Below, one piece after another: positions 1 to 64,000 of a stretch of 64,000 bases of DNA. Numbering within the stretch: the stretch's first letter is position 1; the number at the start of each line of letters is the position of its first letter. The stretch comes from Qipengyuania flava (GTDB lineage: Bacteria; Pseudomonadota; Alphaproteobacteria; Sphingomonadales; Sphingomonadaceae), in assembly GCF_019448255.1 (NCBI RefSeq), contig NZ_CP080410.1:2170001-2234000 (forward strand), in the 5' to 3' direction. The notes beneath the pieces were generated by a model. The model did not search any database, was not told the origin of the DNA, and was given only the letters and a program-made list of their open reading frames with translations. Made by a program: the position numbers and the translations under genes.

Positions 1-813
1 CGACACCTCGAAAGCGATGTCGCGCGTGGCCTTCAGGTGCATCTCGATGCGCGCCAGCGTGTCGTTCCACACGGCCCGGTGCTCCAGCGCGTCTTCGGGA
101 ATCGTGCCATCGAGCTCGCGGTTGATCCGCGTCACCAGGTTGGCGTTGAAGCGCGCGGTGATGCCCTTCGCGTCGTCATAGGCCGCTTCGAGTACCTTGC
201 GGTCCTTCACCAGATCCATGCCGATGAGCAGCATGGGCCGCTCGCCCTCGTCCGCGCCGAGCGTTGCCCGCATCGAGCGCAGCAGGTCGACTGCGGTGCG
301 CGGGACCATGTTGCCAATGGTCGAACCGGGGAAGAAGCCGAGCTTCTTGAGCGGGGCGACCGCATCGGGCAGGCGCACGCGGCGCATGAAATCGGCTTCC
401 ACGGGATGGACGTCGAGATCGGGGAACTTCTCGCCCAGCGCAGCGGCGCTGGCGCGCAGGAAATCGCCCGAAATATCGAGCGGGACATAGGCCGCCGGAT
501 CGATCGCGCGCAGCACGAGCGGTGTCTTGACCGAACTGCCCGAGCCGAATTCGACCACCGCGCGGCCCGGCCCGATCAGATCGGCAAAGGCTTCGCCCTG
601 CGCGGTCAGGATCTCGGTCTCGGCGCGGGTGGGGTAGTATTCCTCGACCTTGGTGATCTCTTCGAAGAGGCGCGAGCCTTCCTCGTCGTAGAACCAGCGC
701 GCGGGGATGGCTTTCTGCCGCTGGCGCAGGCCCGCCAGCACATCGGCACGAAACGCGCGGTCGACGCCGTCCTCGTCGAGGTCAACAAGGGCGATCCCGG
801 AATTGGCGGTCAT
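1..813 (-). CDS. egtD: EgtD, L-histidine N-alpha-methyltransferase (3' end beyond window)
   Basis: This is the SAM-dependent enzyme that trimethylates the alpha-amino group of histidine to hercynine, the first step of ergothioneine synthesis in the cytosol. The visible 271 codons read from ATG at 813 toward the window edge. They carry the N-terminal YDEEGSRLFEEIT segment and the SAM-binding VVEFGSGSSVKT motif near residue 90, both typical of the EgtD/DUF2260 family. The full family length is about 320 residues, so roughly the last 50 are missing. The start overlaps the egtB stop by one base (TGATG), which implies translational coupling in an egtB-egtD operon. Confidence 0.9.
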   Translation of the reverse strand, partial: MTANSGIALVDLDEDGVDRAFRADVLAGLRQRQKAIPARWFYDEEGSRLFEEITKVEEYYPTRAETEILTAQGEAFADLIGPGRAVVEFGSGSSVKTPLVLRAIDPAAYVPLDISGDFLRASAAALGEKFPDLDVHPVEADFMRRVRLPDAVAPLKKLGFFPGSTIGNMVPRTAVDLLRSMRATLGADEGERPMLLIGMDLVKDRKVLEAAYDDAKGITARFNANLVTRINRELDGTIPEDALEHRAVWNDTLARIEMHLKATRDIAFEVS

Positions 814-2066
814 CAAATGTCCTTTGCCAGCCTGAGGCCGGTGAACTGCCAGCGCTGGTGGGGGTAGAAGAAATTGCGATAGCTGGCGCGCGAATGGCCG
901 CGCGCGGTGGCGCAGCTGGCGCCTTTCAGAACGAACTGGCCGCTCATGAACTTGCCGTTGTATTCGCCCACCGCGCCGGCCGCGGGCTGGAAACGCGGAT
1001 AGGGCAGGTAGGCGGAGCGGGTGAACTGCCAGCAATCGCCGAACAGCCCTTCGCTGCCTGAGGGAAGCGGAGGCGCGGCGCCGTCCAGCTGGTTTCCGCC
1101 GTGGGGGTCATGCGCGGCTGCCTCTCCCTCTTGTCCGCGGGCTATGGCTTCCCATTCGAACTCGGTGGGCAATCGGTTACCGGCCCAGGTCGCAAAGGCG
1201 TCGGCTTCGAAATAGGAGATATGCGTGACGGGCGCCTGCGGGTCGCGCTCCTGCCAGCCGGAATGGGTGAAGTGTTCGCCCTCGCGCCAGTAGAGCGGTG
1301 CAGCAATGCCGTTCTCGCGCACCCAGGCCCATCCGTCGGAGAGCCACAGGCTCGCAGTCGCGTAGCCGCCATCGGCGATGAAGGCGTCCCATTCCGCGTT
1401 GGTGACCAGCCGCGAAGCAAGCGCAAAAGGTTCAAGCAAAACGCGGTGCGCGGGGCCTTCGTTGTCGAAGGCGAAACCGTCGCTCTGGTGGCCGATCCGC
1501 GCCACGCCGCCGGGGTGGCTGTGCCAGCCCTGCTCGCGGGTCGTAGCCTGTTCGGGCGCGCCATCCCACATGGCGACGCCGAGCGGGTTCTGGAACAGCG
1601 CATGCTTGATATCGGTCAGCAGCAATTCCTGGTGCTGCTGCTCATGCGAGAGGCCTAGCTCGATCAGCGGGGCCAGCTCCTCACGGTCGAACAGCGGCTC
1701 CATCGCCGCATCGACATGCGCGCGCCAGCCGAGGATCTCCTCCAGCGTCGGGCGCGAGAGCATCCCGCGCGAGAAACGCGCAATCCGCTCGCCCTCCGCC
1801 TCGTAATAGGAGTTGAAAACGAAGGGCCAGTCATCGTTGTAGAGCCGGTAGCCTGCCGCATGGTCACGCAGCAGGAAGGTTTCCCAGAACCAGGTCGTGT
1901 GCGCGAGATGCCACTTGGCAGGGCTCGCATCCTCCATCGACTGGATCGTCGCATCGGCATCGGACAGCGGGGCGACCAGCGCCTCGCTCAGCGTGCGCAC
2001 CGCGCCATAGCGCTGCTCGAGGTCCTCCCCGAGGGCGTAGTGTTGCGCGCGCTGGACCTGGGGCAT
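813..2066 (-). CDS. egtB: EgtB, hercynine-oxygenating non-haem iron sulfoxide synthase
   Basis: EgtB joins hercynine to a thiol (gamma-glutamylcysteine or cysteine) with O2 to give the sulfoxide intermediate of ergothioneine. The 417-residue protein has an N-terminal DinB-like domain with the iron ligands (KWHLAHTTW near 52 and HEQQHQE near 139) and a C-terminal FGE-sulfatase/C-type-lectin-like domain containing GNRLPTEFEWEA and YRNFFYPHQRWQFTGLRLA. The frame stays open to 2174, but the ATG at 2066 has a GGGAGGGA ribosome site 6-8 bases upstream, so I place the start there. Tyrosines 87-88 fall where cysteine-using type II EgtB enzymes carry a Tyr-Tyr pair (inferred). It is the first gene of the egtB-egtD pair; no egtA or egtC is visible. 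Confidence 0.9.
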   Translation of the reverse strand: MPQVQRAQHYALGEDLEQRYGAVRTLSEALVAPLSDADATIQSMEDASPAKWHLAHTTWFWETFLLRDHAAGYRLYNDDWPFVFNSYYEAEGERIARFSRGMLSRPTLEEILGWRAHVDAAMEPLFDREELAPLIELGLSHEQQHQELLLTDIKHALFQNPLGVAMWDGAPEQATTREQGWHSHPGGVARIGHQSDGFAFDNEGPAHRVLLEPFALASRLVTNAEWDAFIADGGYATASLWLSDGWAWVRENGIAAPLYWREGEHFTHSGWQERDPQAPVTHISYFEADAFATWAGNRLPTEFEWEAIARGQEGEAAAHDPHGGNQLDGAAPPLPSGSEGLFGDCWQFTRSAYLPYPRFQPAAGAVGEYNGKFMSGQFVLKGASCATARGHSRASYRNFFYPHQRWQFTGLRLAKDI

Positions 2067-2197
2067 TGCCCGTCCCTCCCCTTTGCGGATGCCGGAGATC
2101 GCCACCCGCCCCACTACATGGCCTATCCGGGTGACGATTTGAAGGCTTGCGCGAAAATTGCCTTTCCGAAACAAGCGAATGGGCGCTGGTTGCCGGT

Positions 2198-3307
2198 CTA
2201 GGCGGCGAGCGAAATCCGGTTGCGGCCGGCGCGCTTGGCGGCAAACAGCGCTGCATCCGCGCGGGCGAAGAAGGTGAGGCTCGTCTCCCCGTCTTCGAGC
2301 GTTGCGGACCCTATGCTGGCGGTAACAGGGGGCACGGGCGCGAGTGCCGTGCCGGCCTCGATCGCCAGCCGCAACCGCTCCGCCAGCGTCTCCAGCTCTC
2401 CGGCAGCGAGCCCGGGAAGGATGCAGACGAACTCCTCGCCGCCGATACGGGCTGCGAGCTGTCCCGCCCTTGTGTGACGCCTGACGATGCGGCCCACTTC
2501 CTTCAGCACCCCATCGCCTGCGGCATGGCCATGGGTATCGTTGACCGCCTTGAAGTGGTCGAGATCGAAAACCAGCAGCGACAGCGGCGTTCCGCTGGAC
2601 CGCGCGTTCACGATCATCCTGTCGAGCTCGGCCATCGCGTGGCGGCGGTTTGCAAGGCCGGTCAGCGGGTCCGTGCTGGCAAGGCGCCTTTGCCGCTCCG
2701 CCTCGGCCAGCGCCTCCTCGCGTTCTTCGGCGAGCGCGGTGACCATCGAATAGTCTTCGGTCACATCGCGCACGACCATGAAGATATGCTCGCGCGTGCC
2801 ATCGGGCGCAAAGCCGTTTCGGGCCCGCGCGCGTAGCATGCGCACCCCGCTTTCCGGGTTCTCGATCTCGAATTCCACCACGAAACTGTCGCGGTCCTCG
2901 CGGTGCGCGAAGGTGGTGCTTTCAAGCTGGCTGAGGCCGTTGGGAAACAGGGTGGCGATAGCTGCATCGTCCGGAGCCGTGCCCTCCTTCAGCCCGGTGA
3001 TCGCGCACATTTCCTCCGACCACTTGTGCTGGCGTGTCTGCACAAGGATGCACCAGCGCCCGACGCCTGCGAGCTCCTCGGCCAGCTCCATCTGGCTGAC
3101 GTTTTCGGCGAGCGAGCGGTTGCGGCCATCCAGATGCCGCGAGACCCGCTGCTGGCGCACCAGCAGCACCAGCAGCGGGACGGCCGTCGCAAGCACCAGC
3201 CAGCGTCCGGTCCGCTGCGCCTCACCGCTGAGCTGAAGGAAAGCGGGCACGGCCACCAGCGCCCAGCTCACCACGACCAGAACGGCCATCCAATAGCGTT
3301 GCGGCAT
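2198..3307 (-). CDS. Membrane diguanylate cyclase, PAS-GGDEF
   Basis: This protein should make the second messenger c-di-GMP from two GTP at the inner membrane. It has two transmembrane segments (about 3-21 and 36-50), a PAS-like sensor region (about 75-185), a short coiled linker, then a GGDEF domain with FDLDHFKAVND and an intact GGEEF active site at 289-293. The inhibitory I-site, normally RxxD five residues before GGEEF, reads RAGQ here, so product inhibition is probably lost. I chose ATG at 3307 because GGAGG lies five bases upstream; a second ATG at 3319 overlaps that ribosome site. The PAS ligand is unknown. It appears to be transcribed alone. Confidence 0.88.
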   Translation of the reverse strand: MPQRYWMAVLVVVSWALVAVPAFLQLSGEAQRTGRWLVLATAVPLLVLLVRQQRVSRHLDGRNRSLAENVSQMELAEELAGVGRWCILVQTRQHKWSEEMCAITGLKEGTAPDDAAIATLFPNGLSQLESTTFAHREDRDSFVVEFEIENPESGVRMLRARARNGFAPDGTREHIFMVVRDVTEDYSMVTALAEEREEALAEAERQRRLASTDPLTGLANRRHAMAELDRMIVNARSSGTPLSLLVFDLDHFKAVNDTHGHAAGDGVLKEVGRIVRRHTRAGQLAARIGGEEFVCILPGLAAGELETLAERLRLAIEAGTALAPVPPVTASIGSATLEDGETSLTFFARADAALFAAKRAGRNRISLAA

Positions 3308-3395
3308 CGCATCCTCCATTCAGGGACGCGATGCCGCAATCAGGCTGAAGGACTTGCGAAGCGGCCCTAAGGGGAAATGCCTAAGCCGCCCTGTC

Positions 3396-4769
3396 TCAGG
3401 CAGCGTCGGCCTGTCGCACGCTGTGCTCTTCGTTGAGCATTTCGGCGATCAGGAACGCCAGTTCGAGCGACTGGGCCGCGTTGAGGCGGGGGTCGCAATG
3501 CGTGTGGTAGCGGTCCTTCAGCGCCTCGTCGGTGATCGCCACGGCGCCGCCGACGCATTCGGTCACGTCCTGGCCGGTCATCTCGACATGGATGCCGCCC
3601 GGATGCGTGCCTTCGGCGCGGTGAACGGCGAAGAAGCCCTTCACTTCGGTCAGGATGCGATCGAAGGGACGGGTCTTGTAGCCGCTGTCCGACTTGATGA
3701 CGTTGCCGTGCATCGGGTCGCAGCTCCACACCACCGGGTGCCCTTCGGCCTTCACTGCGCGCACCAGGCGCGGCAGGCCGTCTTCCACCTTGTCGTGGCC
3801 GAAGCGGCTGATCAGCGTGATGCGGCCCGGCTCGCGCGCCGGGTTCAGCGTGTCGAGCAGCTTCAGCAGCGCATCGGTTTCCAGGCTCGGCCCGCATTTC
3901 ATGCCCAGCGGATTGCCGATGCCGCGGCAGAACTCGACATGCGCGCTGCCTTCGAAGCGGGTGCGGTCGCCGATCCAGACCATATGCGCGCTGGTGTCGT
4001 ACCAGTCGCCGGTCAGGCTGTCGCGGCGGGTCAGCGCCTGTTCGTAGGGCAGCAGCAGCGCCTCGTGGCTGGTGTAGAAGCTGGTGCGCTGCAATTGCGG
4101 CAGCGTTTCCGGGTTCACCCCGCAGGCTTCCATGAAGTCGAGCGCTTCGCCGATGCGGTCGGCGATGTCGGAGAACTTGTCCGCCCATGGGCTGCGGCCC
4201 ATGAATTCGAGCGTCCACTGGTGCACCTGGCGCAGGTTCGCATAGCCCCCGGTCGCAAAGGCGCGCAGCAGGTTGAGCGTGGCGGCGGCTTGCGAATAGG
4301 CGCGCACCATGCGCTGCGGATCGTTCGTGCGGGTGGCTTCCTCGAACTCGATGCCGTTGATGTTGTCACCGAAGTAGCTCGGCAGCGTCACATCGCCCTG
4401 CGTTTCCGTGTTCGAGCTGCGCGGCTTGGCGAACTGGCCGGCCATGCGGCCAACCTTCACCACCGGCTTCTTGCTGGCGAAGGTCATCACGACCGCCATC
4501 TGCAGCAGCACGCGGAAGGTATCGCGGATGTTGTTGGGATGGAACTCGGCAAAGCTTTCCGCGCAATCGCCGCCCTGGAGCAGGAAGGCCTTCCCCTCGG
4601 CAACTTCGGCAAGGTCTGCCTTCAACGCGCGCGCTTCGCCGGCGAAAACCAGCGGCGGGTGCGTTTCAAGCGAGGTGGTCGCAGCCTCGAGCGCGGCGGC
4701 GTCGGGATATTCGGGCAAGTGCCTTGCCTCAAATCCCTGCCAGCTTTCGGGTGCCCAATTGGTAGCCAT
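3396..4769 (-). CDS. aroF: Class II 3-deoxy-7-phosphoheptulonate (DAHP) synthase
   Basis: It condenses phosphoenolpyruvate and erythrose 4-phosphate to DAHP, the first committed step of the shikimate pathway. The 457-residue length and motifs match the plant/Mycobacterium type II family: GGDCAESF with the metal-binding cysteine, [12 protein letters not shown], the CDPMHGN histidine, [17 protein letters not shown] and the HTHCDPRLN aspartate. It is a single gene with its own upstream space of about 130 bases. The symbol varies in the literature (aroF, aroG, aroH or aroAII); the class assignment is firm. Confidence 0.93.
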
Positions 4770-4898
4770 TACTCATTCCATTCTGCAGCGCCGGAATTGG
4801 CGCCTTTGTATGCCTGTGTAGCAGACGAGCACGCCTCTTGTCGCAAGCAGCATTTGCTTGGCCAGCTTAAAAAGCCGATTGCAGTGCGCGCTTTTCCC

Positions 4899-7838
4899 TT
4901 AGCGACCGGAGGCGGTCTGCGCCCCGCCGGTCGCGGTTGCCAGCGGCTGGCCTTCGGGAATGACGGCAAGACGCCACCCTTCGCGGCTGCCGAAATACTT
5001 CTGCGCCAGCGCCTGCAGATCGGCTGGCGGCACGCGGGTGTAATCGGCCAGCAGGAAGCGCAGCAGGTCGATCCGGCGGTCATCCACGGTCGAGCCCTCG
5101 AGCTGGTAGAGCCAGAAGAGGTTTCCGGTCGACGCACGGCTGACATACTGGCGCAGCGGTTCGACAACGCGGTTGTACTCGTCCTCGCTCACCGGCGCGC
5201 TGGCGAGATCCTGCGCGATTTTCTCCGCTTCGGCGAAGAACACCGGCACATCCTCGGGGCGCAACTGGGCGAGCGCGGCAATGCGCCCGCCGCTGTTCAC
5301 ATCGCTCGGCCAGCTGGAGCGCACGACCGGCGAATAGCTGGCGCCCGCATGTTCGCGCATGGCGTCCATCAGCCGGTTGTTGAACAGCGAAGCCAGCACT
5401 TCGAGGTGGCGCGATTCGCGCAGGTTGTCGACGCCCGCACCGCTCGGCCAGGCGATCACGGCAGCGGCCTGGTTGGAATCGCCGCGATGGTAACGCACGG
5501 CCGTTTCGCCGCCTTCGGGGAAGCTCACCGGACGCTCGAGCACTTCGGCCGGAGCCGCGCTGCGCGGTTTGAGCGCGCCGAAGGTCTTGCGCAGCGCCTC
5601 GATCGTTTCGGCCATATCGAATTCGCCGAACACCAGCACCTCGACCGGCCCCTGCATCAGCAGCGGCTCCCACACTTCGCGGAATTCCTCCGGCGTCGCC
5701 TCGTCGAACATGGCCGGCGTCGGCGTCAGGAAGCGGTCGTCGCTGTCGCGCAGGAGGTATTCGAGGTCACGCGAGAGGATGCCGCCGGGATTGGTGGCGT
5801 AGCTTTCGTAGGCAAGCTTGCCCGCCGCCTTGGCGCGCAGGACCGGATTGGGGTCCCAGCCCGGCATGGCGAGCTTGGCGGCGAAGAGGTAGAGCTGTTC
5901 TTCCAGGTCCGCCTCGCGCGTCTGGGCGTAGAAGGTGAAGGCCCCGTCGCCGGTCTGGAAATCGAAGCCGAACTTGCGGCCGGTGGAGAGCCGGTCGAGC
6001 TCTTCCTGCCCCAACTCGCCGATCCCTGCGCCGATCAGCGCGGAATAGCCGAGGTTGGCATATACAGACTGGTCGGGCTCGATCGCGCGGAAGCCGGCGC
6101 CGAAACGCACTTTCACCGCCACGCGGCCGGGTTCGGCATCGTTGGACCACAGGATGGCTTTCACGCCATTGGCAAATTCGACCTTCTCGATATCGAGAAT
6201 GCCGAGTGGGCCCTGCGCCCTGATCTGGCCGGGTTCGCCCACCGGGGGCAGGTCGTCGAAGGAAATTGCCTGCGCAGCAATGCGCGCACCCGCATCCGCG
6301 TCGACGGTTTCGAGGAGCGCGGTGCGCAGCGCGGTATCGCTCGCCTCATCCGCCTCGGGCGTGACGTAGGCGGAGCGGATCACGTCGCCGGTAAACAGCG
6401 CCCGCGTATGTTCCAGCACGAGTTCGGGCGTGACCGTGGCGCGCATCGAATTGAACACCTGCAGCACCGTTTCCGGCGCAGCGATAGCTTCGCGGATATC
6501 GACCGCGTTGACCACATCGTCGGCCAGCTGCGGTCCGGGCAGCACGCGGCGCTGTTCGACCTGGCTCTTGAAGATGATCTCGAACTCGGCGAGCTCGCGG
6601 TCGATCTCTTCCTGCGAGGGCGGTGTTGCCAGCGCATCGGCGATCACACCGCGGATGTCGGCAAGCGCGGCTTCCCAATCCTCGGTCAGCGGCGCGAAAT
6701 TGACGAAGGTCATGTCGGCCGAGCGGCTGACGTCGTCCTGCGTGACCTGCGCGTAGAGGAAGCTGCCGCCCGCACGGGCGCGCGATTCAAGGCGGCGGTT
6801 GATAAGCGCCTGCGCCAGCGCATCGCGCAGCAGGCCCTCGTTATAGGCCACCGTGTCGAGGACCGGGCGCCAGGGGCGCATGATTGCGTAGGTGAAGGAC
6901 CGCGGCAGGTCGGGCTCGACGATCACGCCGACCTCGCCCACCGGGTTGGCAGCGTCCGCTCCGGCCGGCGCGACGGGATCGCCGAAATCGGGCGCGGGCA
7001 CATGCGGCCCCTCGCCCTGCCAGTCGCCGAACCAGCGCTCGATCTCTGCGGCAAGCTGCATCGGATCCATGTCGCCCGCAGCCACGACCACCACGTTTTC
7101 GGGCCGGTACCAGCGCTTGTGGAAGGCCGAGACGCTCGCCCCGGTCGCACCGGTCAGCGTCTCCTCGGTGCCGATCGGCACGCGGTTGGCGAGCCGCTGG
7201 CCGGCGAACAGCACTTCGCGAGAGGCGTTGCCCGCGCGTTCTGCCGGACCGCCGCGTTCGCGCTTTTCGGCGAGCACGATGGGCACTTCGGCGCGCACAT
7301 TTGCGTCGGTCAGCACGGGCTCGCGGACCATGCCGGACAGCAGCTTCATGCTTTCCGCGAGCTTCACCGTATCGGTGTTGGGCAGGTCGAGCTTGAAAAC
7401 TGTGTGCGTCGGGCTGGTTTCGGCGTTGGTGTCGCTACCGAAGGTCGCGCCAAGGCGCTGCCAGGTCGGGATCGCTTCGGCGGGACCCAGATACTTGCTC
7501 TCGCGGAACAGCAGGTGTTCGAGCAGGTGCGCGTAGCCCTGCTCGCTGTCTTCCTCGTGCAGCGAGCCTGCATCGATGCGCACGCGGACCGATACCTGGT
7601 CGGGCGGCACGCCGTTCTTGCGGACCGCGTAGCGCAAGCCGTTGGGCAGCTCGCCAAAGGTCCATTCTTCGTCGCGCGGGACGTTGCTGCCCTCGTAGAT
7701 CCACGGCGTTCCGCCCTCGGGCGTCGTGTATTGCGGCGTGGGCGCGGCCGGGTCCTGCGCAAGCAGGGGCTGCGGCGCAAGCAGGGCAGCGGGAAGGACG
7801 AGCGCGAGACGCCGTACGGCGCGCGAAAAATCGGTCAT
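4899..7838 (-). CDS. Exported M16 family zinc metallopeptidase, two-domain
   Basis: This is a pitrilysin/insulysin-type peptidase of 979 residues, built from an active N-terminal half and an inactive C-terminal half, like PqqL or eukaryotic insulysins. Residues 1-28 form a Sec signal peptide ending in PLLAQ, so it is periplasmic. The inverted zinc motif HLLEH lies at 104-108 and a candidate third ligand glutamate follows about 76 residues later (RAEVPIVLAEKRE). I see no HxxEH in the second half. The frame opens upstream at a TTG (7859) and an ATG (7847), but ATG 7838 gives a normal signal peptide. The substrate is unknown; no PQQ genes are nearby. Confidence 0.88.
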   Translation of the reverse strand: MTDFSRAVRRLALVLPAALLAPQPLLAQDPAAPTPQYTTPEGGTPWIYEGSNVPRDEEWTFGELPNGLRYAVRKNGVPPDQVSVRVRIDAGSLHEEDSEQGYAHLLEHLLFRESKYLGPAEAIPTWQRLGATFGSDTNAETSPTHTVFKLDLPNTDTVKLAESMKLLSGMVREPVLTDANVRAEVPIVLAEKRERGGPAERAGNASREVLFAGQRLANRVPIGTEETLTGATGASVSAFHKRWYRPENVVVVAAGDMDPMQLAAEIERWFGDWQGEGPHVPAPDFGDPVAPAGADAANPVGEVGVIVEPDLPRSFTYAIMRPWRPVLDTVAYNEGLLRDALAQALINRRLESRARAGGSFLYAQVTQDDVSRSADMTFVNFAPLTEDWEAALADIRGVIADALATPPSQEEIDRELAEFEIIFKSQVEQRRVLPGPQLADDVVNAVDIREAIAAPETVLQVFNSMRATVTPELVLEHTRALFTGDVIRSAYVTPEADEASDTALRTALLETVDADAGARIAAQAISFDDLPPVGEPGQIRAQGPLGILDIEKVEFANGVKAILWSNDAEPGRVAVKVRFGAGFRAIEPDQSVYANLGYSALIGAGIGELGQEELDRLSTGRKFGFDFQTGDGAFTFYAQTREADLEEQLYLFAAKLAMPGWDPNPVLRAKAAGKLAYESYATNPGGILSRDLEYLLRDSDDRFLTPTPAMFDEATPEEFREVWEPLLMQGPVEVLVFGEFDMAETIEALRKTFGALKPRSAAPAEVLERPVSFPEGGETAVRYHRGDSNQAAAVIAWPSGAGVDNLRESRHLEVLASLFNNRLMDAMREHAGASYSPVVRSSWPSDVNSGGRIAALAQLRPEDVPVFFAEAEKIAQDLASAPVSEDEYNRVVEPLRQYVSRASTGNLFWLYQLEGSTVDDRRIDLLRFLLADYTRVPPADLQALAQKYFGSREGWRLAVIPEGQPLATATGGAQTASGR

Positions 7839-7939
7839 GCACGGCATATAGGGGGGCAACGCGTGAAGGCTAGGTGAATGTCAGCGCGCAAAGCGATCCT
7901 TGCTTGCCGCAGCGGCAAGCGCTCCCTACATCGCGCCCC

Positions 7940-8521
7940 ATGTTCATCGAGACCGAAACCACGCCGAACCCTGCCAGCCTCAAGTTCCTGCCCGGGCAGC
8001 AGGTCATGGGCCAAGGCACCCGCGAATTTGCGACGCCGGAAGCCGCCGAAGCCAGCCCGCTGGCGCAGGCGATCTTCGACACGGGCGAGGTCGTGAACGT
8101 CTTCTTCGGCGGCGATTTCGTCACCGTGACGGCGGCGCCGGGCGTCAACTGGACCGACCTCAAGCCGCAGGTTCTCGCGATCCTGCTCGACCATTTCGTG
8201 GCGCAGGCCCCGCTCTTCGCGCCCGGCAGCGCCGGCGGCATCTCGGTGCCCGCCGAAGACGAGGACATGCTGGTCGAGGAGCGCGAGGAAGACGCCGATA
8301 TCATCGCGCAGATCAACGAACTGCTCGAAACCCGTGTGCGTCCGGCAGTTGCCGGCGACGGCGGCGATATCCAGTACCGCGGCTACCGCGACGGGATCGT
8401 CCACCTGCAGATGCAGGGCGCGTGCTCGGGCTGCCCGTCCTCGACCGCCACGCTCAAGCACGGCATCGAAGGCCTGCTGAAACATTATGTCCCCGAGGTC
8501 GTTGAAGTCCGCGCAGCCTGA
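7940..8521 (+). CDS. Nfu-type Fe-S cluster carrier, NifU C-terminal domain protein
   Basis: A 193-residue iron-sulfur scaffold or carrier that receives and delivers 4Fe-4S clusters. It has the N-terminal Nfu_N domain starting [19 protein letters not shown] and a C-terminal NifU-like domain with the cluster-binding CSGC motif ([18 protein letters not shown]) around residues 160-163. I start at ATG 7940, where the Nfu_N domain begins; the frame is open further upstream with no domain sequence. It heads the plus-strand run nifU-like/rutE-like/tsaB/rimI, a position it holds in many alphaproteobacteria. Confidence 0.92.
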
Positions 8522-8553
8522 CTTCTCTTTTACCGATCAAAGGACACGACATC

Positions 8554-9147
8554 TTGGCCGACACGCTTTCCGCAGACGCCCTCGACATCCTCTTCCGCGA
8601 TGCGCGCAGCTATAACGGCTGGCTCGACACGCCGGTGAGCGACGAGGAAATCCACGCCATTTACGAGCTGCTCAAGATGGCGCCGACTTCGGCCAACATG
8701 CAGCCCGCGCGGATCGTGTGGGTGAAGTCGGACGAAGCCAAGGCGAAGCTCGCCGAGTGCGCTTCGGAAGGAAACCAGGACAAGATCAAGGCCGCGCCGG
8801 TGACCGCGATCATCGGCTACGACATCGATTTCCACGAGGAACTGCCCTGGCTGTTCCCCCACACCGACGCCAAGAGCTGGTTCGAAGGCGACGAGGAAGG
8901 CCGCAAGGAAGGCGCGTTCCGCAATTCCTCCCTGCAGGGCGCCTACCTCATGCTCGCCGCGCGCGCGCTGGGGCTCGACTGCGGCCCGATGTCGGGCTTC
9001 GACAACGAGGCGGTCGACAAGGCGTTCTTCGGCGACAACCCGAAGCACAAGAGCAATTTCATCTGCTCGATCGGCCATGGCGACCCGAAAAGCATCTTCG
9101 ATCGCAGCCCGCGGCCCGAATTCGATACCTTCAACCGCATCGCCTGA
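8554..9147 (+). CDS. RutE-like malonic semialdehyde reductase (nitroreductase family)
   Basis: A 197-residue FMN-dependent nitroreductase-fold protein close to RutE/HadB, which reduces malonic semialdehyde to 3-hydroxypropionate or acts on related carbonyls. The FMN-contact segment [16 protein letters not shown] and the C-terminal [16 protein letters not shown] stretch are typical. The start is TTG at 8554, supported by AAAGGA about ten bases upstream; there is no ATG nearby. No other rut genes occur here, so a role in pyrimidine breakdown is not supported by context and its true substrate is open. Confidence 0.82.
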
Positions 9148-9154
9148 CTTGAAG

Positions 9155-9180
9155 CGCGCCCGCGCCTGAGGCAGGGCGCG
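9155..9180 (+). promoter_or_regulatory. GC-rich hairpin just before the tsaB start
   Basis: CGCGCCC (9155-9161) pairs with GGGCGCG (9174-9180), and a short inner GCC-TGA-GGC stem continues it. The hairpin ends three bases before the ATG and takes up the place where a ribosome site would lie. No T-run follows, so it does not look like a terminator. Whether it controls translation is inference. Confidence 0.35.
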
Positions 9181-9183
9181 GCT

Positions 9184-9783
9184 ATGCGGATTCTCGCCAT
9201 TGAAACGGCCACGGAGGCCTGTTCGGTCGCGCTGTTCGAAGACGGCGCGCTGCTCGACGCGCGCCATGAAGTGCTCGGCCGCGGGCATGCCGAACGGTTG
9301 GTCCCCATGATTGCGGAGCTGCCGGACAAGGGCCGCGCGGACGAAATCCGCGTCTCGCTCGGGCCCGGCAGCTTTACCGGCGTGCGCATTGGCCTCGCCG
9401 TTGCCCGCGCGCTGGGCATTGCGTGGGGCGCGACGGTGCGCGGCTATCCCACGCTTGCGCTGGTCGCGGCCATGGCGCGTCAGCCTGTCCGGGTGTGCAT
9501 GACCGGCGGGCACGGTGAATGGTTCGTGCAGGACTATGGGACGGACGGATTACCGCAGGGCGCGCTTGCCTCGCTCACGCCCGATGCGGCCGCGGCCCTG
9601 CCCCCTGCCCCGCTGGTTGCAGGATCGAAGGCGGAAGAGCTTGCCGCCCTCGCCCCCGCCCCGGTTTCCGATGTCCGCCTGCCCGAGGCGGCCCATGCCC
9701 TCTCCATGGACGAGAGCCTGCTGACCGACAGCCTCGCTCCGCTCTACGGTCGCCCGCCGGATGCAAAGCGGCCCGGCGCATGA
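9184..9783 (+). CDS. tsaB: TsaB, tRNA threonylcarbamoyladenosine biosynthesis protein
   Basis: TsaB is the non-catalytic partner of TsaD in the complex that adds threonylcarbamoyl to A37 of ANN-decoding tRNAs. The 199-residue protein opens with the ASKHA-fold segment MRILAIETATEACSVAL and contains LGPGSFTGVRIGLAVARALG, which is characteristic of TsaB. It lacks TsaD's metal-binding histidines, as expected. Its stop overlaps the rimI start by four bases (ATGA), the usual tsaB-rimI coupling. Confidence 0.95.
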   Translation: MRILAIETATEACSVALFEDGALLDARHEVLGRGHAERLVPMIAELPDKGRADEIRVSLGPGSFTGVRIGLAVARALGIAWGATVRGYPTLALVAAMARQPVRVCMTGGHGEWFVQDYGTDGLPQGALASLTPDAAAALPPAPLVAGSKAEELAALAPAPVSDVRLPEAAHALSMDESLLTDSLAPLYGRPPDAKRPGA

Positions 9784-10232
9784 GCGAGCTCGACCAGCTG
9801 ATGGCGGTCATGGAAGCCGGCTTCGAGCCCCATTGGCGCGAAGCCTGGACCCGCCAGCAAGTCGAGAACTCGCTCGCCATGCCGCACAGCTACGCGATCC
9901 TGATCGATAATGACGGCAATTCCCCACCCAAGGGCAGCACGGCCGCCGGGTTCATCCTCGCGCGGCGTGCGCCCGGGGAAGAAGAACTGCTGCTGATCGC
10001 CGTGCACCCCGAAGCGCGCGGCAAGGGCCTTGGGCGCGCGCTGATCGAACGCTTTGTCGAGGGCGCCAGCGCTTCGGGCGCCGAGCAGGTCTTCCTGGAA
10101 ATGCGCGCCAACAATCCGGCGGAAAGTCTTTACCGCGCCTGCGGCTTCGCCCCGATAGGGCGGCGCAGGGATTACTACCGGACCCTTTCCGGCGAAACTC
10201 TGGATGCCATAACCTTCGCCCGCCAGTTGTAG
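9780..10232 (+). CDS. rimI: RimI, ribosomal protein S18 alanine N-acetyltransferase
   Basis: A 150-residue GNAT enzyme that acetylates the N-terminal alanine of ribosomal protein S18 using acetyl-CoA. The acetyl-CoA loop is visible as IAVHPEARGKGLGRALIERFV, followed by EMRANNPAESLYRACGFAPIGRRRDYY, a near-canonical RimI ending. The start is the ATG overlapping the tsaB stop (ATGA); longer readings upstream in this frame are shadows of tsaB. Confidence 0.93.
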   Translation: MSELDQLMAVMEAGFEPHWREAWTRQQVENSLAMPHSYAILIDNDGNSPPKGSTAAGFILARRAPGEEELLLIAVHPEARGKGLGRALIERFVEGASASGAEQVFLEMRANNPAESLYRACGFAPIGRRRDYYRTLSGETLDAITFARQL

Positions 10233-10265
10233 CAATGCGTCAGAAAGTGTCCACAATCGAGCGAG

Positions 10266-10294
10266 TTGCAATTTTCTTGTCGAATTTATACAAT
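10266..10294 (+). promoter_or_regulatory. Candidate sigma-70-type promoter for mucR
   Basis: In an unusually AT-rich spacer, TTGCAA (10266-10271) and TACAAT (10289-10294) are separated by exactly 17 bases, about 55 bases before the mucR start. It matches the housekeeping consensus well for this genome. The AT-rich run could also bind MucR itself, which would fit autoregulation (inference). Confidence 0.5.
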
Positions 10295-10348
10295 GGGACG
10301 TACCGGGGTCGCACCTGCTAGAATATTCCCAGTATAGAAGGGCACAGG

Positions 10349-10786
10349 ATGCAAGAGTTCGAAACGGACATGTCCGAGACGCTTATTACACTTACCTCGG
10401 ACATCGTCGCGGCCCATGTCAGCAACAACAACGTTGACGTGGATCAAGTCCCGGCGCTGATCTCCAATATCTATTCGGCGCTTTCGGGCCTCGGTAAAGA
10501 CGTCAGTCAGGAAGAAACCCCGGAACCGGCAGTTCCCATTCGTTCCTCGGTCAAGAAGGACTACATTGTCTGCCTCGAAGACGGGAAGAAGATGAAGATG
10601 CTCAAGCGGCATCTTAAAACCGCCTACGACATGACCCCCGATGAATACCGCGCGCGGTGGAACCTTCCGCCCGACTATCCGATGGTCGCTCCCAGCTACG
10701 CCGAAAAGCGGCGCGAGCTGGCGGTGAAGATCGGCCTTGGCCGCAAGCCCGGCCAGAAGCGCGGTCGCAAGAAGAAGGCTGCATAA
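10349..10786 (+). CDS. Ros/MucR family transcriptional regulator with reduced zinc ligands
   Basis: A 145-residue DNA-binding regulator of the Ros/MucR family, which silences surface polysaccharide, motility and virulence genes in alphaproteobacteria. The N-terminal oligomerisation region is followed by the zinc-finger-like fold (about 70-130) with CLEDGKKMKMLKRHLKTAYDMTP and PDYPMVAPSYAEKRRELA, then a basic tail RGRKKKAA. Of the Ros zinc ligands (C, C, H, H) only C75 and H88 remain; the second cysteine is D78 and the last histidines are A92/Y93. AAGGG six bases before the ATG supports the start. A strong terminator separates it from fur. Confidence 0.9.
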   Translation: MQEFETDMSETLITLTSDIVAAHVSNNNVDVDQVPALISNIYSALSGLGKDVSQEETPEPAVPIRSSVKKDYIVCLEDGKKMKMLKRHLKTAYDMTPDEYRARWNLPPDYPMVAPSYAEKRRELAVKIGLGRKPGQKRGRKKKAA

Positions 10787-10810
10787 AGCCCCTCGGTTCG
10801 CCTTGAGAAG

Positions 10811-10845
10811 AACGCCCCGGCCCGATAAGGGTACGGGGCGTTTTT
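10811..10845 (+). terminator. Rho-independent terminator after mucR
   Basis: AACGCCCC (10811-10818) pairs perfectly with GGGGCGTT (10835-10842), and the T-run TTTTT (10841-10845) follows at once. It lies 24 bases after the mucR stop and 17 bases before the fur start, so fur must either read through or have its promoter within or upstream of this spacer. Confidence 0.85.
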
Positions 10846-10861
10846 CATTCGGGAAGCACCA

Positions 10862-11284
10862 TTGCACCAGAAGATCGATCTTGAACAATTGTGTGCCGAC
10901 AAGGGTCTGCGCATCACCGAACAGCGCCGCGTGATCGCGCGCGTGCTGTCCGAAAGCGACGACCACCCCGATGTGGAACTGCTCCACGAACGGGCGAACA
11001 AGATCGATTCCGGCATTTCGATCGCGACCGTCTACCGCACGGTCCGCCTGTTCGAGGAAGCCGGCATCCTCGATCGCCACGATTTTGGCGATGGCCGCGC
11101 GCGCTACGAAGCCGCACCCGAAGCGCATCACGACCACCTGATCGATGTCGAATCGGGCAACGTCATCGAGTTCGTTGATCCGGAGATCGAAGCGCTGCAG
11201 AAACAGATCGCCGAGAAGCTCGGCTACCGTCTCGTCGACCACCGACTGGAGCTTTATGGCGTCCGCCTCGACCGCGAAGGATAA
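10862..11284 (+). CDS. fur: Fur family metal-responsive repressor
   Basis: A 140-residue ferric-uptake-type regulator that represses promoters when loaded with Fe2+ (or Mn2+ in alphaproteobacterial Mur members). The winged-helix part has GLRITEQRRVIARVL and ISIATVYRTVRLFEEAGI; the dimerisation/metal part has EAHHDHLIDVESGNVIEF and HRLELYGVR. There is no C-terminal CxxC pair, so structural zinc by cysteine is absent, as in many alphaproteobacterial Fur proteins. The start is TTG with GGGAAG upstream. Its end overlaps the acyltransferase gene by 29 bases, so the two are co-translated. Fur versus Mur cannot be decided from sequence alone. Confidence 0.9.
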   Translation: MHQKIDLEQLCADKGLRITEQRRVIARVLSESDDHPDVELLHERANKIDSGISIATVYRTVRLFEEAGILDRHDFGDGRARYEAAPEAHHDHLIDVESGNVIEFVDPEIEALQKQIAEKLGYRLVDHRLELYGVRLDREG

Positions 11285-12179
11285 GGGGGTCGCCCGCGCC
11301 GAACGGCGCCTGGCGAAACTTTCAGCCCGGCGCGTCGCAGCGATGCGAGGCGAGAAGACGCCGCTCAATGCGCGCGAATGGATCCGCTTTATCCTGCGCA
11401 CGCTGGGCATTCTGGTGCTGCTGCTGATCTTCGTGCCGCTGCACTATCTCTACCGCGTCTTTGCCTATGGCTCGCCCTTCCCCATGCTGTTCCTGCGCTA
11501 CACCGCGCGGGTTGTGGGGGCGAAGACCAAGATCGAAGGCACGCCGCTGCGGCGCGACGTGTTCTTTATCGCCAACCATGTCTCGTGGATCGACATCCTC
11601 ACGCTTGCGGGCGCGTCGGGGACGGCCTTCGTCGCCAAATACGAGCTTTCGCAGGTTCCGGTGATCGGGTGGCTGTGCAGCCTCAACCGCACCGTTTTCG
11701 TCAAGCGCGAGAACCGCATGGGCGTGGCCGAACAGATCAACGCGCTGAAGGAAGCGCTGGCAGACAATTGGTCGGTCACGGTCTTTCCCGAAGGCACGAC
11801 CACCGATGGCAAGTCGCTGCTGCCGTTCAAGAGCTCGATGCTCTCGGTCCTCGAACCGCCGCCGCCGGGCGTGCTCGTCCAGCCGGTGGTGCTCGACTAT
11901 GGCGAGGTGGCGGAATTCATCGGCTGGGTCGGCGAAGAAGGCGGCCTCAACAACGCCATGCGGGTCATGGGGCGCAAGGGCACCTTCACCCTGCGGATCG
12001 TCTATCTCGAACCCTTCAGTCCCGAAGAGTATCGCGGCCGCAAGGCGATTGCGACCAAGGCGCGCGAGGAAATCGAAGCGGAGCTGTCCGCCTCGCTCGA
12101 CGAGCCGCTGCGCGATTTCCGGCACACGGTTGCCGCGATCCGCTACACCGCGCCCGATGCGAAAAGCGAAGAGGGCTAG
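11256..12179 (+). CDS. plsC: 1-acyl-sn-glycerol-3-phosphate acyltransferase (PlsC family)
   Basis: A 307-residue inner-membrane acyltransferase that makes phosphatidate from lysophosphatidate and acyl-ACP/CoA. A transmembrane helix at about 32-52 (LGILVLLLIFVPLHYLY) precedes the catalytic HX4D motif (NHVSWID) and the substrate motif FPEGTTT. I chose ATG 11256 with GGAG upstream; the open frame extends back to 11145 inside fur without domain sequence. Its position after tsaB-rimI-fur is conserved in alphaproteobacteria. The stop runs into the convergent LysR gene with a 4-base overlap. Confidence 0.9.
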   Translation: MASASTAKDKGVARAERRLAKLSARRVAAMRGEKTPLNAREWIRFILRTLGILVLLLIFVPLHYLYRVFAYGSPFPMLFLRYTARVVGAKTKIEGTPLRRDVFFIANHVSWIDILTLAGASGTAFVAKYELSQVPVIGWLCSLNRTVFVKRENRMGVAEQINALKEALADNWSVTVFPEGTTTDGKSLLPFKSSMLSVLEPPPPGVLVQPVVLDYGEVAEFIGWVGEEGGLNNAMRVMGRKGTFTLRIVYLEPFSPEEYRGRKAIATKAREEIEAELSASLDEPLRDFRHTVAAIRYTAPDAKSEEG

Positions 12180-13060
12180 AGCCCGGCCTTGACCAGCCAG
12201 TCGTGGAACAGGCGCACGGGCCGCTCTTCAAGCGCGCTCGGCTTGCACACGAACCAGTAGCTGTAGGGGCTCTCAACCGTCACATCGAACAGCGTCGCCA
12301 GCCGCGTGTCGGCAGCGCGGCGCATGTGATCATCGTGCATGATCGCAATGCCGAGGCCCTGTGCGGCGGCTTCCAGCATGATCTGACCGGAATCGAAATG
12401 GTCGATCGCCGCCGGCTCAAGGTCGGCCATGCCGATCTCCGCGCGCCAAGCAGTGAAGCTTTCGGGCAGCTCGTTGTGAATGAGGAAGGTCTGCTTGGCC
12501 AGCACGTCCGGGTCGGGCTTCGGCCCGATCTTGTCGGCAAGCTCGCGGCTGCAGATGGCGTGGACCTTGTTGTAGTCGAGCCGCACGGCGTGCAGCCCGC
12601 GGGTCGGGCCGCGCGAAAGGATGATGGCGGCATCGAGCACGTCGCCCACGCGGTCTTCCAGATGCGCGCCGGTATCGATGTCGATGTGCAGCAGCGGATG
12701 CCGTTCGCGCAGCTCGGCAAGGCGCGGGAACAGGCGCTGGGTGCCGAACAGCGGCAAGACGCCGAGGTGCAGGCGCAGGACCGAGAGGTTCTCCGACTGG
12801 CTTTCCACCGCGCGTGCCAGCGCTTCCAGCTGCGGGTTCACCGCTTCGAAGAAGGCGTGCCCGTCATCGGTCAGCTGCATCGACTGGCGCGCGCGCGTGA
12901 ACAGCTTCTTGCCGACAAAGTCTTCAAGATTGCCGATCCGGCGCGACAGGGCCGAGGGGCTGAGGCCAAGCTCGTCCGCCGCCGCCCGGGCCGAACCCAG
13001 ACGGACGGTGCGAACGAAGGCTTCAAGGGCGCGAAGGGGGGGGAGTCTCCGGGTAGCCAT
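12176..13060 (-). CDS. LysR family transcriptional regulator, GcvA-like
   Basis: A 294-residue LysR regulator with an N-terminal winged HTH (LPPLRALEAFVRTVRLGSARAAADELGLSPSALSRRI split across residues 6-43) and a C-terminal periplasmic-binding-like effector domain. It resembles the GcvA subgroup, but no divergent target gene lies beside it: corC upstream is on the same strand 68 bases away, so its target and ligand are unknown. It sits exactly between the plus-strand tsaB-plsC run and the minus-strand corC-miaB run. Confidence 0.88.
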   Translation of the reverse strand: MATRRLPPLRALEAFVRTVRLGSARAAADELGLSPSALSRRIGNLEDFVGKKLFTRARQSMQLTDDGHAFFEAVNPQLEALARAVESQSENLSVLRLHLGVLPLFGTQRLFPRLAELRERHPLLHIDIDTGAHLEDRVGDVLDAAIILSRGPTRGLHAVRLDYNKVHAICSRELADKIGPKPDPDVLAKQTFLIHNELPESFTAWRAEIGMADLEPAAIDHFDSGQIMLEAAAQGLGIAIMHDDHMRRAADTRLATLFDVTVESPYSYWFVCKPSALEERPVRLFHDWLVKAGL

Positions 13061-13128
13061 GGGAGTTGCACGCTATGGGCGCGTGTTGCGCCTGTCGAGG
13101 GGCAATGTGCAGAAATCTGCAACTGCCG

Positions 13129-14049
13129 TCACACAGCTGTCGCACTTTCCTCCGGTGCGTGGAGCCGCAGGCGCGTCACATGCGTCTCGTCGCCATCGGT
13201 GACCTCGATCCGCCAGCCGCTGGGATGTTCGACCACGCGGCCCACTTCGGGCACCTGCTCGGCCAGCACGAAGGCAAGCCCCCCCAGCGTGTCGACCGAT
13301 TCCTCGACCTCGGCCAGCGCGGGCGAGACGCGTTCGGCAATATCGTCGAGCTCGGCGCGCGCATCGCAGTCCCACATGCCCTCGCCGATATCGACGATCC
13401 ATTCCTCGGGCGCATCGTCGTGCTCGTCCTCGATATCGCCGACGATCTCCTCGACAAGGTCCTCGATGGTGATGAGGCCGTCGGTGCCGGAGAACTCGTC
13501 CACCACCACCGCCAGGTGCATGCGCTGGGCGCGCATGTCGGCGAGCACGTCGAGCGCGTTGCGCGTCTGGGGCACATAGAGCGGCTGGCGCATGAGCACC
13601 GTCCAGTCCTTGGGCGGCGTCTCGCCGCGCGCGAGGATCGTGAAGACATCCTTGATGTGGATCATTCCGATCACATCGTCGAGCTGGTCGCGGTAGACCG
13701 GCATGCGCGAATGGCCGTGCTCGGCGAAGGTCTCGACCAGCTCGTCCCAGCTGGCGCTGGCGTTCATGCCCACGATCTCGCCGCGCGGCACGGCCACGTC
13801 GTCCGCGTCGTGCTCGGAAAAATGCAGCAGGTTGCGCAGCATCTGGCGTTCGACCAGCGAAAGGTCGCCCGTGCCGCTGTTCTCGGGAACGTCGTCCCCG
13901 TTCTCGCCCTCTTCGTGCTCGTCGATCGCTTCTTCCAGCTGCGCGCGCAGCGAGCGTTCGCCGTAATCGGGGTCGAAAAATTTCCGGATTGCGAGCAACA
14001 GCCCGCTGCTACTCTCCGCGTCTCCCGCGGGTGATGACGAATCGGGCAT
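13129..14049 (-). CDS. CorC/HlyC-type CBS-domain protein
   Basis: A 306-residue cytosolic CBS-pair protein of the CorC/YbeX/TlyC family. After an acidic N-terminal segment it has two CBS domains (about 75-210, with SRMPVYRDQLDDVIGMIHIKDV and MHLAVVVDEFSGTDGLITIEDLVEEIVGDI) and a C-terminal CorC_HlyC domain (GLAFVLAEQVPEVGRVVEHPSGWRIEV). Family members are linked to magnesium/cobalt efflux or, for YbeX, to ribosome maturation. It follows ybeY by 21 bases in the minus-strand phoH-ybeY-corC cluster. The lnt gene often found next is not here. Confidence 0.9.
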   Translation of the reverse strand: MPDSSSPAGDAESSSGLLLAIRKFFDPDYGERSLRAQLEEAIDEHEEGENGDDVPENSGTGDLSLVERQMLRNLLHFSEHDADDVAVPRGEIVGMNASASWDELVETFAEHGHSRMPVYRDQLDDVIGMIHIKDVFTILARGETPPKDWTVLMRQPLYVPQTRNALDVLADMRAQRMHLAVVVDEFSGTDGLITIEDLVEEIVGDIEDEHDDAPEEWIVDIGEGMWDCDARAELDDIAERVSPALAEVEESVDTLGGLAFVLAEQVPEVGRVVEHPSGWRIEVTDGDETHVTRLRLHAPEESATAV

Positions 14050-14070
14050 GGCCCTGACAATGCGCTCCGT

Positions 14071-14559
14071 TCAGTTGCGATCCCCATATGGGTCCGCGAT
14101 ACCCAGTTTTGCAAGCGCCGCGATTTCGAGCGCCTCCATCGCCTCGGCCTGCGCGTCGGAATCGACGTGGTCGTGCCCGGCAAGGTGCAGCAGCCCGTGG
14201 ACGATCAGGTGCGCGGCGTGGTCTTCAAGGCTGATGCCCTTGTCTCGCGCTTCGCGGGCGCAGGTCTCGTAAGCCAGAGCAAGGTCGCCGAGCATTTCGG
14301 GCGGCCCCTCGGGCGCGAGCGCGAGCAAGTCCTCGCGCTCCAGCATGGGAAAGGAGAGCACGTTGGTCGGCTTGTCCTTGCCGCGCCATTCCTTGTTAAG
14401 CGCGTGGACCTCCTCGTCGCTGGTAAACAGCAGCGAGGCAGTGAGGCGCGGGTTGGCGAGCGCCGGTTCTACGCCGGCAGCGGCCTCCAGAGCACGCTCG
14501 GCAAGGGCCTCCCACTCGCCCTCAGGCCAGACGTCTATCTCGCTGTCGAGTGTTGTCAC
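14071..14559 (-). CDS. ybeY: YbeY endoribonuclease
   Basis: A 162-residue zinc-dependent single-strand endoribonuclease needed for 16S rRNA 3'-end maturation and ribosome quality control. The signature metal motif [11 protein letters not shown] is present near residue 120, with [11 protein letters not shown]-like sequence ([13 protein letters not shown]) before it. I start at GTG 14559, which overlaps the previous stop as GTGA; an ATG at 14598 lies inside the upstream gene and would give an unusual 43-base overlap. It is coupled to the exported protein upstream and corC downstream. Confidence 0.92.
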
Positions 14560-15035
14560 CGGCCGAACGGGGCGCGCAGCGTGGACTTGCAGTTCCATTC
14601 GTCGCTGCTGGGAAAATGGATGACGATCAGCGAGAGCGTCACCTTCTTCCCGAGGCGCCAGTAGGCGGCGGTGCGCTGCGCCGGGCCGAGCGTCCCCTTG
14701 TTTTCCTCATAGTCCCCGAACCGCTCACCATAGGCGGACAGCAGGTCGCGGCATTCGACGCCGACCGGCTCCATCTCGATCACATCGAGCTTGCCTTTCT
14801 CGTTGAAGAAGAAAAGCACATCGTATTCGTGACCGGCCTCGGTCCACTTCCCGCCCAGCGTTGCGGTGATGGGCCGGAAGCGCCAGCTTTTCGGCTCCTC
14901 CAGGCGATAGATCTCGACGTCGGTATCGGCCGCCTCGACCTGGCTTTCCTTCATGCCCCATTTGATGCCTTCCCAATCGGCATGGGCCGGGGTCGCGCAG
15001 GCGAGCGCGAGGCAGGCGGCAAGCAGTTTTTTCAT
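14556..15035 (-). CDS. Uncharacterised exported protein inside the phoH-ybeY cluster
   Basis: I do not recognise a characterised family. The 159-residue product has a Sec signal peptide ([19 protein letters not shown]) and a soluble periplasmic domain with [12 protein letters not shown], a pattern seen in small lipoprotein-like or YARHG/SmpA-like folds, and two cysteines that might pair (VECRDL and WNCKST). It overlaps phoH by ATGA and ybeY by GTGA, so it is tightly coupled to both although those partners are cytosolic. Family assignment is left open. Confidence 0.85.
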
Positions 15036-16063
15036 GCGGTCGGACCCTCGTAAGCCTCCACGATGCGGCCCACGATCGGGTGACGCACCACGTCGGCGGC
15101 GGTGAAGCGGATGGTGCCGAAGCCTTCGACCCCTTCCAGCTTGCCCACCGCGTCGGCAAGGCCGCTCATATGGTCGCCGCCGGGAATGTCCACCTGCCGC
15201 GGGTCGCCGCAGATCACCATGCGGCTGTTCTGGCCGAAGCGGGTGAGGAACATCTTCATCTGCTCGCGCGTGGTGTTCTGCGCCTCGTCGAGGATGACGA
15301 AGGCATCGGCCAGCGTGCGCCCGCGCATGAAGGCGATGGGCGCGATCTCGATCTCACCTGAGGCCAGCCGGCGCTCGACCTGTTCGGGCGGCATGCAATC
15401 ATACAGAGCATCATAGAGCGGGCGCAGGTAGGGATCGACCTTGTCCTTCATGTCGCCGGGCAGGAAGCCGAGCTTTTCGCCCGCCTCAACCGCCGGGCGG
15501 CTGAGGATCAGGCGCTGGACGCTGCCGGAAATCAGCTGCGCCACCGCCTGCGCGACGGCGAGATAGGTCTTGCCGGTCCCTGCCGGACCAAGCGCGAAGA
15601 TGATGTCGTCGCGCACGAGGCTGCGCATATAGGTCGCCTGCATGGCGCTGCGCGGCACGATGGTCTTGCGGCGCGTGCGGATCATGATCGGCGGGCCTTT
15701 CGGCTCTGCATCCACGATGCCGTCGAGCGTGGGTTCGTCCGACATGGCGATCAGCGCCTCGATCGCGCCCTGGTCGAGATCCTGCCCGATAGCGAGCCGG
15801 TCGTACATCGCCTTCAGGACATCGCGCGCCCGGGCCACGCTGTCTTCCGGCCCTTCGATATGCAGCTCGTTCCCGCGGGCGGCTATGAACACGCCAAGGC
15901 GGTTTTCGACCTGTACGAGATTGGCATCGAACTGTCCGAAGAGCGCGCCGAGCAGGCTCTGGTTGTCGAAGCTGATATCGACCTGTGCGCGGCGCACTTC
16001 GCGCTGCGGAGAGGGCGGCGGGGTGAAGGCAGTCACGTCCTTCGATGCGGGTTTGCGAGCCAT
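15032..16063 (-). CDS. phoH: PhoH family ATPase/RNA helicase-like protein
   Basis: A 343-residue cytosolic P-loop protein. An N-terminal KH-like region (about 25-105) precedes the PhoH ATPase domain with Walker A GPAGTGKT (about 158-165) and Walker B VILDEAQN (near 258), and the conserved [18 protein letters not shown]. PhoH proteins cluster with ybeY and are thought to act in RNA/ribosome metabolism, though their exact activity is unsettled. The stop overlaps the next gene by four bases. In relatives miaB lies directly upstream; here a lipoprotein gene on the other strand intervenes. Confidence 0.93.
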
Positions 16064-16210
16064 GTGCTCCTTTCGCTTGCGAGTCGGAGTGTAGGCTTCA
16101 TCCGGCGCTAGGCAAGCTGGGCACCCTGCGATGGCAGTGGAAAGTCACCGGATTGCAACAGCGTGCGATGGCGCGCACACTGGCACGGTCCCTTCGCATA
16201 GGAGAGGTTG

Positions 16211-16789
16211 ATGACGCGTATTCTTACAGTTCCACTGGCCGTTCTGGCCCTTGCCGCCTGCTCCGAAGCGCCGGAACCGGCAAACGAGGATACCGCGCAG
16301 GCGCCAGCCGAAACCGAAGCCGTATCTCCCGCGCCTGCAACCGCGGAGGAAGATATCCGCCGATACCTGTTGCAGACCTATCCCGATGCGGGAACGATGC
16401 GTTACGCGCTCGCCTGGCACGATCTCGACAGCGACGGAGCCGACGAGGCGATCGTCTATCTGGCCGGTCCCTATTTCTGCGGTTCGGGCGGCTGCCCGAC
16501 GCTGGTGCTGACACCGGCCGGGGCGATGTGGCGCGAGGTCGGCAATATCAGCGTCTCGCGCACACCGATCACCGTTCTCGACAGCATGTCGAACGGATGG
16601 AAGGACATCACCGTCGCAGTCGCGGGCGGAGGCGGCGAGGCAGGAAACGCGCTGCTGAAATTCGATGGCGAAGCTTACCCGTCCAACCCGACCGTCGCGC
16701 CCGCAGAGATGACGAGCGAAACGGGTAGCGAGCTGATCGCCGAAATGCCCGAGTTCGTCGAACTCGAACCGGTCGTATCAGAGGGCTGA
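16211..16789 (+). CDS. Uncharacterised lipoprotein
   Basis: A 192-residue predicted lipoprotein with no function I can name. The signal peptide ends in the lipobox LAAC (cysteine 17), followed by a Glu/Ala/Pro-rich linker and a globular domain with AWHDLDSDGADEAIVYLAGPYFCGSGGCPTLVL split over residues 80-110. The DLDSDGADEA stretch resembles a calcium-binding FG-GAP/EF-like loop (inference), and the CGSGGC pair could form a disulfide. ATG 16211 has GGAGAGG just upstream. It sits alone on the plus strand between phoH (divergent) and miaB (convergent, 12-base overlap). Confidence 0.85.
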   Translation: MTRILTVPLAVLALAACSEAPEPANEDTAQAPAETEAVSPAPATAEEDIRRYLLQTYPDAGTMRYALAWHDLDSDGADEAIVYLAGPYFCGSGGCPTLVLTPAGAMWREVGNISVSRTPITVLDSMSNGWKDITVAVAGGGGEAGNALLKFDGEAYPSNPTVAPAEMTSETGSELIAEMPEFVELEPVVSEG

Positions 16790-18127
16790 CAGGGCGGGTT
16801 CGCGCAGCTTTGCGGCCAGCGAATTGGGGCCGGCTTCGACCAGCTCGACCTCGACCAGATCGCCGATTGCGGCCTCGCCTTCGAACCAGGCCGATTGCAG
16901 CCAGGGCGTCTTCCCGAGCCACTGGCCGGCGTGCTTGCCCCTGCGCTCGACCAGAACCTGGCAGCTCTTGCCCACGCTCGCCTGATTGAAGGCGAACTGG
17001 TCGCGGTTGAGCGCGGCCTGCAGGCGCTGAAGGCGTTCGTCCATCACCTCTTTCGCGATCTGGTCGTCCATGGTCGCGGCGGGCGTGCCGGGACGGGGTG
17101 AATACTTGAAGCTGAAGGCCTGCGCATAGCGAACCTCGTCCACCAGCGCCAAGGTCTCCTCGAACTCGGCGTCGGTCTCACCGGGGAAGCCGACAATGAA
17201 ATCGCCCGAGAGCGCAAGATCAGGCCGCGCGGCGCGGAAACGCTCGAGAAGCTTCAGGTAGCTTTCCGCCGTATGGCTGCGGTTCATGGCCTTGAGGACA
17301 CGGTCACTGCCCGCCTGCACCGGCAGGTGGAGGAAGGGCATGAGCTTGTCGATCTCGCCATGCGCGGCGATCAGATCGTCGTCCATGTCGGCCGGGTGGC
17401 TGGTGGTGTAGCGGATGCGCGCAAGGCCATCGACCTTGGCGAGCGCGCGGATCAGGCCTGCCAATCCCACATTGTGGCCCTTCTCGTCCTCGCCCGACCA
17501 TGCGCTGACATTCTGACCCAGCAGCGTGATCTCTTTCGCGCCCGCGTCGACCAGCTTCTTCGCCTCGGTCACCAGGTCGCTGTACGGACGCGAGATTTCC
17601 GCGCCGCGCGTGTAGGGCACCACGCAATAGGTGCAGAACTTGTCGCAGCCTTCCTGTACGGTGAGGAAGCTCGCCGGATTGGTGCGGCGGCGCTCGGGCA
17701 GCGCGGCGAACTTGGCGATGGCCGGCATGTCGGTATCGGTCGCGCGTTCGCCCTTCACCGCCTTTTCGAGCATTTCGGGCAGGCGATGATAGGCCTGCGG
17801 GCCGACGACCATGCTGACCGCAGGCGCGCGTTCCATGATCTCCTCGCCCTCGGCCTGCGCGACGCAGCCTGCGACGGCGATCAGCGGCGTCTTGCCCGCT
17901 TCCGCGCCGGCCTTGGAAATGCGGCCGATGTCCGAATAGACCTTCTCCGCCGCCTTTTCGCGGATGTGGCAGGTGTTGAGCACGACAAGGTCGGCGTCCT
18001 CGCCTTCGGGCGCGGGCACGATGCCCTGCTCGCCCAGCATCTCGGCCATGCGCTCGCCGTCATAGACGTTCATCTGGCAGCCGAAGCTCTTGACCCGGTA
18101 GGTCTTGGGGGAAGTGGTCGGTTTCAT
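16778..18127 (-). CDS. miaB: MiaB, tRNA-2-methylthio-N6-isopentenyladenosine synthase
   Basis: A 449-residue radical-SAM methylthiotransferase that converts i6A37 to ms2i6A37 in tRNA. The N-terminal UPF0004 domain holds the auxiliary cluster cysteines (KSFGCQMN, LNTCHIREKA, AVAGCVAQ), the radical-SAM motif is CDKFCTYC within VVPYTRG, and a C-terminal TRAM domain closes the protein. ATG 18127 gives the normal family length; an upstream in-frame TTG (18166) adds only unconserved residues. MiaA is not in the window. Confidence 0.95.
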   Translation of the reverse strand: MKPTTSPKTYRVKSFGCQMNVYDGERMAEMLGEQGIVPAPEGEDADLVVLNTCHIREKAAEKVYSDIGRISKAGAEAGKTPLIAVAGCVAQAEGEEIMERAPAVSMVVGPQAYHRLPEMLEKAVKGERATDTDMPAIAKFAALPERRRTNPASFLTVQEGCDKFCTYCVVPYTRGAEISRPYSDLVTEAKKLVDAGAKEITLLGQNVSAWSGEDEKGHNVGLAGLIRALAKVDGLARIRYTTSHPADMDDDLIAAHGEIDKLMPFLHLPVQAGSDRVLKAMNRSHTAESYLKLLERFRAARPDLALSGDFIVGFPGETDAEFEETLALVDEVRYAQAFSFKYSPRPGTPAATMDDQIAKEVMDERLQRLQAALNRDQFAFNQASVGKSCQVLVERRGKHAGQWLGKTPWLQSAWFEGEAAIGDLVEVELVEAGPNSLAAKLREPALSAL

Positions 18128-18214
18128 GGAGGGGCGCGCTTTAGCCCGTAGCGGCTGTGTGTTCAATACACAGCGCCGCTTGCCGGACCACCGAGGCGGC
18201 TATAGCAAGCCGTC

Positions 18215-18712
18215 ATGATCAGGCCCCTCCTCGCCGCGCTGGCAGCAGCGCTGGCAGTCGCTCCTCCGCTGGCCGCGCAATCGGCAGCCGACAATGGCCC
18301 TGCCGAGGCTTTCGAAACAATCGCGTCCTGGCAAGGACGTTGGCAGGTTGCCGAGACTACGGCCCTGACAATCGTGTTCGAAGTGACCGCCCGCGGATCG
18401 ACGATCGTGGAGCGCTGGGAGACGGCTGCCGGACTTTATTCGATGAACGTCTATCACCGCGATGGCGATGCGGTGATCGCCACCCATTACTGTCCGCAGG
18501 GCAACCAGCCGCGCCTCGAGGCCCACCGCGTGGAGGACGGCACGATCCGCTTCGCCTTTCGCGATGTGACCGATCTCGATGCGGGAGAATCGCATACCCA
18601 CGCGCTTGGCTTCACGGCGCAACCCGGCGGTACGCTGGTGCGCACGGAGGTCTACACCGGTCCGGAAGGCATGGGCGATCCAAGCAGCTACACGCTGAAG
18701 CGCACCGACTGA
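18215..18712 (+). CDS. Uncharacterised exported protein
   Basis: A 165-residue protein with a clear Sec signal peptide ending near APPLAAQ, then a lipocalin- or DUF1579-like beta-rich domain (WQGRWQVAETTALTIVFEV, STIVERWETAAG, HYCPQGNQPRLEAHRV). The pattern of a tryptophan-rich start and an antiparallel barrel resembles small periplasmic ligand-binding folds, but I cannot assign a function. It is divergent from miaB with 87 bases between the starts. Confidence 0.82.
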   Translation: MIRPLLAALAAALAVAPPLAAQSAADNGPAEAFETIASWQGRWQVAETTALTIVFEVTARGSTIVERWETAAGLYSMNVYHRDGDAVIATHYCPQGNQPRLEAHRVEDGTIRFAFRDVTDLDAGESHTHALGFTAQPGGTLVRTEVYTGPEGMGDPSSYTLKRTD

Positions 18713-18746
18713 CAACGCCGCCGGCTCGCCCGGTCAGCCCGGGGGG

Positions 18747-19673
18747 CTAATCCGGATCGCGCCGGGCCTGGTGCACGCAAGGGGCGCTTTCGCGGTACTT
18801 GGGCCCAGGGTGCGGCTTGTCCTCCGGCCCGCACTCCACCATCGGCTTTCGCACCGGCATGGCGCTGTCCGCATTGGCCTCGATCACGGCAGCGGCGTCC
18901 TTGCTGCCATAGGCGGCGATCCAGACGATACAGTCCGCGAGCGGGCGGATCTTGTGCTTGGTGAAAGTGCTCTTGCGCGGCCCGCAGTTGATCGTGAAGG
19001 CTTCTGCCGCAGGCGAGGTTTCGTAGCGGGCAAAGCGGCGCAGCAGCTCGCCGCGCTCATTAAAGACCGTGCGGCGCACGTCGTTGGTCATCCCGTCGCC
19101 GCGATAGAAGGGCGAGGTGTTGAACATGTAGGCGCGCACTTCGGGGTATTTGATCGACACCTCGGTCGCCAGCGCGCCGCCCAGCGAATGGCCGGTCACG
19201 ATCCAGGGCACGCTGTCGTCGAAACGCGCACGCTCGGCCTCGAAGGTCGCCAGCGCCAGATCGATCTGGTCGGTGCGCAGCGTGCCGTAGAAGATGTCGG
19301 TGAAGGCGTTGAAGTCGGTGCCGCGGAAGGAGAGGATGCGGGCCTCCAGCGCGCGCTCTCCGTTTTCGCCGCGTTCGTACTGCGCGAACAGTTCGTAGCC
19401 GAAGCCCTTGTCCGCCGCCTCTTCGCCGATCTCCAGCCGTTCGAGCGGCAACAGCGTATCGCCCAGCTCGCCGAATAGGTCATCGTCGCCGGTGTAGGCG
19501 TTGGTCGCCGCGACCGCATAGGGCCACGCCTCGACCGCCGCATCGCGCACGAAAGCGCACCAGCCGCCCGGCTCCATCCGGCACGGCGAGCGCGATTGCG
19601 AGATATCGGGATAGGTGACGCAGCCCGTCAGCGCGAGCGGCAGAAGCGCAAGGGAGAGGTTGCGAAGGGTCAT
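18747..19673 (-). CDS. Class 3 lipase-like lipoprotein (alpha/beta hydrolase)
   Basis: A 308-residue predicted outer- or inner-membrane lipoprotein: signal peptide with lipobox LTGC at about 14-17, then a lipase class 3 domain. The nucleophile elbow GHSLGG is plain, preceded by the oxyanion segment LSFRGTDFNAFTDIFYG. Catalytic Asp and His cannot be fixed by eye. Several C-terminal cysteines (INCGPRKS, ADCIVWI, VECGPED, APCVHQ) suggest disulfides. ATG 19673 begins the signal peptide; the frame is open further upstream over the next gene. Substrate unknown, probably acyl esters. Confidence 0.82.
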   Translation of the reverse strand: MTLRNLSLALLPLALTGCVTYPDISQSRSPCRMEPGGWCAFVRDAAVEAWPYAVAATNAYTGDDDLFGELGDTLLPLERLEIGEEAADKGFGYELFAQYERGENGERALEARILSFRGTDFNAFTDIFYGTLRTDQIDLALATFEAERARFDDSVPWIVTGHSLGGALATEVSIKYPEVRAYMFNTSPFYRGDGMTNDVRRTVFNERGELLRRFARYETSPAAEAFTINCGPRKSTFTKHKIRPLADCIVWIAAYGSKDAAAVIEANADSAMPVRKPMVECGPEDKPHPGPKYRESAPCVHQARRDPD

Positions 19674-19707
19674 GTCCACCGCTGCTTGGCCGCAACGCAG
19701 CCTGTTT

Positions 19708-20007
19708 TCAATAGGATGGCGGCCAAAGGATGCGACCACGGTTTGGATGATGCGGGTTGCGCGCAATCCATTCATCGACCTCTCTCAGATCGTCCGGAAA
19801 CGATTCCGCTCCGTATGTTTGGCCGCTGAAATGGTATCCAGCCCGGCGAAGTTTCTCCACCTTTGCCCACTCGCGGACATCCGATTGCTTCGGAACGCGG
19901 AAATAGCGCCCCATGGCAAGCATCGCCTCACCGCACTGCGGGCACATCGCGGATCCGTCTTCCGCCACCTTCCATGACTTGCGGCACGCAAAGCACGCGT
20001 GAGGCAT
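19708..20007 (-). CDS. Small zinc-ribbon protein, unknown function
   Basis: A 99-residue cytosolic protein with two CxxC pairs (CFAC at 5-8 and CPQC at about 21-24) forming a zinc ribbon, followed by KQSDVREWAKVEKLRRAGYHF. Proteins like it occur widely as single genes without a known role. ATG 20007 is chosen; an upstream TTG at 20070 would run into the cyclophilin stop. It may be co-transcribed with the cyclophilin gene upstream. Confidence 0.75.
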   Translation of the reverse strand: MPHACFACRKSWKVAEDGSAMCPQCGEAMLAMGRYFRVPKQSDVREWAKVEKLRRAGYHFSGQTYGAESFPDDLREVDEWIARNPHHPNRGRILWPPSY

Positions 20008-20062
20008 AAGAAAGGCCGGCCCGCGCGAACGCAGACCGGCCTCACCTGATTTGGAGAGCTCT

Positions 20063-20524
20063 TTAGCCAACCGTCGCCTTCACGATCTTGCCCGGCTGTG
20101 CCGGCGGCTCGCCCTTGGGCAGGGCGTCGACGTGTTCCATGCCGCTCTCGACCTTGCCCCAGACGGTGTACTGGCCGTCGAGGAACTCCGCGTCGTCGAA
20201 GCAGATGAAGAACTGCGAGTTGGCGCTGTCGGGCACCTGGGTGCGGGCCATCGAGCAGGTGCCCCGGGTGTGCGGTTCGCTGTTGAATTCGGCCTTGAGG
20301 TCGGGCTTGTCGCTGCCGCCCATGCCGGTGCCGGTCGGATCGCCGCCCTGCGCCATGAAGCCGGGGATCACGCGGTGGAAGACCACGCCGTCGTAGAAGC
20401 CTTCGCTGGCGAGCGTGGTGATGCGCTCGACATGGCCGGGGGCCAGATCAGGGCGCAGCTTGATCACCACGTCCTTGTTGGTGCCGTCGCCGGTGTCGAG
20501 GGTGAAGGTCAGCTTGTCAGCCAT
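20063..20524 (-). CDS. Cyclophilin-type peptidyl-prolyl cis-trans isomerase
   Basis: A 153-residue cyclophilin that speeds cis-trans isomerisation of prolyl bonds. The catalytic region is YDGVVFHRVIPGFMAQGGDPTGTGMGG (split near residues 44-70), with the arginine in FHRV, and NSQFFICFDDAEFLDGQYTVWGKV. No signal peptide is seen from ATG 20524, so it is the cytosolic (PpiB-like) form. AGGAGA nine bases upstream supports this start over the long open frame upstream. Confidence 0.93.
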   Translation of the reverse strand: MADKLTFTLDTGDGTNKDVVIKLRPDLAPGHVERITTLASEGFYDGVVFHRVIPGFMAQGGDPTGTGMGGSDKPDLKAEFNSEPHTRGTCSMARTQVPDSANSQFFICFDDAEFLDGQYTVWGKVESGMEHVDALPKGEPPAQPGKIVKATVG

Positions 20525-20639
20525 TTGTCCGTATCTCCTGTAGGTCGGTTGGGGCCTACATAGGGATTGTGGCCAAGGAGTCACCAGCCATGTGGAAGCT
20601 GCTGCTTGCAATCCCTTCCTGTGTGCCTAGACCGCTCGC

Positions 20640-22091
20640 ATGAGCGAGAGCGATCGCCCCCTCGATGATGACGGTATCCTGCTGGCGCGCGAGCCGGGCG
20701 AGGACGCGCGTCCGGACGACCGCATCGATGACGAGCGGATGGACGAGGAAAATACGCTCAAGAAGGAATACGTCTCCGCCGTCGAGGACGCGCTCGATGC
20801 GGGCGATACGCAGGCGGTCTACGACCTCGTCGAACCGCTCCACCCGGCCGACATCGCCGACCTTCTCGAACTGTTCGAAAAGGACGAGCGCGCGCAGCTG
20901 GCCGCGGCGATTACCGACCTGATGACCAGCGAAGTCGTTGCCGAGCTCAACGACTACGTGCGCGAAGACATGATGGAGGCTCTGCCGGCCGAGGCGGTGG
21001 CCGTCATCGTCGAGCAGCTGGAAACCGACGACGCCGTCCAGCTGATCGAAGACCTCGACGAGGAGGACCAGCGCGCGGTCCTGGCCGAAATCGAGGACGA
21101 GGACCGGATCGCCATCCAGTCCGCCCTCGCCTACCCGGACGAGACCGCCGGGCGCCTGATGAGCCGCGAATTCGTGGCCGTGCCCGAACACCTGACGGTG
21201 GGCGACCTCATCGATTACATGCGCGACAGCGCCGACCTGCCGGACGAATTCTACGAAATCTTCGTGGTCGACGAAAAGCACCACCCGGTCGGCACCTGCG
21301 CCCTCTCGTGGATCATGCGCGCGCCGCGCCATATCGCGCTGACCGATGTGATGAAGCGCGACCAGACGCTGATCCCCGTCCTGCTCGACCAGGAAGAGGT
21401 CGGGCTGATGTTCCAGAAGTACAACCTCATCAGCGCCGCCGTGGTCGACGAGAACGAGCGGCTGGTCGGCCAGATGACGGTGGACGACGTGGTCCACATC
21501 ATCTCCGAAGAAGCGGGCGAGGACGCCCTGCTGATGAGCGGTGCGGGCGAAGGCGACATCAACGAGCCGATCCGCGAAGCCTATTCGGCGCGCGTGCGCT
21601 GGCTGGTGGCGAACCTGGGTACGGCACTGGTCGCCTCGCTGATCATCGCGCTGTTCGGCGCGGCGATCGAAAAGCTGGTCGCGCTCGCGATCCTCATGCC
21701 GATCGTCGCCAGCATCGGCGGCAATGCGGGCACACAGACCATGGCGGTGACCGTGCGCGCCATCGCCACCAACCAGCTGACCCGTTCGAACACCCGGCGC
21801 ATCCTGCTGCGCGAAATGCGCGTGGCGGTGCTCAATGGCGTGACCATCGCGGTGCTGATCGGGCTTGCGACAGGGGCGATCTTCACCCCCATGCTGGGCG
21901 CGGTCATCGCGCTGGCCATGGTCATCAACGTGGTCACCGCAGGGCTCGCCGGCGTGCTGGTGCCGGTCGCCTTCGAACGGCTCGACCAGGACCCGGCGGT
22001 GGCCTCCAGCGTGTTCGTCACCATGATCACCGATTCGATGGGCTTCTTCGCCTTCCTCGGCCTTGCCGTGGCAAGCGGGATTGTCGGCTAG
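20640..22091 (+). CDS. mgtE: MgtE magnesium transporter
   Basis: A 483-residue magnesium channel. An acidic N-terminal domain (to about 165) contains the MgtE superhelix repeats (LVEPLHPADIADLLE, LPAEAVAVIVEQLETDDAVQLIEDLDEEDQ), then a CBS pair (about 170-300), a plug helix, and five transmembrane helices from about 320, including the pore segment PIVASIGGNAGTQT. Cytosolic Mg2+ binding to the N and CBS domains closes the channel in this family. It diverges from the cyclophilin gene with 115 bases between starts. Confidence 0.94.
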   Translation: MSESDRPLDDDGILLAREPGEDARPDDRIDDERMDEENTLKKEYVSAVEDALDAGDTQAVYDLVEPLHPADIADLLELFEKDERAQLAAAITDLMTSEVVAELNDYVREDMMEALPAEAVAVIVEQLETDDAVQLIEDLDEEDQRAVLAEIEDEDRIAIQSALAYPDETAGRLMSREFVAVPEHLTVGDLIDYMRDSADLPDEFYEIFVVDEKHHPVGTCALSWIMRAPRHIALTDVMKRDQTLIPVLLDQEEVGLMFQKYNLISAAVVDENERLVGQMTVDDVVHIISEEAGEDALLMSGAGEGDINEPIREAYSARVRWLVANLGTALVASLIIALFGAAIEKLVALAILMPIVASIGGNAGTQTMAVTVRAIATNQLTRSNTRRILLREMRVAVLNGVTIAVLIGLATGAIFTPMLGAVIALAMVINVVTAGLAGVLVPVAFERLDQDPAVASSVFVTMITDSMGFFAFLGLAVASGIVG

Positions 22092-22107
22092 ACGGGGGGA
22101 TTTAGAC

Positions 22108-22422
22108 ATGTTTCGCTGGCACGAAGCCTCGACCAATCTCGACCTTGATCAGGTTGGCCCTTTCTTCGAGCATTTGAACGCCGCGCTTGGCAGCGGCTTC
22201 GATACCGCCACCCTCACCCGCTTCGCCGAAACCACCGAGGTCGAGGACGAGCGCGCCATGAAGACGCAGGCGACCTTCGAAGGCAGGAAGCACACGGTCC
22301 GGTTCGAAGTTTTTATGGACAACATCGCTGCCCCCGACATCGCGCTGTTCACTCGCAAGGCCGCCTTTGCCGAGGCCATCCAGAGCGAAATCATCGCCTT
22401 TTGCGATGCGCTTGGAATCTGA
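22108..22422 (+). CDS. Uncharacterised small protein DUF6572-like or orphan
   Basis: A 104-residue soluble protein (MFRWHEASTNLDLDQVG...) with no motif that I recognise; any DUF name would be a guess. It starts at ATG 22108, 16 bases after mgtE, with GGGGGGA upstream, and is followed by the DUF1489 gene 24 bases later, so the three may be one transcript. Coding character and ribosome site support a real gene. Confidence 0.7.
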   Translation: MFRWHEASTNLDLDQVGPFFEHLNAALGSGFDTATLTRFAETTEVEDERAMKTQATFEGRKHTVRFEVFMDNIAAPDIALFTRKAAFAEAIQSEIIAFCDALGI

Positions 22423-22446
22423 CGCGGGCCACCCCAGATTTCCCTC

Positions 22447-22836
22447 ATGCCGCTCAACCTCACCAAGATCGCGTTCGGAGCCCAGAGCTACGGGGATATC
22501 GAAAGCTGGTACGCGCAGCGGCGCAGCCCCAATCTCACAACCCGATACCGCCCGACCAAGTGGGAACAGTGCATCGGCGGCTCGCTTTACTGGATCCACC
22601 AGCACAGCATCGTGGCGCGCAGCGAGATTCTCGGCTTTTCGGAGACGAAGGACGGGCGCTGGTCGATCGACCTGAAACCTGAGCTCGTCCGCGTCCACCC
22701 GCGCCCCAAGCGCGCGCATCAGGGCTGGCGCTACCTCAAGGGCGAACCGCCCCGCGATCTGGCCGAGGGCGAGGACATCGGCGACGCGCTGCCCGGCAAG
22801 CTCGCCGGCAAGCTGGAACGGCTGGGCCTTATTTGA
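22447..22836 (+). CDS. DUF1489 family protein
   Basis: A 129-residue protein of the DUF1489 family, which is nearly restricted to alphaproteobacteria; the start MPLNLTKIAFGAQSY and the block RYRPTKWEQCIGGSLYWIHQH are diagnostic. Function is unknown; the compact fold may bind RNA or a small ligand (speculation). It lies 24 bases after the preceding small gene in a possible mgtE transcript. Confidence 0.88.
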   Translation: MPLNLTKIAFGAQSYGDIESWYAQRRSPNLTTRYRPTKWEQCIGGSLYWIHQHSIVARSEILGFSETKDGRWSIDLKPELVRVHPRPKRAHQGWRYLKGEPPRDLAEGEDIGDALPGKLAGKLERLGLI

Positions 22837-22895
22837 GACGAATTGAGGACCGAAACCAAGGTCTTACGCGTTGATTGGGCAAAGGAGAAAAACCC

Positions 22896-23141
22896 ATGCC
22901 CGAACGCCAATCACTGCATCCCGACAACGAAATGATCGCCGAAATCACCAAGAACGCCACGCCCGACCATCAGGGCCGCGCGGGCGGCGAGGTGAACCGG
23001 CAGGTCGGCACGCGGGGCGAGCTGAACCGCGCCGCCGATCCGGACAATCGCGAGCCCGAGGTCGGCTCGGACAACCCGCAGCAGGACGCGATGAAGGGTG
23101 AGAAAACCCTCGCCGCGATGCAGGATGCCCGCAGCGGCTAA
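22896..23141 (+). CDS. Small hydrophilic protein, unknown
   Basis: An 81-residue very polar, probably disordered protein rich in Asn, Asp, Glu, Gln and Gly, without cysteine or membrane segment. AAAGGAG followed by a good spacing to ATG 22896 is one of the strongest ribosome sites in the region, so expression is likely high. The composition recalls stress-type hydrophilins, but this is only a resemblance. Its stop overlaps the convergent SDR gene by four bases. Confidence 0.72.
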   Translation: MPERQSLHPDNEMIAEITKNATPDHQGRAGGEVNRQVGTRGELNRAADPDNREPEVGSDNPQQDAMKGEKTLAAMQDARSG

Positions 23142-23926
23142 CGCTTGAACAATTCGGCCAGCTTGTCGCGCACATCGGCGCCATCTTCGACACCGTGCGC
23201 GGCGTAGCTGGCGCGAAGATCATCCATCCGCTCGTCGATCCGCTTGAGGTTCGACCGGTGGCTGACGACGAAGCGTCGTCGTGCCAGTAATTGCGGCACG
23301 ACGATGTCGGCGTATTGGCCGACATCCATCCCGTGCTGCATCATCCGCGCATCGCCCAGCGGGGTGAACACCCAGCCGGGGATGATCAGGCCCGCGTGGA
23401 CATGCTCCGGCAGGTCTTCGCGCAGGCTTTCCGTCATGCCCAGCACCGCGTGCTTGGCGGCGATATAGGCTGCGGTTTGCGGGACGGCGCAGAAGAAGCT
23501 GTTCTCGCTGCCCGTGTTGTAGATGGCGGACGGGACATCTTGCTCGACCATGCGCGGGGCGAAAGCGTGGCAGCCGTGCCAGACGCCCCAGAAATTGATG
23601 TCGAAATGCGCGCGGGCATCGGCCGGGTCGACATCCCACATCTTGCCGCGCACCCCGCCGACGCCGGCGTTGTTGAGCAGCAGTTCGACCGTGCCGAGCC
23701 CATCGAAGGCGGCATCGGCGAGCCGCTTCACATCTTCGAGGTCCGAAACGTCGCAGGCTTGCGCCAGCGCGCCGTCGATCGAGGTCGCCGCCGCGTCCAG
23801 TTTTTCACCGCCAAGGTCCGCCAGCATGACCCGCGTGCCCCTGGCCGCGAGGCGCTGGGCGATGGCAAGGCCAATGCCGGAAGCGCCGCCGGTGATGACC
23901 GCAGTCGCCGGTAGCCAGTCGCTCAT
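23138..23926 (-). CDS. Short-chain dehydrogenase/reductase (SDR)
   Basis: A 262-residue classical SDR oxidoreductase. The NAD(P) loop is GGASGIG at about 13-19, NNAG near 85, the catalytic serine lies in NTGSENSFF and the YxxxK pair is YIAAK. An acidic residue after the second strand (LADLGG) suggests NAD rather than NADP (inference). It is the last gene of a coupled minus-strand set and overlaps the DsbA-like gene by ATGA. The substrate is not apparent. Confidence 0.9.
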   Translation of the reverse strand: MSDWLPATAVITGGASGIGLAIAQRLAARGTRVMLADLGGEKLDAAATSIDGALAQACDVSDLEDVKRLADAAFDGLGTVELLLNNAGVGGVRGKMWDVDPADARAHFDINFWGVWHGCHAFAPRMVEQDVPSAIYNTGSENSFFCAVPQTAAYIAAKHAVLGMTESLREDLPEHVHAGLIIPGWVFTPLGDARMMQHGMDVGQYADIVVPQLLARRRFVVSHRSNLKRIDERMDDLRASYAAHGVEDGADVRDKLAELFKR

Positions 23927-24606
23927 GCGGGGACTTTCTCGGCCACGCGGCGCAGTGCATCGGCATAGGCTTCGGCGGGCTGCGCGCCGGGGATCATGAA
24001 TTTGTTCTCGACGATCATTGCCGGAACGCCGGTGATATTGAGATCCCGCGCCGCGCGCTCTTCGGCGCGGACCTTGTGGGCCAGCTCTTCGCTCGCAAGC
24101 GCGGCTTCGGCGCCTGCGCGGTCGAGCCCGACGCCCTCCGCCACATCCAGAAGCACCGCGTGATCGGCGATCTTGCGGCGCTGGTTGAAGTGGGCGCGGA
24201 ACAGCGCGAGCTTCAATTCGGTCTGCTTTTCAGCCCCGTGCTCTTCGCCCGTCCAGGTCAGCAGCTTGTGCGCATCGAAGGTGTTCCACATCCAGCGCTG
24301 CGGTTCGGGATCGGGGCCTTCGTAGTCGAGCGAGACCCCCGCCCCTTCGGCGGCCTGGCGCATCCGGCCCTGCACCGCTTTGCCCTGTTCGGGGGTCGAG
24401 CCGTATTTGCGCATGATGTGCGCGGCGCTTTCCTCGCCTTCGGGCGGCATGTCGGGATTGAGCTCGAAAGCGTGCCACCGCACGTCGGCCTCGATCTCGC
24501 CGTCCAGCAGTTCGAGGCCTTTCTGCAAGCCGCCCCAGCCGACCAGGCACCAGGGGCACATGACGTCGGACCAGATATCGATCCTCAGGGTTCTCGGCTT
24601 GCTCAT
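23923..24606 (-). CDS. DsbA family oxidoreductase, FrnE-like
   Basis: A 227-residue thioredoxin-fold protein with a helical insertion, like FrnE or 2-hydroxychromene-2-carboxylate isomerase relatives. The active-site CPWC is at about 18-21 (SDVMCPWCLVG) and the cis-proline loop is ITGVPAMIV. It has no signal peptide, so it is cytosolic, unlike true DsbA. Homologues are linked to oxidative-stress resistance. ATG 24606 overlaps the nudC stop (ATGA) and its own stop overlaps the SDR start. Confidence 0.9.
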   Translation of the reverse strand: MSKPRTLRIDIWSDVMCPWCLVGWGGLQKGLELLDGEIEADVRWHAFELNPDMPPEGEESAAHIMRKYGSTPEQGKAVQGRMRQAAEGAGVSLDYEGPDPEPQRWMWNTFDAHKLLTWTGEEHGAEKQTELKLALFRAHFNQRRKIADHAVLLDVAEGVGLDRAGAEAALASEELAHKVRAEERAARDLNITGVPAMIVENKFMIPGAQPAEAYADALRRVAEKVPA

Positions 24607-25460
24607 TGGTTCACCCACCACTGCATCAGGTGATGCGCAATAGCATGGCGCGGCGGGCTGCGGAACGGACCGTTTCCAGCGAGCGCTGCCTCGACCTCCT
24701 CGCGGGTGTAAAAGTTAATCTCCGCCATCTCGGTCTCGTCGATGGTGAGCTCGTCGCTGTCGGTGTGGCTGTGGCAACCGATCATCAGCTGGCTGGGGAA
24801 CGGCCAGGGCTGGCTGGCGATGTAGGTGACATCGCGCGCGGTAACGCCTGCTTCCTCCAGCACTTCGCGGGCGACGGCTTCCTCGATACTTTCGCCCGGC
24901 TCGACGAAACCGGCGAGCGCGGAGAAGGCGCCTTCCGGCCAACCGAGGCCGCGGCCCAGCATCAGCCGGCCTTCGTGCTCGACCAGCATGATCGTGACCG
25001 GATCGGTGCGCGGGAAATGGCTTGCGCCGCAATTGGTGCAATCGCGCTGCCACCCGCCCTTGGCGAGCTTGGTGTCGCCGCCGCATTGCGCGCAGAAACG
25101 GTGCCGGGCGTGCCAATCGGTTAGGCTGCGCGCGCCGCCGTAGATAGCAAGATCGTCGGGCCGCAGCGTCGCCATGAGCGACCAGAGTTGCGGGTTGGCC
25201 ATGCGCGGGGACGCATCGCCGCGCGGCGGCACGGCGGCAAAGCACGCCTTGCCCTCATCGAGGCCGAGGAAGCAAAGCTCCGCATCTTCCGCCGCATCGG
25301 CCAGCGTGCCCCAGACGAGCCCGCCATCATCGCCGATCGAGGGCATCAGGCCATCGAGCGCGAGCAGCCGCGCCTTCCAGTTCATGTAGCCGGCCAGCCG
25401 CTCCGGATCGGCGCGGACGTGGTCGGCGCGGTCGAGGCGCGAGCCGGTAAACGCCAGCAC
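24603..25460 (-). CDS. nudC: NudC, NAD(+)/NADH pyrophosphatase (Nudix)
   Basis: A 285-residue Nudix hydrolase that splits NADH/NAD to NMN and AMP and can remove NAD caps from RNA. It has the zinc ribbon CAQC/CTNC, the Nudix box GFVEPGESIEEAVAREVLEEAGV split at residues about 185-207, and the NudC-specific SQPWPFPSQLM segment. The start is GTG 25460, four bases after the upstream hydrolase stop. It is coupled to the DsbA-like gene downstream. Confidence 0.93.
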   Translation of the reverse strand: MLAFTGSRLDRADHVRADPERLAGYMNWKARLLALDGLMPSIGDDGGLVWGTLADAAEDAELCFLGLDEGKACFAAVPPRGDASPRMANPQLWSLMATLRPDDLAIYGGARSLTDWHARHRFCAQCGGDTKLAKGGWQRDCTNCGASHFPRTDPVTIMLVEHEGRLMLGRGLGWPEGAFSALAGFVEPGESIEEAVAREVLEEAGVTARDVTYIASQPWPFPSQLMIGCHSHTDSDELTIDETEMAEINFYTREEVEAALAGNGPFRSPPRHAIAHHLMQWWVNQ

Positions 25461-25464
25461 GGCT

Positions 25465-26775
25465 TTAGCTCGCCGCCCCCTGCATCGCGGTCAGGTCGGC
25501 GACCACCGCATTGGGGAAAGCCTCGTGGATAGGATAGGCGTCGGACGGCATGTACTGCGTCATCAGGTTGGCGCGCAGGCCGGCCTTGTAATTGACGAAG
25601 GCCACCGTCCCAGCAGCGCCGCCCCAGCCGAACGATCCATCCATCACGCGGCCGCCGGCGCCGAAGCCCTGGCCTTCGACCCAGGTCCCTTCGGTGGTGG
25701 CGGTTTCGGGTAGGAGGTTCGAGGTGCCGACGCGCACGGCGAGTTCGCCCATGACGCGCTTGCCGTCGATGACGCCGTAGCCCAGCAGCATCTTGAGGAA
25801 GCGGTCGTAATCGCGCGGGCTCGAGACGAGGCCCGCTCCGCCGAAGGGGAACGGCGGCGTGTCGAGATAGATCGAGGCCTTGGCCGGATCCATCGGCAGC
25901 GGCGTGCCGTTCATGATGCCGTAGTTGGTGGTGAAGCGGCCCACTTCGCTTTCGGGAACGGTGAACCAGGTGCTGGTCATGCCGGCCGGTTCGAAGATCT
26001 GCGTGCGCAGGAATTCGTCGAAGGCCATGCCGCTCGCGACTTCGATCACGCGGCCGAGCAGGTCGAGGCTGACCGAGTAGCTCCACTTGGTGCCGGGCTG
26101 GAGGACGAGCGGGAGCGCGGCAAGCCGGTCGGCAAAGACGTCAAGGCCCTCGACCGCAACCGCGCGGCCAAGGCCCGGGATCGGCATGCGGCTGACCTGT
26201 CCGGGGACCAGGCCCTGTTCTTCATAGGCCTTGGTGATCGGGCCCTTCTGGACGATGCCATAGCCGAGGCCCGCCGTGTGGGTGAGCAGCTGGCGCACCG
26301 TGATCGGGCGTTCGGCCGGCACGACATCGGTGATCGAGCCGTCATAGGTCTTCTGCACCGTCATGTTGGCGTAAGCAGGCAGAAGCTCGGCGATGGGCTG
26401 GTCGAGGCCAAGGCGGCCCTCGTCGATGAGCATCATCGCGGCCATGCCGGTGACCGGCTTGGTCATCGAATAGATGCGATAGAGACTGTCGGCGTCGGCC
26501 TGCGTGGTGCCGCCAAGGTTGAGCGTGCCTTGGGCAATATACTGCGGATCGCGCATGCCCCAGCCGAGCGTTGCGATCATGTTGGCGACCTTGCGCTCGG
26601 ACACGTATTTTTCGACCATGCCCGACACGGCCGGCCAGCTTAGCCCCGCGCTCTGCGCGCGCGCCGTGCGGGCGAGCGGCGTGCCCGCCGCAGCCGCGCC
26701 CGCGGCGAGCCAGGCGCCGCCGCGCAACAGGGCACGGCGCGAAATCTGGGTGGTGTCGAAGCTGCGATAGGCCAT
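25465..26775 (-). CDS. Serine hydrolase, beta-lactamase/esterase family, Tat-exported
   Basis: A 436-residue class C beta-lactamase-fold hydrolase (Pfam Beta-lactamase), likely an esterase or peptidase rather than an antibiotic-resistance enzyme. A Tat-type leader (SRRALLRGGAWLAAGAAAAG) is followed by the catalytic SxxK at 103-106 (SMTK) and a tyrosine motif YSVS near 194; the family's YxN asparagine is not conserved. ATG 26775 has GGAGAG upstream. It probably leads the operon with nudC, the DsbA-like and SDR genes. Confidence 0.88.
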   Translation of the reverse strand: MAYRSFDTTQISRRALLRGGAWLAAGAAAAGTPLARTARAQSAGLSWPAVSGMVEKYVSERKVANMIATLGWGMRDPQYIAQGTLNLGGTTQADADSLYRIYSMTKPVTGMAAMMLIDEGRLGLDQPIAELLPAYANMTVQKTYDGSITDVVPAERPITVRQLLTHTAGLGYGIVQKGPITKAYEEQGLVPGQVSRMPIPGLGRAVAVEGLDVFADRLAALPLVLQPGTKWSYSVSLDLLGRVIEVASGMAFDEFLRTQIFEPAGMTSTWFTVPESEVGRFTTNYGIMNGTPLPMDPAKASIYLDTPPFPFGGAGLVSSPRDYDRFLKMLLGYGVIDGKRVMGELAVRVGTSNLLPETATTEGTWVEGQGFGAGGRVMDGSFGWGGAAGTVAFVNYKAGLRANLMTQYMPSDAYPIHEAFPNAVVADLTAMQGAAS

Positions 26776-26888
26776 AGGTGTCTCTCTCTCCGGAATGCGC
26801 TTGACGGGTTTGTGCGGGACTGCCCGCGAAGCGTCAATTGCGAATTGAAACTGTTGCAATTCTGCGGTGTCCTACCCATATAGGACAC

Positions 26889-27110
26889 ATGCTCAATTTG
26901 CTTTCCATCCTGTTCGGACTCGTTTCGCTGGTCGTCGTCATTCCGGCGACCATTCCCCTCCTTGGCTGGGCCAACTGGCTGGCGCTGCCGCTGATTGCGA
27001 TCGGCGTGGTGCTGGGCCAGCTTTCGTCGAGCAACGGCGGGCGCAATTTCTGCCTGATCGTGCTGCTTATCGCTGCGGTCCGCCTGACGCTGGGCGGCGG
27101 GATCATCTAG
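26889..27110 (+). CDS. Small two-helix membrane protein
   Basis: A 73-residue hydrophobic protein with two transmembrane helices (about 3-21 and 27-45) and a shorter third hydrophobic stretch at 54-68. No family is recognised. It begins with ATG 26889, in a 113-base divergent gap from the serine hydrolase, and overlaps the convergent mutY stop by four bases. Confidence 0.7.
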   Translation: MLNLLSILFGLVSLVVVIPATIPLLGWANWLALPLIAIGVVLGQLSSSNGGRNFCLIVLLIAAVRLTLGGGII

Positions 27111-28129
27111 CCCGCAAGGACGAGCCGGGCCGCCTTCGCGAAGAGCGTCGGCAGGCCCGCCTCGTCGATCGCGGCGACGTCCCACCATTCGCCCGCCCCA
27201 TCGGGCTGGGCGGCGCTGCGCTGGACCTCGACCGAGAGTTCGAGCGCGAAATGCGAGAACGTGTGCCGCACAAGCCCCGCGCGGTCCCACTCGCCTGCAA
27301 CCGGCGCCTCCTGCGACCCGTCGCCGCGCGCGCTCCAGCCGTCATCGGGCAGAGCGCGCATCCCGCCGAGCATGCCTTTGCCCTCGCGCCGGACCAGCCA
27401 GACCTGCCCTTCCCGCTCGATCCAGAAGGCCCGACCCTGTCGGACCGGCTTCGCCTTCTTCGGCGCCTTGACCGGCAGCCGCGCCGGATCGCCCAACTCG
27501 CGGCCCTTGCACACCTGTGACAAGGGACACAGCAGGCACTTGGGATCGCGCGCAGTGCAGATCGAGGAACCGAGGTCCATCATCGCCTGCGCGAAATCGC
27601 CTGCGCGTTCATCAGGAGTGATCGCATCGGCAGCGGCGCGGATAGGCTTGCGCGCGCCCGGTAGCGGCTCGTCGATAGCGAACAGCCGCGAGACCACACG
27701 CTCGACATTGGCATCGACCACGACAGCCCGCTCGCCAAAGGCAATCGCGGCGACGGCAGCGGCGGTGTAGGCGCCGAGGCCGGGTAGCTCGCGCAGCTCC
27801 ACTTCGGTCTGCGGAAAGCCGCCGCGTTCGGCCACGGCGCGCGCCGCCTTCACGAGGTTGCGGGCCCGCGAGTAATAGCCCAGCCCCGCCCAGGCGGCCA
27901 TCACGTCCTCTTCGGGCGCGGCGGCCAGCGCCTCGACAGTAGGCCAGCGCGCGGTGAAGGCTTCGAAATAGGGTTTCACCGCGACCACAGTCGTCTGCTG
28001 CAGCATCACTTCCGAGAGCCACACGCGGTAAGGTTCGGGTGCCGGCGTGCCCGGCGGCGCGCGCCAGGGCAGGTCCCTTGCGTGCGCATCGTACCAGGTG
28101 AGCAAAATGTCGGAGACGGTGGCGGCCAC
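27107..28129 (-). CDS. mutY: MutY, A/G-specific adenine DNA glycosylase
   Basis: A 340-residue base-excision enzyme that removes adenine opposite 8-oxoguanine. It shows the catalytic glutamate region WLSEVMLQQTTV, the helix-hairpin-helix LPGLGAYTAAAV with the following aspartate in VVVDANVERV, the 4Fe-4S loop C-x6-C-x2-C-x5-C (CTARDPKCLLCPLSQVC), and a C-terminal Nudix-like domain that reads 8-oxoG. I start at GTG 28129; an ATG-opened frame to 28237 lies within the divergent dciA-like gene. Start codons of the two genes are only 14 bases apart. Confidence 0.93.
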   Translation of the reverse strand: MAATVSDILLTWYDAHARDLPWRAPPGTPAPEPYRVWLSEVMLQQTTVVAVKPYFEAFTARWPTVEALAAAPEEDVMAAWAGLGYYSRARNLVKAARAVAERGGFPQTEVELRELPGLGAYTAAAVAAIAFGERAVVVDANVERVVSRLFAIDEPLPGARKPIRAAADAITPDERAGDFAQAMMDLGSSICTARDPKCLLCPLSQVCKGRELGDPARLPVKAPKKAKPVRQGRAFWIEREGQVWLVRREGKGMLGGMRALPDDGWSARGDGSQEAPVAGEWDRAGLVRHTFSHFALELSVEVQRSAAQPDGAGEWWDVAAIDEAGLPTLFAKAARLVLAG

Positions 28130-28143
28130 GGCCCGCCTATGGC

Positions 28144-28698
28144 ATGAGCCGTGGCGCAATGGGAAGCGACAAGACAAAATCCGGAAAATCGGGCTCCAAG
28201 GCCTATTCGCGGCCGCGCGGCGGTGCAGCCAAGCCAATCAGCGACCTCATGCCGCAGATCGGGCGCAGCGCCTTTCGCCGCTTCGGCTTCGTGCAAAGCT
28301 CGGTCGTGAGCCGCTGGCCGGAGATCGTCGGCGAGGCGCACGCGCGCACCTGCACGCCCGAAATGATCCGCTTTCCTCCGGGCGAGAAATCCGAAGGTAT
28401 CATGCACCTGGTGGTCAAACCCGCCCACGCACCGCTGGTGCAGCAGGTCATCCCCGAGATCATCGAGCGCGTGAACCGCTTCTTCGGCTACCGCGCCGTG
28501 GCCCGCATCAAGCTTCGGCAAGGCGAGGTTAAGCCGCCCGAAGGCAGGGACAGGCCCAAGGCGCCGCCGTCGCTCAAGCCGATTCCGATGGAGTTGGGCG
28601 ACAGTCTGCGCGATATCGGGGACCCCGAACTCAGGACCGTGCTCGAATCGCTCGCGCGCGGCCTCGGGTCGCAGGAAGACGGGAACGAGGACACGTGA
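28144..28698 (+). CDS. DciA-like protein (DUF721)
   Basis: A 184-residue protein of the DUF721/DciA family. DciA is the ancestral loader of the replicative helicase DnaB in most bacteria that lack DnaC. The core is SDLMPQIGRSAFRRFGFVQ and SRWPEIVGEAHARTCTPEMI, followed by MHLVVKPAHAPLVQQVIPEIIERVNRFFGY. A basic N-terminus and a Pro-rich C-terminal tail flank it. Alphaproteobacterial members have a distinct layout, so helicase loading is an inference. Its stop overlaps the next GTG start (GTGA). Confidence 0.85.
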   Translation: MSRGAMGSDKTKSGKSGSKAYSRPRGGAAKPISDLMPQIGRSAFRRFGFVQSSVVSRWPEIVGEAHARTCTPEMIRFPPGEKSEGIMHLVVKPAHAPLVQQVIPEIIERVNRFFGYRAVARIKLRQGEVKPPEGRDRPKAPPSLKPIPMELGDSLRDIGDPELRTVLESLARGLGSQEDGNEDT

Positions 28699-29402
28699 CA
28701 GTGAAGACAACGATGCTGAAGGCGCTGGCTCTAGCCGGGGCTGGCGCCCTTGCCCTTGGCGCGAGCGCGCAGGAACGGCTGATCCTGCCGGGCGGCAACT
28801 GGGCCGGCATGGTCGAGGAAACGCAAGGTGGCCACCTGTTCGGCAATCCGGAAGCCGAAACCAAGCTGATCGAGTTCATGAGCTACACCTGCTCGCACTG
28901 CGCGCAGTTTACCCGCAGCGGCGAAGGCGCGATCAAGCTCGCATATGTGCCGACCGGCCGGGTCAATTTCGAAGTCCGCCACCTGATCCGCGACCAGGTC
29001 GACCTGTCGATCGCGCTGCTCACCCATTGCGGTGATGCGGACAAGTTCGGCGCGAACCACGAAGCCTTCATGTACCGTTTCGACGAATGGATGGAGAAGG
29101 CCGGCAAGACCACCCAGGCGCAGCGTTCGCGCTGGCAGTTCGGGTCGCTCCCTGCACGCCTCCAGGCGGTCGCCAGCGATCTCGATTTCTACGACATCAT
29201 GGAGACGCGCGGCTATTCGCGGGTCGAGGCGGATCGCTGCCTGTCCGACGAAGCCAAGGCCCGCGCCATGGCCGATCAGTCGGCCGCCGACGTCCAGAAG
29301 TACGGCCTGACCGGCACGCCCAGCTTCGTGCTCGATGGCGAGCTGCTTGAAGGCACGCACAGCTGGCCGGCCCTCGAAGCGCGGCTCAAGGACGTGTTTT
29401 AA
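28695..29402 (+). CDS. Exported thioredoxin-fold protein, DsbA-like (first of two)
   Basis: A 235-residue periplasmic thioredoxin-4/DsbA-like protein. The signal peptide runs to about 25 (LALGASA), CSHC is the active-site pair (FMSYTCSHCAQF, about 65-68), and the cis-proline loop is LTGTPSFVLDG. Such proteins catalyse thiol oxidation or isomerisation. The start is GTG 28695 overlapping the dciA-like stop; GTG 28701 with GAGGA nine bases upstream is an alternative. A paralogue follows after 110 bases. Confidence 0.9.
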   Translation: MTVKTTMLKALALAGAGALALGASAQERLILPGGNWAGMVEETQGGHLFGNPEAETKLIEFMSYTCSHCAQFTRSGEGAIKLAYVPTGRVNFEVRHLIRDQVDLSIALLTHCGDADKFGANHEAFMYRFDEWMEKAGKTTQAQRSRWQFGSLPARLQAVASDLDFYDIMETRGYSRVEADRCLSDEAKARAMADQSAADVQKYGLTGTPSFVLDGELLEGTHSWPALEARLKDVF

Positions 29403-29512
29403 GGCCCCACACCCTGCATTTTCCGGGGAAAGGCCTGTGGATACGCGTATGCGCACCTTTCCCTCCCTCCACCCGCTGACTTAGCCTCCCCAGTCCAGAT
29501 ACGAGGATTTTC

Positions 29513-30253
29513 ATGCTCAAGACCCTGCGTTTCGCCCTTGCCGCCCCGCTCGCCCTCGCGCTTGCCGCCTGCGGTTCGGGCGCCGAGGAAACCGGTGAAA
29601 TTGAAGGCGACGCGATCGCCGCCATTCCCGCGCCCGACGGCACCGAATGGCGCACCACCGCTGTCATGACCGAAGACGGCGGCGTTCTGGTCGGCAATCC
29701 CGAAGCGCCGCTCAAGCTCGTCGAGTACGGCTCGCTCACCTGCCCGACCTGCGCGCGCTTCTCGATGGAGGGCGCCGAACCGCTGATGGAATACATCGAC
29801 AGCGGCGTTGTCAGCTTCGAGCTGCGCCAGTTCGCAATCCACGGACCGATCGACCTGCTGCTCGGCAGCCTGACCCAGTGCGGTCCCGACGCGGCCGTGC
29901 TGCCGCTTTCGGACCAGGTGTGGCAGAATTTCGAACAGATCATGCAGCCGGTCCAGACCAATCAGGCAGCCTTCGAATCGGCCATGCAGCTGCCGCTTGA
30001 ACAGCGCTTCGTGGTCGCCGCCGACCAGCTCGGCTATCTCGACTTCTTCGCCGCGCGCGGGATCAGCGAAGACCAGGGCCGCCAGTGCCTCGCCGATGTG
30101 GCGAAGCTCGAGCAGATGGCCAATTACACGCAGCGCTACGCCAACGAGTTCAACATCACGGGCACGCCGACCTTCCAGCTCAACGGAACCAACGTAGACG
30201 CCAACACCTGGGCCGCGCTGGAGCCGATCCTGCAGCGCGCCGGCGCCAGGTAA
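29513..30253 (+). CDS. Thioredoxin-fold lipoprotein, DsbA-like (second of two)
   Basis: A 246-residue membrane-anchored paralogue of the gene before. The lipobox LAAC places the lipid on cysteine 20, followed by an acidic linker; the active site is CPTC (YGSLTCPTCARF) and the cis-proline loop ITGTPTFQLNG. Unlike its neighbour it should be tethered to a membrane. ATG 29513 has GAGG seven bases upstream. smc follows 27 bases later, so the two may be co-transcribed. Confidence 0.9.
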   Translation: MLKTLRFALAAPLALALAACGSGAEETGEIEGDAIAAIPAPDGTEWRTTAVMTEDGGVLVGNPEAPLKLVEYGSLTCPTCARFSMEGAEPLMEYIDSGVVSFELRQFAIHGPIDLLLGSLTQCGPDAAVLPLSDQVWQNFEQIMQPVQTNQAAFESAMQLPLEQRFVVAADQLGYLDFFAARGISEDQGRQCLADVAKLEQMANYTQRYANEFNITGTPTFQLNGTNVDANTWAALEPILQRAGAR

Positions 30254-30280
30254 GGCCGGCGCAGGGGGGCAAGGCACACC

Positions 30281-33200
30281 GTGGAGATCTCGAAGCTCAA
30301 ACTGAGTGGCTTCAAGAGCTTCGTCGAGCCGTCCACCCTGCATATCGAACCGGGGCTGACCGGCGTGGTCGGCCCCAACGGCTGCGGCAAGTCCAACCTG
30401 CTTGAAGCGATCCGCTGGGTGATGGGCGAAAACTCGCCCAAATCCATGCGTTCGGGCGGGATGGAGGACGTAATCTTCGCCGGTACGCAGAGCCGCCCGC
30501 AGCGCGATTTCGCCGAAGTCGTCCTCAACGGCGCGGATGACAGCGGCGATGAAATGGAAGTCGTGCGCCGCATCGAACGCGGCGCGGGCAGCGCCTACCG
30601 CCTGAATGGCCGCGACGTGCGCGCGAAAGACGTCGCCCTGATCTTCGCCGACGCGGCGACCGGCGCGCACAGCCCGGCGCTGGTCAGCCAGGGCAAGATC
30701 GCGCAGGTCATCGCCGCCAAGCCCACCGAGCGCCGCCAGATGCTGGAAGAGGCAGCGGGCATTGCGGGCCTCCACGTCCGCCGCCGCGACGCGGAAAGCA
30801 AGCTGAGGCAGACCGAAACCAATCTCGAGCGGCTTGAAGACATCATGGCCGGGCTCGATAGTCAGATCGCCTCTCTGCGGCGCCAGGCGAAGCAGGCCGA
30901 ACGCTACAAGAAGCTGTCCGACCAGATCAAAACCGCCGAAGCGCGGCTGGTCTTCGCCCGCTGGCGCGACGCAGCCGCTGCGGCCGAAGAAGCCAAGAAA
31001 GCCGCCGCCGACGCCAACGCCCGTGTCGAGGAAGCGCAAAAGGCAGCCGACGAAGCGCAGAAGGCGCAGCGCGAGGCGGCCGAGGCTTTGGCCGAAGCGC
31101 GCGAGGAACAGGCCGACCGGCGCGACGATGCCAGCGCGCATGGTCACCGGATGGCGGCGCTCACCAGCCAGCTCGAAGCGGCCGAACAGCGGCTTGCCGA
31201 TCTCGACCGCCAGAAGGCCCGGCTCGAAGCCGACCGCGGCGACGCCGACCGCCTGACCAAGGACGCCGCCGAAGCGCTTTCCCGGCTCGAACGCGAGCTC
31301 GCCGAAAGCGAAAAGGCGCTCGCCGGGGACGAGGAAAAGCGCCCCGCCCTCGAACGCGCGCGCGAACAGGCCGAGCGCGACAGCCGCGCCGCCGAACTGG
31401 CGCTCGCGAAAGCTACTGCGGATAACGCCGGGGTCGAGGCCGAATGGCGCGTTGCCGAAGCCGAGATTGCCCAGGCCCGCACCCGCCTCGACCGGGCAGA
31501 GGCGGACACGCGGCGCATGGCCGAACAGCGCGCGGCGCTGGCGGGCGAAGATCCCGATGCCGATGTTGCCGCCGCCAAGACCTCTGCCGAAGATGCCGCT
31601 GCGAGCCTTTCGGACCTGCGCACCAGTCTCGAGGCCATGCAGGCCCGCAAGGCCGAGCTGCAGACCGCCCGCGACGAAGCCTCCTCCGCGCTGGCCGAGG
31701 CCAAGGCCGAACTCTCCGGCGTGCAGCGCGAATGGGAAGCGCTGAAGCGCGACCGCGAGGCGCGCGAACGCGCCGCCTCCAAGCGCAGCGGGCGCCAGCA
31801 GGCGATCGACGGCGTGCGCGCGGCCAAGGGCTACGAACGGGCAGTAGCCGCTGCGCTCGGCCGCGATGGCAAGGCGCTGCTGGGCCTGCCCGAAGCCGAC
31901 GCGGAGGGCCGCTACTGGACCGGGGCTGACGCTCCCGCGCCGGTGGCCGGCAGCCTGTCCGAACATGTCGAGACCTGCCCCGAGGAACTGCGCGCGCGGC
32001 TTGCGCTGGTGCATGTGGCCGAAACGGACGATGGGCGCGCGCTCGCACCCGGCCACTCGCTGGTGACGCTTTCGGGCCAGCTGCGCCGGTGGGACGGCCT
32101 CGTCGTGCGCGGCGAAGGATCGGCCGAAGCTGCGCGGCTCGAAGCGGAAAACCGCTTTGCCGAGCTCGATACGCAGCTTCCCGCTCTGCGCTCCGCTGCA
32201 GAAGCGGGGCAGGCCACGCTTTCCGGCGCCAGCGAGGAACTCTCCCAGCTCCAGCGCGACTTGGTCGGCGCAGATCGCGAGATTGCGGGCGCAGCCGAAG
32301 CCGAACGGCAAGCCCTGCGCGCATTGGACCAGGCGGAAGCCGCGCGCGAACGGCTCGCCGCGCGGCTCGAGGAGCTCGATCGCAGCGAGGCCGAGCATGG
32401 CGAACTGGTCGCCGCAGCCAAGGCCGACCTCGCCACCGCCGAAGCCAAGCGCTCGGCGCTGCCCGATCCGGAAGCCGGACGCGCCTCGCTCGACGCCAGC
32501 CGGGCAAAGAACGAGGCCGCGCGTTCCACCCTCCAGGCCCGCGCGGCCGAGCTGGCGAGCCACGACCAGGCGCTCGCCGTCGCGCGCGAACGCGCCTCGG
32601 CCCAACGCAGCGACATGGCCAATTGGCAGGCGCGCAGCGGCGATGCGGCCCGCCGCCTGTCGGACATGGAAATCCGCGCCGAGGAGATCGAACAGGAGCG
32701 CGCGGTCACCGCCGCCAAGCCCGAAGGCCTGATGCGCGAGATCGAACAGGGCGACCAGGTACGCGAACGGCTCGGCCAGGAGCTTGCCGAGGCCGAGAAG
32801 GCGGTGGTCGAGGCCAATGCCCGCGCGCAGGACGCCGACCGCGCCTTCGCCGCCGCCAACGAGACCCTCGCCGAACGCCGCGAGAGCCGCGCGGGCCTTG
32901 CCGCGCGCGCCGAGAACCAGGACGGCCGCCGGATCGAAATGGCGCGCATTTCGGGCGAGCGCTTCCAGTGCCCGCCGCCGCTGCTGCCCCAGCGCTTCGA
33001 GTTCGACGAAGACGCCATCGCCTCGGCCGAGAGCGAGAGCGAGGAGATGGACCGCCTCACCGCCAGCCGCGAGAGGATCGGCCCTGTAAACCTCGTCGCC
33101 GCCGAAGAGCTCGAGCGGATCGAGGGCGAGCATGGCGCCAACGCGGCCGAGCAAGAGGAGCTGCGCGAAGCGGTCAGCCGCCTGCGTGGGTCGATCGGCA

Positions 33201-33703
33201 ATCTGAACCGCGAAGGCCGCGAACGGCTGCGCGCCGCCTTCGAGCAGGTCAACGACCACTTCAAGCGCCTCTTCACCCGCCTGTTCGAAGGCGGCGAGGC
33301 GCATCTGGCGCTGATCGACAGCGACGATCCGCTCGAAGCGGGCCTCGAGATCTTCGCCCAGCCGCCGGGCAAGAAGCTGCAGTCGCTCACCCTGCTGTCA
33401 GGCGGCGAGCAGGCGCTGACAGCGACCGCGCTGATCTTTGCGCTGTTCCTCACCAATCCCGCGCCGATCTGCGTGCTGGACGAAGTCGACGCGCCGCTGG
33501 ACGATGCCAATATCGACCGCTTCTGCGATTTGCTCGACGCGATGACCCGCGAGACCAAGACCCGCTACCTCATCGTCACCCACAACGCGGTCACGATGAG
33601 CCGGATGCACCGCCTGTTCGGCGTGACCATGATCGAAAAGGGCGTCAGCCGCCTCGTCAGCGTCGATCTTGGCGGGGCCGAAGAACTGCTCGCGGCCGAA
33701 TAG
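30281..33703 (+). CDS. smc: SMC, chromosome segregation ATPase
   Basis: A 1140-residue condensin ATPase that extrudes DNA loops and helps to align chromosome arms. The N-terminal head has GFKSFVEP and Walker A GPNGCGKS (31-38); two long Ala/Glu/Arg-rich coiled coils flank a hinge domain (about 505-625); the C-terminal head has the ABC signature LLSGGEQALTATAL and Walker B VLDEVDAPLDDAN. The start is GTG 30281. ScpA and ScpB partners are not in this window. The coiled-coil coding region produces very long open frames on other strands, which are not genes. Confidence 0.96.
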   Translation: MEISKLKLSGFKSFVEPSTLHIEPGLTGVVGPNGCGKSNLLEAIRWVMGENSPKSMRSGGMEDVIFAGTQSRPQRDFAEVVLNGADDSGDEMEVVRRIERGAGSAYRLNGRDVRAKDVALIFADAATGAHSPALVSQGKIAQVIAAKPTERRQMLEEAAGIAGLHVRRRDAESKLRQTETNLERLEDIMAGLDSQIASLRRQAKQAERYKKLSDQIKTAEARLVFARWRDAAAAAEEAKKAAADANARVEEAQKAADEAQKAQREAAEALAEAREEQADRRDDASAHGHRMAALTSQLEAAEQRLADLDRQKARLEADRGDADRLTKDAAEALSRLERELAESEKALAGDEEKRPALERAREQAERDSRAAELALAKATADNAGVEAEWRVAEAEIAQARTRLDRAEADTRRMAEQRAALAGEDPDADVAAAKTSAEDAAASLSDLRTSLEAMQARKAELQTARDEASSALAEAKAELSGVQREWEALKRDREARERAASKRSGRQQAIDGVRAAKGYERAVAAALGRDGKALLGLPEADAEGRYWTGADAPAPVAGSLSEHVETCPEELRARLALVHVAETDDGRALAPGHSLVTLSGQLRRWDGLVVRGEGSAEAARLEAENRFAELDTQLPALRSAAEAGQATLSGASEELSQLQRDLVGADREIAGAAEAERQALRALDQAEAARERLAARLEELDRSEAEHGELVAAAKADLATAEAKRSALPDPEAGRASLDASRAKNEAARSTLQARAAELASHDQALAVARERASAQRSDMANWQARSGDAARRLSDMEIRAEEIEQERAVTAAKPEGLMREIEQGDQVRERLGQELAEAEKAVVEANARAQDADRAFAAANETLAERRESRAGLAARAENQDGRRIEMARISGERFQCPPPLLPQRFEFDEDAIASAESESEEMDRLTASRERIGPVNLVAAEELERIEGEHGANAAEQEELREAVSRLRGSIGNLNREGRERLRAAFEQVNDHFKRLFTRLFEGGEAHLALIDSDDPLEAGLEIFAQPPGKKLQSLTLLSGGEQALTATALIFALFLTNPAPICVLDEVDAPLDDANIDRFCDLLDAMTRETKTRYLIVTHNAVTMSRMHRLFGVTMIEKGVSRLVSVDLGGAEELLAAE

Positions 33704-33726
33704 CCCCTGTTTCGGGAGACACCGTA

Positions 33727-35085
33727 ATGCGCCTGCCCCTTCTCGCCGCGCTGCTCGGCGCCCTCGCCCTGCCCCAGGCCGTCCATGCCAAGGCGCCGGT
33801 CCTGCCGATGAGCGAGACCGAGCTTGCCGCGCCCGAGATGCCGCCGCTGCTCTCCATGCGCGAGCGGGCCGAGGTGATCGACGCGGTGCTCGCCGAGCGG
33901 CTGGAGACCATCGTGCCGGCGATCATGCGCGAACAGGGCATCGACATGTGGGTGCTGATGGCGCGCGAATATTTCGAGGAGCCGGTCATCGCCACCATGC
34001 TCGATGCGAAGAGCATGGCCGCGCGGCGGCGCACGATCCTCGTCTTCCACGATCCGGGCGAAGGCCAGCCGGTCGAGCGGCTGACCGTCAGCCGCTACGG
34101 GCTGGCCGGCCTGTTCGAGCCTTCCTGGGCGCCCGAGGACGAGCCCGACCAGTGGCAGGCAGTCGCCGACATCATTGCAGAGCGGGATCCCGACCAGATC
34201 GCCATCAACTTTTCCGACCTGAAGGCCTTCGGTGACGGGATGACGCTGAGCCAGTACCGGCTCATGACCGCAGCCCTGCCCGAGACCTATCGCGAGCGCA
34301 TTGTGTCGGGCGAGACGCTCGCCATCCGCTGGCTCGAAAGCCGGACCGATCGCGAGCTGGAAATCTACCCCGGTATCGTACGTATCGCCCACGCGCTGAT
34401 CGCGCGGGCCTTCTCGCGCGAGGTCATCACGCCGGGCGAAACCACCGCGGCCGATGTGCAATGGTGGTACCGCGAAACGCTGGCGAGCCTTGGCCTCACG
34501 CCCTGGTTCCACCCTTCGGTCGGCATCCAGCGCGAGGGCGAGGAAGAGATGCTGCGCGGCGATACGGTGATCCAGCCGGGCGACCTCCTGTGGACCGATT
34601 TCGGCATCACCTACCTGCGGCTTAACACCGATACGCAGCACCTCGCCTATGTCCTGAAACCGGGCGAGACCGAGGCGCCGGAGGGCCTGCGCGAGGGTCT
34701 GAGGCGCACCAACCGCGTCGGCGATATCCTCACCGGGTCATTCCGCGCAGGTGAAAGCGGCAACGAGATCCTGGCCCGTGCGCGGGCGGCGGCGCTTGCC
34801 GAGGGGCTCGATCCCTCGATCTACAGTCATCCTATCGGCTTTCACGGCCACGGTGCGGGCACTTCGATCGGGTTTTGGGACAACCAGGAGGCCGACCCGC
34901 GTGGCGAATATCCCGTACTAGCTGGCACCACCTGGTCGATCGAGTTCACCAACTACTACGAGGTCCCCGAATGGGGCGGCCAGCGCGTCGATTTCCGGTC
35001 GGAAGAAGACGCCTTTTTCGATGGCGAGACCGTGCGCTTCCTCGACGGGCGCCAGACAGAGCTGACGCTGATCCCTTCCGACTGA
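33727..35085 (+). CDS. Exported M24 family metallopeptidase, Xaa-Pro dipeptidase-like
   Basis: A 452-residue exported pita-bread-fold peptidase that probably cleaves X-Pro bonds. A signal peptide ends near AVHA (about 21). The dinuclear metal ligands are recognisable: WTDFGITY and LNTDTQH (Asp pair), GFHGHGAGT (His), TWSIEFTN (Glu) and a final glutamate in RSEEDAFF. ATG 33727 has GGGAG upstream, 24 bases after smc; the open frame further upstream is an smc shadow. The second ligand spacing is slightly unusual, so the exact specificity is open. Confidence 0.88.
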   Translation: MRLPLLAALLGALALPQAVHAKAPVLPMSETELAAPEMPPLLSMRERAEVIDAVLAERLETIVPAIMREQGIDMWVLMAREYFEEPVIATMLDAKSMAARRRTILVFHDPGEGQPVERLTVSRYGLAGLFEPSWAPEDEPDQWQAVADIIAERDPDQIAINFSDLKAFGDGMTLSQYRLMTAALPETYRERIVSGETLAIRWLESRTDRELEIYPGIVRIAHALIARAFSREVITPGETTAADVQWWYRETLASLGLTPWFHPSVGIQREGEEEMLRGDTVIQPGDLLWTDFGITYLRLNTDTQHLAYVLKPGETEAPEGLREGLRRTNRVGDILTGSFRAGESGNEILARARAAALAEGLDPSIYSHPIGFHGHGAGTSIGFWDNQEADPRGEYPVLAGTTWSIEFTNYYEVPEWGGQRVDFRSEEDAFFDGETVRFLDGRQTELTLIPSD

Positions 35086-35088
35086 GCC

Positions 35089-35919
35089 CTAGTGGTCGGA
35101 GTAGCGCAGCAGCACCCAGTCGCGTCCGGTCATCAGGGCGGCCAGTTCCTCGGCCGCGCCTTCGGGAACGTCTGCGTAAAGAGATAGGATCGTCTTCGCC
35201 GCAGCCTCTGCTGTATCCCCATCGAGCGGGGCGTCGGTACCAAAGCTCAGGAAAGAGGAGCCGATCCCGTCCAGTTTGAGCCCGAAATCGCGGTGCAGCC
35301 TTTCCGCGAGGGCGTAGTTCTGCGCCGGCGTCAGGTCGCCATGGAAATAGCCATTGGGGAAGCTGGCCAGCACCTGAGCCGGACGATCGACCGGCGCGAA
35401 CTGGATGAAGAAATCCCGCTCCCTGGCAATCGTGCACACCGTATCGGGATCGCGGTTGGCGCTGAGGACATCGCTTACGACGTCGAGGTCTGTCCACGAG
35501 AGCGCGCCATCGGCAATGCTCCCGTCTTCCCGGCCGACATACGCCATGAAGTTGGCCAGCCGTTCGGGAAACAATTCGGGGCAATCGGCCCGCGGATATT
35601 CGGCATCGTACTTGCTCTGATCGTATCCCGACAGATCGCGGCCCTCGAGATCGTCCAGCTCCATGCCGAAGGACACATGCATACTGGTGTAGTCGGCCTG
35701 GCCGACATCGTCGAAGCCCATGAACACGCAGCGATCGGGATGCGCAGCCTGGTGGTCGCGCAGGATGGCGCGCAGCTCTTCGAAAGTCTGGACGTGCTCT
35801 ACCGTTACGCCGTCGCAGGGCGGCTGTGACACGGCGACCGGGAGTTTCTCCGAAAAAGGCGTGATCGCGACGGGCTTCGGTGCGCCGCCGCCCACCAGCT
35901 TCTTCAGGAAGCCGATCAT
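35089..35919 (-). CDS. Uncharacterised protein downstream of merR
   Basis: A 276-residue soluble protein (MIGFLKKLVGGGAPKPV...) that I cannot place in a family. It has no signal peptide or membrane segment. Acidic, aspartate-rich stretches (MGFDDVGQADYTSMHVSFGMELDD, split at 67-90) and FPNGYFHGDLTPAQNYALAERLHRDFG are its most distinctive parts. Its ATG is one base beyond the merR stop, so it is likely the last gene of the ihfA-merR transcript. It is convergent with the M24 gene, three bases apart. Confidence 0.78.
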   Translation of the reverse strand: MIGFLKKLVGGGAPKPVAITPFSEKLPVAVSQPPCDGVTVEHVQTFEELRAILRDHQAAHPDRCVFMGFDDVGQADYTSMHVSFGMELDDLEGRDLSGYDQSKYDAEYPRADCPELFPERLANFMAYVGREDGSIADGALSWTDLDVVSDVLSANRDPDTVCTIARERDFFIQFAPVDRPAQVLASFPNGYFHGDLTPAQNYALAERLHRDFGLKLDGIGSSFLSFGTDAPLDGDTAEAAAKTILSLYADVPEGAAEELAALMTGRDWVLLRYSDH

Positions 35920-35920
35920 C

Positions 35921-36295
35921 TCAGGCGGCCAGCGCCGCCTTCAGCTCGTCGCGGATGGCCTTCAGCCGGGTGAGCGTGTGCCCTTCGATCGCAGGTGCAG
36001 GAGCCGGCGCGGCCGTTTCCTGTGCGGCGGCCTGCGGATCGGGCGCGCCGCGAAGCGCGGCCTTGGCGCCTTTCAGCGTGTACCCTTCCTGGTTGACCAG
36101 CCGGTCGATCCGTTCGAGCAGCTCGACATCTTCCGGGCGATAGTAGCGGCGTCCACCGCTGCGGGTCAGCGGCTTGAGCATCGGGAACTGCTGTTCCCAA
36201 TAGCGCAGGACATGGGCCTTGATGCCGGTAGCCTTGGCGACTTCGCCGATAGTGCGCAGCGCGCCCTTGTCTTTCCCGTCGTCGAAAACCGCCAT
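35921..36295 (-). CDS. MerR family transcriptional regulator (IHF-linked type)
   Basis: A 124-residue MerR-type DNA-binding protein. The winged helix reads LRTIGEVAKATGIKAHVLRYWEQQFP and GGRRYYRPEDVELLERI; a short Ala/Pro linker and a dimerisation helix end it, with no metal-binding cysteines. This truncated MerR form regularly follows ihfA in alphaproteobacteria. The effector and targets are unknown. It lies 20 bases after ihfA and one base before the next gene. Confidence 0.9.
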   Translation of the reverse strand: MAVFDDGKDKGALRTIGEVAKATGIKAHVLRYWEQQFPMLKPLTRSGGRRYYRPEDVELLERIDRLVNQEGYTLKGAKAALRGAPDPQAAAQETAAPAPAPAIEGHTLTRLKAIRDELKAALAA

Positions 36296-36315
36296 GGCAA
36301 ACCCCGCCTGATGTC

Positions 36316-36621
36316 CTATCCGTTCGCGATACGCTCTTTCAGCAGCTGGCTCGCGCGGAAGGTCATCACGCGGCGCGGCGTGATCGGCACTTCGACCCCG
36401 GTCTTGGGGTTGCGGCCGACGCGTTCCTTCTTGTCGCGGAGCACGAAGCTGCCGAAGCCGGAAATCTTGACGTTTTCGCCATCGGCGAGCGCATCGCTCA
36501 TCTTGTCGAGGATGGCTTCGACCATATCGAGCGATTCCGCCCGGCTGAGGCCCATTTTCCGGTTGATGGTTTCGGCGAGGTCAGCCCTCGTCAGCGTGCC
36601 CACGGAGCGCATTGTATCCAC
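36316..36621 (-). CDS. ihfA: Integration host factor subunit alpha
   Basis: A 101-residue HU/IHF-family nucleoid protein that bends DNA as a heterodimer with IhfB. The core [30 protein letters not shown] and [33 protein letters not shown] contains the intercalating proline and the R-x-GRNPKTG arm. I start at GTG 36621, five bases after GGAAGGA; ATG 36612 is possible, and a GTG at 36642 would add ten residues. fabH lies 118 bases upstream, leaving room for its own promoter. Confidence 0.92.
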
Positions 36622-36738
36622 GTTTATCCTTCCCCCAGACACGACCCTGAGCGAATTGCGACCCGCTGTTGAACTGTGACGGCGATAGAGACATTTGCGT
36701 TATTTCGCAATGCCATGGCTGCGGTTTTCGACCAGCGG

Positions 36739-37704
36739 TTACATGCGCGCGAGCGAAGCACCCCAGGTGAAGCCGCCACCCATCGCTTCGAACACGACGA
36801 GATCGCCCTTCTGGATGCGCCCGTCGCGCATGGCGGTATCAAGCGCGAGCGGCACCGAGGCCGCCGATGTGTTGGCGTGCTGGTCGACCGTGACGACGAC
36901 TTTTTCGGCCGGCAAACCGAGCTTGCGAGCGGTTGCATCGAGGATGCGGGCGTTGGCCTGGTGCGGCACGACCCAGTCGATGTCGCCGGCGCTCATGCCC
37001 GTTTCCTCGAGCACTTCGCCCAGCACATCGGCAAGGTTCACCACGGCGTGGCGGAAGACCTCGCGGCCTTTCATGCGCAAGTGGCCGACCGTGCCCGTGG
37101 TCGAGGGGCCGCCATCGACATAGAGCATGTCCTTGTGCGCGCCTTCGGCGTGGAGCCGGCTGGCGAGGATACCGGGACCGTCCTCGGCCACATCCTGCGC
37201 TTCGAGCACCACGGCGCCCGCACCGTCACCGAACAGGACGCAGGTCGTGCGGTCCTCCCAGTCGAGGATGCGGCTGAAAGTTTCCGCGCCGATCACCAGC
37301 GCCTTTTGCGCCATGCCGGTGCGCAGCAGCGAATCGGCCGTGGCGAGTGCGTAGAGGAAGCCCGAACACACCGCCTGCACGTCGAAAGCCACCCCGCCGC
37401 CGCAGCCGAGCGCGGCCTGCACCTGGGTGGCGGTGGCGGGGAAGGTGTGGTCGGGCGTGGCCGTGGCCAGCACGATAAGACCGATCTCGGACGGATCGAC
37501 GCCGGCCGCTTCCAGCGCCTTGCGCGCCGCTGCGGTGCCGAGCGTCGAGGTCGTTTCGCCCTCGCCCGCAATATAGCGTTGGCGAATGCCGGTGCGCTCG
37601 ACAATCCACTCGTCCGTGGTGTCGACCCGCTGGGCCATCTCTTCGTTGGTGACGCAGGTTTCCGGGAGCGCCGAGCCCGTACCAATGATGACCGAGCGGA
37701 TCAT
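36739..37704 (-). CDS. fabH: FabH, beta-ketoacyl-ACP synthase III
   Basis: A 321-residue enzyme that starts type II fatty acid synthesis by condensing acetyl-CoA with malonyl-ACP. The catalytic triad is visible as C in QAVCSGF (about 111), H in VVPHQAN and N in QHANTSA; the CoA loop [10 protein letters not shown] is also there. It overlaps plsX by ATGA. The order rpmF-plsX-fabH is the classic one and links ribosome, phospholipid and fatty acid synthesis. Confidence 0.97.
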
Positions 37705-38738
37705 TTTGCCGCGAGGCTGCCCGAGTCGAGCGCGCCCAGGTCTTGCTTGATGCGGTTGGTAATGTCGTCCTCCAGCAGGCGCGCAGCGACTTCGACCGCG
37801 TTGGCGACGCCGAGCGCGTTGGCGCTGCCATGGCTTTTCACCACAACGCCGTTGAGGCCGAGGAAGACCGCGCCATTGTGGTTGTTCGGGTCGAGATGGT
37901 GCTTGAGCAGCTCGGTCGCCGGGCGCGAGACCAGGAAGCCGATCTTCGAACGCAGCGAGCTGGTGAAGGCGCTACGCAGCAGGTCGGTCACGAAGCGTGC
38001 GGTGCCTTCGATCGCCTTCAAGGCGATGTTGCCGGAAAAGCCGTCGGTCACCACGACATCGACGTCGCCGCGGTTGATCTTGTCGGCTTCGACATAGCCT
38101 TCGAAATCCATCGCGAGGCCGGTTGCAGCGCGCAGCGCTTCGGCAGCCGCCTGGATGTCTTCGGTGCCCTTGGTTTCTTCGGTGCCGATGTTGAGCAGGC
38201 GGGTGCGAGGGCGATCACGGCCGGTCACGATGCGCGAATAGGCGGCGCCCATGATCGCGAACTGCACGAGGTTACGCGCGTCGCATTCGCGGTTGGCGCC
38301 AAGGTCCAGCATGACGACATCATCGTCGGTCAACGTGGGCAGCAGCGCGGCGAGCGCGGGGCGATCGAGGCCCGGCATGGTGCGCAGCGCCAGCTTGCTC
38401 ATCGCCATGAGTGCGCCGGTGTTGCCGGCCGAAACGGCAGCGCCGGCATCGCCCTGCTTCACCGCGTTGACGGCAAGGCCCATGCTGGTGGTCTTGGCAC
38501 GGCGAAGCGCGCGGCTCGGCAGCTCGTCGCCGCCGACCACGTCGTCGCAGTGCAGGATTTCCGAAGCGCCGGCCATGCCGGGGTGCGATTCGAGCGCGGC
38601 CTTGATCCGCGTCTCGTCACCGACCAGCAGGAATTTGAACTTGTCGTGGCGATGCCGCGCGAGCGCGGCACCTTCGACCATCACGCGCACGCCTTCATCG
38701 CCGCCCATCGCATCGACAGCGATACGCGGCAGGCTCAT
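37701..38738 (-). CDS. plsX: PlsX, phosphate acyltransferase
   Basis: A 345-residue peripheral membrane enzyme that makes acyl-phosphate from acyl-ACP for PlsY. It begins [24 protein letters not shown], the family hallmark, and has [27 protein letters not shown] and [22 protein letters not shown] 38738 with GGAG upstream is chosen over an in-frame TTG at 38744. It follows rpmF by 27 bases and overlaps fabH. Confidence 0.96.
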
Positions 38739-38765
38739 GCGCAATCTCCGACTTGGCTTGTGGTC

Positions 38766-38945
38766 TTAAAGACCGACGGCGATGATTTCGCGGCCGTTGT
38801 AGTATCCGCAGTGCGGGCACAGGTTGTGCGGACGCTTGAGCTCACCACAGTTCGAGCACTCGTGATGCGCTTCGACCTTGAGCGAATCGTGTGCACGGCG
38901 GTTGCCGCGACGGTGGGGCGATACTTTCCTCTTGGGGACGGCCAT
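38766..38945 (-). CDS. rpmF: 50S ribosomal protein L32
   Basis: I translated this 59-residue gene by hand from the minus strand: it begins [19 protein letters not shown] and contains a complete zinc ribbon of CSNC and CPHC, so it is the zinc-containing (C+) form of L32. The stop is TAA at 38766-38768. It leads the rpmF-plsX-fabH transcript. The ATG at 38945 is preceded by an AGG-containing ribosome site in a 240-base gap shared with the divergent MAPEG gene. Confidence 0.96.
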
Positions 38946-39185
38946 GGCGGCACCTGTTCCTCAAACAATTACAATCAATTTCGGTGGCCGCCCTAGGGGA
39001 AGCTCCGGGAACGCACAAGAGCGCGTTGAGCCGAATATCCCGTCCGTGGCGGTGAAGGCGCGCGCTATAGCGAAATTCGCGGGGGATGCAACCCGCTACG
39101 CCCACGAGGAAGCGTTGCACGGCGATGCGCATCACCCTAGCACGCAGATGGGTTCGCAAACGAGAGATCACAAGGGAGGGATCGC

Positions 39186-39584
39186 ATGGGAATTTTTCTG
39201 CCCGTTACACTGACCGCAGCGGCGGCAGCGGCCATCATCAACATCTGGCTCGCCGTGCGCGTCGGACAGATGCGCGGCGCCACCAAGACCATCCACGGCG
39301 ACGATGCGGGCGGCCCGCTGACGCGCCGGATGCGCGCGCAGCTGAATTTCGTCGAGAACACGCCCTTCGTGCTGGCGCTGATCGCGGCGATCGAGCTGAC
39401 CGGCAAGGGCGATCCCTGGCTGGCGTGGGTCGCGGGCCTCTACATGCTCGGCCGGGTCGCGCATGGCTTCGGCATGGACGCCGAAACCGGCACCAAGCCG
39501 CGCATGATCGGCACGCTGATCACCATGCTCACCCTGCTCGGCCTCGCCATCGTGGCGGCGCTGATTGCGATGGGTGTGATGTAA
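39186..39584 (+). CDS. MAPEG family membrane protein
   Basis: A 132-residue four-helix membrane protein of the MAPEG superfamily (membrane-associated eicosanoid and glutathione metabolism). Helices are visible at about 2-24, 56-73, 77-95 and 108-130, with the family block RAQLNFVENTPFVLALIAAIEL between. Bacterial members are often glutathione transferase-like, but the activity here is unknown. GGGAGG upstream of ATG 39186 gives a strong start. A hairpin 22 bases after the stop probably ends the transcript. Confidence 0.88.
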   Translation: MGIFLPVTLTAAAAAAIINIWLAVRVGQMRGATKTIHGDDAGGPLTRRMRAQLNFVENTPFVLALIAAIELTGKGDPWLAWVAGLYMLGRVAHGFGMDAETGTKPRMIGTLITMLTLLGLAIVAALIAMGVM

Positions 39585-39605
39585 GAAGGAGTCTTTGTTG
39601 GGTGC

Positions 39606-39633
39606 GCCTTCGACATCCGTCGAAGGCTTGCTT
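39606..39633 (+). terminator. Probable terminator of the MAPEG gene
   Basis: GCCTTCGAC (39606-39614) and GTCGAAGGC (39619-39627) form a perfect nine-pair stem with an ATCC loop, followed by a broken T-run (TTGCTTT). The weak T-tract lowers the certainty, but placement just after the MAPEG stop fits. Confidence 0.55.
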
Positions 39634-39708
39634 TACCGACCCGCTCCCCCACCCGGCCACCCATAGAATACCGTGCCGTGGGTGGCCGGGTGGGGGAGCG
39701 GGGCGGTA
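39634..39708. repeat. Long near-perfect palindrome between convergent genes
   Basis: Left arm 39634-39662 pairs with right arm 39680-39708 over 29 positions with a single mismatch (39639/39703); the inner 22 bases, CCGCTCCCCCACCCGGCCAC plus CC, are perfectly complementary. The loop is about 17 bases. No T-run follows on either side. It resembles a REP-type intergenic element or a bidirectional stop between the MAPEG and MBL genes. Confidence 0.75.
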
Positions 39709-39744
39709 CAGCTAAGGGAAGCGCGGATGCGCTTCCCGCACGCC

Positions 39745-40422
39745 TCAGGAAAGCGCGTAATCGCTCACGAAGGCGTTGGTCTTGCGTTCCTGGCCGAAGG
39801 TGCTGGTCGGGCCGTGGCCGGGGATGAAGGTCACGTCGTCGCCCAGTGGCCACAGCTTCTGCGTGATCGCGTCGATCAAATCCTGGTGATTGCCCATCGG
39901 GAAATCGGTGCGCCCGATGCTGCCCTGGAACAAGACGTCGCCCACGATCGCGAACTTGCTCGGGCGGTGGAAGAAAACCACGTGGCCGGGCGTGTGGCCG
40001 GGGCAGTGGATCACCTCCAGCGTCAGCTCGCCGACTGTCACCGTGTCGCCATCGTCGAGCCAGCGATCGGGCTCGAACACCTGTCCGTTCACTCCGTATT
40101 TCGCGCCGTCCTCGTCGAGGCGGGAGATCCAGAAGCGGTCGCCTTCATGCGGGCCCTCGATTGTGAGGCCCAGCTCCTTCGCCAGCACGCCCGCTTCGCC
40201 ACAATGGTCGATATGGCCGTGAGTGATGAGGATCTTTTCCAGCTCCACCCCGGTCTGCGCGACCGCCGCCTTGAGCTTGTCGAGATCGCCACCCGGATCG
40301 ATCAGCGCGCCCTTCATGGTCTGCGTGCACCAGATCAGCGAGCAGTTCTGCTGCAGCGGGGTTACGGGGACGATTCCGGCGCGCATCGGCGGGCCTGCGG
40401 GTTTTTCGGTCGTATCGGTCAT
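39745..40422 (-). CDS. MBL-fold metallo-hydrolase, glyoxalase II-like
   Basis: A 225-residue metallo-beta-lactamase-fold hydrolase with the zinc motif THGHIDH, later ligands CPGHTPGH and GDVLFQGSIGRTD, and GHGP near the end. It is closest to the short YcbL/GloB-like group that hydrolyses thioesters such as lactoylglutathione. No signal peptide is present from ATG 40422; ATG 40386, nearer to the conserved start of the fold, is an alternative. It is transcribed alone toward the palindrome. Confidence 0.88.
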   Translation of the reverse strand: MTDTTEKPAGPPMRAGIVPVTPLQQNCSLIWCTQTMKGALIDPGGDLDKLKAAVAQTGVELEKILITHGHIDHCGEAGVLAKELGLTIEGPHEGDRFWISRLDEDGAKYGVNGQVFEPDRWLDDGDTVTVGELTLEVIHCPGHTPGHVVFFHRPSKFAIVGDVLFQGSIGRTDFPMGNHQDLIDAITQKLWPLGDDVTFIPGHGPTSTFGQERKTNAFVSDYALS

Positions 40423-40507
40423 CGGTGGAGAAAATGGGCGGCTTCTTGACCGAAGACAAGCGCCAAGTGCCATACGATGCTAGTGAGTGGCCACAAGGAG
40501 AGGTCGG

Positions 40508-40876
40508 ATGAAAACACCGCTAGCGATTCTCGGGAGCGCGCTCGCGCTGGCCGGCTGCCAGACCTACGGCGCCGAGCCCGCCCCAACGACGGCCGTCGCC
40601 AGTGCCGGTGAGGCGCCGCCGCATTACGTCACGGCGATCTGCGGCGAGTGCCATGCGGTGACCGACAATGCCGTCTCGCCCAACCCGCAGGCGCCCGGCT
40701 TTGCCGATATCGCCAACAGCCCGGGCCTGACGCGCGCCACGCTGGTCACCTTCCTGTCGGACGCGCACAATTACCCGATGCAGATGGATGTCGACCTGGT
40801 CGAAGAGGATATCGAGACCATCGCCGACTACATGATGACGCTGCAGTCGGAGGATTACGTGAAGCGGCCGGGCTAG
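40508..40876 (+). CDS. Lipoprotein monohaem c-type cytochrome
   Basis: A 122-residue exported protein that carries both a lipobox (LAGC, cysteine 17) and a single haem motif CGECH at 45-49, with methionines at 91 and 93 as candidate axial ligands. It should therefore be a small membrane-anchored periplasmic electron carrier. The C-terminal part resembles small class I cytochromes. AAGGAG before ATG 40508 supports the start. No oxidase or dehydrogenase gene is adjacent, so its partner is unknown. Confidence 0.85.
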   Translation: MKTPLAILGSALALAGCQTYGAEPAPTTAVASAGEAPPHYVTAICGECHAVTDNAVSPNPQAPGFADIANSPGLTRATLVTFLSDAHNYPMQMDVDLVEEDIETIADYMMTLQSEDYVKRPG

Positions 40877-40880
40877 GATA

Positions 40881-41156
40881 TCACACCAGCTCCAATGCAC
40901 GCAGCGCCAACGCGACTAATGGCACGCCTAGCCAGGCAGAGAACATACCGAAGATTAGGGTGAAGCCGAAGACTTCGTTGGACACCTTGCCACCGCCTAA
41001 CGCGATGAACAGAACCAAGTAGAAGACCGCGAAAGCACCGGCCGTTTGCAGCCAGCTTGCCATCACCATCCCTTTTGCCAGTCCGACCGGAATGAAAACA
41101 AGGAGAGCGAGCACGACCAATCCCTGTCCAGTGCAGGCGCTCTTGAGCCCTTTCAT
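40881..41156 (-). CDS. Small three-helix membrane protein
   Basis: A 91-residue hydrophobic protein with three predicted transmembrane helices (about 11-30, 33-53 and 63-88). No family recognised. Its ATG overlaps the stop of the S24 repressor gene (ATGA), so the two form a transcript under the repressor's own promoter. It ends four bases from the convergent cytochrome gene. Confidence 0.75.
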   Translation of the reverse strand: MKGLKSACTGQGLVVLALLVFIPVGLAKGMVMASWLQTAGAFAVFYLVLFIALGGGKVSNEVFGFTLIFGMFSAWLGVPLVALALRALELV

Positions 41157-41830
41157 ACCCGTCCCCCTTTCCAGACCACGCGGCCGATCACTTCCACCTC
41201 CTCGCGGGCGAGGTCGATGGGGGCGTAGCTGTCGTTGGCGCTGATGAGGGTGATGCGGCCCGGCGCGCTGGCCTGCACCTGCTTGACGTGCAGCGCATCG
41301 CCGATGCGCACGACGTGGATTCCCTCGCCCTGCCGTTTGTTGCGGTCGACGAAAATTTCGTCCCCACTGCGCAGGGTCGGCTCCATGCTGTCCCCCTCAA
41401 CCCGGATCGCGGAAAGGTCCGCGCCTTCCAGCCCCATTTCGCGCAGCCAGCGGCGGCTGAAACGGAAGGCATCGAAGGAAATTTCCTCTGCCGAGAACGC
41501 GCCCGGCCCGGCCGAGGCATCGAGCGCGAGGCGCGGCACTTCAACAAGGTCGTCGAGGCTGGGCGTCGGCGCGTAATCCGCCACCGTGCTGCGCGAGGTG
41601 TCGAAGGGCCGCGTTTGGATCACGCGCGGGGATTTGCCAAGAAATTCCGCGATCTTGCGCAGGTCCGGCTCGTCAAGGTGCCGCGGGCTGCCGCGCGCCA
41701 CATATTGCTGCAGATAGGCCGGATTGCGCCCGATCAGGCGCGAAAGCGCGGCAAGGCTGGTGCCCTGCGCCTTGGCCAGGTCCTGAAGCCGTCCGCGGGC
41801 ATGACGTTCGTCGCGTGAGATGTTTTCCAT
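41153..41830 (-). CDS. Phage-type repressor, HTH plus S24 (LexA-like) peptidase domain
   Basis: A 225-residue repressor with an N-terminal HTH-like region (LAALSRLIGRNPAYLQQYVARG, split at about 26-47) and a C-terminal S24 domain. The catalytic serine is S148 (EGDSMEPTL) and the lysine K183 (HVKQV), and an Ala-Gly bond at 107-108 (ASAGPG) is a plausible self-cleavage site, as in LexA and CI. Loss of repression after DNA damage is thus possible (inference). Two dyads in its 5' gap are probable operators. It is co-transcribed with the small membrane gene downstream and diverges from the 41942 gene. Confidence 0.88.
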   Translation of the reverse strand: MENISRDERHARGRLQDLAKAQGTSLAALSRLIGRNPAYLQQYVARGSPRHLDEPDLRKIAEFLGKSPRVIQTRPFDTSRSTVADYAPTPSLDDLVEVPRLALDASAGPGAFSAEEISFDAFRFSRRWLREMGLEGADLSAIRVEGDSMEPTLRSGDEIFVDRNKRQGEGIHVVRIGDALHVKQVQASAPGRITLISANDSYAPIDLAREEVEVIGRVVWKGGRV

Positions 41831-41836
41831 GAAATT

Positions 41837-41851
41837 TCCTATAGCATAGGA
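41837..41851. promoter_or_regulatory. Operator-like dyad 1
   Basis: TCCTATAGCATAGGA is a perfect dyad with six-base arms around AGC, only 7 bases upstream of the S24 repressor start. Together with the similar dyad at 41856 it suits autoregulation by the repressor. The same TCCTA/TAGGA half-sites occur in both. Confidence 0.6.
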
Positions 41852-41855
41852 TTTT

Positions 41856-41871
41856 TCCTAGACAAGTAGGA
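41856..41871. promoter_or_regulatory. Operator-like dyad 2
   Basis: TCCTAGACAAGTAGGA carries the same TCCTA...TAGGA half-sites as dyad 1 with a six-base centre. The two dyad centres are about 20 bases apart, near two helical turns, so bound dimers would sit on the same DNA face. Confidence 0.55.
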
Positions 41872-41893
41872 TTTCAGTTGGAACATAAGCGGA

Positions 41894-41911
41894 ACGAATC
41901 GCCTGATTCGT
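41894..41911. promoter_or_regulatory. Third dyad before the 41942 gene
   Basis: ACGAATC (41894-41900) and GATTCGT (41905-41911) are perfect inverted arms around GCCT. The sequence differs from the other two dyads, so it may bind another protein or form an RNA hairpin in the leader of the plus-strand gene. Confidence 0.4.
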
Positions 41912-41941
41912 CAAATACGGCAATGATTTGGGGAGTGTTCC

Positions 41942-42157
41942 ATGCTGATCCGCACGATCGAGAAATTCCTACGCCAGCACGATATGGCGGCGACCAAGTT
42001 CGGTCGGCTCGCCGCGCATGACCCGCGATTCGTGCTCGATCTGCGTATGGGCCGCGAACCGCGCGCGCCGACGGAGCAGCGCATCCGCGGCTTCATGGCC
42101 GGGTTCGAAGCCGCGCGCGACGCCGCGCCCGTGCAGGAGATCGCCCATGTCGGTTGA
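41942..42157 (+). CDS. Small HTH-like protein, possible Cro analogue
   Basis: A 71-residue basic protein whose pattern (FLRQHDMAATKFGRLAAHDPRFVLDLRMGREP, split across 9-40, then TEQRIRGFM) looks like a degenerate helix-turn-helix with an XRE-like G-x-xP and a-x-RI-x-x-F end. A divergent position from the S24 repressor suggests a Cro-type role, which is inference. GGGGAG upstream of ATG 41942 supports expression. It overlaps the next gene by 11 bases. Confidence 0.75.
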   Translation: MLIRTIEKFLRQHDMAATKFGRLAAHDPRFVLDLRMGREPRAPTEQRIRGFMAGFEAARDAAPVQEIAHVG

Positions 42158-42500
42158 AGCCCCCCTCGCCCCGCCCCCGCGCAGCCGCCGAACCGCCGCC
42201 GACCGCGTGCGCGCCGCGCTCGCCGAGTTGCACGAGTACCGCGGACAGGTGCTCACCCACACGGAGAAAGCCTGGGCCAGCATCACCTTCGCCGGCACGC
42301 GCCACACGCTCGCGCTGCTTTTCGTCGGCGAGGAAGCAGTAGAGGCAGGCGAGCAATTCGTTGCCGCCCTGCCCGACCACGAATTCGCCATCCCCGGCCA
42401 GCTGGTCGCCGATGCAGGCGTGACCGAAGTCGAACACCGCCTGCTGCCGGAGCCGAGGCTGGTGGTGCAGTGCGAGCTGTTGCTGCTTGAGGAGGGGTGA
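42147..42500 (+). CDS. Uncharacterised protein, coupled to the HTH-like gene
   Basis: A 117-residue soluble protein (MSVEAPLAPPPRSRR...) of unknown function, with the distinctive block ITFAGTRHTLALLFVGEEAVEAGEQF (split at about 46-71) and PDHEFAIPGQLVADAGV. AGGAG nine bases before ATG 42147 marks the start. The 11-base overlap with the 41942 gene implies coupled translation. Similar gene pairs occur in other members of this order as far as I recall; no activity is known. Confidence 0.78.
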   Translation: MSVEAPLAPPPRSRRTAADRVRAALAELHEYRGQVLTHTEKAWASITFAGTRHTLALLFVGEEAVEAGEQFVAALPDHEFAIPGQLVADAGVTEVEHRLLPEPRLVVQCELLLLEEG

Positions 42501-42568
42501 ATCGATCTGTGCGGACGTCTGCTGAAGGCGCGCAGCAATCTACACGGGAGAGGCCTGGAATGGGTGGT

Positions 42569-42581
42569 TAGCGGACGTTCG
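42569..42581 (+). repeat. Left inverted repeat flanking the Ea22-like gene
   Basis: TAGCGGACGTTCG matches, in inverted orientation, the segment at 42950-42962 in 12 of 13 positions. It lies just beyond the 3' end of the gene at 42585-42902. Confidence 0.5.
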
Positions 42582-42584
42582 TCT

Positions 42585-42902
42585 TCAGCGCTCAAGACCT
42601 TGTTTCGCAAGCCTAATTAGATCTGGCAGTGCATTGCGAACCGCAGCGATTAGCTGAGCATTTTGCTCCCACTTTTCGTCGGCTGGGACGACATACGCTG
42701 GCGACTGGATAAGACAGGCTGCGACTATCTCTTGTCCCGGCCAAGAACCTGATCTCATGCTCTCGTTCTCACCCGTGTCAGGGCGTGTGGAAACCGCGAC
42801 AGCCCCCATGCAGAGCTCGTCGTCGAGCTGTCTTACGTGCCACGGCCCTGTCGTCGCAGCTTCTTCCAAAGCCTCGAGCGCTTTCAAATCCTCAATTGTC
42901 AT
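42585..42902 (-). CDS. Ea22/Ead-like phage-type protein
   Basis: A 105-residue protein with the layout of phage Ea22-like products: an N-terminal ALEEAATTGPWHVRQ block and a C-terminal NAQLIAAVRNALPDLIRLAKQ block. These small proteins are common in prophages and have no settled function. Base composition is visibly lower in GC than all neighbours and the codon use differs, so recent transfer is likely. The start is ATG 42902; TTG 42905 precedes it. Inverted 13-base repeats bracket it. Confidence 0.75.
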   Translation of the reverse strand: MTIEDLKALEALEEAATTGPWHVRQLDDELCMGAVAVSTRPDTGENESMRSGSWPGQEIVAACLIQSPAYVVPADEKWEQNAQLIAAVRNALPDLIRLAKQGLER

Positions 42903-42949
42903 CAAATCAGACTAGGGTCCTGATTTGAGTCCGCAAGCGGATCGTTTGC

Positions 42950-42962
42950 CGACCGTCCGCTA
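42950..42962 (-). repeat. Right inverted repeat flanking the Ea22-like gene
   Basis: CGACCGTCCGCTA is the reverse complement of TAGCGGACGGTCG, one base different from the left copy at 42569-42581. The pair spans about 394 bases and encloses the low-GC gene. Confidence 0.5.
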
Positions 42963-42992
42963 TTCGGCTGACGACACGCGGCCCCACCCCGA

Positions 42993-44426
<1,434 letters not shown>

Positions 44427-44450
44427 GGTGTCTCCTTCACCCCTTCAATC

Positions 44451-46106
<1,656 letters not shown>

Positions 46107-46219
46107 GTGTCGCAAATCTCCCCCTCTGACCTGTCCTTGTCGGGACAGGCTTCCATTCGCGACCATGGCGCGTGCGGTTACACGTCGCGCAGGCGGCCTA
46201 TCAGACGGGAGGGGGCGAG

Positions 46220-47158
46220 TCAGTAGCCGAGGTCGAGATCGAGCCGCGGCTCGACCGGCTCACCCTTTTGCCAGCGTTCGAGATTCTCGACGAAGCGATC
46301 GGCGGAGCGCTGGAACATCTTGGTCTGCGCCCGGCCCGACAGGTGCATGGTGACCTGCGCGTCCTCAAGATCCCACAGCGGGTGGTCTTCGGGCAGCGGT
46401 TCGGGATCGGTCACGTCGAGCAGCGCAGCCTCGATGGACTTCTGCTTGAGGGCATCGACCAGTGCATCCTGATCCACCACATCGCCGCGCGCGATGTTCA
46501 CCAGCACGCCGTTGGGCCGCATCGCCGCAAGCTCGGATGCGCCGATCATGCCCTTCGTCTCCTCGGTCGAGGGGACGGCAAGCACGACCCAGTCGAATTC
46601 GCCAAGCCGGCCGCGCCATTCGCCGGGCTTCAGCGCATCATCGGCACCCGAACGGCGTACGGGGACGACCTTCATGTCGAACGCTTCGAGCCGCGTCTTC
46701 ACCAGCTGGCCGATTGCGCCAAGGCCGAGCAGCAGCACCCGCTCGCCCGAAAGTTCGCGCTTGCCCGGGCTGTCGAGCAGCCATTCGTGCCGCTCCTGCG
46801 CGCGCACGACCTCGCGGTAGCCCTTGGCGTGGGCGAGCATCAGCATCACGACGTATTCGGCGATGGTGATGGCGTTGATCCCGACCCCGTTGGTCACGAC
46901 AACCCCGCGCTGCTTCAAGACGTCGAGAGGCATGAAATCGAGGCCGGCGTAGATCGAGTTCATCCATTTGAGGTTGGTCGCGGCGTGCGCGATCTCGACC
47001 ATCGGTTCCTTTTCGTTGAGGTCGAACCAGCCGATTTCCGCCTCCGGCGCAAACTCCAGAGCCTGTTCCTTGCTGGCGAACCATAGCGGCTCGACCCAAT
47101 CGGGCAGGCGCGGTTCGACGAGCGGGCGGATCAGGGCGGACAGGACGGCTTTTGTCAT
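46220..47158 (-). CDS. D-2-hydroxyacid dehydrogenase
   Basis: A 312-residue NAD(P)-dependent dehydrogenase of the D-isomer 2-hydroxyacid family, reducing 2-oxoacids such as glyoxylate or hydroxypyruvate. The Rossmann loop is LLGLGAIGQLV, the catalytic arginine lies in NIARGDVVD, the glutamate in DVTDPEPLPEDHPLW, and the usual catalytic histidine position reads MHLSGRAQT, with histidine retained. ATG 47158 overlaps the upstream membrane gene stop (ATGA). Upstream open frame to 47521 is a shadow. Confidence 0.9.
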   Translation of the reverse strand: MTKAVLSALIRPLVEPRLPDWVEPLWFASKEQALEFAPEAEIGWFDLNEKEPMVEIAHAATNLKWMNSIYAGLDFMPLDVLKQRGVVVTNGVGINAITIAEYVVMLMLAHAKGYREVVRAQERHEWLLDSPGKRELSGERVLLLGLGAIGQLVKTRLEAFDMKVVPVRRSGADDALKPGEWRGRLGEFDWVVLAVPSTEETKGMIGASELAAMRPNGVLVNIARGDVVDQDALVDALKQKSIEAALLDVTDPEPLPEDHPLWDLEDAQVTMHLSGRAQTKMFQRSADRFVENLERWQKGEPVEPRLDLDLGY

Positions 47159-47517
47159 GGCGTGGGACGAAAGGCGAAAAATGCCGCCAGTGCAAGCACC
47201 GGCAACCCGGCGAGGTCCACAATCGCAATCCGGCGAAGCGAAGGCGGCGCGCCATTGGCGAAGTAGAGGAGTAGGAAAGAACCCATGCTGATTGCCGTGA
47301 CAATGACGGCAAGCCGTCGTCCTTCTGGCACGAACGCCGCCCATAAACACGCCGCGAATACTGCCAGGAATAGCGCGGCCCTGTGTTGCAAGAGGAGAAA
47401 CAGCGGGTCGTTTGCCGCGATACCGTAGAGCGTCGTAAGCATCCCCGGACGAAAGAGCGCCAAGGCGGGCAGAGCGTGGACTGCTGCGAGTACGAGCCAA
47501 GAGATAGGTTGCAACAT
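47155..47517 (-). CDS. Small four-helix membrane protein
   Basis: A 120-residue membrane protein with about four helices (6-22, 41-61, 68-86, 97-116). No family can be named with confidence. It overlaps the D-2-hydroxyacid dehydrogenase start by four bases and is probably the first gene of that transcript. An LRRIAIVDLAGLPVLALAAF C-terminal helix closes the protein. Confidence 0.72.
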   Translation of the reverse strand: MLQPISWLVLAAVHALPALALFRPGMLTTLYGIAANDPLFLLLQHRAALFLAVFAACLWAAFVPEGRRLAVIVTAISMGSFLLLYFANGAPPSLRRIAIVDLAGLPVLALAAFFAFRPTP

Positions 47518-47567
47518 GCAACCCTTGTAGACCTCACCGGTCCCGGGTCAAGCGCGGATACCGCCCG

Positions 47568-48026
47568 CTACCCTTGGTATGTGTCCAGCATCGGCGGGCG
47601 ATGGAGGCATGTGCCGAAATCGAAAGGGCGCAGGGTAAGGGGCGGCACGCTTGTCGCGACCGCGTGCCGCATGTTCATCAGGATGATGTCCCCTTCGGGC
47701 AGCACGCGCGAGGCGATGGCGGCGAGCGGCGAGCGGCCGCTTTCGAGCCAGTCGGCAACCCAGGCGCGGATCGGCGCCTCGTCTGCCCCGCTATCGGGAA
47801 TGCGCTCGGGCACCGCATCGATTTCGGTCCAGCCGAGCACGAAGTCCGTGGGCCGCTTGGCCGGCTCCTCCGGCAGGTAGCGCAGGGCCACCAGCACGGC
47901 GAGACCGGCTTCCGAGGTGAAATGTTCGACCGGATGGCCGGGAGGGGAATAGCGCGCCCCGTGACGCTCGGCACCGGCCCCGTCGAGCTTGGCATAGGGC
48001 CCGCGGGTCAGTCGCCAGAGCCGCAT
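47568..48026 (-). CDS. RES-domain protein, toxin-like NAD+ phosphorylase family
   Basis: A 152-residue protein with a RES-domain layout: an N-terminal MRLWRLTRGPYAKLDGAGAE, the ARYSPPGHPVEHFTSEAGLAVLVAL block (split at 25-48) matching the GGRWNPPGxPvvYlaes region, and LPEGDIILMNMRH near the end. RES toxins degrade or modify NAD+ and normally sit beside a Xre/DUF2384 antitoxin. Here the neighbour, overlapping by one base (TGATG), is a DUF559-like gene. The active-site glutamate of the ALLE motif reads valine (V46), so activity is doubtful. Confidence 0.75.
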   Translation of the reverse strand: MRLWRLTRGPYAKLDGAGAERHGARYSPPGHPVEHFTSEAGLAVLVALRYLPEEPAKRPTDFVLGWTEIDAVPERIPDSGADEAPIRAWVADWLESGRSPLAAIASRVLPEGDIILMNMRHAVATSVPPLTLRPFDFGTCLHRPPMLDTYQG

Positions 48027-48343
48027 CAGCGCCCGCTGGAAAAGCGTTCCTTGCGGCGGCTGGCGATGTCGAGGATCGCTTCGGCCACTTCGCTGGCGTT
48101 GCGCAGTACGTGGCTGGGCGGCACCTGCATGATGTCAACCTTGTGCTGTTCCTGCCAGCGCTCGCGCGCGCCGTCGGCCTTGGGCTTGAAGGGATCGTCG
48201 TCCACTTCGATCGCGAGATGCGCGTCCTCGCAGTAGAACGGCAGGACAAATTCCTCCGCCGGATGGTCGCGCACGAACATCAGCCCTTGCGGTGCATCCT
48301 TGAGGTGCTGCCAGAGCAGCGTCTGGGGATCGGCCTTGCTCAT
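48026..48343 (-). CDS. DUF559-like protein (nuclease-fold relative)
   Basis: A 105-residue soluble protein with a DUF559/Vsr-like core: FYCEDAHLAIEVDDDPF (the catalytic-region IEVD), an R/E-rich helix with ARERWQEQHKVDIMQVPPSHVLRNASEVAEAILDI. DUF559 proteins are PD-(D/E)XK-type, so DNA cleavage or binding is a family inference. ATG 48343 overlaps the cysS stop (ATGA), and the stop overlaps the RES gene start, so cysS, this gene and the RES gene form one coupled string. Confidence 0.72.
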   Translation of the reverse strand: MSKADPQTLLWQHLKDAPQGLMFVRDHPAEEFVLPFYCEDAHLAIEVDDDPFKPKADGARERWQEQHKVDIMQVPPSHVLRNASEVAEAILDIASRRKERFSSGR

Positions 48344-49902
48344 AGCTTCCATTCCCATCCAAGCGGGTCGCCGTCCATCGCTTCGACGCCGTTTTCCGCA
48401 AGCCTGTCGCGCAGGGCGTCCGAGGTGGCGAAATCCTTCGCCGCCCGGGCTTCCTTGCGCTGGACGAGGATGGCTTCGATTTCATCCTCGCTGATCGCCG
48501 CGCCCGTGGGGCGGATGCGCAGGTCGGTGCGGGTGAGCGCGAAGAGGTCGAGGCCGAGGACCCGGTCCATGTCCTCGATCACGGCGCGCTTTACCCCGCC
48601 ATCCACCTTCTTGACCGCCAGCGCCTCTTCCAAGGCCACCAGTGCAACCGCGGTGTTGAGATCGTCCGAAACGGCGGAAGCGAACTTCTCGCGCATGGGC
48701 GCGAACTTTGGGTGAGAGAGATCGCCGGGGTCCGCGTCCTTCAAACGCTCGACCTGCATCACGATCCGCTTCAGCCGTGTCAGCGCCGCGGTCAGGCCGT
48801 CCCAGGAAAACTCCAGCTCGCTGCGGTAGTGTGCTTGCAGGCACATCAGGCGGTAGGCGAGCGGGTGGTAGCCCTTGTCGACCAGCAGTTGCAGCCGCAG
48901 GAACTCGCCCGCGCTTTTCGACATCTTCCCCGATCGTTCGACGAGGAAGTTGTTGTGCATCCAGATCTTCGCGCCCGAATTGGCCGCGTCCGACAGCCCG
49001 CCCGAGCAGCAATAGGCCTGGTTCTGGGCGATCTCGTTCGGATGGTGGATTTCGCGGTGGTCGATGCCGCCGGTGTGAATGTCGAAGGGAAAGCCCAGCA
49101 GCTTTTCGCCCATGACCGAGCATTCGAGGTGCCAGCCCGGCGCGCCCTTGCCCCAGGGGCTATCCCATTCCATCTGCCGCGTCTCGCCAGCCGGGGTCTT
49201 GCGCCAGATGGCGAAATCGGCCGCGTTGCGCTTGCCCTCGACCGTGTCGATGCGCCCAAACTCCGCTTCTGCTTTCGCGTCCTCTTCGATCTCCCGCTCG
49301 ATAACCTTTCGTTCGCCCGAGCTTCTTGCAGCCTCAAGCTGCACATCGAGGATTTCCTTTCCATCCACCGCCTCGGAGACAAGATAGGCCCGTCTTTCTC
49401 CAGCAAGGCGGCCGTAATCGGCGACGGTCGAGACGTCGAAATAAAGCCCGCTGTCGAGCTCGTAGCAGTGTTCGGGGGCGATCTTGGTGCCCCAGGCGAT
49501 CATCGCCTCGACATATTCGGTGGCGCGCGGGTGCTGCTTGGGCTGGACGTTCAGCCGCCCAAGGTCACGCTCGAAATCGTCCTGGTAGAAGCGCGCGATG
49601 TCCCATGCGGACTTGCCCTCCTTTGCCGCCATGCGCTCCATCTTGTCCTCGCCCTCGTCCGCATCGGAGGTGAGGTGGCCGACATCGGTGATGTTGACGA
49701 CGTGAGTGAGCGTGTAGCCCTTCCACTGCAGCGTGCGGCCCAGCGTGTCGGCAAACACATAGGCGCGCATGTTGCCGATGTGCTGGTAATTGTAGACCGT
49801 CGGTCCGCAGGAATAGACGCGCGCCTCGCCCTCGTGGACGGGGGTGAACGTCTCGATCTCGCGGGTGAGCGAGTTGAACAGCTTGAGCGGCGCGTCGGTC
49901 AT
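48340..49902 (-). CDS. cysS: Cysteinyl-tRNA synthetase
   Basis: A 520-residue class I synthetase that loads cysteine onto tRNA-Cys. It has the HIGH-type motif HIGN (YNYQHIGNMRA, near residue 41) with zinc-binding CGPTVYNYQ before it, and the KMSKS motif exactly as KMSKS (RSGKMSKSAGEF). The C-terminal DALR-like part contains LNTAVALVALEEALAVKK. A charged insertion around 180-220 (KEILDVQLEAARSSGERK) extends it above the common length of about 460. ATG 49902 is chosen over an upstream TTG. Confidence 0.95.
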   Translation of the reverse strand: MTDAPLKLFNSLTREIETFTPVHEGEARVYSCGPTVYNYQHIGNMRAYVFADTLGRTLQWKGYTLTHVVNITDVGHLTSDADEGEDKMERMAAKEGKSAWDIARFYQDDFERDLGRLNVQPKQHPRATEYVEAMIAWGTKIAPEHCYELDSGLYFDVSTVADYGRLAGERRAYLVSEAVDGKEILDVQLEAARSSGERKVIEREIEEDAKAEAEFGRIDTVEGKRNAADFAIWRKTPAGETRQMEWDSPWGKGAPGWHLECSVMGEKLLGFPFDIHTGGIDHREIHHPNEIAQNQAYCCSGGLSDAANSGAKIWMHNNFLVERSGKMSKSAGEFLRLQLLVDKGYHPLAYRLMCLQAHYRSELEFSWDGLTAALTRLKRIVMQVERLKDADPGDLSHPKFAPMREKFASAVSDDLNTAVALVALEEALAVKKVDGGVKRAVIEDMDRVLGLDLFALTRTDLRIRPTGAAISEDEIEAILVQRKEARAAKDFATSDALRDRLAENGVEAMDGDPLGWEWKL

Positions 49903-49928
49903 GCGCAGGCCATTACGAGCGCTGCGAC

Positions 49929-50603
49929 CTACTGCCAACCCTCCCAGCGCACGCTCTCGTCGATCGGGGCGCGCGCGACGGGGAAATTGTTCACCGGCGC
50001 GTCCTCGTCGCGGTGGCCGATGGCGATTCCGCAGAAGAAGGTGTGGTCTTCGGGGATATCGACCATTTCACGGATCTGCGGCGAATAGACCGCCCAGGCT
50101 TCCTGGTAGCAGCAGTCGAGCCCTTCTTCGCGCAACAAGAGCCCGATGGTCTGCATCCACATGCCGATATCGCTCCACTGCGGCGGGCCCATGTATTTGG
50201 GCGTATGGACAAGCATCAGCACCGGCGCCCCGAAGGCGCGGAAGTTGTTGGCGAACCACATCAGCCGCTTGCCCTTCTCCTCACGGGAGATTTCGAGCGC
50301 GCCATACATGTCCTCGCCCACCCCGCGGCGGCGCTGTTCATAGGCGCCGTCGAGCTCGGGCGGGTAGACATGATACTCGGGCGCAAAGGCCTCGCGTCCC
50401 TTGGGCAGGTCCTGCGCGACGCGGTCGAACAGCTTCTGCATCGGATCGCCGGTGAGGACGATGCCGTGCCAGGGCTGCGTATTGCCGCCCGATGGGCTGC
50501 GCTGCGCCTTTTCGAGGATGCGGGTAAGCACCTCGCGCTCGACCGGTTGGTCGGTAAAGGCGCGCACGGAACGGCGGCTGGCTACGGCTTCGGATACGTT
50601 CAT
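49929..50603 (-). CDS. Nitroreductase family FMN enzyme
   Basis: A 224-residue flavin oxidoreductase. The FMN-binding N-terminus is VASRRSVRAFTDQPVEREVL, followed by RSPSGGNTQPWHGIVL and, near the end, DIPEDHTFFCGIAIGHRDEDAPVNNFP. It belongs to the nitroreductase/PnbA-like group; the natural substrate is unknown. ATG 50603 has GGGAG six bases upstream, and an ATG at 50615 lies in the upstream gene. It is two bases after the GNAT gene. Confidence 0.9.
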   Translation of the reverse strand: MNVSEAVASRRSVRAFTDQPVEREVLTRILEKAQRSPSGGNTQPWHGIVLTGDPMQKLFDRVAQDLPKGREAFAPEYHVYPPELDGAYEQRRRGVGEDMYGALEISREEKGKRLMWFANNFRAFGAPVLMLVHTPKYMGPPQWSDIGMWMQTIGLLLREEGLDCCYQEAWAVYSPQIREMVDIPEDHTFFCGIAIGHRDEDAPVNNFPVARAPIDESVRWEGWQ

Positions 50604-50605
50604 TG

Positions 50606-51031
50606 TCACTCCCATTCGAACACGGTCGCGCCGCGTTCCTCCATGTCTCCAAGCGATCGGTAGAAGGCGATTGCCTGCGCGTCATCTCCTTCGGCCGCGA
50701 GCCATATCGGCCACAGGCCATGCGCTTTCCCGTAGCCCTGCACCGTGCGCATCAGGCGCGTGGCGATCCCGCGCCGACGAAAACCGTCACGCGTCTCGAG
50801 TTCGTTGACGAACAGGTGCGGCAGCTTGTCCGGGTGCAGCACTGAGGTCGCGCTTACGAAACCCACCGGTTGCCCATCGAGAATCGCGAACCACAGGTAA
50901 TCGCGGTCGCTGGCGAGGAAAGCGCGCGTCTGGTCGGCGATGGGCGGATTGTCGAAGAGGCCTTGCGCCTGCGTTACGAGCGCGTGATCGTCGGGGCCGA
51001 GCAAGCGGATCTCAAGGGCCCCGTCCGACAA
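50606..51031 (-). CDS. GNAT family N-acetyltransferase
   Basis: A 141-residue acetyltransferase with the acetyl-CoA loop RDGFRRRGIATRLM (R-R-x-x-I/G-A type) and the C-terminal IAFYRSLGDMEERGATVFEW typical of AAC(3)-I/RimI-like small GNATs. The acceptor is unknown. I start at TTG 51031, where GGAG lies nine bases upstream and the cobT stop is five bases away; no ATG fits. It is transcribed with cobT upstream and the nitroreductase downstream. Confidence 0.82.
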   Translation of the reverse strand: MSDGALEIRLLGPDDHALVTQAQGLFDNPPIADQTRAFLASDRDYLWFAILDGQPVGFVSATSVLHPDKLPHLFVNELETRDGFRRRGIATRLMRTVQGYGKAHGLWPIWLAAEGDDAQAIAFYRSLGDMEERGATVFEWE

Positions 51032-51035
51032 GCGA

Positions 51036-52856
51036 TCACTCCACCTCGAACAGATCAGCAAGCTGCTCGATAATCGTCCCACCGAGCTGCTCGACATCCA
51101 TGATCGTCACCGAGCGCTTGTAGTAGCGGGTCACATCGTGGCCGATGCCGATGGCGGCGAGCTGGACGGGTGACTGCTTTTCGATCCAGTCGATCACCTT
51201 CCTCAGGTGCCCTTCGAGATAGCCCGCCTGGTTCACGCTCAGCGTGCTGTCGTCGACCGGCGCGCCGTCGGAAATCACCATCAGGATGCGGCGGTCTTCG
51301 GGGCGCGCGAGCAGCCGGTTGTGCGCCCACAGCAGCGCCTCGCCGTCGATGTTTTCCTTCAGCAGCCCTTCGCGCATCATCAGGCCGAGGTTGCGGCGCG
51401 CGCGGCGCCACGGCTCGTCGGCCTTCTTGTAGAGGATGTGGCGCAGATCGTTGAGGCGGCCGGGATGCGCGGGCCGCCCGTCGGACAGCCACATCTCACG
51501 GGCTTGTCCGCCCTTCCAGGCGCGGGTCGTGAAGCCGAGGATTTCGGTCTTCACCCCGCAACGCTCCAGCGTGCGCGCAAGGATATCGGCGCTGATCGCG
51601 GCAATGCTGATCGGCCGCCCGCGCATCGATCCCGAATTGTCGATCAGCAGGGTTACGACCGTGTCCTTGAACTCGGTGTCGCGCTCGATCTTGTAGGAGA
51701 GCGCATGGCCCGGGCTGACCACCACGCGGGTCAGCCGCGCGGCGTCCAGCAGGCCTTCTTCCTGGTCGAAATCCCAGCTGCGGTTCTGCTGCGCCATGAG
51801 GCGGCGTTGGAGGCGGTTCGCAAGCCGCGTCACCACGCCCTGCAGGCCGGCGAGCTGGCTGTCGAGATAGGCGCGCAGCCGGTCGAGCTCTTCGTTGTCG
51901 CACAGCTCGGGCGCTTCGACGACCTCGTCGAATTTCTCGGTATAGGGCTTGTAGTCGAAATTTTCGGGCAGCTCGGTCCAGGGGCGATTGGGGCGGACGG
52001 GCTGCATGCCCTCCTCGCCATCGTCGGACGGATCGCCGTCGGACATTTCCTGCTCGCCCTCGACGTCCTGGTCGGCATCGCCATCGGCCTCGCCGTCAGT
52101 GACTTCACTGCGCGCATCGGAGGACTGCGGTTCGGCCTCGCCCTGGTCTTCCTCGTCGCTGTCCTGCTCCTCGGGGGTTTCGCCTTCCTCGTCTTCGCCG
52201 TCCTCGGAATCGGTCGGCTCCGGATTCTCCGGCAGCGTGAGGTCGAGATCGCGCAATATGTCGAGCGTCAGGTCCTGGAAGGCGCGCTGGTCGTCGAGCG
52301 CTTCGGCAAGGCTCTCCATGTCGGTGCCGATCTTCGACAGGATATCTTCGCGCACCAGGTCGACGCCGGCCTTTGCCCGCTCTGGCACCGCTTCGCCAGT
52401 CAGCGCCTCGCGCAGCATCAGCGAAAGCGCGGTCGGCAGCGGTACTTCGCTTGCTTCCTCCGCGCGCACGATGGCGTCCGAGGCTGTGCGCAGGTTCACC
52501 GCGGAATTGAGATTGTCGCGAATGCCGGCAAAGCGCGTCGATCCGATCGCTTCGTAGCGGACCTGCTCGATCGCATCGTAGCAGGCGCGCGCAATCGGTT
52601 CGGGCGGCGCACCCTTGGAATGCAGCCCTTCGTTATGGTGGCGCAGCTTGAGCGCAAAGCTGTCGGCAAATCCGCGCGCCTCGGTCGCCTGCTCGCGCGG
52701 CAGGTTGCGGCCCGGCAGCGGCACGCGGAAGTTCTTGCCCGCCTGCGCCGGGGCATCGGCGCTCCACGCGACCTCCACTTCCGGTTCGTGAGCAAGGGCG
52801 CGCGCGGCGCCGGTCAGCGCCTGCTTGAAGCTATCGAGGGGTGTCCGGTCTGCCAC
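51036..52856 (-). CDS. cobT: CobT, cobaltochelatase subunit
   Basis: A 606-residue subunit of the ATP-dependent aerobic cobalt chelatase CobNST, which inserts Co2+ into hydrogenobyrinic acid diamide in cobalamin synthesis. The N-terminal half is CobT-specific; a long acidic linker (about 215-280, rich in Asp/Glu) leads to a von Willebrand A domain with the MIDAS motif DNSGSM and a C-terminal metal-adjacent MDVEQLGG. The start is GTG 52856. Neither CobS nor CobN is in the window, so the partners must be elsewhere. Confidence 0.93.
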
Positions 52857-52866
52857 GCGTACCTAA

Positions 52867-53526
52867 TTAGGACGTCGGAATGCTCTGACCAGTCTTTTCC
52901 CAGTCCGCGATGAAACCTTCCAGCCCCTTGTCGGTCAGGATGTGCTTGAACAGGCCTTTGATCACGGCCGGCGGCATGGTCGCCACATCGGCGCCAATGC
53001 GCGCGCTCTGCAGCACGTGGACGGGGTTGCGGATCGAAGCGGCGAGGATCTCGGTTTCGAAGCCGTAATTGTTGTAGATCAGGCGGATATCGCCGATCAG
53101 TTCCATGCCGTCGAAGCCGTTGTCGTCGTGACGGCCGATGAAGGGCGAAACAAAGGTCGCCCCCGCCTTGGCGGCGAGCAGCGCCTGGTTGGCGGAAAAG
53201 CACAGCGTGACATTCACCATCGTGCCGTCGCTGGTCAGCTTCTTGCAGGTCTTGAGGCCGTCGATCGTCAGCGGAACCTTGATGCAGACATTGTCCGCGA
53301 TCTTCCGCAGCGTTTCGGCTTCCTTCATCATCGTTTCATGGTCGAGCGCGACAACTTCGGCGCTGACGGGGCCATCGGTCAGGCCGCAGATTTCCTTGGT
53401 CACTTCCATGAAGTCGCGGCCCGACTTGGCGATCAGCGACGGGTTGGTGGTGACGCCGTCGAGGAGGCCCGTGTCGGCCATTTCCTTGATGTCGGCGATG
53501 TCGGCGGTGTCGACGAAGAATTTCAT
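52867..53526 (-). CDS. Transaldolase / fructose-6-phosphate aldolase (TalC/FSA type)
   Basis: A 219-residue class I aldolase of the small transaldolase group. It begins [20 protein letters not shown] and has [13 protein letters not shown]; the Schiff-base lysine is in VCIKVPLT (about residue 85). Such proteins act as transaldolase in the pentose phosphate pathway or as fructose-6-phosphate aldolase; the sequence alone does not settle which. ATG 53526 opens the fold exactly, whereas the frame extends far upstream as a shadow. It is 11 bases upstream of cobT. Confidence 0.92.
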
Positions 53527-53705
53527 GGGCTGCGGACTCCGAAGAAAGAAACGGGCGGCGCGATTCGCCGCGATTGCACCCCCGCATAGCAGGCTCGTTC
53601 CGCAGGAACAGACCGGCGCAGGCGCTGTGGACACGATCTGCGCTTTGTCGAAGGCAATGCGCCGTTCGTGCTGTGAGCGCTGGCTATCGCGGCGCGGAAC
53701 GGTAT

Positions 53706-53717
53706 CTACAGCTGTAG
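53706..53717. promoter_or_regulatory. Perfect 12-base dyad upstream of the hydrolase homologue
   Basis: CTACAGCTGTAG is fully self-complementary and ends 32 bases before the ATG at 53750, inside a 223-base divergent gap that otherwise shows nothing clear. It could be an operator, but a 12-base dyad can also arise by chance. Confidence 0.35.
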
Positions 53718-53749
53718 TCAAATTTACACCGGGATGGAGGGACACCCCG

Positions 53750-54790
53750 ATGCGCACAGCCATGATGGCCGCGATTGCCTTGAGTTTCACCCCTGTGAGC
53801 GCGCTGGCGCAGGAGGTTTCGCCGCCCAGCGAAGCGCCGGCCCCGCCGCTGACCCGCGCCAACCTTGAGGAGCGGATGGACGCCTACATGGAAGGGCGCC
53901 GCGGGCTGGTCCACATCCGGCTCGACGGGACCGAAGTGCTGTCCAAACCCTATGGCATGGCCAACGTGCAGCTCGGTTCCGCGATCGACGAAGACACGGT
54001 GTTTGGCATCGGGTCGCGTCCGATCGACTTCACGCTGGCTGCGGTGATGCTCCTCCAGCAGCAAGGCAGGCTCTCCTTCGACGACACGTTGGCGGACCAT
54101 TTCGACAATGTCCCTGCCGACCGCGCCGGCATGACCATTGCGCAAATGATGAACGGCCAGTCGGGCCTGCCCGATTTTCCCGCCAACGCCAGCGATGCCG
54201 ATGCGGACCTCACGTGGATCACGCGCGATCAGTTCATCGCGCGCACCATGGCGATCCCGCTGCTGTTTGCGCCGGGCAAAGGCGAAGAGCATTCGCACTG
54301 GGCCTTCGGCGTGCTCGCCGCGATCGTGGAGAAGCGCAGCGGCCAGTCCTATGCCGAATTCCTGCGCGCCAATTTCTTCGATCCTGCCGGGATGGAGCGG
54401 ACTGGCGACTATGGCGAAAGTCGCGGCCTTCCGCTGGAGGCCTTTGCCGTTGGCGGCGGCAAGCAGGTGGGCCTGCCGAATATCCCGCCCAACTGGGGCC
54501 CGACATCCTGGCTGGTGCTGGGCAGCGGCGGGATGTTTTCCACGCTATCCGACCTGCGGCGCTTCTACGCATTCCTTATGGAGAGCAACCTGCTGGGCGA
54601 GGAGAACACGCGCCGCTTCACCGGTTTCTCGGCGCAAATCGACGGGTCGGAGCGCGGCTTCGAACTGCTCACCTTCACGAGCGAAGGGCGCCGGAACGAG
54701 GCCTGGGTCATGCTGAGCAGCGCCAGCCAGCCGGGCGCGCTCGAACCGGTGATCCGCCCGCTATTGGCGCTGGTGCGCGGCGATCAGTAG
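53750..54790 (+). CDS. Exported serine-hydrolase homologue lacking catalytic residues
   Basis: A 346-residue exported protein with the beta-lactamase/penicillin-binding fold, signal peptide ending near ALAQ (21). The fold's marks are there ([45 protein letters not shown]), but the SxxK motif reads SRPI (89-92), losing the lysine, and the YxN motif reads HSHW (181-184). It is therefore probably not a working hydrolase and may bind a ligand or partner instead. The frame is intact and has GGAGGGA before ATG 53750, so it is not a decaying pseudogene by any visible sign. It is convergent with the DUF4197 gene by 7 bases. Confidence 0.85.
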
Positions 54791-55479
54791 GTCGAACCGG
54801 CTCCGAACACGCCGATGATCAGCGGGTCGCGCGTGGCCTCGGGATTGCGGCGGATGGCCGCTTCCTCGACGCCGATCTCGCTCCAGATGGTGTTGTCGAG
54901 ATTGTCGGCAAAGCGGGTCGTCGCCCCGGCCAAGTCCACCCCGGTCAGCCCGCGCAGCAGTTCGCCAACCAGCGGATCGCTGGCGACGCGCATCGCACGG
55001 CCGAGCTCGGGCACCATGGCCTCGACCAGCGAGCGGCCCATCGCGCCGCGCAGGAAGGTCGTTGCCGCCGTGGGGCCGCCGCGGACCAGTTCCAGCGCGT
55101 TCTGGATGCCGATGGTACGCACCGCTTCGGTCACCAGCGGCGCGGCACGCTGCGCGCCTTCATAGGCGATATCGGCGAAGGCGCCTTCGAGCCGGTTCTT
55201 GAACAGCGCCGAGGTGAGAATGCGGGTCAGCGTATCGCCGCGTGTTCCCAGCAGGTTGCCCAGCCCGATCCGGTCGACCTGCTGGTCCCAGAACCCGCCG
55301 CCTTCGAGCATGCGGGCAAAGGCGCGCTCGCTGGACAGGAACAGGATCCGCTGGACCGCATCGACCAGGCCGAAGCCGGGGATCGCGGAACAGCCCGGCA
55401 GGACCGCAAGGCCGCCGGTTGCCGCCATGCCGCCAAGGAAGGCGCGCCGTCCGGTGGGTTTCACGAGAATATCGGTCAT
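54784..55479 (-). CDS. DUF4197 lipoprotein
   Basis: A 231-residue exported protein of the DUF4197 family: RRAFLGGMAATGG gives a Tat/lipoprotein-type leader with a lipobox ending in GC (LPGC, about 30), followed by LLGTRGDTLTRILT, IQNALELVRGGPTAATTFLRG and the end motif EEAAIRRNPEATRDPLIIGVFG. The function is unknown; the family is all-helical and widespread in proteobacteria. It is divergent from priA with 64 bases between starts. Confidence 0.88.
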   Translation of the reverse strand: MTDILVKPTGRRAFLGGMAATGGLAVLPGCSAIPGFGLVDAVQRILFLSSERAFARMLEGGGFWDQQVDRIGLGNLLGTRGDTLTRILTSALFKNRLEGAFADIAYEGAQRAAPLVTEAVRTIGIQNALELVRGGPTAATTFLRGAMGRSLVEAMVPELGRAMRVASDPLVGELLRGLTGVDLAGATTRFADNLDNTIWSEIGVEEAAIRRNPEATRDPLIIGVFGAGSTY

Positions 55480-55543
55480 ATCGTCAGTCCTCTTTCATCC
55501 CACCCTTGTTTCGCGCCTATTGCGGCGCCCATATGGCCCGGCA

Positions 55544-57709
55544 ATGAACCGCGTGCGCTGCCTTGTCCTCAACGCTGCCCTAGGTCCCCTTGATTACAAG
55601 GTGCCCGAAGGCCTGTCGGTCGCGCCCGGATCGGTGGTCGAATGCCCCCTTGGTCCGCGCACGGTTATCGGGATCGTCTGGGAAGCGGAACGGCTGCCCG
55701 GGACCGAGGTTCCGGCGGAAAAGCTGCGGCCTTTGAGAGGGATACTGCCGGTCCCGCCACTTTCCGCAGGATTACGGCGGCTTATCGAATGGACCGCGGA
55801 TTACTACGTAGCCTCGCTCGCCAGCGTGGCGCGCATGGCGCTCTCCTCAGGCGGCGCGCTCAAGGGGCCGGCGACGATGACCGAATACCGCCTCACCGGC
55901 GGCATGCCCGAACGCATGACCCCGCAGAGGCAGGCGGCAATGGAAGCGCTGGAAGGCGAACAGGCCACGATCCGCGAGCTGGCGGGCATTGCCGGCGTCT
56001 CGGAAGGCGTGCTGCGCGGCCTCGTGAATCAGGGCGCGCTGGAGCCGGTCGAGGTCGATTGCGACCGCCCCTATGACGAGGCACGCCCGGATTTCGCGCA
56101 GGTCGAACTTAGCCCCGAACAGAGCGAAGCCTCCGCCATCTTTGCCGAGGCCGTGCGCAAGGCCGACTTCGCGCCCTTCCTGCTCGACGGGGTGACCGGA
56201 TCGGGCAAGACCGAAACCTATTTCGAACCCGTCGCCGAGGCGCTGAAGATGGGCCGCCAAGTCCTCGTCCTGCTGCCCGAAATCGCGCTGACGGAAAACT
56301 TCCTCCACCGCTTCGAGGAGCGCTTCGGCGCGGCGCCCGTGCTGTGGCATTCCTCGCTCAAATCGACCGAGCGCCGCCGCGCCTATCGCGCCGTGTCCGA
56401 TGGCAGCGCGCAGGTCGTCGTGGGCGCGCGTTCGGCGCTGTTCCTGCCCTTTGCCAAGCTCGGCCTGATCGTCGTCGACGAGGCGCACGAGACGAGCTTC
56501 AAGCAGGAAGACGGCGTGCGCTACAACGCGCGCGACGTCGCCGTGATGCGCGGCCACTTCGAGAAGGTACCGGTGGTCCTCGCCAGCGCGACGCCCGCGC
56601 TCGAAAGCCTGCAAATGGCCGAAAGCGGGGTCTATGCGAAGGTCGACCTGCCCAGCCGCTTCGGCGGGGCGCAATTGCCCACCATCGACACGATCGACCT
56701 CACGGAGGAAAAGCCGCCGCACGGCATGTGGCTGGCGCAAAGGCTGGTCGACGGGATCGAGGAGCGGCTGGAGCGCGGCGAACAGTCGCTGCTGTTCCTG
56801 AACCGCCGCGGCTATGCGCCGCTGACTTTGTGCCGCAATTGCGGCTTTCGCTACCAGTGCCCAAATTGCAGCGCCTGGCTGGTCGAACACCGCTTCACCC
56901 GCCGCCTCGCCTGCCACCATTGCGGGCACGAGGCCCCCGCCCCGCAGGCCTGCACCGAATGCGGCGAGCCCGATTGCCTTGTCGCTTGTGGCCCGGGTGT
57001 CGAACGCATTGCCGACGAGGTGGCCGAGCGCCTCCCAAATGCACGTGTGTTCGTCGCCACGTCGGACACGCTCAATTCCCCCGGCCGCGCGGCGGAATTC
57101 ATCGCTGCGGTCGAAGCGCGCGAAATAGACGTCATCGTCGGGACGCAGCTTGTCACCAAGGGCTTCCACTTTCCCGAACTGACGCTGGTCGGCGTGGTCG
57201 ATGCGGACCTCGGCCTTGAAGGTGGGGATTTGCGCGCGGGCGAGCGGACCTACCAGCAGGTCGCGCAGGTCGCCGGGCGCGCAGGGCGCGGCTCGAAGCC
57301 GGGCGAGGTCTTGCTCCAGACCCGCCATCCCGAAGCGCCCGTCATCGCGGCCCTTGCGGCAGGCGACCGCGACGCTTTCTATTCCGCCGAGACTGAAATG
57401 CGGCGCGAAGCCGGCGCTCCGCCCTTCGGCCGCTGGGCCTCGATCATCATCTCCTCCGAAGACGACGCCGAAGCGCGTGAGGCCGCCAACCGCCTCGGCG
57501 CCTTCCGCCCCGATGTCGCCGAGTGCCTCATTCTCGGCCCGGCGCCCGCACCCATGGCGCTGCTGCGTAATCGCTACCGCTACCGCTTCCTCATCAACGC
57601 GCGGCGCAGCGTGCATTTGCAGGACGTGATCCGCCGCTGGCTGGCGCAGGTGAACCACCCGCCCGGCGTGCGCGTGGCGGTGGATGTGGACCCGTACAGC
57701 TTCGTGTGA
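55544..57709 (+). CDS. priA: PriA, primosomal protein N' (replication restart helicase)
   Basis: A 721-residue 3'-5' helicase that reloads the replisome at stalled forks. The 3'-end binding domain starts MNRVRCLVLNAALGPLDYKVPEG, then a helicase core with Walker A GVTGSGKTETY and the DEAH box VVDEAHETSFKQ, and eight cysteines forming two zinc sites (CRNCGFRYQCPNC and CHHCGH...CTECGEPDC). The final segments match the motor's lobe 2. Start ATG 55544; the upstream open frame is a shadow. priB and priC-type partners are not seen. Confidence 0.96.
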   Translation: MNRVRCLVLNAALGPLDYKVPEGLSVAPGSVVECPLGPRTVIGIVWEAERLPGTEVPAEKLRPLRGILPVPPLSAGLRRLIEWTADYYVASLASVARMALSSGGALKGPATMTEYRLTGGMPERMTPQRQAAMEALEGEQATIRELAGIAGVSEGVLRGLVNQGALEPVEVDCDRPYDEARPDFAQVELSPEQSEASAIFAEAVRKADFAPFLLDGVTGSGKTETYFEPVAEALKMGRQVLVLLPEIALTENFLHRFEERFGAAPVLWHSSLKSTERRRAYRAVSDGSAQVVVGARSALFLPFAKLGLIVVDEAHETSFKQEDGVRYNARDVAVMRGHFEKVPVVLASATPALESLQMAESGVYAKVDLPSRFGGAQLPTIDTIDLTEEKPPHGMWLAQRLVDGIEERLERGEQSLLFLNRRGYAPLTLCRNCGFRYQCPNCSAWLVEHRFTRRLACHHCGHEAPAPQACTECGEPDCLVACGPGVERIADEVAERLPNARVFVATSDTLNSPGRAAEFIAAVEAREIDVIVGTQLVTKGFHFPELTLVGVVDADLGLEGGDLRAGERTYQQVAQVAGRAGRGSKPGEVLLQTRHPEAPVIAALAAGDRDAFYSAETEMRREAGAPPFGRWASIIISSEDDAEAREAANRLGAFRPDVAECLILGPAPAPMALLRNRYRYRFLINARRSVHLQDVIRRWLAQVNHPPGVRVAVDVDPYSFV

Positions 57710-57743
57710 GGCACCAGTGGCGCGCTCGCGCATTGTCCCGGCA

Positions 57744-59309
57744 ATGCCCGATACAACCGACCGCCCCGTCCTCGTTCCCATCCTCGGCGACCAGCTGACC
57801 CGTGACCTTGCCAGCCTGCGCGGGCGGGCGAAGGACGATACGGTGGTGCTGATGATGGAGGTCTGGGACGAGGCCACCTACGTCAGGCACCACAAGCAGA
57901 AGATCGTGCTGATCTTTTCCGCCATGCGTCACTTTGCCGAAGAGCTGCGCGATGCGGGCTGGACGGTCGACTACGTAAGGCTCGACGCGAAGGACAACGC
58001 GGGCAGCTTCACCGGCGAGCTGGCCCGCGCCATCGAGAAGCACGACCCGCGGCTCGTGCGCGTGGTCGAGGCCGGCGAATGGCGGGTGCGCGAGGCGATG
58101 GACCAGTGGGCCGACAAGTTCGCCTGCGAAGTCGAGATCCTGCCCGATGACCGTTTCCTGTGTTCGCAGGCCGAATTCGACGAATGGGCCGAGGGCCGCA
58201 AGGAGCTCCGCATGGAGTTCTTCTACCGCGAAATGCGCCGCAAGACAGGCCTTCTCATGGATGGCGACAAACCCGAAGGCGGTGAGTGGAATTACGACAG
58301 CGAGAACCGCAAGCCACCCAAGGAGGGGCTCTCCGCGCCCGAGCGCCCCAAGTTCGAACCGGACGCCATCACGCAGAAGGTGATCGATCTCGTCGAGGAC
58401 CGCTTCGGCGACCACTTCGGCAGTATCGAACGTTTCGAATGGCCGGTGACACGCGAGGAGGCGGAGGAAGCGGCCGACGCCTTCTTTTCCGAGCGGATCG
58501 AATGCTTCGGACCCTATCAGGACGCCATGGTCGAAGGGGAAGACGACCTGTTCCACTCGATGCTTTCGACCAGCATCAACCTCGGCCTGCTCGACCCGCT
58601 GGACCTCTGCCGCCGCGCGGAGCAGGCCTACAGGGACGGCAAGGCCCCGCTCAATTCGGTCGAGGGGTTCATTCGCCAGATCATCGGCTGGCGCGAATAT
58701 GTGCGCGGCTTCTACTTCCACCAGATGCCGCATCTGCAAAAGGCCAACGCGCTCAACGCCCAGCGGGGCTTGCCCGAATTTTACTGGACCGGCGAGACCG
58801 ACATGGCCTGCCTTGCCGACAGCATCCGTTCGACGCGCGAGAACGCGCATGCGCACCATATCCAGCGGCTGATGGTTCTCGGCAATTTTGCCCTGCTGGC
58901 AGGCGTGAACCCGCGCGATGTGCAGGACTGGTACCTTGCCGTTTACGCCGACGCCTACGAATGGGTGGAGCTGCCCAATGTGAGCGCGATGGTGCTTTAC
59001 GCCGATGGCGGCAAGCTGGCCTCCAAACCCTATGCGGCGAGCGGAAACTACATCAACAAGATGAGCAATTACTGCTCGGGCTGCCGCTATTCGGTGAGCA
59101 AGAAAACCGGCGACGGCGCCTGCCCCTTCAACCCGCTCTACTGGCACTTCATGCACCGCCACCGCGAGCGGCTGGAGAAGAACCCGCGCATCGGGCGGAT
59201 CTATTCCACCTGGGACCGCATGGGTGAGGAAAAGCAGGCGGAGTATCTGGAGAGTGCGGAGGCCTTCCTCGACACTTTGGAGCCCGCCAGCGACGGCTGG
59301 GCGCGCTAG
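57744..59309 (+). CDS. phrB: Fe-S bacterial cryptochrome/(6-4) photolyase (FeS-BCP)
   Basis: A 521-residue light-driven DNA repair flavoprotein of the prokaryotic FeS-BCP branch, like Agrobacterium PhrB, which uses FAD, a 6,7-dimethyl-8-ribityllumazine antenna and a 4Fe-4S cluster to repair (6-4) photoproducts. The cluster cysteines are visible: one in TDMACLADS, the pair CSGC (residues about 447-450) and a fourth in GDGACPFNPLYW. The FAD-binding region VEGFIRQIIGWREYVRGFY fits. Start ATG 57744, 34 bases after priA. Repair rather than signalling is inferred from the family. Confidence 0.9.
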   Translation: MPDTTDRPVLVPILGDQLTRDLASLRGRAKDDTVVLMMEVWDEATYVRHHKQKIVLIFSAMRHFAEELRDAGWTVDYVRLDAKDNAGSFTGELARAIEKHDPRLVRVVEAGEWRVREAMDQWADKFACEVEILPDDRFLCSQAEFDEWAEGRKELRMEFFYREMRRKTGLLMDGDKPEGGEWNYDSENRKPPKEGLSAPERPKFEPDAITQKVIDLVEDRFGDHFGSIERFEWPVTREEAEEAADAFFSERIECFGPYQDAMVEGEDDLFHSMLSTSINLGLLDPLDLCRRAEQAYRDGKAPLNSVEGFIRQIIGWREYVRGFYFHQMPHLQKANALNAQRGLPEFYWTGETDMACLADSIRSTRENAHAHHIQRLMVLGNFALLAGVNPRDVQDWYLAVYADAYEWVELPNVSAMVLYADGGKLASKPYAASGNYINKMSNYCSGCRYSVSKKTGDGACPFNPLYWHFMHRHRERLEKNPRIGRIYSTWDRMGEEKQAEYLESAEAFLDTLEPASDGWAR

Positions 59310-59692
59310 CCGCCGAGCGCCTTGAGCACCGCGGCCGCGCGCGCGGTGTCCAGATATTCGCGCAGTTCGGTGACCACGCCGCCCTTTATCTCGGCCACGA
59401 CGCAGGCCGGGATCAGGACCTCGGTGCCGTCCGGCAGCGTGCCGCAGACATCGTGCTCCTCGACGAAACCGGTGGCGGTCTCGGAGCATGTGATATTGGC
59501 GTAGCGATAGCCGCTGACCACAGATCGGAAGGCGGTCGCAAACTTCAGCAGGGTTTCGCGGTCCATCGGCGGCCCGCCATTCTGGATGCCGCGAAAATCC
59601 TCCGCCAGCAGTCGGAGCGCGGTCTCGTTGTCGCCGGTCTCAAAGGCGGTGAACAGAGCCCTTGCTACGTCGGCGTTGGAACGGGTGGTCAC
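59306..59692 (-). CDS. NTF2-like/SnoaL-fold protein
   Basis: A 128-residue small cone-fold protein (NTF2-like family, often called SnoaL or limonene-epoxide hydrolase-like). The fold is suggested by ARALFTAFETGDNETALRLLAEDF and LREYLDTARAAAVLKA; catalytic residues are not fixed. The start is GTG 59692 with AGGAGGAG upstream; the longer frame to 59980 is a shadow. It may share a transcript with the PEP-mutase-like gene upstream. It overlaps the photolyase end by four bases, convergently. Confidence 0.8.
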   Translation of the reverse strand: MTTRSNADVARALFTAFETGDNETALRLLAEDFRGIQNGGPPMDRETLLKFATAFRSVVSGYRYANITCSETATGFVEEHDVCGTLPDGTEVLIPACVVAEIKGGVVTELREYLDTARAAAVLKALGG

Positions 59693-59747
59693 GGCTGCTC
59701 TCCTCCTGCATCGCAAGACTTCGTTCCTAACTGCGGATCGCGGCCCG

Positions 59748-60491
59748 TCAAATCGCCATAGCCGCGCGCGCCGCTTCGGTGAGCTGCTCCATCGCCGCCG
59801 CCCAGGGGCCGTGGCCATGGCTGATACGCGCAACGCCCAGCGCCGCGAGTTCGGCCGTGGTCCCGCGTCCCGGTGCCCACAGAACGTTGACGGGCAGCGG
59901 CGAGGAATCGCAGATCGCACGGATGATGGCGTGGTCGCCGAGGAAGGGGACGAACAGGCTCTTGGCGCCCGCATCGGCATAGGCCTGCGCGCGCTCAGTT
60001 ACCTCGTCAATCATGGCCCCCGAATAGTCGGCCGGATCGACGCCGCGATAGACGTCGGTTCGTGCGTTCACATGGATGCCCGTTCCGGCCGCGGCTGCTA
60101 TGCGGTCCGCGGCCTCGGCGACGCTCAGCAGTGCGACCTTGTCCGGCATGCGGTCTTCCATGTTGATCCCGGCGGCGCCCAGTTCGAACGCCTGGCGGAC
60201 AGAGGCCGCGACCTCTTCCGGCGTGTCGCCATAACCCGCTTCCATGTCGATAGTGACCGGAAGATCGGTTACCGAGAGGATGCGCTTCAGGTTCTCGAGC
60301 ACAATCTCGATCGGCAGCGTTTCGCCGTCACTAAAGCCGTTCGCCTCGGCGACGCCGTAGCTGCCTGTTGCAATTGCCTTGGCCCCTGCCGCAGCGACAG
60401 CGCGCGCTGAGCCGGCGTCCCAGATATTGTAGAGCACCAGCGGATCGCCCTTCACGTGGAGGGCGGTGAATGCTGCAATCTTGTCCGTCAT
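59748..60491 (-). CDS. Isocitrate lyase/PEP mutase family protein
   Basis: A 247-residue TIM-barrel protein with the family signs DPLVLYNIWDAGSARAV, DMEAGYGDTPEEVAA and GINMEDRMPDKVALLSV, plus HVNARTDVYRG. It lacks the KKCGH signature of true isocitrate lyase and the PEP-mutase lid sequence, so it is one of the many members that cleave or rearrange unknown 2-hydroxy- or 2-oxo-acids. Its start overlaps the ada stop (ATGA), so it is coupled to ada, a pairing also found elsewhere. Confidence 0.88.
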   Translation of the reverse strand: MTDKIAAFTALHVKGDPLVLYNIWDAGSARAVAAAGAKAIATGSYGVAEANGFSDGETLPIEIVLENLKRILSVTDLPVTIDMEAGYGDTPEEVAASVRQAFELGAAGINMEDRMPDKVALLSVAEAADRIAAAAGTGIHVNARTDVYRGVDPADYSGAMIDEVTERAQAYADAGAKSLFVPFLGDHAIIRAICDSSPLPVNVLWAPGRGTTAELAALGVARISHGHGPWAAAMEQLTEAARAAMAI

Positions 60492-61513
60492 TTCGCTTCC
60501 CTCTTGAGCAGTTCGCGCTTGATATCTGGCCCGTAGGCGTAGCCGCCGATGGAGCCATCGGCCTGCACCACACGGTGGCAGGGGATCAGCACCGCGATAT
60601 TGTTCGCGCCGTTCGCGCTGCCGACCGCGCGGCTGGCCTTGGGCTTGCCGAGCATGGCGGCCTGCTGGCCATAGGAGCGTGTCTCGCCCGGCGGGATCTC
60701 GCGCAGGGCCTGCCAGCAAGCCTGCTGGAAAGCCGTGCCCTTCACATCGAGCGGGATGTCCGCGCCTGTGCCGCCTGCGGGGTCCTCGACCGCAGCGGTG
60801 ACGCGTTCGAACAGCGCGCGGAATTCCTCGCCGCCTTCGACCAGCTCGGCCTTGGGGAAGCGCCTGCGCAGGTCTTCCGCACTTTCGTTGAAGCTGAGGC
60901 AGCACACGCCGATCTCGGTCGCGGCGACCAGCATGGAGCCGAGCGTCGTATCGATCAGCGCATAGTGGATCGTGCGCCCTGCCCCGCCGTTCTTCCAGTC
61001 GCTCGCGGTCATACCCATCTTGCCCTCCATCGCGGCGTAGAAGCGGCTCGGCGTCTCGAAGCCTGCGTCGTAAATCGCATCGGTCACCCGGCTGGCCGAA
61101 CCCAGCGCCTCTTTCGCCCGCTCTTCGCGCAGCGCGCGGGCATAGGCGGCAGGCGAAAGGCCGGTCGCGCGCTTGAACACGCGCTGGAAGTGGCTGGCCG
61201 AATAGCCGGTCAGCGTGGCGAGTTCGTCCAGCGTCGGACGCCCATGCGAGCTCTTGATCTCGTCGATCGCCGCAAGCACCGCTGCCTCGTCGCGGCCGAC
61301 ATCGTCGGGCAGGCAGCGCTTGCAGGCGCGCAGGCCCGCCGCGCGCGCTTCGGCGCCGTCGGCAAAGAAGCGCACATTGCCTCGCTCAGGGTGACGTGCG
61401 GCGCAGGACGGGCGGCAGTAGATGCCCGTGGTCAGCACGCCCGTCACGAAGCGCCCGTCGAAGGAACGGTCGCGCCGCTTGACGGCGGCCCAGGCTTGGT
61501 CGGCATCGATCAT
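60488..61513 (-). CDS. ada: Ada, methylphosphotriester/O6-methylguanine-DNA methyltransferase and regulator
   Basis: A 341-residue bifunctional suicide repair protein and activator of the adaptive response to alkylation. Domain order: zinc AdaA domain with the acceptor GIYCRPSC and CKRC (about 35-68), an AraC-type HTH (about 85-180), then the O6-methyltransferase domain with the active-site cysteine in PCHRV. Transfer of a methyl from DNA phosphotriesters to the N-terminal cysteine turns on the activator function in this family. ATG 61513 has GGAG upstream; the frame beyond it is a shadow. Confidence 0.93.
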   Translation of the reverse strand: MIDADQAWAAVKRRDRSFDGRFVTGVLTTGIYCRPSCAARHPERGNVRFFADGAEARAAGLRACKRCLPDDVGRDEAAVLAAIDEIKSSHGRPTLDELATLTGYSASHFQRVFKRATGLSPAAYARALREERAKEALGSASRVTDAIYDAGFETPSRFYAAMEGKMGMTASDWKNGGAGRTIHYALIDTTLGSMLVAATEIGVCCLSFNESAEDLRRRFPKAELVEGGEEFRALFERVTAAVEDPAGGTGADIPLDVKGTAFQQACWQALREIPPGETRSYGQQAAMLGKPKASRAVGSANGANNIAVLIPCHRVVQADGSIGGYAYGPDIKRELLKREAK

Positions 61514-61621
61514 CGCTGGTGTTCTCCATAGCTCATGCGACAGGCTTGTGCGCAAGTCGGAAGCGGCGCGCATCCCGAAGCTTGCGGTCAAAGCCGATGA
61601 AGGCCAAAAGCTGGCGTCAGG

Positions 61622-63178
61622 ATGGGACGCCTTTTCACGCTTCTGGCCGCGCTGCTTGCGCTTGCGGTGCCAAACCTGGCCCACGCCGACGCTGCCGATA
61701 TCGACGCCGCTGCGCGCGGCGTAGTGCGCGTGGTCATCATCAATGTCGACGATGGGGAGCTTTATCCCGTCAGTCACGGCACCGGCTTCGCCGTCACGCC
61801 CGACCGCGTGGTCACCAACGCCCATGTCGTGCGCGACGCGCTGCGCGACAAGGCGATGCGGATCGGCATCGTGCCGAGCGGCGGCGGCGAGGCGGTCTAT
61901 GGCGAGCTGGTCGCGATTTCGGGCCGCAACGACCTCGCCCTCATTCGCATCACCGGCGAGCTGCGCCTGCCCCCGCTGGCCATGGCCGGCGGCCTGCCGC
62001 CCGACAGCGGCGAGGTGACGAGCGTCGGCTATCCGATGAATGTGGACCGGGCGCAGGGTCTCGACCTCTCCGATATCTTCCGCAGCCAGCCGCCGGTGAA
62101 GAGCCGCGGCTTCATTTCGGGCGCGCGGCCCAGTCGCCAGTTCGATACCATCCTCCACACCGCCCCCATCGCGCGCGGCAATTCGGGCGGCCCGCTGGTC
62201 GACCCGTGCGGCCGCGTGGTCGGGGTGAACAGCTTCGGCGCCGACAACGCGGGCGGCGATGCGGAGTTCTTCTTCGCCGTGTCCAACCGCGAGCTGCTGC
62301 CGTTCCTGCGCGCCAACGAGGTCGAGCCGCGCGTCAACGGGTCGCCCTGCCGCTCGATGGCCGATCTCGACGAGGCTGAGCGCGAGAGGCTCCAGCGCGA
62401 ACAAGCCGCTGCCCGCGCGGACCTGGCCGAACGCACCCAGGCCCAGCGCGCCAAGCGCGAACGCGCGCAGCTCGAGGCCGAACAGGGCGTCATTACCGAG
62501 CGCGAGGATCGCCTGTTCCTCGCCTTCATCCTGTTGCTCGTCGCCTTTGGCCTCGGCCAATGGGCGCTGGCGCTGTGGAACCAGGGCGAGGACGAGCGCG
62601 ACGAGACCCGCATGCGCATCGTCGGCGGTGCGGCGCTGGTCTGCGTGCTGGCGGCGCTTGCGGCCTATCTCACCCGCCCCGGCCTCGACGAAATCGACCG
62701 CCGTGTCGCTGCGGCGATGCAGGACGGTGAAGGCCCCGACAGCGGCGGCGACCCCGGCGAGCCGGGCGACCTTGCCCTGCTCTGCACGCTGGTGCCCGAA
62801 CGCAGCCGCGTGACCGGTGCCCAGACAGAGGATGTCGCTTTCGACTGGACCGCCGAGGGCTGCGTCAACGAGCGCACGCAATACGGCTTTGCCGGCGGCA
62901 CCTGGAGCCGGGTGTTCGTGCCGCAATCCGAAGACGCGGTGTCGGTGAACAGCTTCGATCCCGACCGCCGCATCTTCCGCACCGAACGCTACCTGCTCTC
63001 GCGCAACGAAATGAGCGCGGCCCGCGAAGCGCGCGGCAAATACGAAGCGCCCACCTGCACCGCCGAAGGCGCCGCCGCGCAGCTTGGCGAACTGCAGAGC
63101 GAGGTGCTCGGCCAGTTGCCCCGCCAGGCGAACGAGCGGCTCGTCTATGAGTGCACCGTCAGGACGGAAGCGGAGTAA
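61622..63178 (+). CDS. Membrane-tethered trypsin-like (S1C) serine protease
   Basis: A 518-residue exported protease without a PDZ domain. A signal peptide (to about 22) precedes an S1C domain whose triad is H68 (VVTNAHVV), D104 (NDLALIRI) and S188 (ARGNSGGP), all present. After a charged coiled stretch (about 240-295) come two transmembrane helices near 302-322 and 337-355 (LFLAFILLLVAFGLGQWALAL; VGGAALVCVLAALAAYL), then a soluble C-terminal domain of about 160 residues of unknown fold. The layout puts the protease in the periplasm; the topology of the last domain is inferred to be periplasmic too. The next gene overlaps by one base. Confidence 0.85.
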   Translation: MGRLFTLLAALLALAVPNLAHADAADIDAAARGVVRVVIINVDDGELYPVSHGTGFAVTPDRVVTNAHVVRDALRDKAMRIGIVPSGGGEAVYGELVAISGRNDLALIRITGELRLPPLAMAGGLPPDSGEVTSVGYPMNVDRAQGLDLSDIFRSQPPVKSRGFISGARPSRQFDTILHTAPIARGNSGGPLVDPCGRVVGVNSFGADNAGGDAEFFFAVSNRELLPFLRANEVEPRVNGSPCRSMADLDEAERERLQREQAAARADLAERTQAQRAKRERAQLEAEQGVITEREDRLFLAFILLLVAFGLGQWALALWNQGEDERDETRMRIVGGAALVCVLAALAAYLTRPGLDEIDRRVAAAMQDGEGPDSGGDPGEPGDLALLCTLVPERSRVTGAQTEDVAFDWTAEGCVNERTQYGFAGGTWSRVFVPQSEDAVSVNSFDPDRRIFRTERYLLSRNEMSAAREARGKYEAPTCTAEGAAAQLGELQSEVLGQLPRQANERLVYECTVRTEAE

Positions 63179-63732
63179 TGGAGCAGGCGCTCGTCTTTGC
63201 CTCGATCGTCCTCGGCGTGGCGGTCGCTTTCGAGCTTGAGAACCTCAACCGCGTGCTGCGCTCCGACAAGGTGAAGTGGCACTGGGCGCAGCCGGCCTTT
63301 GCGCTGTTCATCCTCCTCAGCATCATCGCCTATTGGTGGGGCGCGGCTTCGCAGCCGGACGGGCAGATCACCTTTGCCCAGTTCATGCCGGTGATGTTCC
63401 AGCTCGTCATGCTGGTGCTGCTCGCCGCGGTTTCGCTGCCTGACAAGGTGGGCGAAGAGGGTGTGGACCTGGCCGAATACTACCAGCGCAACCGGCGCTA
63501 CCAGTGGCTGCTCGCCAGCCTCTATTTCTGGTCGATCCACATTGGCTATCTCGGCCACGTCTTGACGACCTCCGACACGGCTGCCGACGTGTTCCTGCGC
63601 GCGGGGCCCGACACCATGTTCGGCCTGCTGTTCATCGCCATGATGTTCGCCAAGCGCTGGTCGGTGGTGGCGGTGGGCTTCGCCTTCCTTGCGCTATCCC
63701 CGATCATCTGGGCCGCCCGCACGCTGGGTTGA
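63178..63732 (+). CDS. Five-helix membrane protein, unknown
   Basis: A 184-residue integral membrane protein with hydrophobic helices at about 3-20, 41-57, 72-93, 113-133 and 148-178. ATG 63178 overlaps the TAA of the protease gene (TAATG), so the two are translationally coupled and may work together. The family is not recognised. Confidence 0.78.
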   Translation: MEQALVFASIVLGVAVAFELENLNRVLRSDKVKWHWAQPAFALFILLSIIAYWWGAASQPDGQITFAQFMPVMFQLVMLVLLAAVSLPDKVGEEGVDLAEYYQRNRRYQWLLASLYFWSIHIGYLGHVLTTSDTAADVFLRAGPDTMFGLLFIAMMFAKRWSVVAVGFAFLALSPIIWAARTLG

Positions 63733-63745
63733 CCCACTACAACCA

Positions 63746-64000
63746 CTACGCCGCGAGCGGTTCGCCGGTCAGCGTGATGCGGTGCATTTCGCGGGCGTAT
63801 CCCTGGTAATCGTTCATCGCGAAGTGCCAGGTCGTGCGGTTATCCCAGATCGCCACCGATCCCGGCTCCCAGGCGAGCCGGCAGGTGTTGTCCGCCGCCG
63901 TGGCCGCCGCGTAGAGCTTCTGCAGCAGCGGCAGGCTCTCTTCGCGCGTCCTGCCGACGATGTTCACTGTGAACGCGCTGTTGACGTAGAGCAGCTTGCG
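63746..64000 (-). CDS. TauD/TfdA family 2-oxoglutarate dioxygenase, C-terminal end
   Basis: The last 84 residues of an Fe(II)/2-oxoglutarate dioxygenase; its start lies beyond the window. WDNRTTWHFAMNDY holds the distal iron-ligand histidine and YAREMHRITLTGE holds the 2-oxoglutarate-binding arginine, as in taurine dioxygenase. Substrates of the family include taurine, 2,4-D and sulfonates; which applies here cannot be told. The stop is TAG at 63746-63748. Confidence 0.88.
   Translation of the reverse strand, partial: RKLLYVNSAFTVNIVGRTREESLPLLQKLYAAATAADNTCRLAWEPGSVAIWDNRTTWHFAMNDYQGYAREMHRITLTGEPLAA

Follow-up and report, generated by a model that had tools for sequence, protein, structure and literature searches.

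Among bacterial gene-capture platforms, integrons serve as the standard example; their integrase gene, intI, is divergent from its cassette array. Almost all bacteria have the recombinases XerC and XerD, and p-dif modules are small gene modules moved by this pair. In PMC8618304, the integron is defined together with CALIN elements, which are clusters of attC sites lacking an integrase. Two other papers describe elements with their own linked tyrosine recombinase, namely the RIT trios and BIM (PMC3414803), and dusA integrases, in which the recombinase is likewise linked to the element (PMC4482086). Integrons are entirely absent from Alphaproteobacteria according to a further study (PMC9668308). 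In the open-licence literature, no description of the sites or of the recombinase reported here as a cassette system was found.

We analyzed a stretch of 64,000 nucleotides from Qipengyuania flava, referred to as the window, together with genomes of its genus and of wider groups (G and L numbers are our handles for genomes and loci). The window contains a 377-bp interval with a GC content of 55% compared with about 65%, which places it in the lowest 0.5% of same-length windows (step 10) and gives it a foreign look. The low GC of the gene enclosed there had already been remarked on in a first-pass annotation, and the values agree with it (0.552, compared with 0.648 and 0.643 in the 1-kb flanks). 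With a probability of roughly three in four, this interval would be a mobile gene cassette in a resident target site, moved in a system with a short tyrosine recombinase. We place the ends of this single cassette at its first and last bases in Table 1, which we infer to be the element ends, and not at a pair of inverted 13-mers nearby.

The 13-mers had been the starting point of the first-pass annotation, and they are present where it located them, complementary at 12 of 13 positions, 394 bp from end to end and enclosing the 106-aa ORF. The inverted pair alone is at chance level and not remarkable: 69 such pairs (one mismatch at most, spacing 200–500 bp) occur in the window, and 26, 26, and 49 occur in three mononucleotide shuffles. 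The 13-mer (two mismatches at most) was not enriched genome-wide, with 193 matches versus 712 for the reversed control. The 13-mers are parts of longer recombination half-sites. The resident left half-site measures 52 nt, counted from CGTCTGCT through the last base of GGGTGG. One 13-mer is the left end of the cassette, whereas the other is a piece of the resident right half-site, which removes their reading as transposon-style terminal repeats; a terminal-inverted-repeat transposon was rejected because the 13-mers do not coincide with the breakpoints. The window copy deviates from the other sites described below in its right core, GGATCG, and in a TT at the left junction.

Table 1. Features of the window around the putative cassette, with positions counted from the first base of the window
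Feature	Position	Strand	Remarks
Putative gene cassette, 377 bp, GC 0.552	42568..42944		Starts TTAGCGGACGTT, ends AGTCCGCAAGCGGATCG; ends placed by slot comparison and junction analysis
Resident left half-site	42516..42567	+	GTCTGCT motif, linker, ending ..AATGGGTGG^; counterpart of the entry site; similar layout in 7 congeners
Resident right half-site	42945..42968	+	TTTGCCGACCGTCCGCTATTCGGC; compared with array ends and right flanks of congeners
Cassette gene, 106 aa, function unknown	42585..42905	-	Weak PHROG 1667 match; no match in 59 other genus genomes
Conserved upstream flank ORF	42018..42500	+	ORF list; DNA match in relatives
Conserved downstream flank, aldehyde-dehydrogenase-like gene, 477 aa	42993..44426	-	Name read from the translation; DNA match in relatives
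Left 13-mer of the first-pass annotation	42569..42581	+	TAGCGGACGTTCG; left end of the cassette
Right 13-mer of the first-pass annotation	42950..42962	-	TAGCGGACGGTCG; inside the resident right half-site, outside the cassette

The gene carried by the cassette had been labeled as an Ea22-like phage gene. This label is weakly backed: the protein matched PHROG 1667 (4.4e-5, function unknown), and at E ≤ 1 it matched no Pfam family, including any of that name. Among the NCBIfam models, only PPK2_rel_1 was matched, at 0.0043 and far below its cut-off. No relatives of the protein were found in the 59 other genus genomes, and a pattern search of the contigs of the genome collection gave 81 matches with no relatives among them. 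Near the slot, at 41153–41830 on the minus strand, the window also carries an S24-type repressor-like gene (Peptidase_S24, 1.6e-21; PHROG 4, 3e-44).

The corresponding slot, defined as the space between the upstream ORF and the aldehyde-dehydrogenase-like gene, was examined at 30 loci. An insert between conserved half-sites was present at eight of them (the window, G023, G043, G005, G041, G047, G007, and G008). At four loci (G027, G037, G025, and G019), the two flank genes were 11–61 bp apart with no site, and four others (G017, G016, G015, and G039) had other sequence without the site between the flank genes; the remaining 14 showed the left flank only. The seven complete inserts were about 312–1245 bp long, with longest ORFs of 95–367 aa, and had no nucleotide similarity among them at E ≤ 1e-3. 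In the eighth, the insert of G008, the first 93 nt were identical, up to both contig ends, to the DNA behind the core at the recombinase of the same genome. As the comparison of these loci showed, where the half-sites of this chromosomal slot are conserved, the insert between them differs from one species to another. The idea of a small mobile cassette or non-autonomous element, already raised in the first-pass annotation, gains support from these other inserts in the same slot. A search for the empty site in relatives had also been proposed there; it brought to light the other inserts, and no empty form of the slot was found among the 30 loci.

Copies of the site were numerous elsewhere in the genus. 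The left motif AATGGGTnGnnAGCGGACrTTC (two mismatches at most) gave 79 matches in 30 of the 60 genus genomes, compared with 10 for the reversed control, and the matches were often clustered 0.5–3 kb apart. At these loci, small genes were separated by a repeat in one orientation; 50 repeat matches were collected in 14 loci, and 47 of them aligned at 92 bp with one-base length changes. The 92-bp repeat is composed of the right end of a cassette, a block of ~62 bp, and the left end of the next cassette. A sequence-only model of it, R1, had at least 485 matches in at least 53 of the 60 Qipengyuania genomes (at least 52 in one genome), and across the order it matched at least 112 of 396 genomes and at least 26 of 84 genera. 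Many of the arrays among the 34 fetched loci begin with the right part of the repeat and finish with the left part. These layouts show that the putative cassettes also form same-orientation arrays in the genus, split by the 92-bp repeat. The interpretation given in the first-pass annotation was thus partly supported: the suggestion that the 13-mers belong to a widespread short repeat was supported by the many copies of the longer repeat, which also answer its call for other copies, and holds together with the mobile-cassette reading, and what it missed was an array-forming, apparently site-specific system. Among the plasmid records, a single one matched one 92-bp repeat at E ≤ 0.001 (CP115967.1, 110909–110985, from an Erythrobacteraceae bacterium, typed as mobilizable).

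The 102 intervals between full repeats had a median length of 560 bp (223–2845), and their longest ORF lay on the strand of the repeat in 37, on the opposite strand in 55, and was lacking in 10. The 107 ORFs of at least 70 aa in these intervals matched 61 Pfam families of mixed cargo, including response regulators, cation efflux proteins, and beta-lactamase-like proteins, and none of the best 25 of the 61 families occurred in more than three ORFs.

Movement of individual cassettes was assessed from 38 cross-locus matches, of which 15 pairs were inspected. Both junctions were readable in four of the 15; in the remaining 11, one end or both were obscured by indels, continued into shared repeats, or fell within a gene. 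Three of the cassettes were common to different genomes, namely L100/L104 (99.4% identity over 2836 bp, in different contexts), L092/L137 (94%), and L094/L123 (98.5% over 11 kb), and L126/L129 (97%) occupied two places in one genome. In the four readable pairs, whose contexts differ, similarity opens at GGGTGG^nnAGC(GGAC) and stops at about GGGTCG^TTAGC, that is, just after GGGTCG or within the conserved letters behind it, and the flanking blocks differ. The breakpoints lie at the cores and the blocks are different; therefore, the unit that changes context seems to be the cassette alone, without the block. Behind the core, 26 of 47 cassette starts had the dinucleotide AA and 11 had GA, and 44 of 47 block starts had TT. 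These junctions imply that the empty target would read GGGTGG^TTAGC, and sites of this form without an evident cassette were seen in Blastomonas (L243) and in one array of G003. They also imply a circle joint, GTCCGCAATCGGGTCG^AAAGCGGAC, which would be a near palindrome; no unambiguous free copy of the bare joint was found among the matches listed, where close solitary sites only were seen.

Two of the matched stretches are unusual in content. The L094/L123 stretch (L094:6241–17331 in G009; L123:6510–17600 in G058) has both ends at cassette cores. By reading, its genes include a cysteine-synthase-like gene and a pair of a sensor kinase and a response regulator; the stretch could represent either one very large cassette or a backbone common to two arrays. 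The 2.8 kb between cores in L100:5521–8356 (G018) and L104:8077–10912 (G013) encode a universal stress protein together with a Na+/H+ exchanger.

Three array starts, two in G003 and one in G009, directly follow a short tyrosine recombinase gene, or a fragment of one, on its 3' side. The intact protein has 210 aa and aligns with the C-terminal catalytic part of Xer and IntI models. Residues R61, K89, H158, R161, H184, and Y193, which we take to be the catalytic residues, are invariant in all 51 stop-free wider copies; H158 and H184 are each missing from one of the 20 open genus copies, and many copies are broken. Together with the Phage_integrase domain (PF00589), which was over its cut-off at the recombinase copies of G003, G013, G018, and G030, the R-K-H-R-H-Y residues place the protein in the tyrosine recombinase superfamily. 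Its best matches among solved structures were XerD chains, and the nearest curated models were Xer-type, far below their cut-offs. An AlphaFold model was poor, with a pLDDT of 55. The recombinase, intact or in pieces, was present in 38 of the 60 genus genomes (identity of at least 49%), in at least 576 stretches of the genome collection, including Sphingomonas, Mesorhizobium, Rhizobium, Aureimonas, Pelagibacterium, and others, and in 134 plasmid records at 60% identity or more. A 70% identical relative is encoded in an unannotated 'Bacteriophage sp.' record from human faecal samples (MT835913.1, 7165–7773). Other recombinases were also seen. In G056 and G020, a tyrosine recombinase of ~325–328 aa occurs in several identical copies, looks like a multicopy element, and scores above the rest against the integron integrase model, yet far below the cut-off. 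Longer phage-type integrases adjacent to arrays (L129, L130, L136, and L137) were considered and rejected as candidates; three are related at 34–43%, and no constant site link was seen.

Behind the stop codon of the short recombinase come a hairpin that resembles a terminator by eye and then GGGTGGnnAGC. Within +40..+110 of the stop, and with one mismatch at most, 15 of 31 unique genus tails had this core (0.57 on average in shuffles), all 15 at +74..+81 nt, as did 29 of 73 wider, mostly alphaproteobacterial tails (1.1 in shuffles), 25 of the 29 at +76..+81; the core was missing at this threshold from 16 genus and 44 wider tails. A control stretch at +130..+200 contained no core in either set. 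Ungapped identity among the 15 genus tails was 0.29–0.54 before the core, 1.0 in the core, 0.74–0.75 over the next ten bases, and 0.23–0.30 beyond (from +15 on); the stretch before the core is thus itself only modestly similar, and a clear contrast between its two sides is confined to close copies. A looser site count (three mismatches at most, 53 of 81 tails) was set aside, since chance readily produces matches of this quality. Six records from four genera (Aurantiacibacter, Q. aestuarii, Q. aquimaris, two Croceicoccus, and Blastomonas natatoria) contain, in order, the recombinase, a start core, one ORF-bearing interval of 454–1711 bp, and an end core. These six were selected for a match to the repeat model, which 9 of 80 recombinase loci had (E ≤ 0.01), and beyond the array-rich genera such matches are few beside the recombinase. 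The tails show that a GGGTGG^ site lies at a nearly fixed distance behind the recombinase in about half of the genus copies and that the putative cassettes begin there. In a second layout (L294, L295, L298, and similar tails), a GGGTGG-type sequence stands directly behind the hairpin, at about +46 and not at +76..81.

From this arrangement, we infer that the short recombinase moves the cassettes. It would excise a cassette as a circle, with the joint given above, and would insert the circle at GGGTGG^TTAGC-type targets, which may lie beside the recombinase gene, between array blocks, or at solitary sites like the window slot. In our search of the 60 genus genomes, the short recombinase was absent from the window genome, and its cassette is therefore an orphan. 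This orphan could have been placed by a lost or visiting recombinase. Several observations count against the proposed role of the short recombinase: the tails without a core, the many broken copies, the altered core and the missing recombinase of the window genome, the few repeat matches beside the recombinase in the wider set, the lack of a bare joint or an empty slot among the loci and matches examined, and the poor agreement between recombinase presence and repeat number described next.

A different and unlikely account takes the 92-bp unit for a REP/MITE-like repeat dispersed between genes. Homologous recombination, or an unrelated enzyme that acts on the repeat ends, would then have shuffled the genes, and the recombinase would merely be trailed by a copy. 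Repeats are indeed abundant without the recombinase, which was not found in G058 (52 repeats), G010, G026, G029, and G025, some of them among the genomes richest in arrays, and G027, G038, G039, and G040 have recombinase sequence yet no repeat match. Across the 60 genomes, the repeat count did not follow the presence of the recombinase (medians 5.5 and 3, p = 0.32). Several solitary partial sites exist besides the arrays, and the typed consensus of the repeat folds well into a stem-rich structure, as this account would allow. Against this account stand the length nearly fixed at 92 bp, the breakpoints at one core on both sides in the four readable pairs, and the position at +74..81 behind the recombinase stop. 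The different inserts between conserved half-sites at one slot also speak against it, and neither a recombinase nor a transposase family was found as a cassette gene among the best 25 of the 61 Pfam families from the 107 ORFs.

It is quite improbable that the cassettes are dif-module-like and moved by the chromosomal XerC/XerD. The wide occurrence of both enzymes would make this feasible, the array-rich G026 has only three PF00589 matches, two of them of Xer size, and the proposed joint has inverted arms, like the site of a tyrosine recombinase. However, no resemblance of the site to the 11-6-11 dif site was seen by eye, and a different, short recombinase lies at a nearly fixed distance from the same core.

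A classical integron, or a CALIN of attC cassettes without IntI, is very improbable, even though the layout is close to one. The arrays, the small single genes, a crossover after G and before TT, and a recombinase beside an entry site are all in its favor. Recombinase, entry site, and cassettes occur together in part of the copies (the 15 genus tails, the 29 wider tails, and the six ordered units), and tandem arrays of mobile small-gene cassettes were found, with mobility judged from sequence only. Besides the well-folding typed consensus, 2 of 10 single foldings (five repeats, both strands; z from -3.1 to +0.9) came near z = -3. Against this, the integron integrase model TIGR02249 exceeded its cut-off in none of the 60 genus genomes, its weak sub-cut-off matches occurred in all 60 and in all 14 control genomes, and the short recombinase scored 25 bits versus a cut-off of 265. 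RNAalifold on the 47 aligned repeats gave no conserved fold (-2.8 kcal/mol), and by eye the breakpoints are not at RYYYAAC..GTTRRRY ends. By these fold and box tests, the repeats are not attC, and the arrays are thus not CALIN in the sense of two or more attC without intI. The block also appears to be left behind when a cassette changes context. Finally, an ordinary strain-specific gene with chance repeats is barely conceivable: the chance level of the 13-mers alone speaks for it, but the slot comparison, with different inserts between conserved half-sites, contradicts it.

Returning to the cassette system with the short recombinase, we lean slightly towards a wider interpretation, in which Alphaproteobacteria would have independently evolved a counterpart of the integron. 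A minimal tyrosine recombinase of ~210 aa with an adjoining entry site would capture recombinase-free cassettes at a G^nnAGC core, assemble up to dozens of them into arrays (perhaps with 11-kb units), and exchange cassettes between species, with solitary slots as secondary targets. In this interpretation, the absence of mixed sequence from the junctions hints at a one-strand exchange or an unusual overlap. If true, a working alphaproteobacterial counterpart would explain part of the species-specific gene content, cassette capture would have arisen more than once, and a very small recombinase with defined sites would be at hand for testing and DNA engineering.

Compared with the known systems, RIT trios, BIM, and dusA integrases are similar in having a recombinase linked to the element; however, they carry their own recombinase, whereas none was seen here among the best 25 of the 61 cassette families. 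The p-dif modules are likewise small gene modules bounded by half-sites of tyrosine-recombinase type, and differ in the site sequence, the array repeat, and the kind of recombinase. CALIN elements resemble the cassettes and arrays without a recombinase, as in the window genome and G058, whereas the sites here are not attC by the tests made. In contrast to integrons, the recombinase here has 210 aa and is not IntI, its gene runs towards the array in the cases seen whereas intI is divergent, sequence and length but not fold are conserved in the repeat (47 copies), and the inter-cassette block seems to stay in place when the unit moves. Like integrons, the system combines a tyrosine recombinase gene, an adjoining entry site, and tandem arrays of small-gene cassettes, with a crossover after G and cassettes common to several species. 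By the two defining molecules tested, IntI and attC, the system is not an integron, but it appears to work like one.
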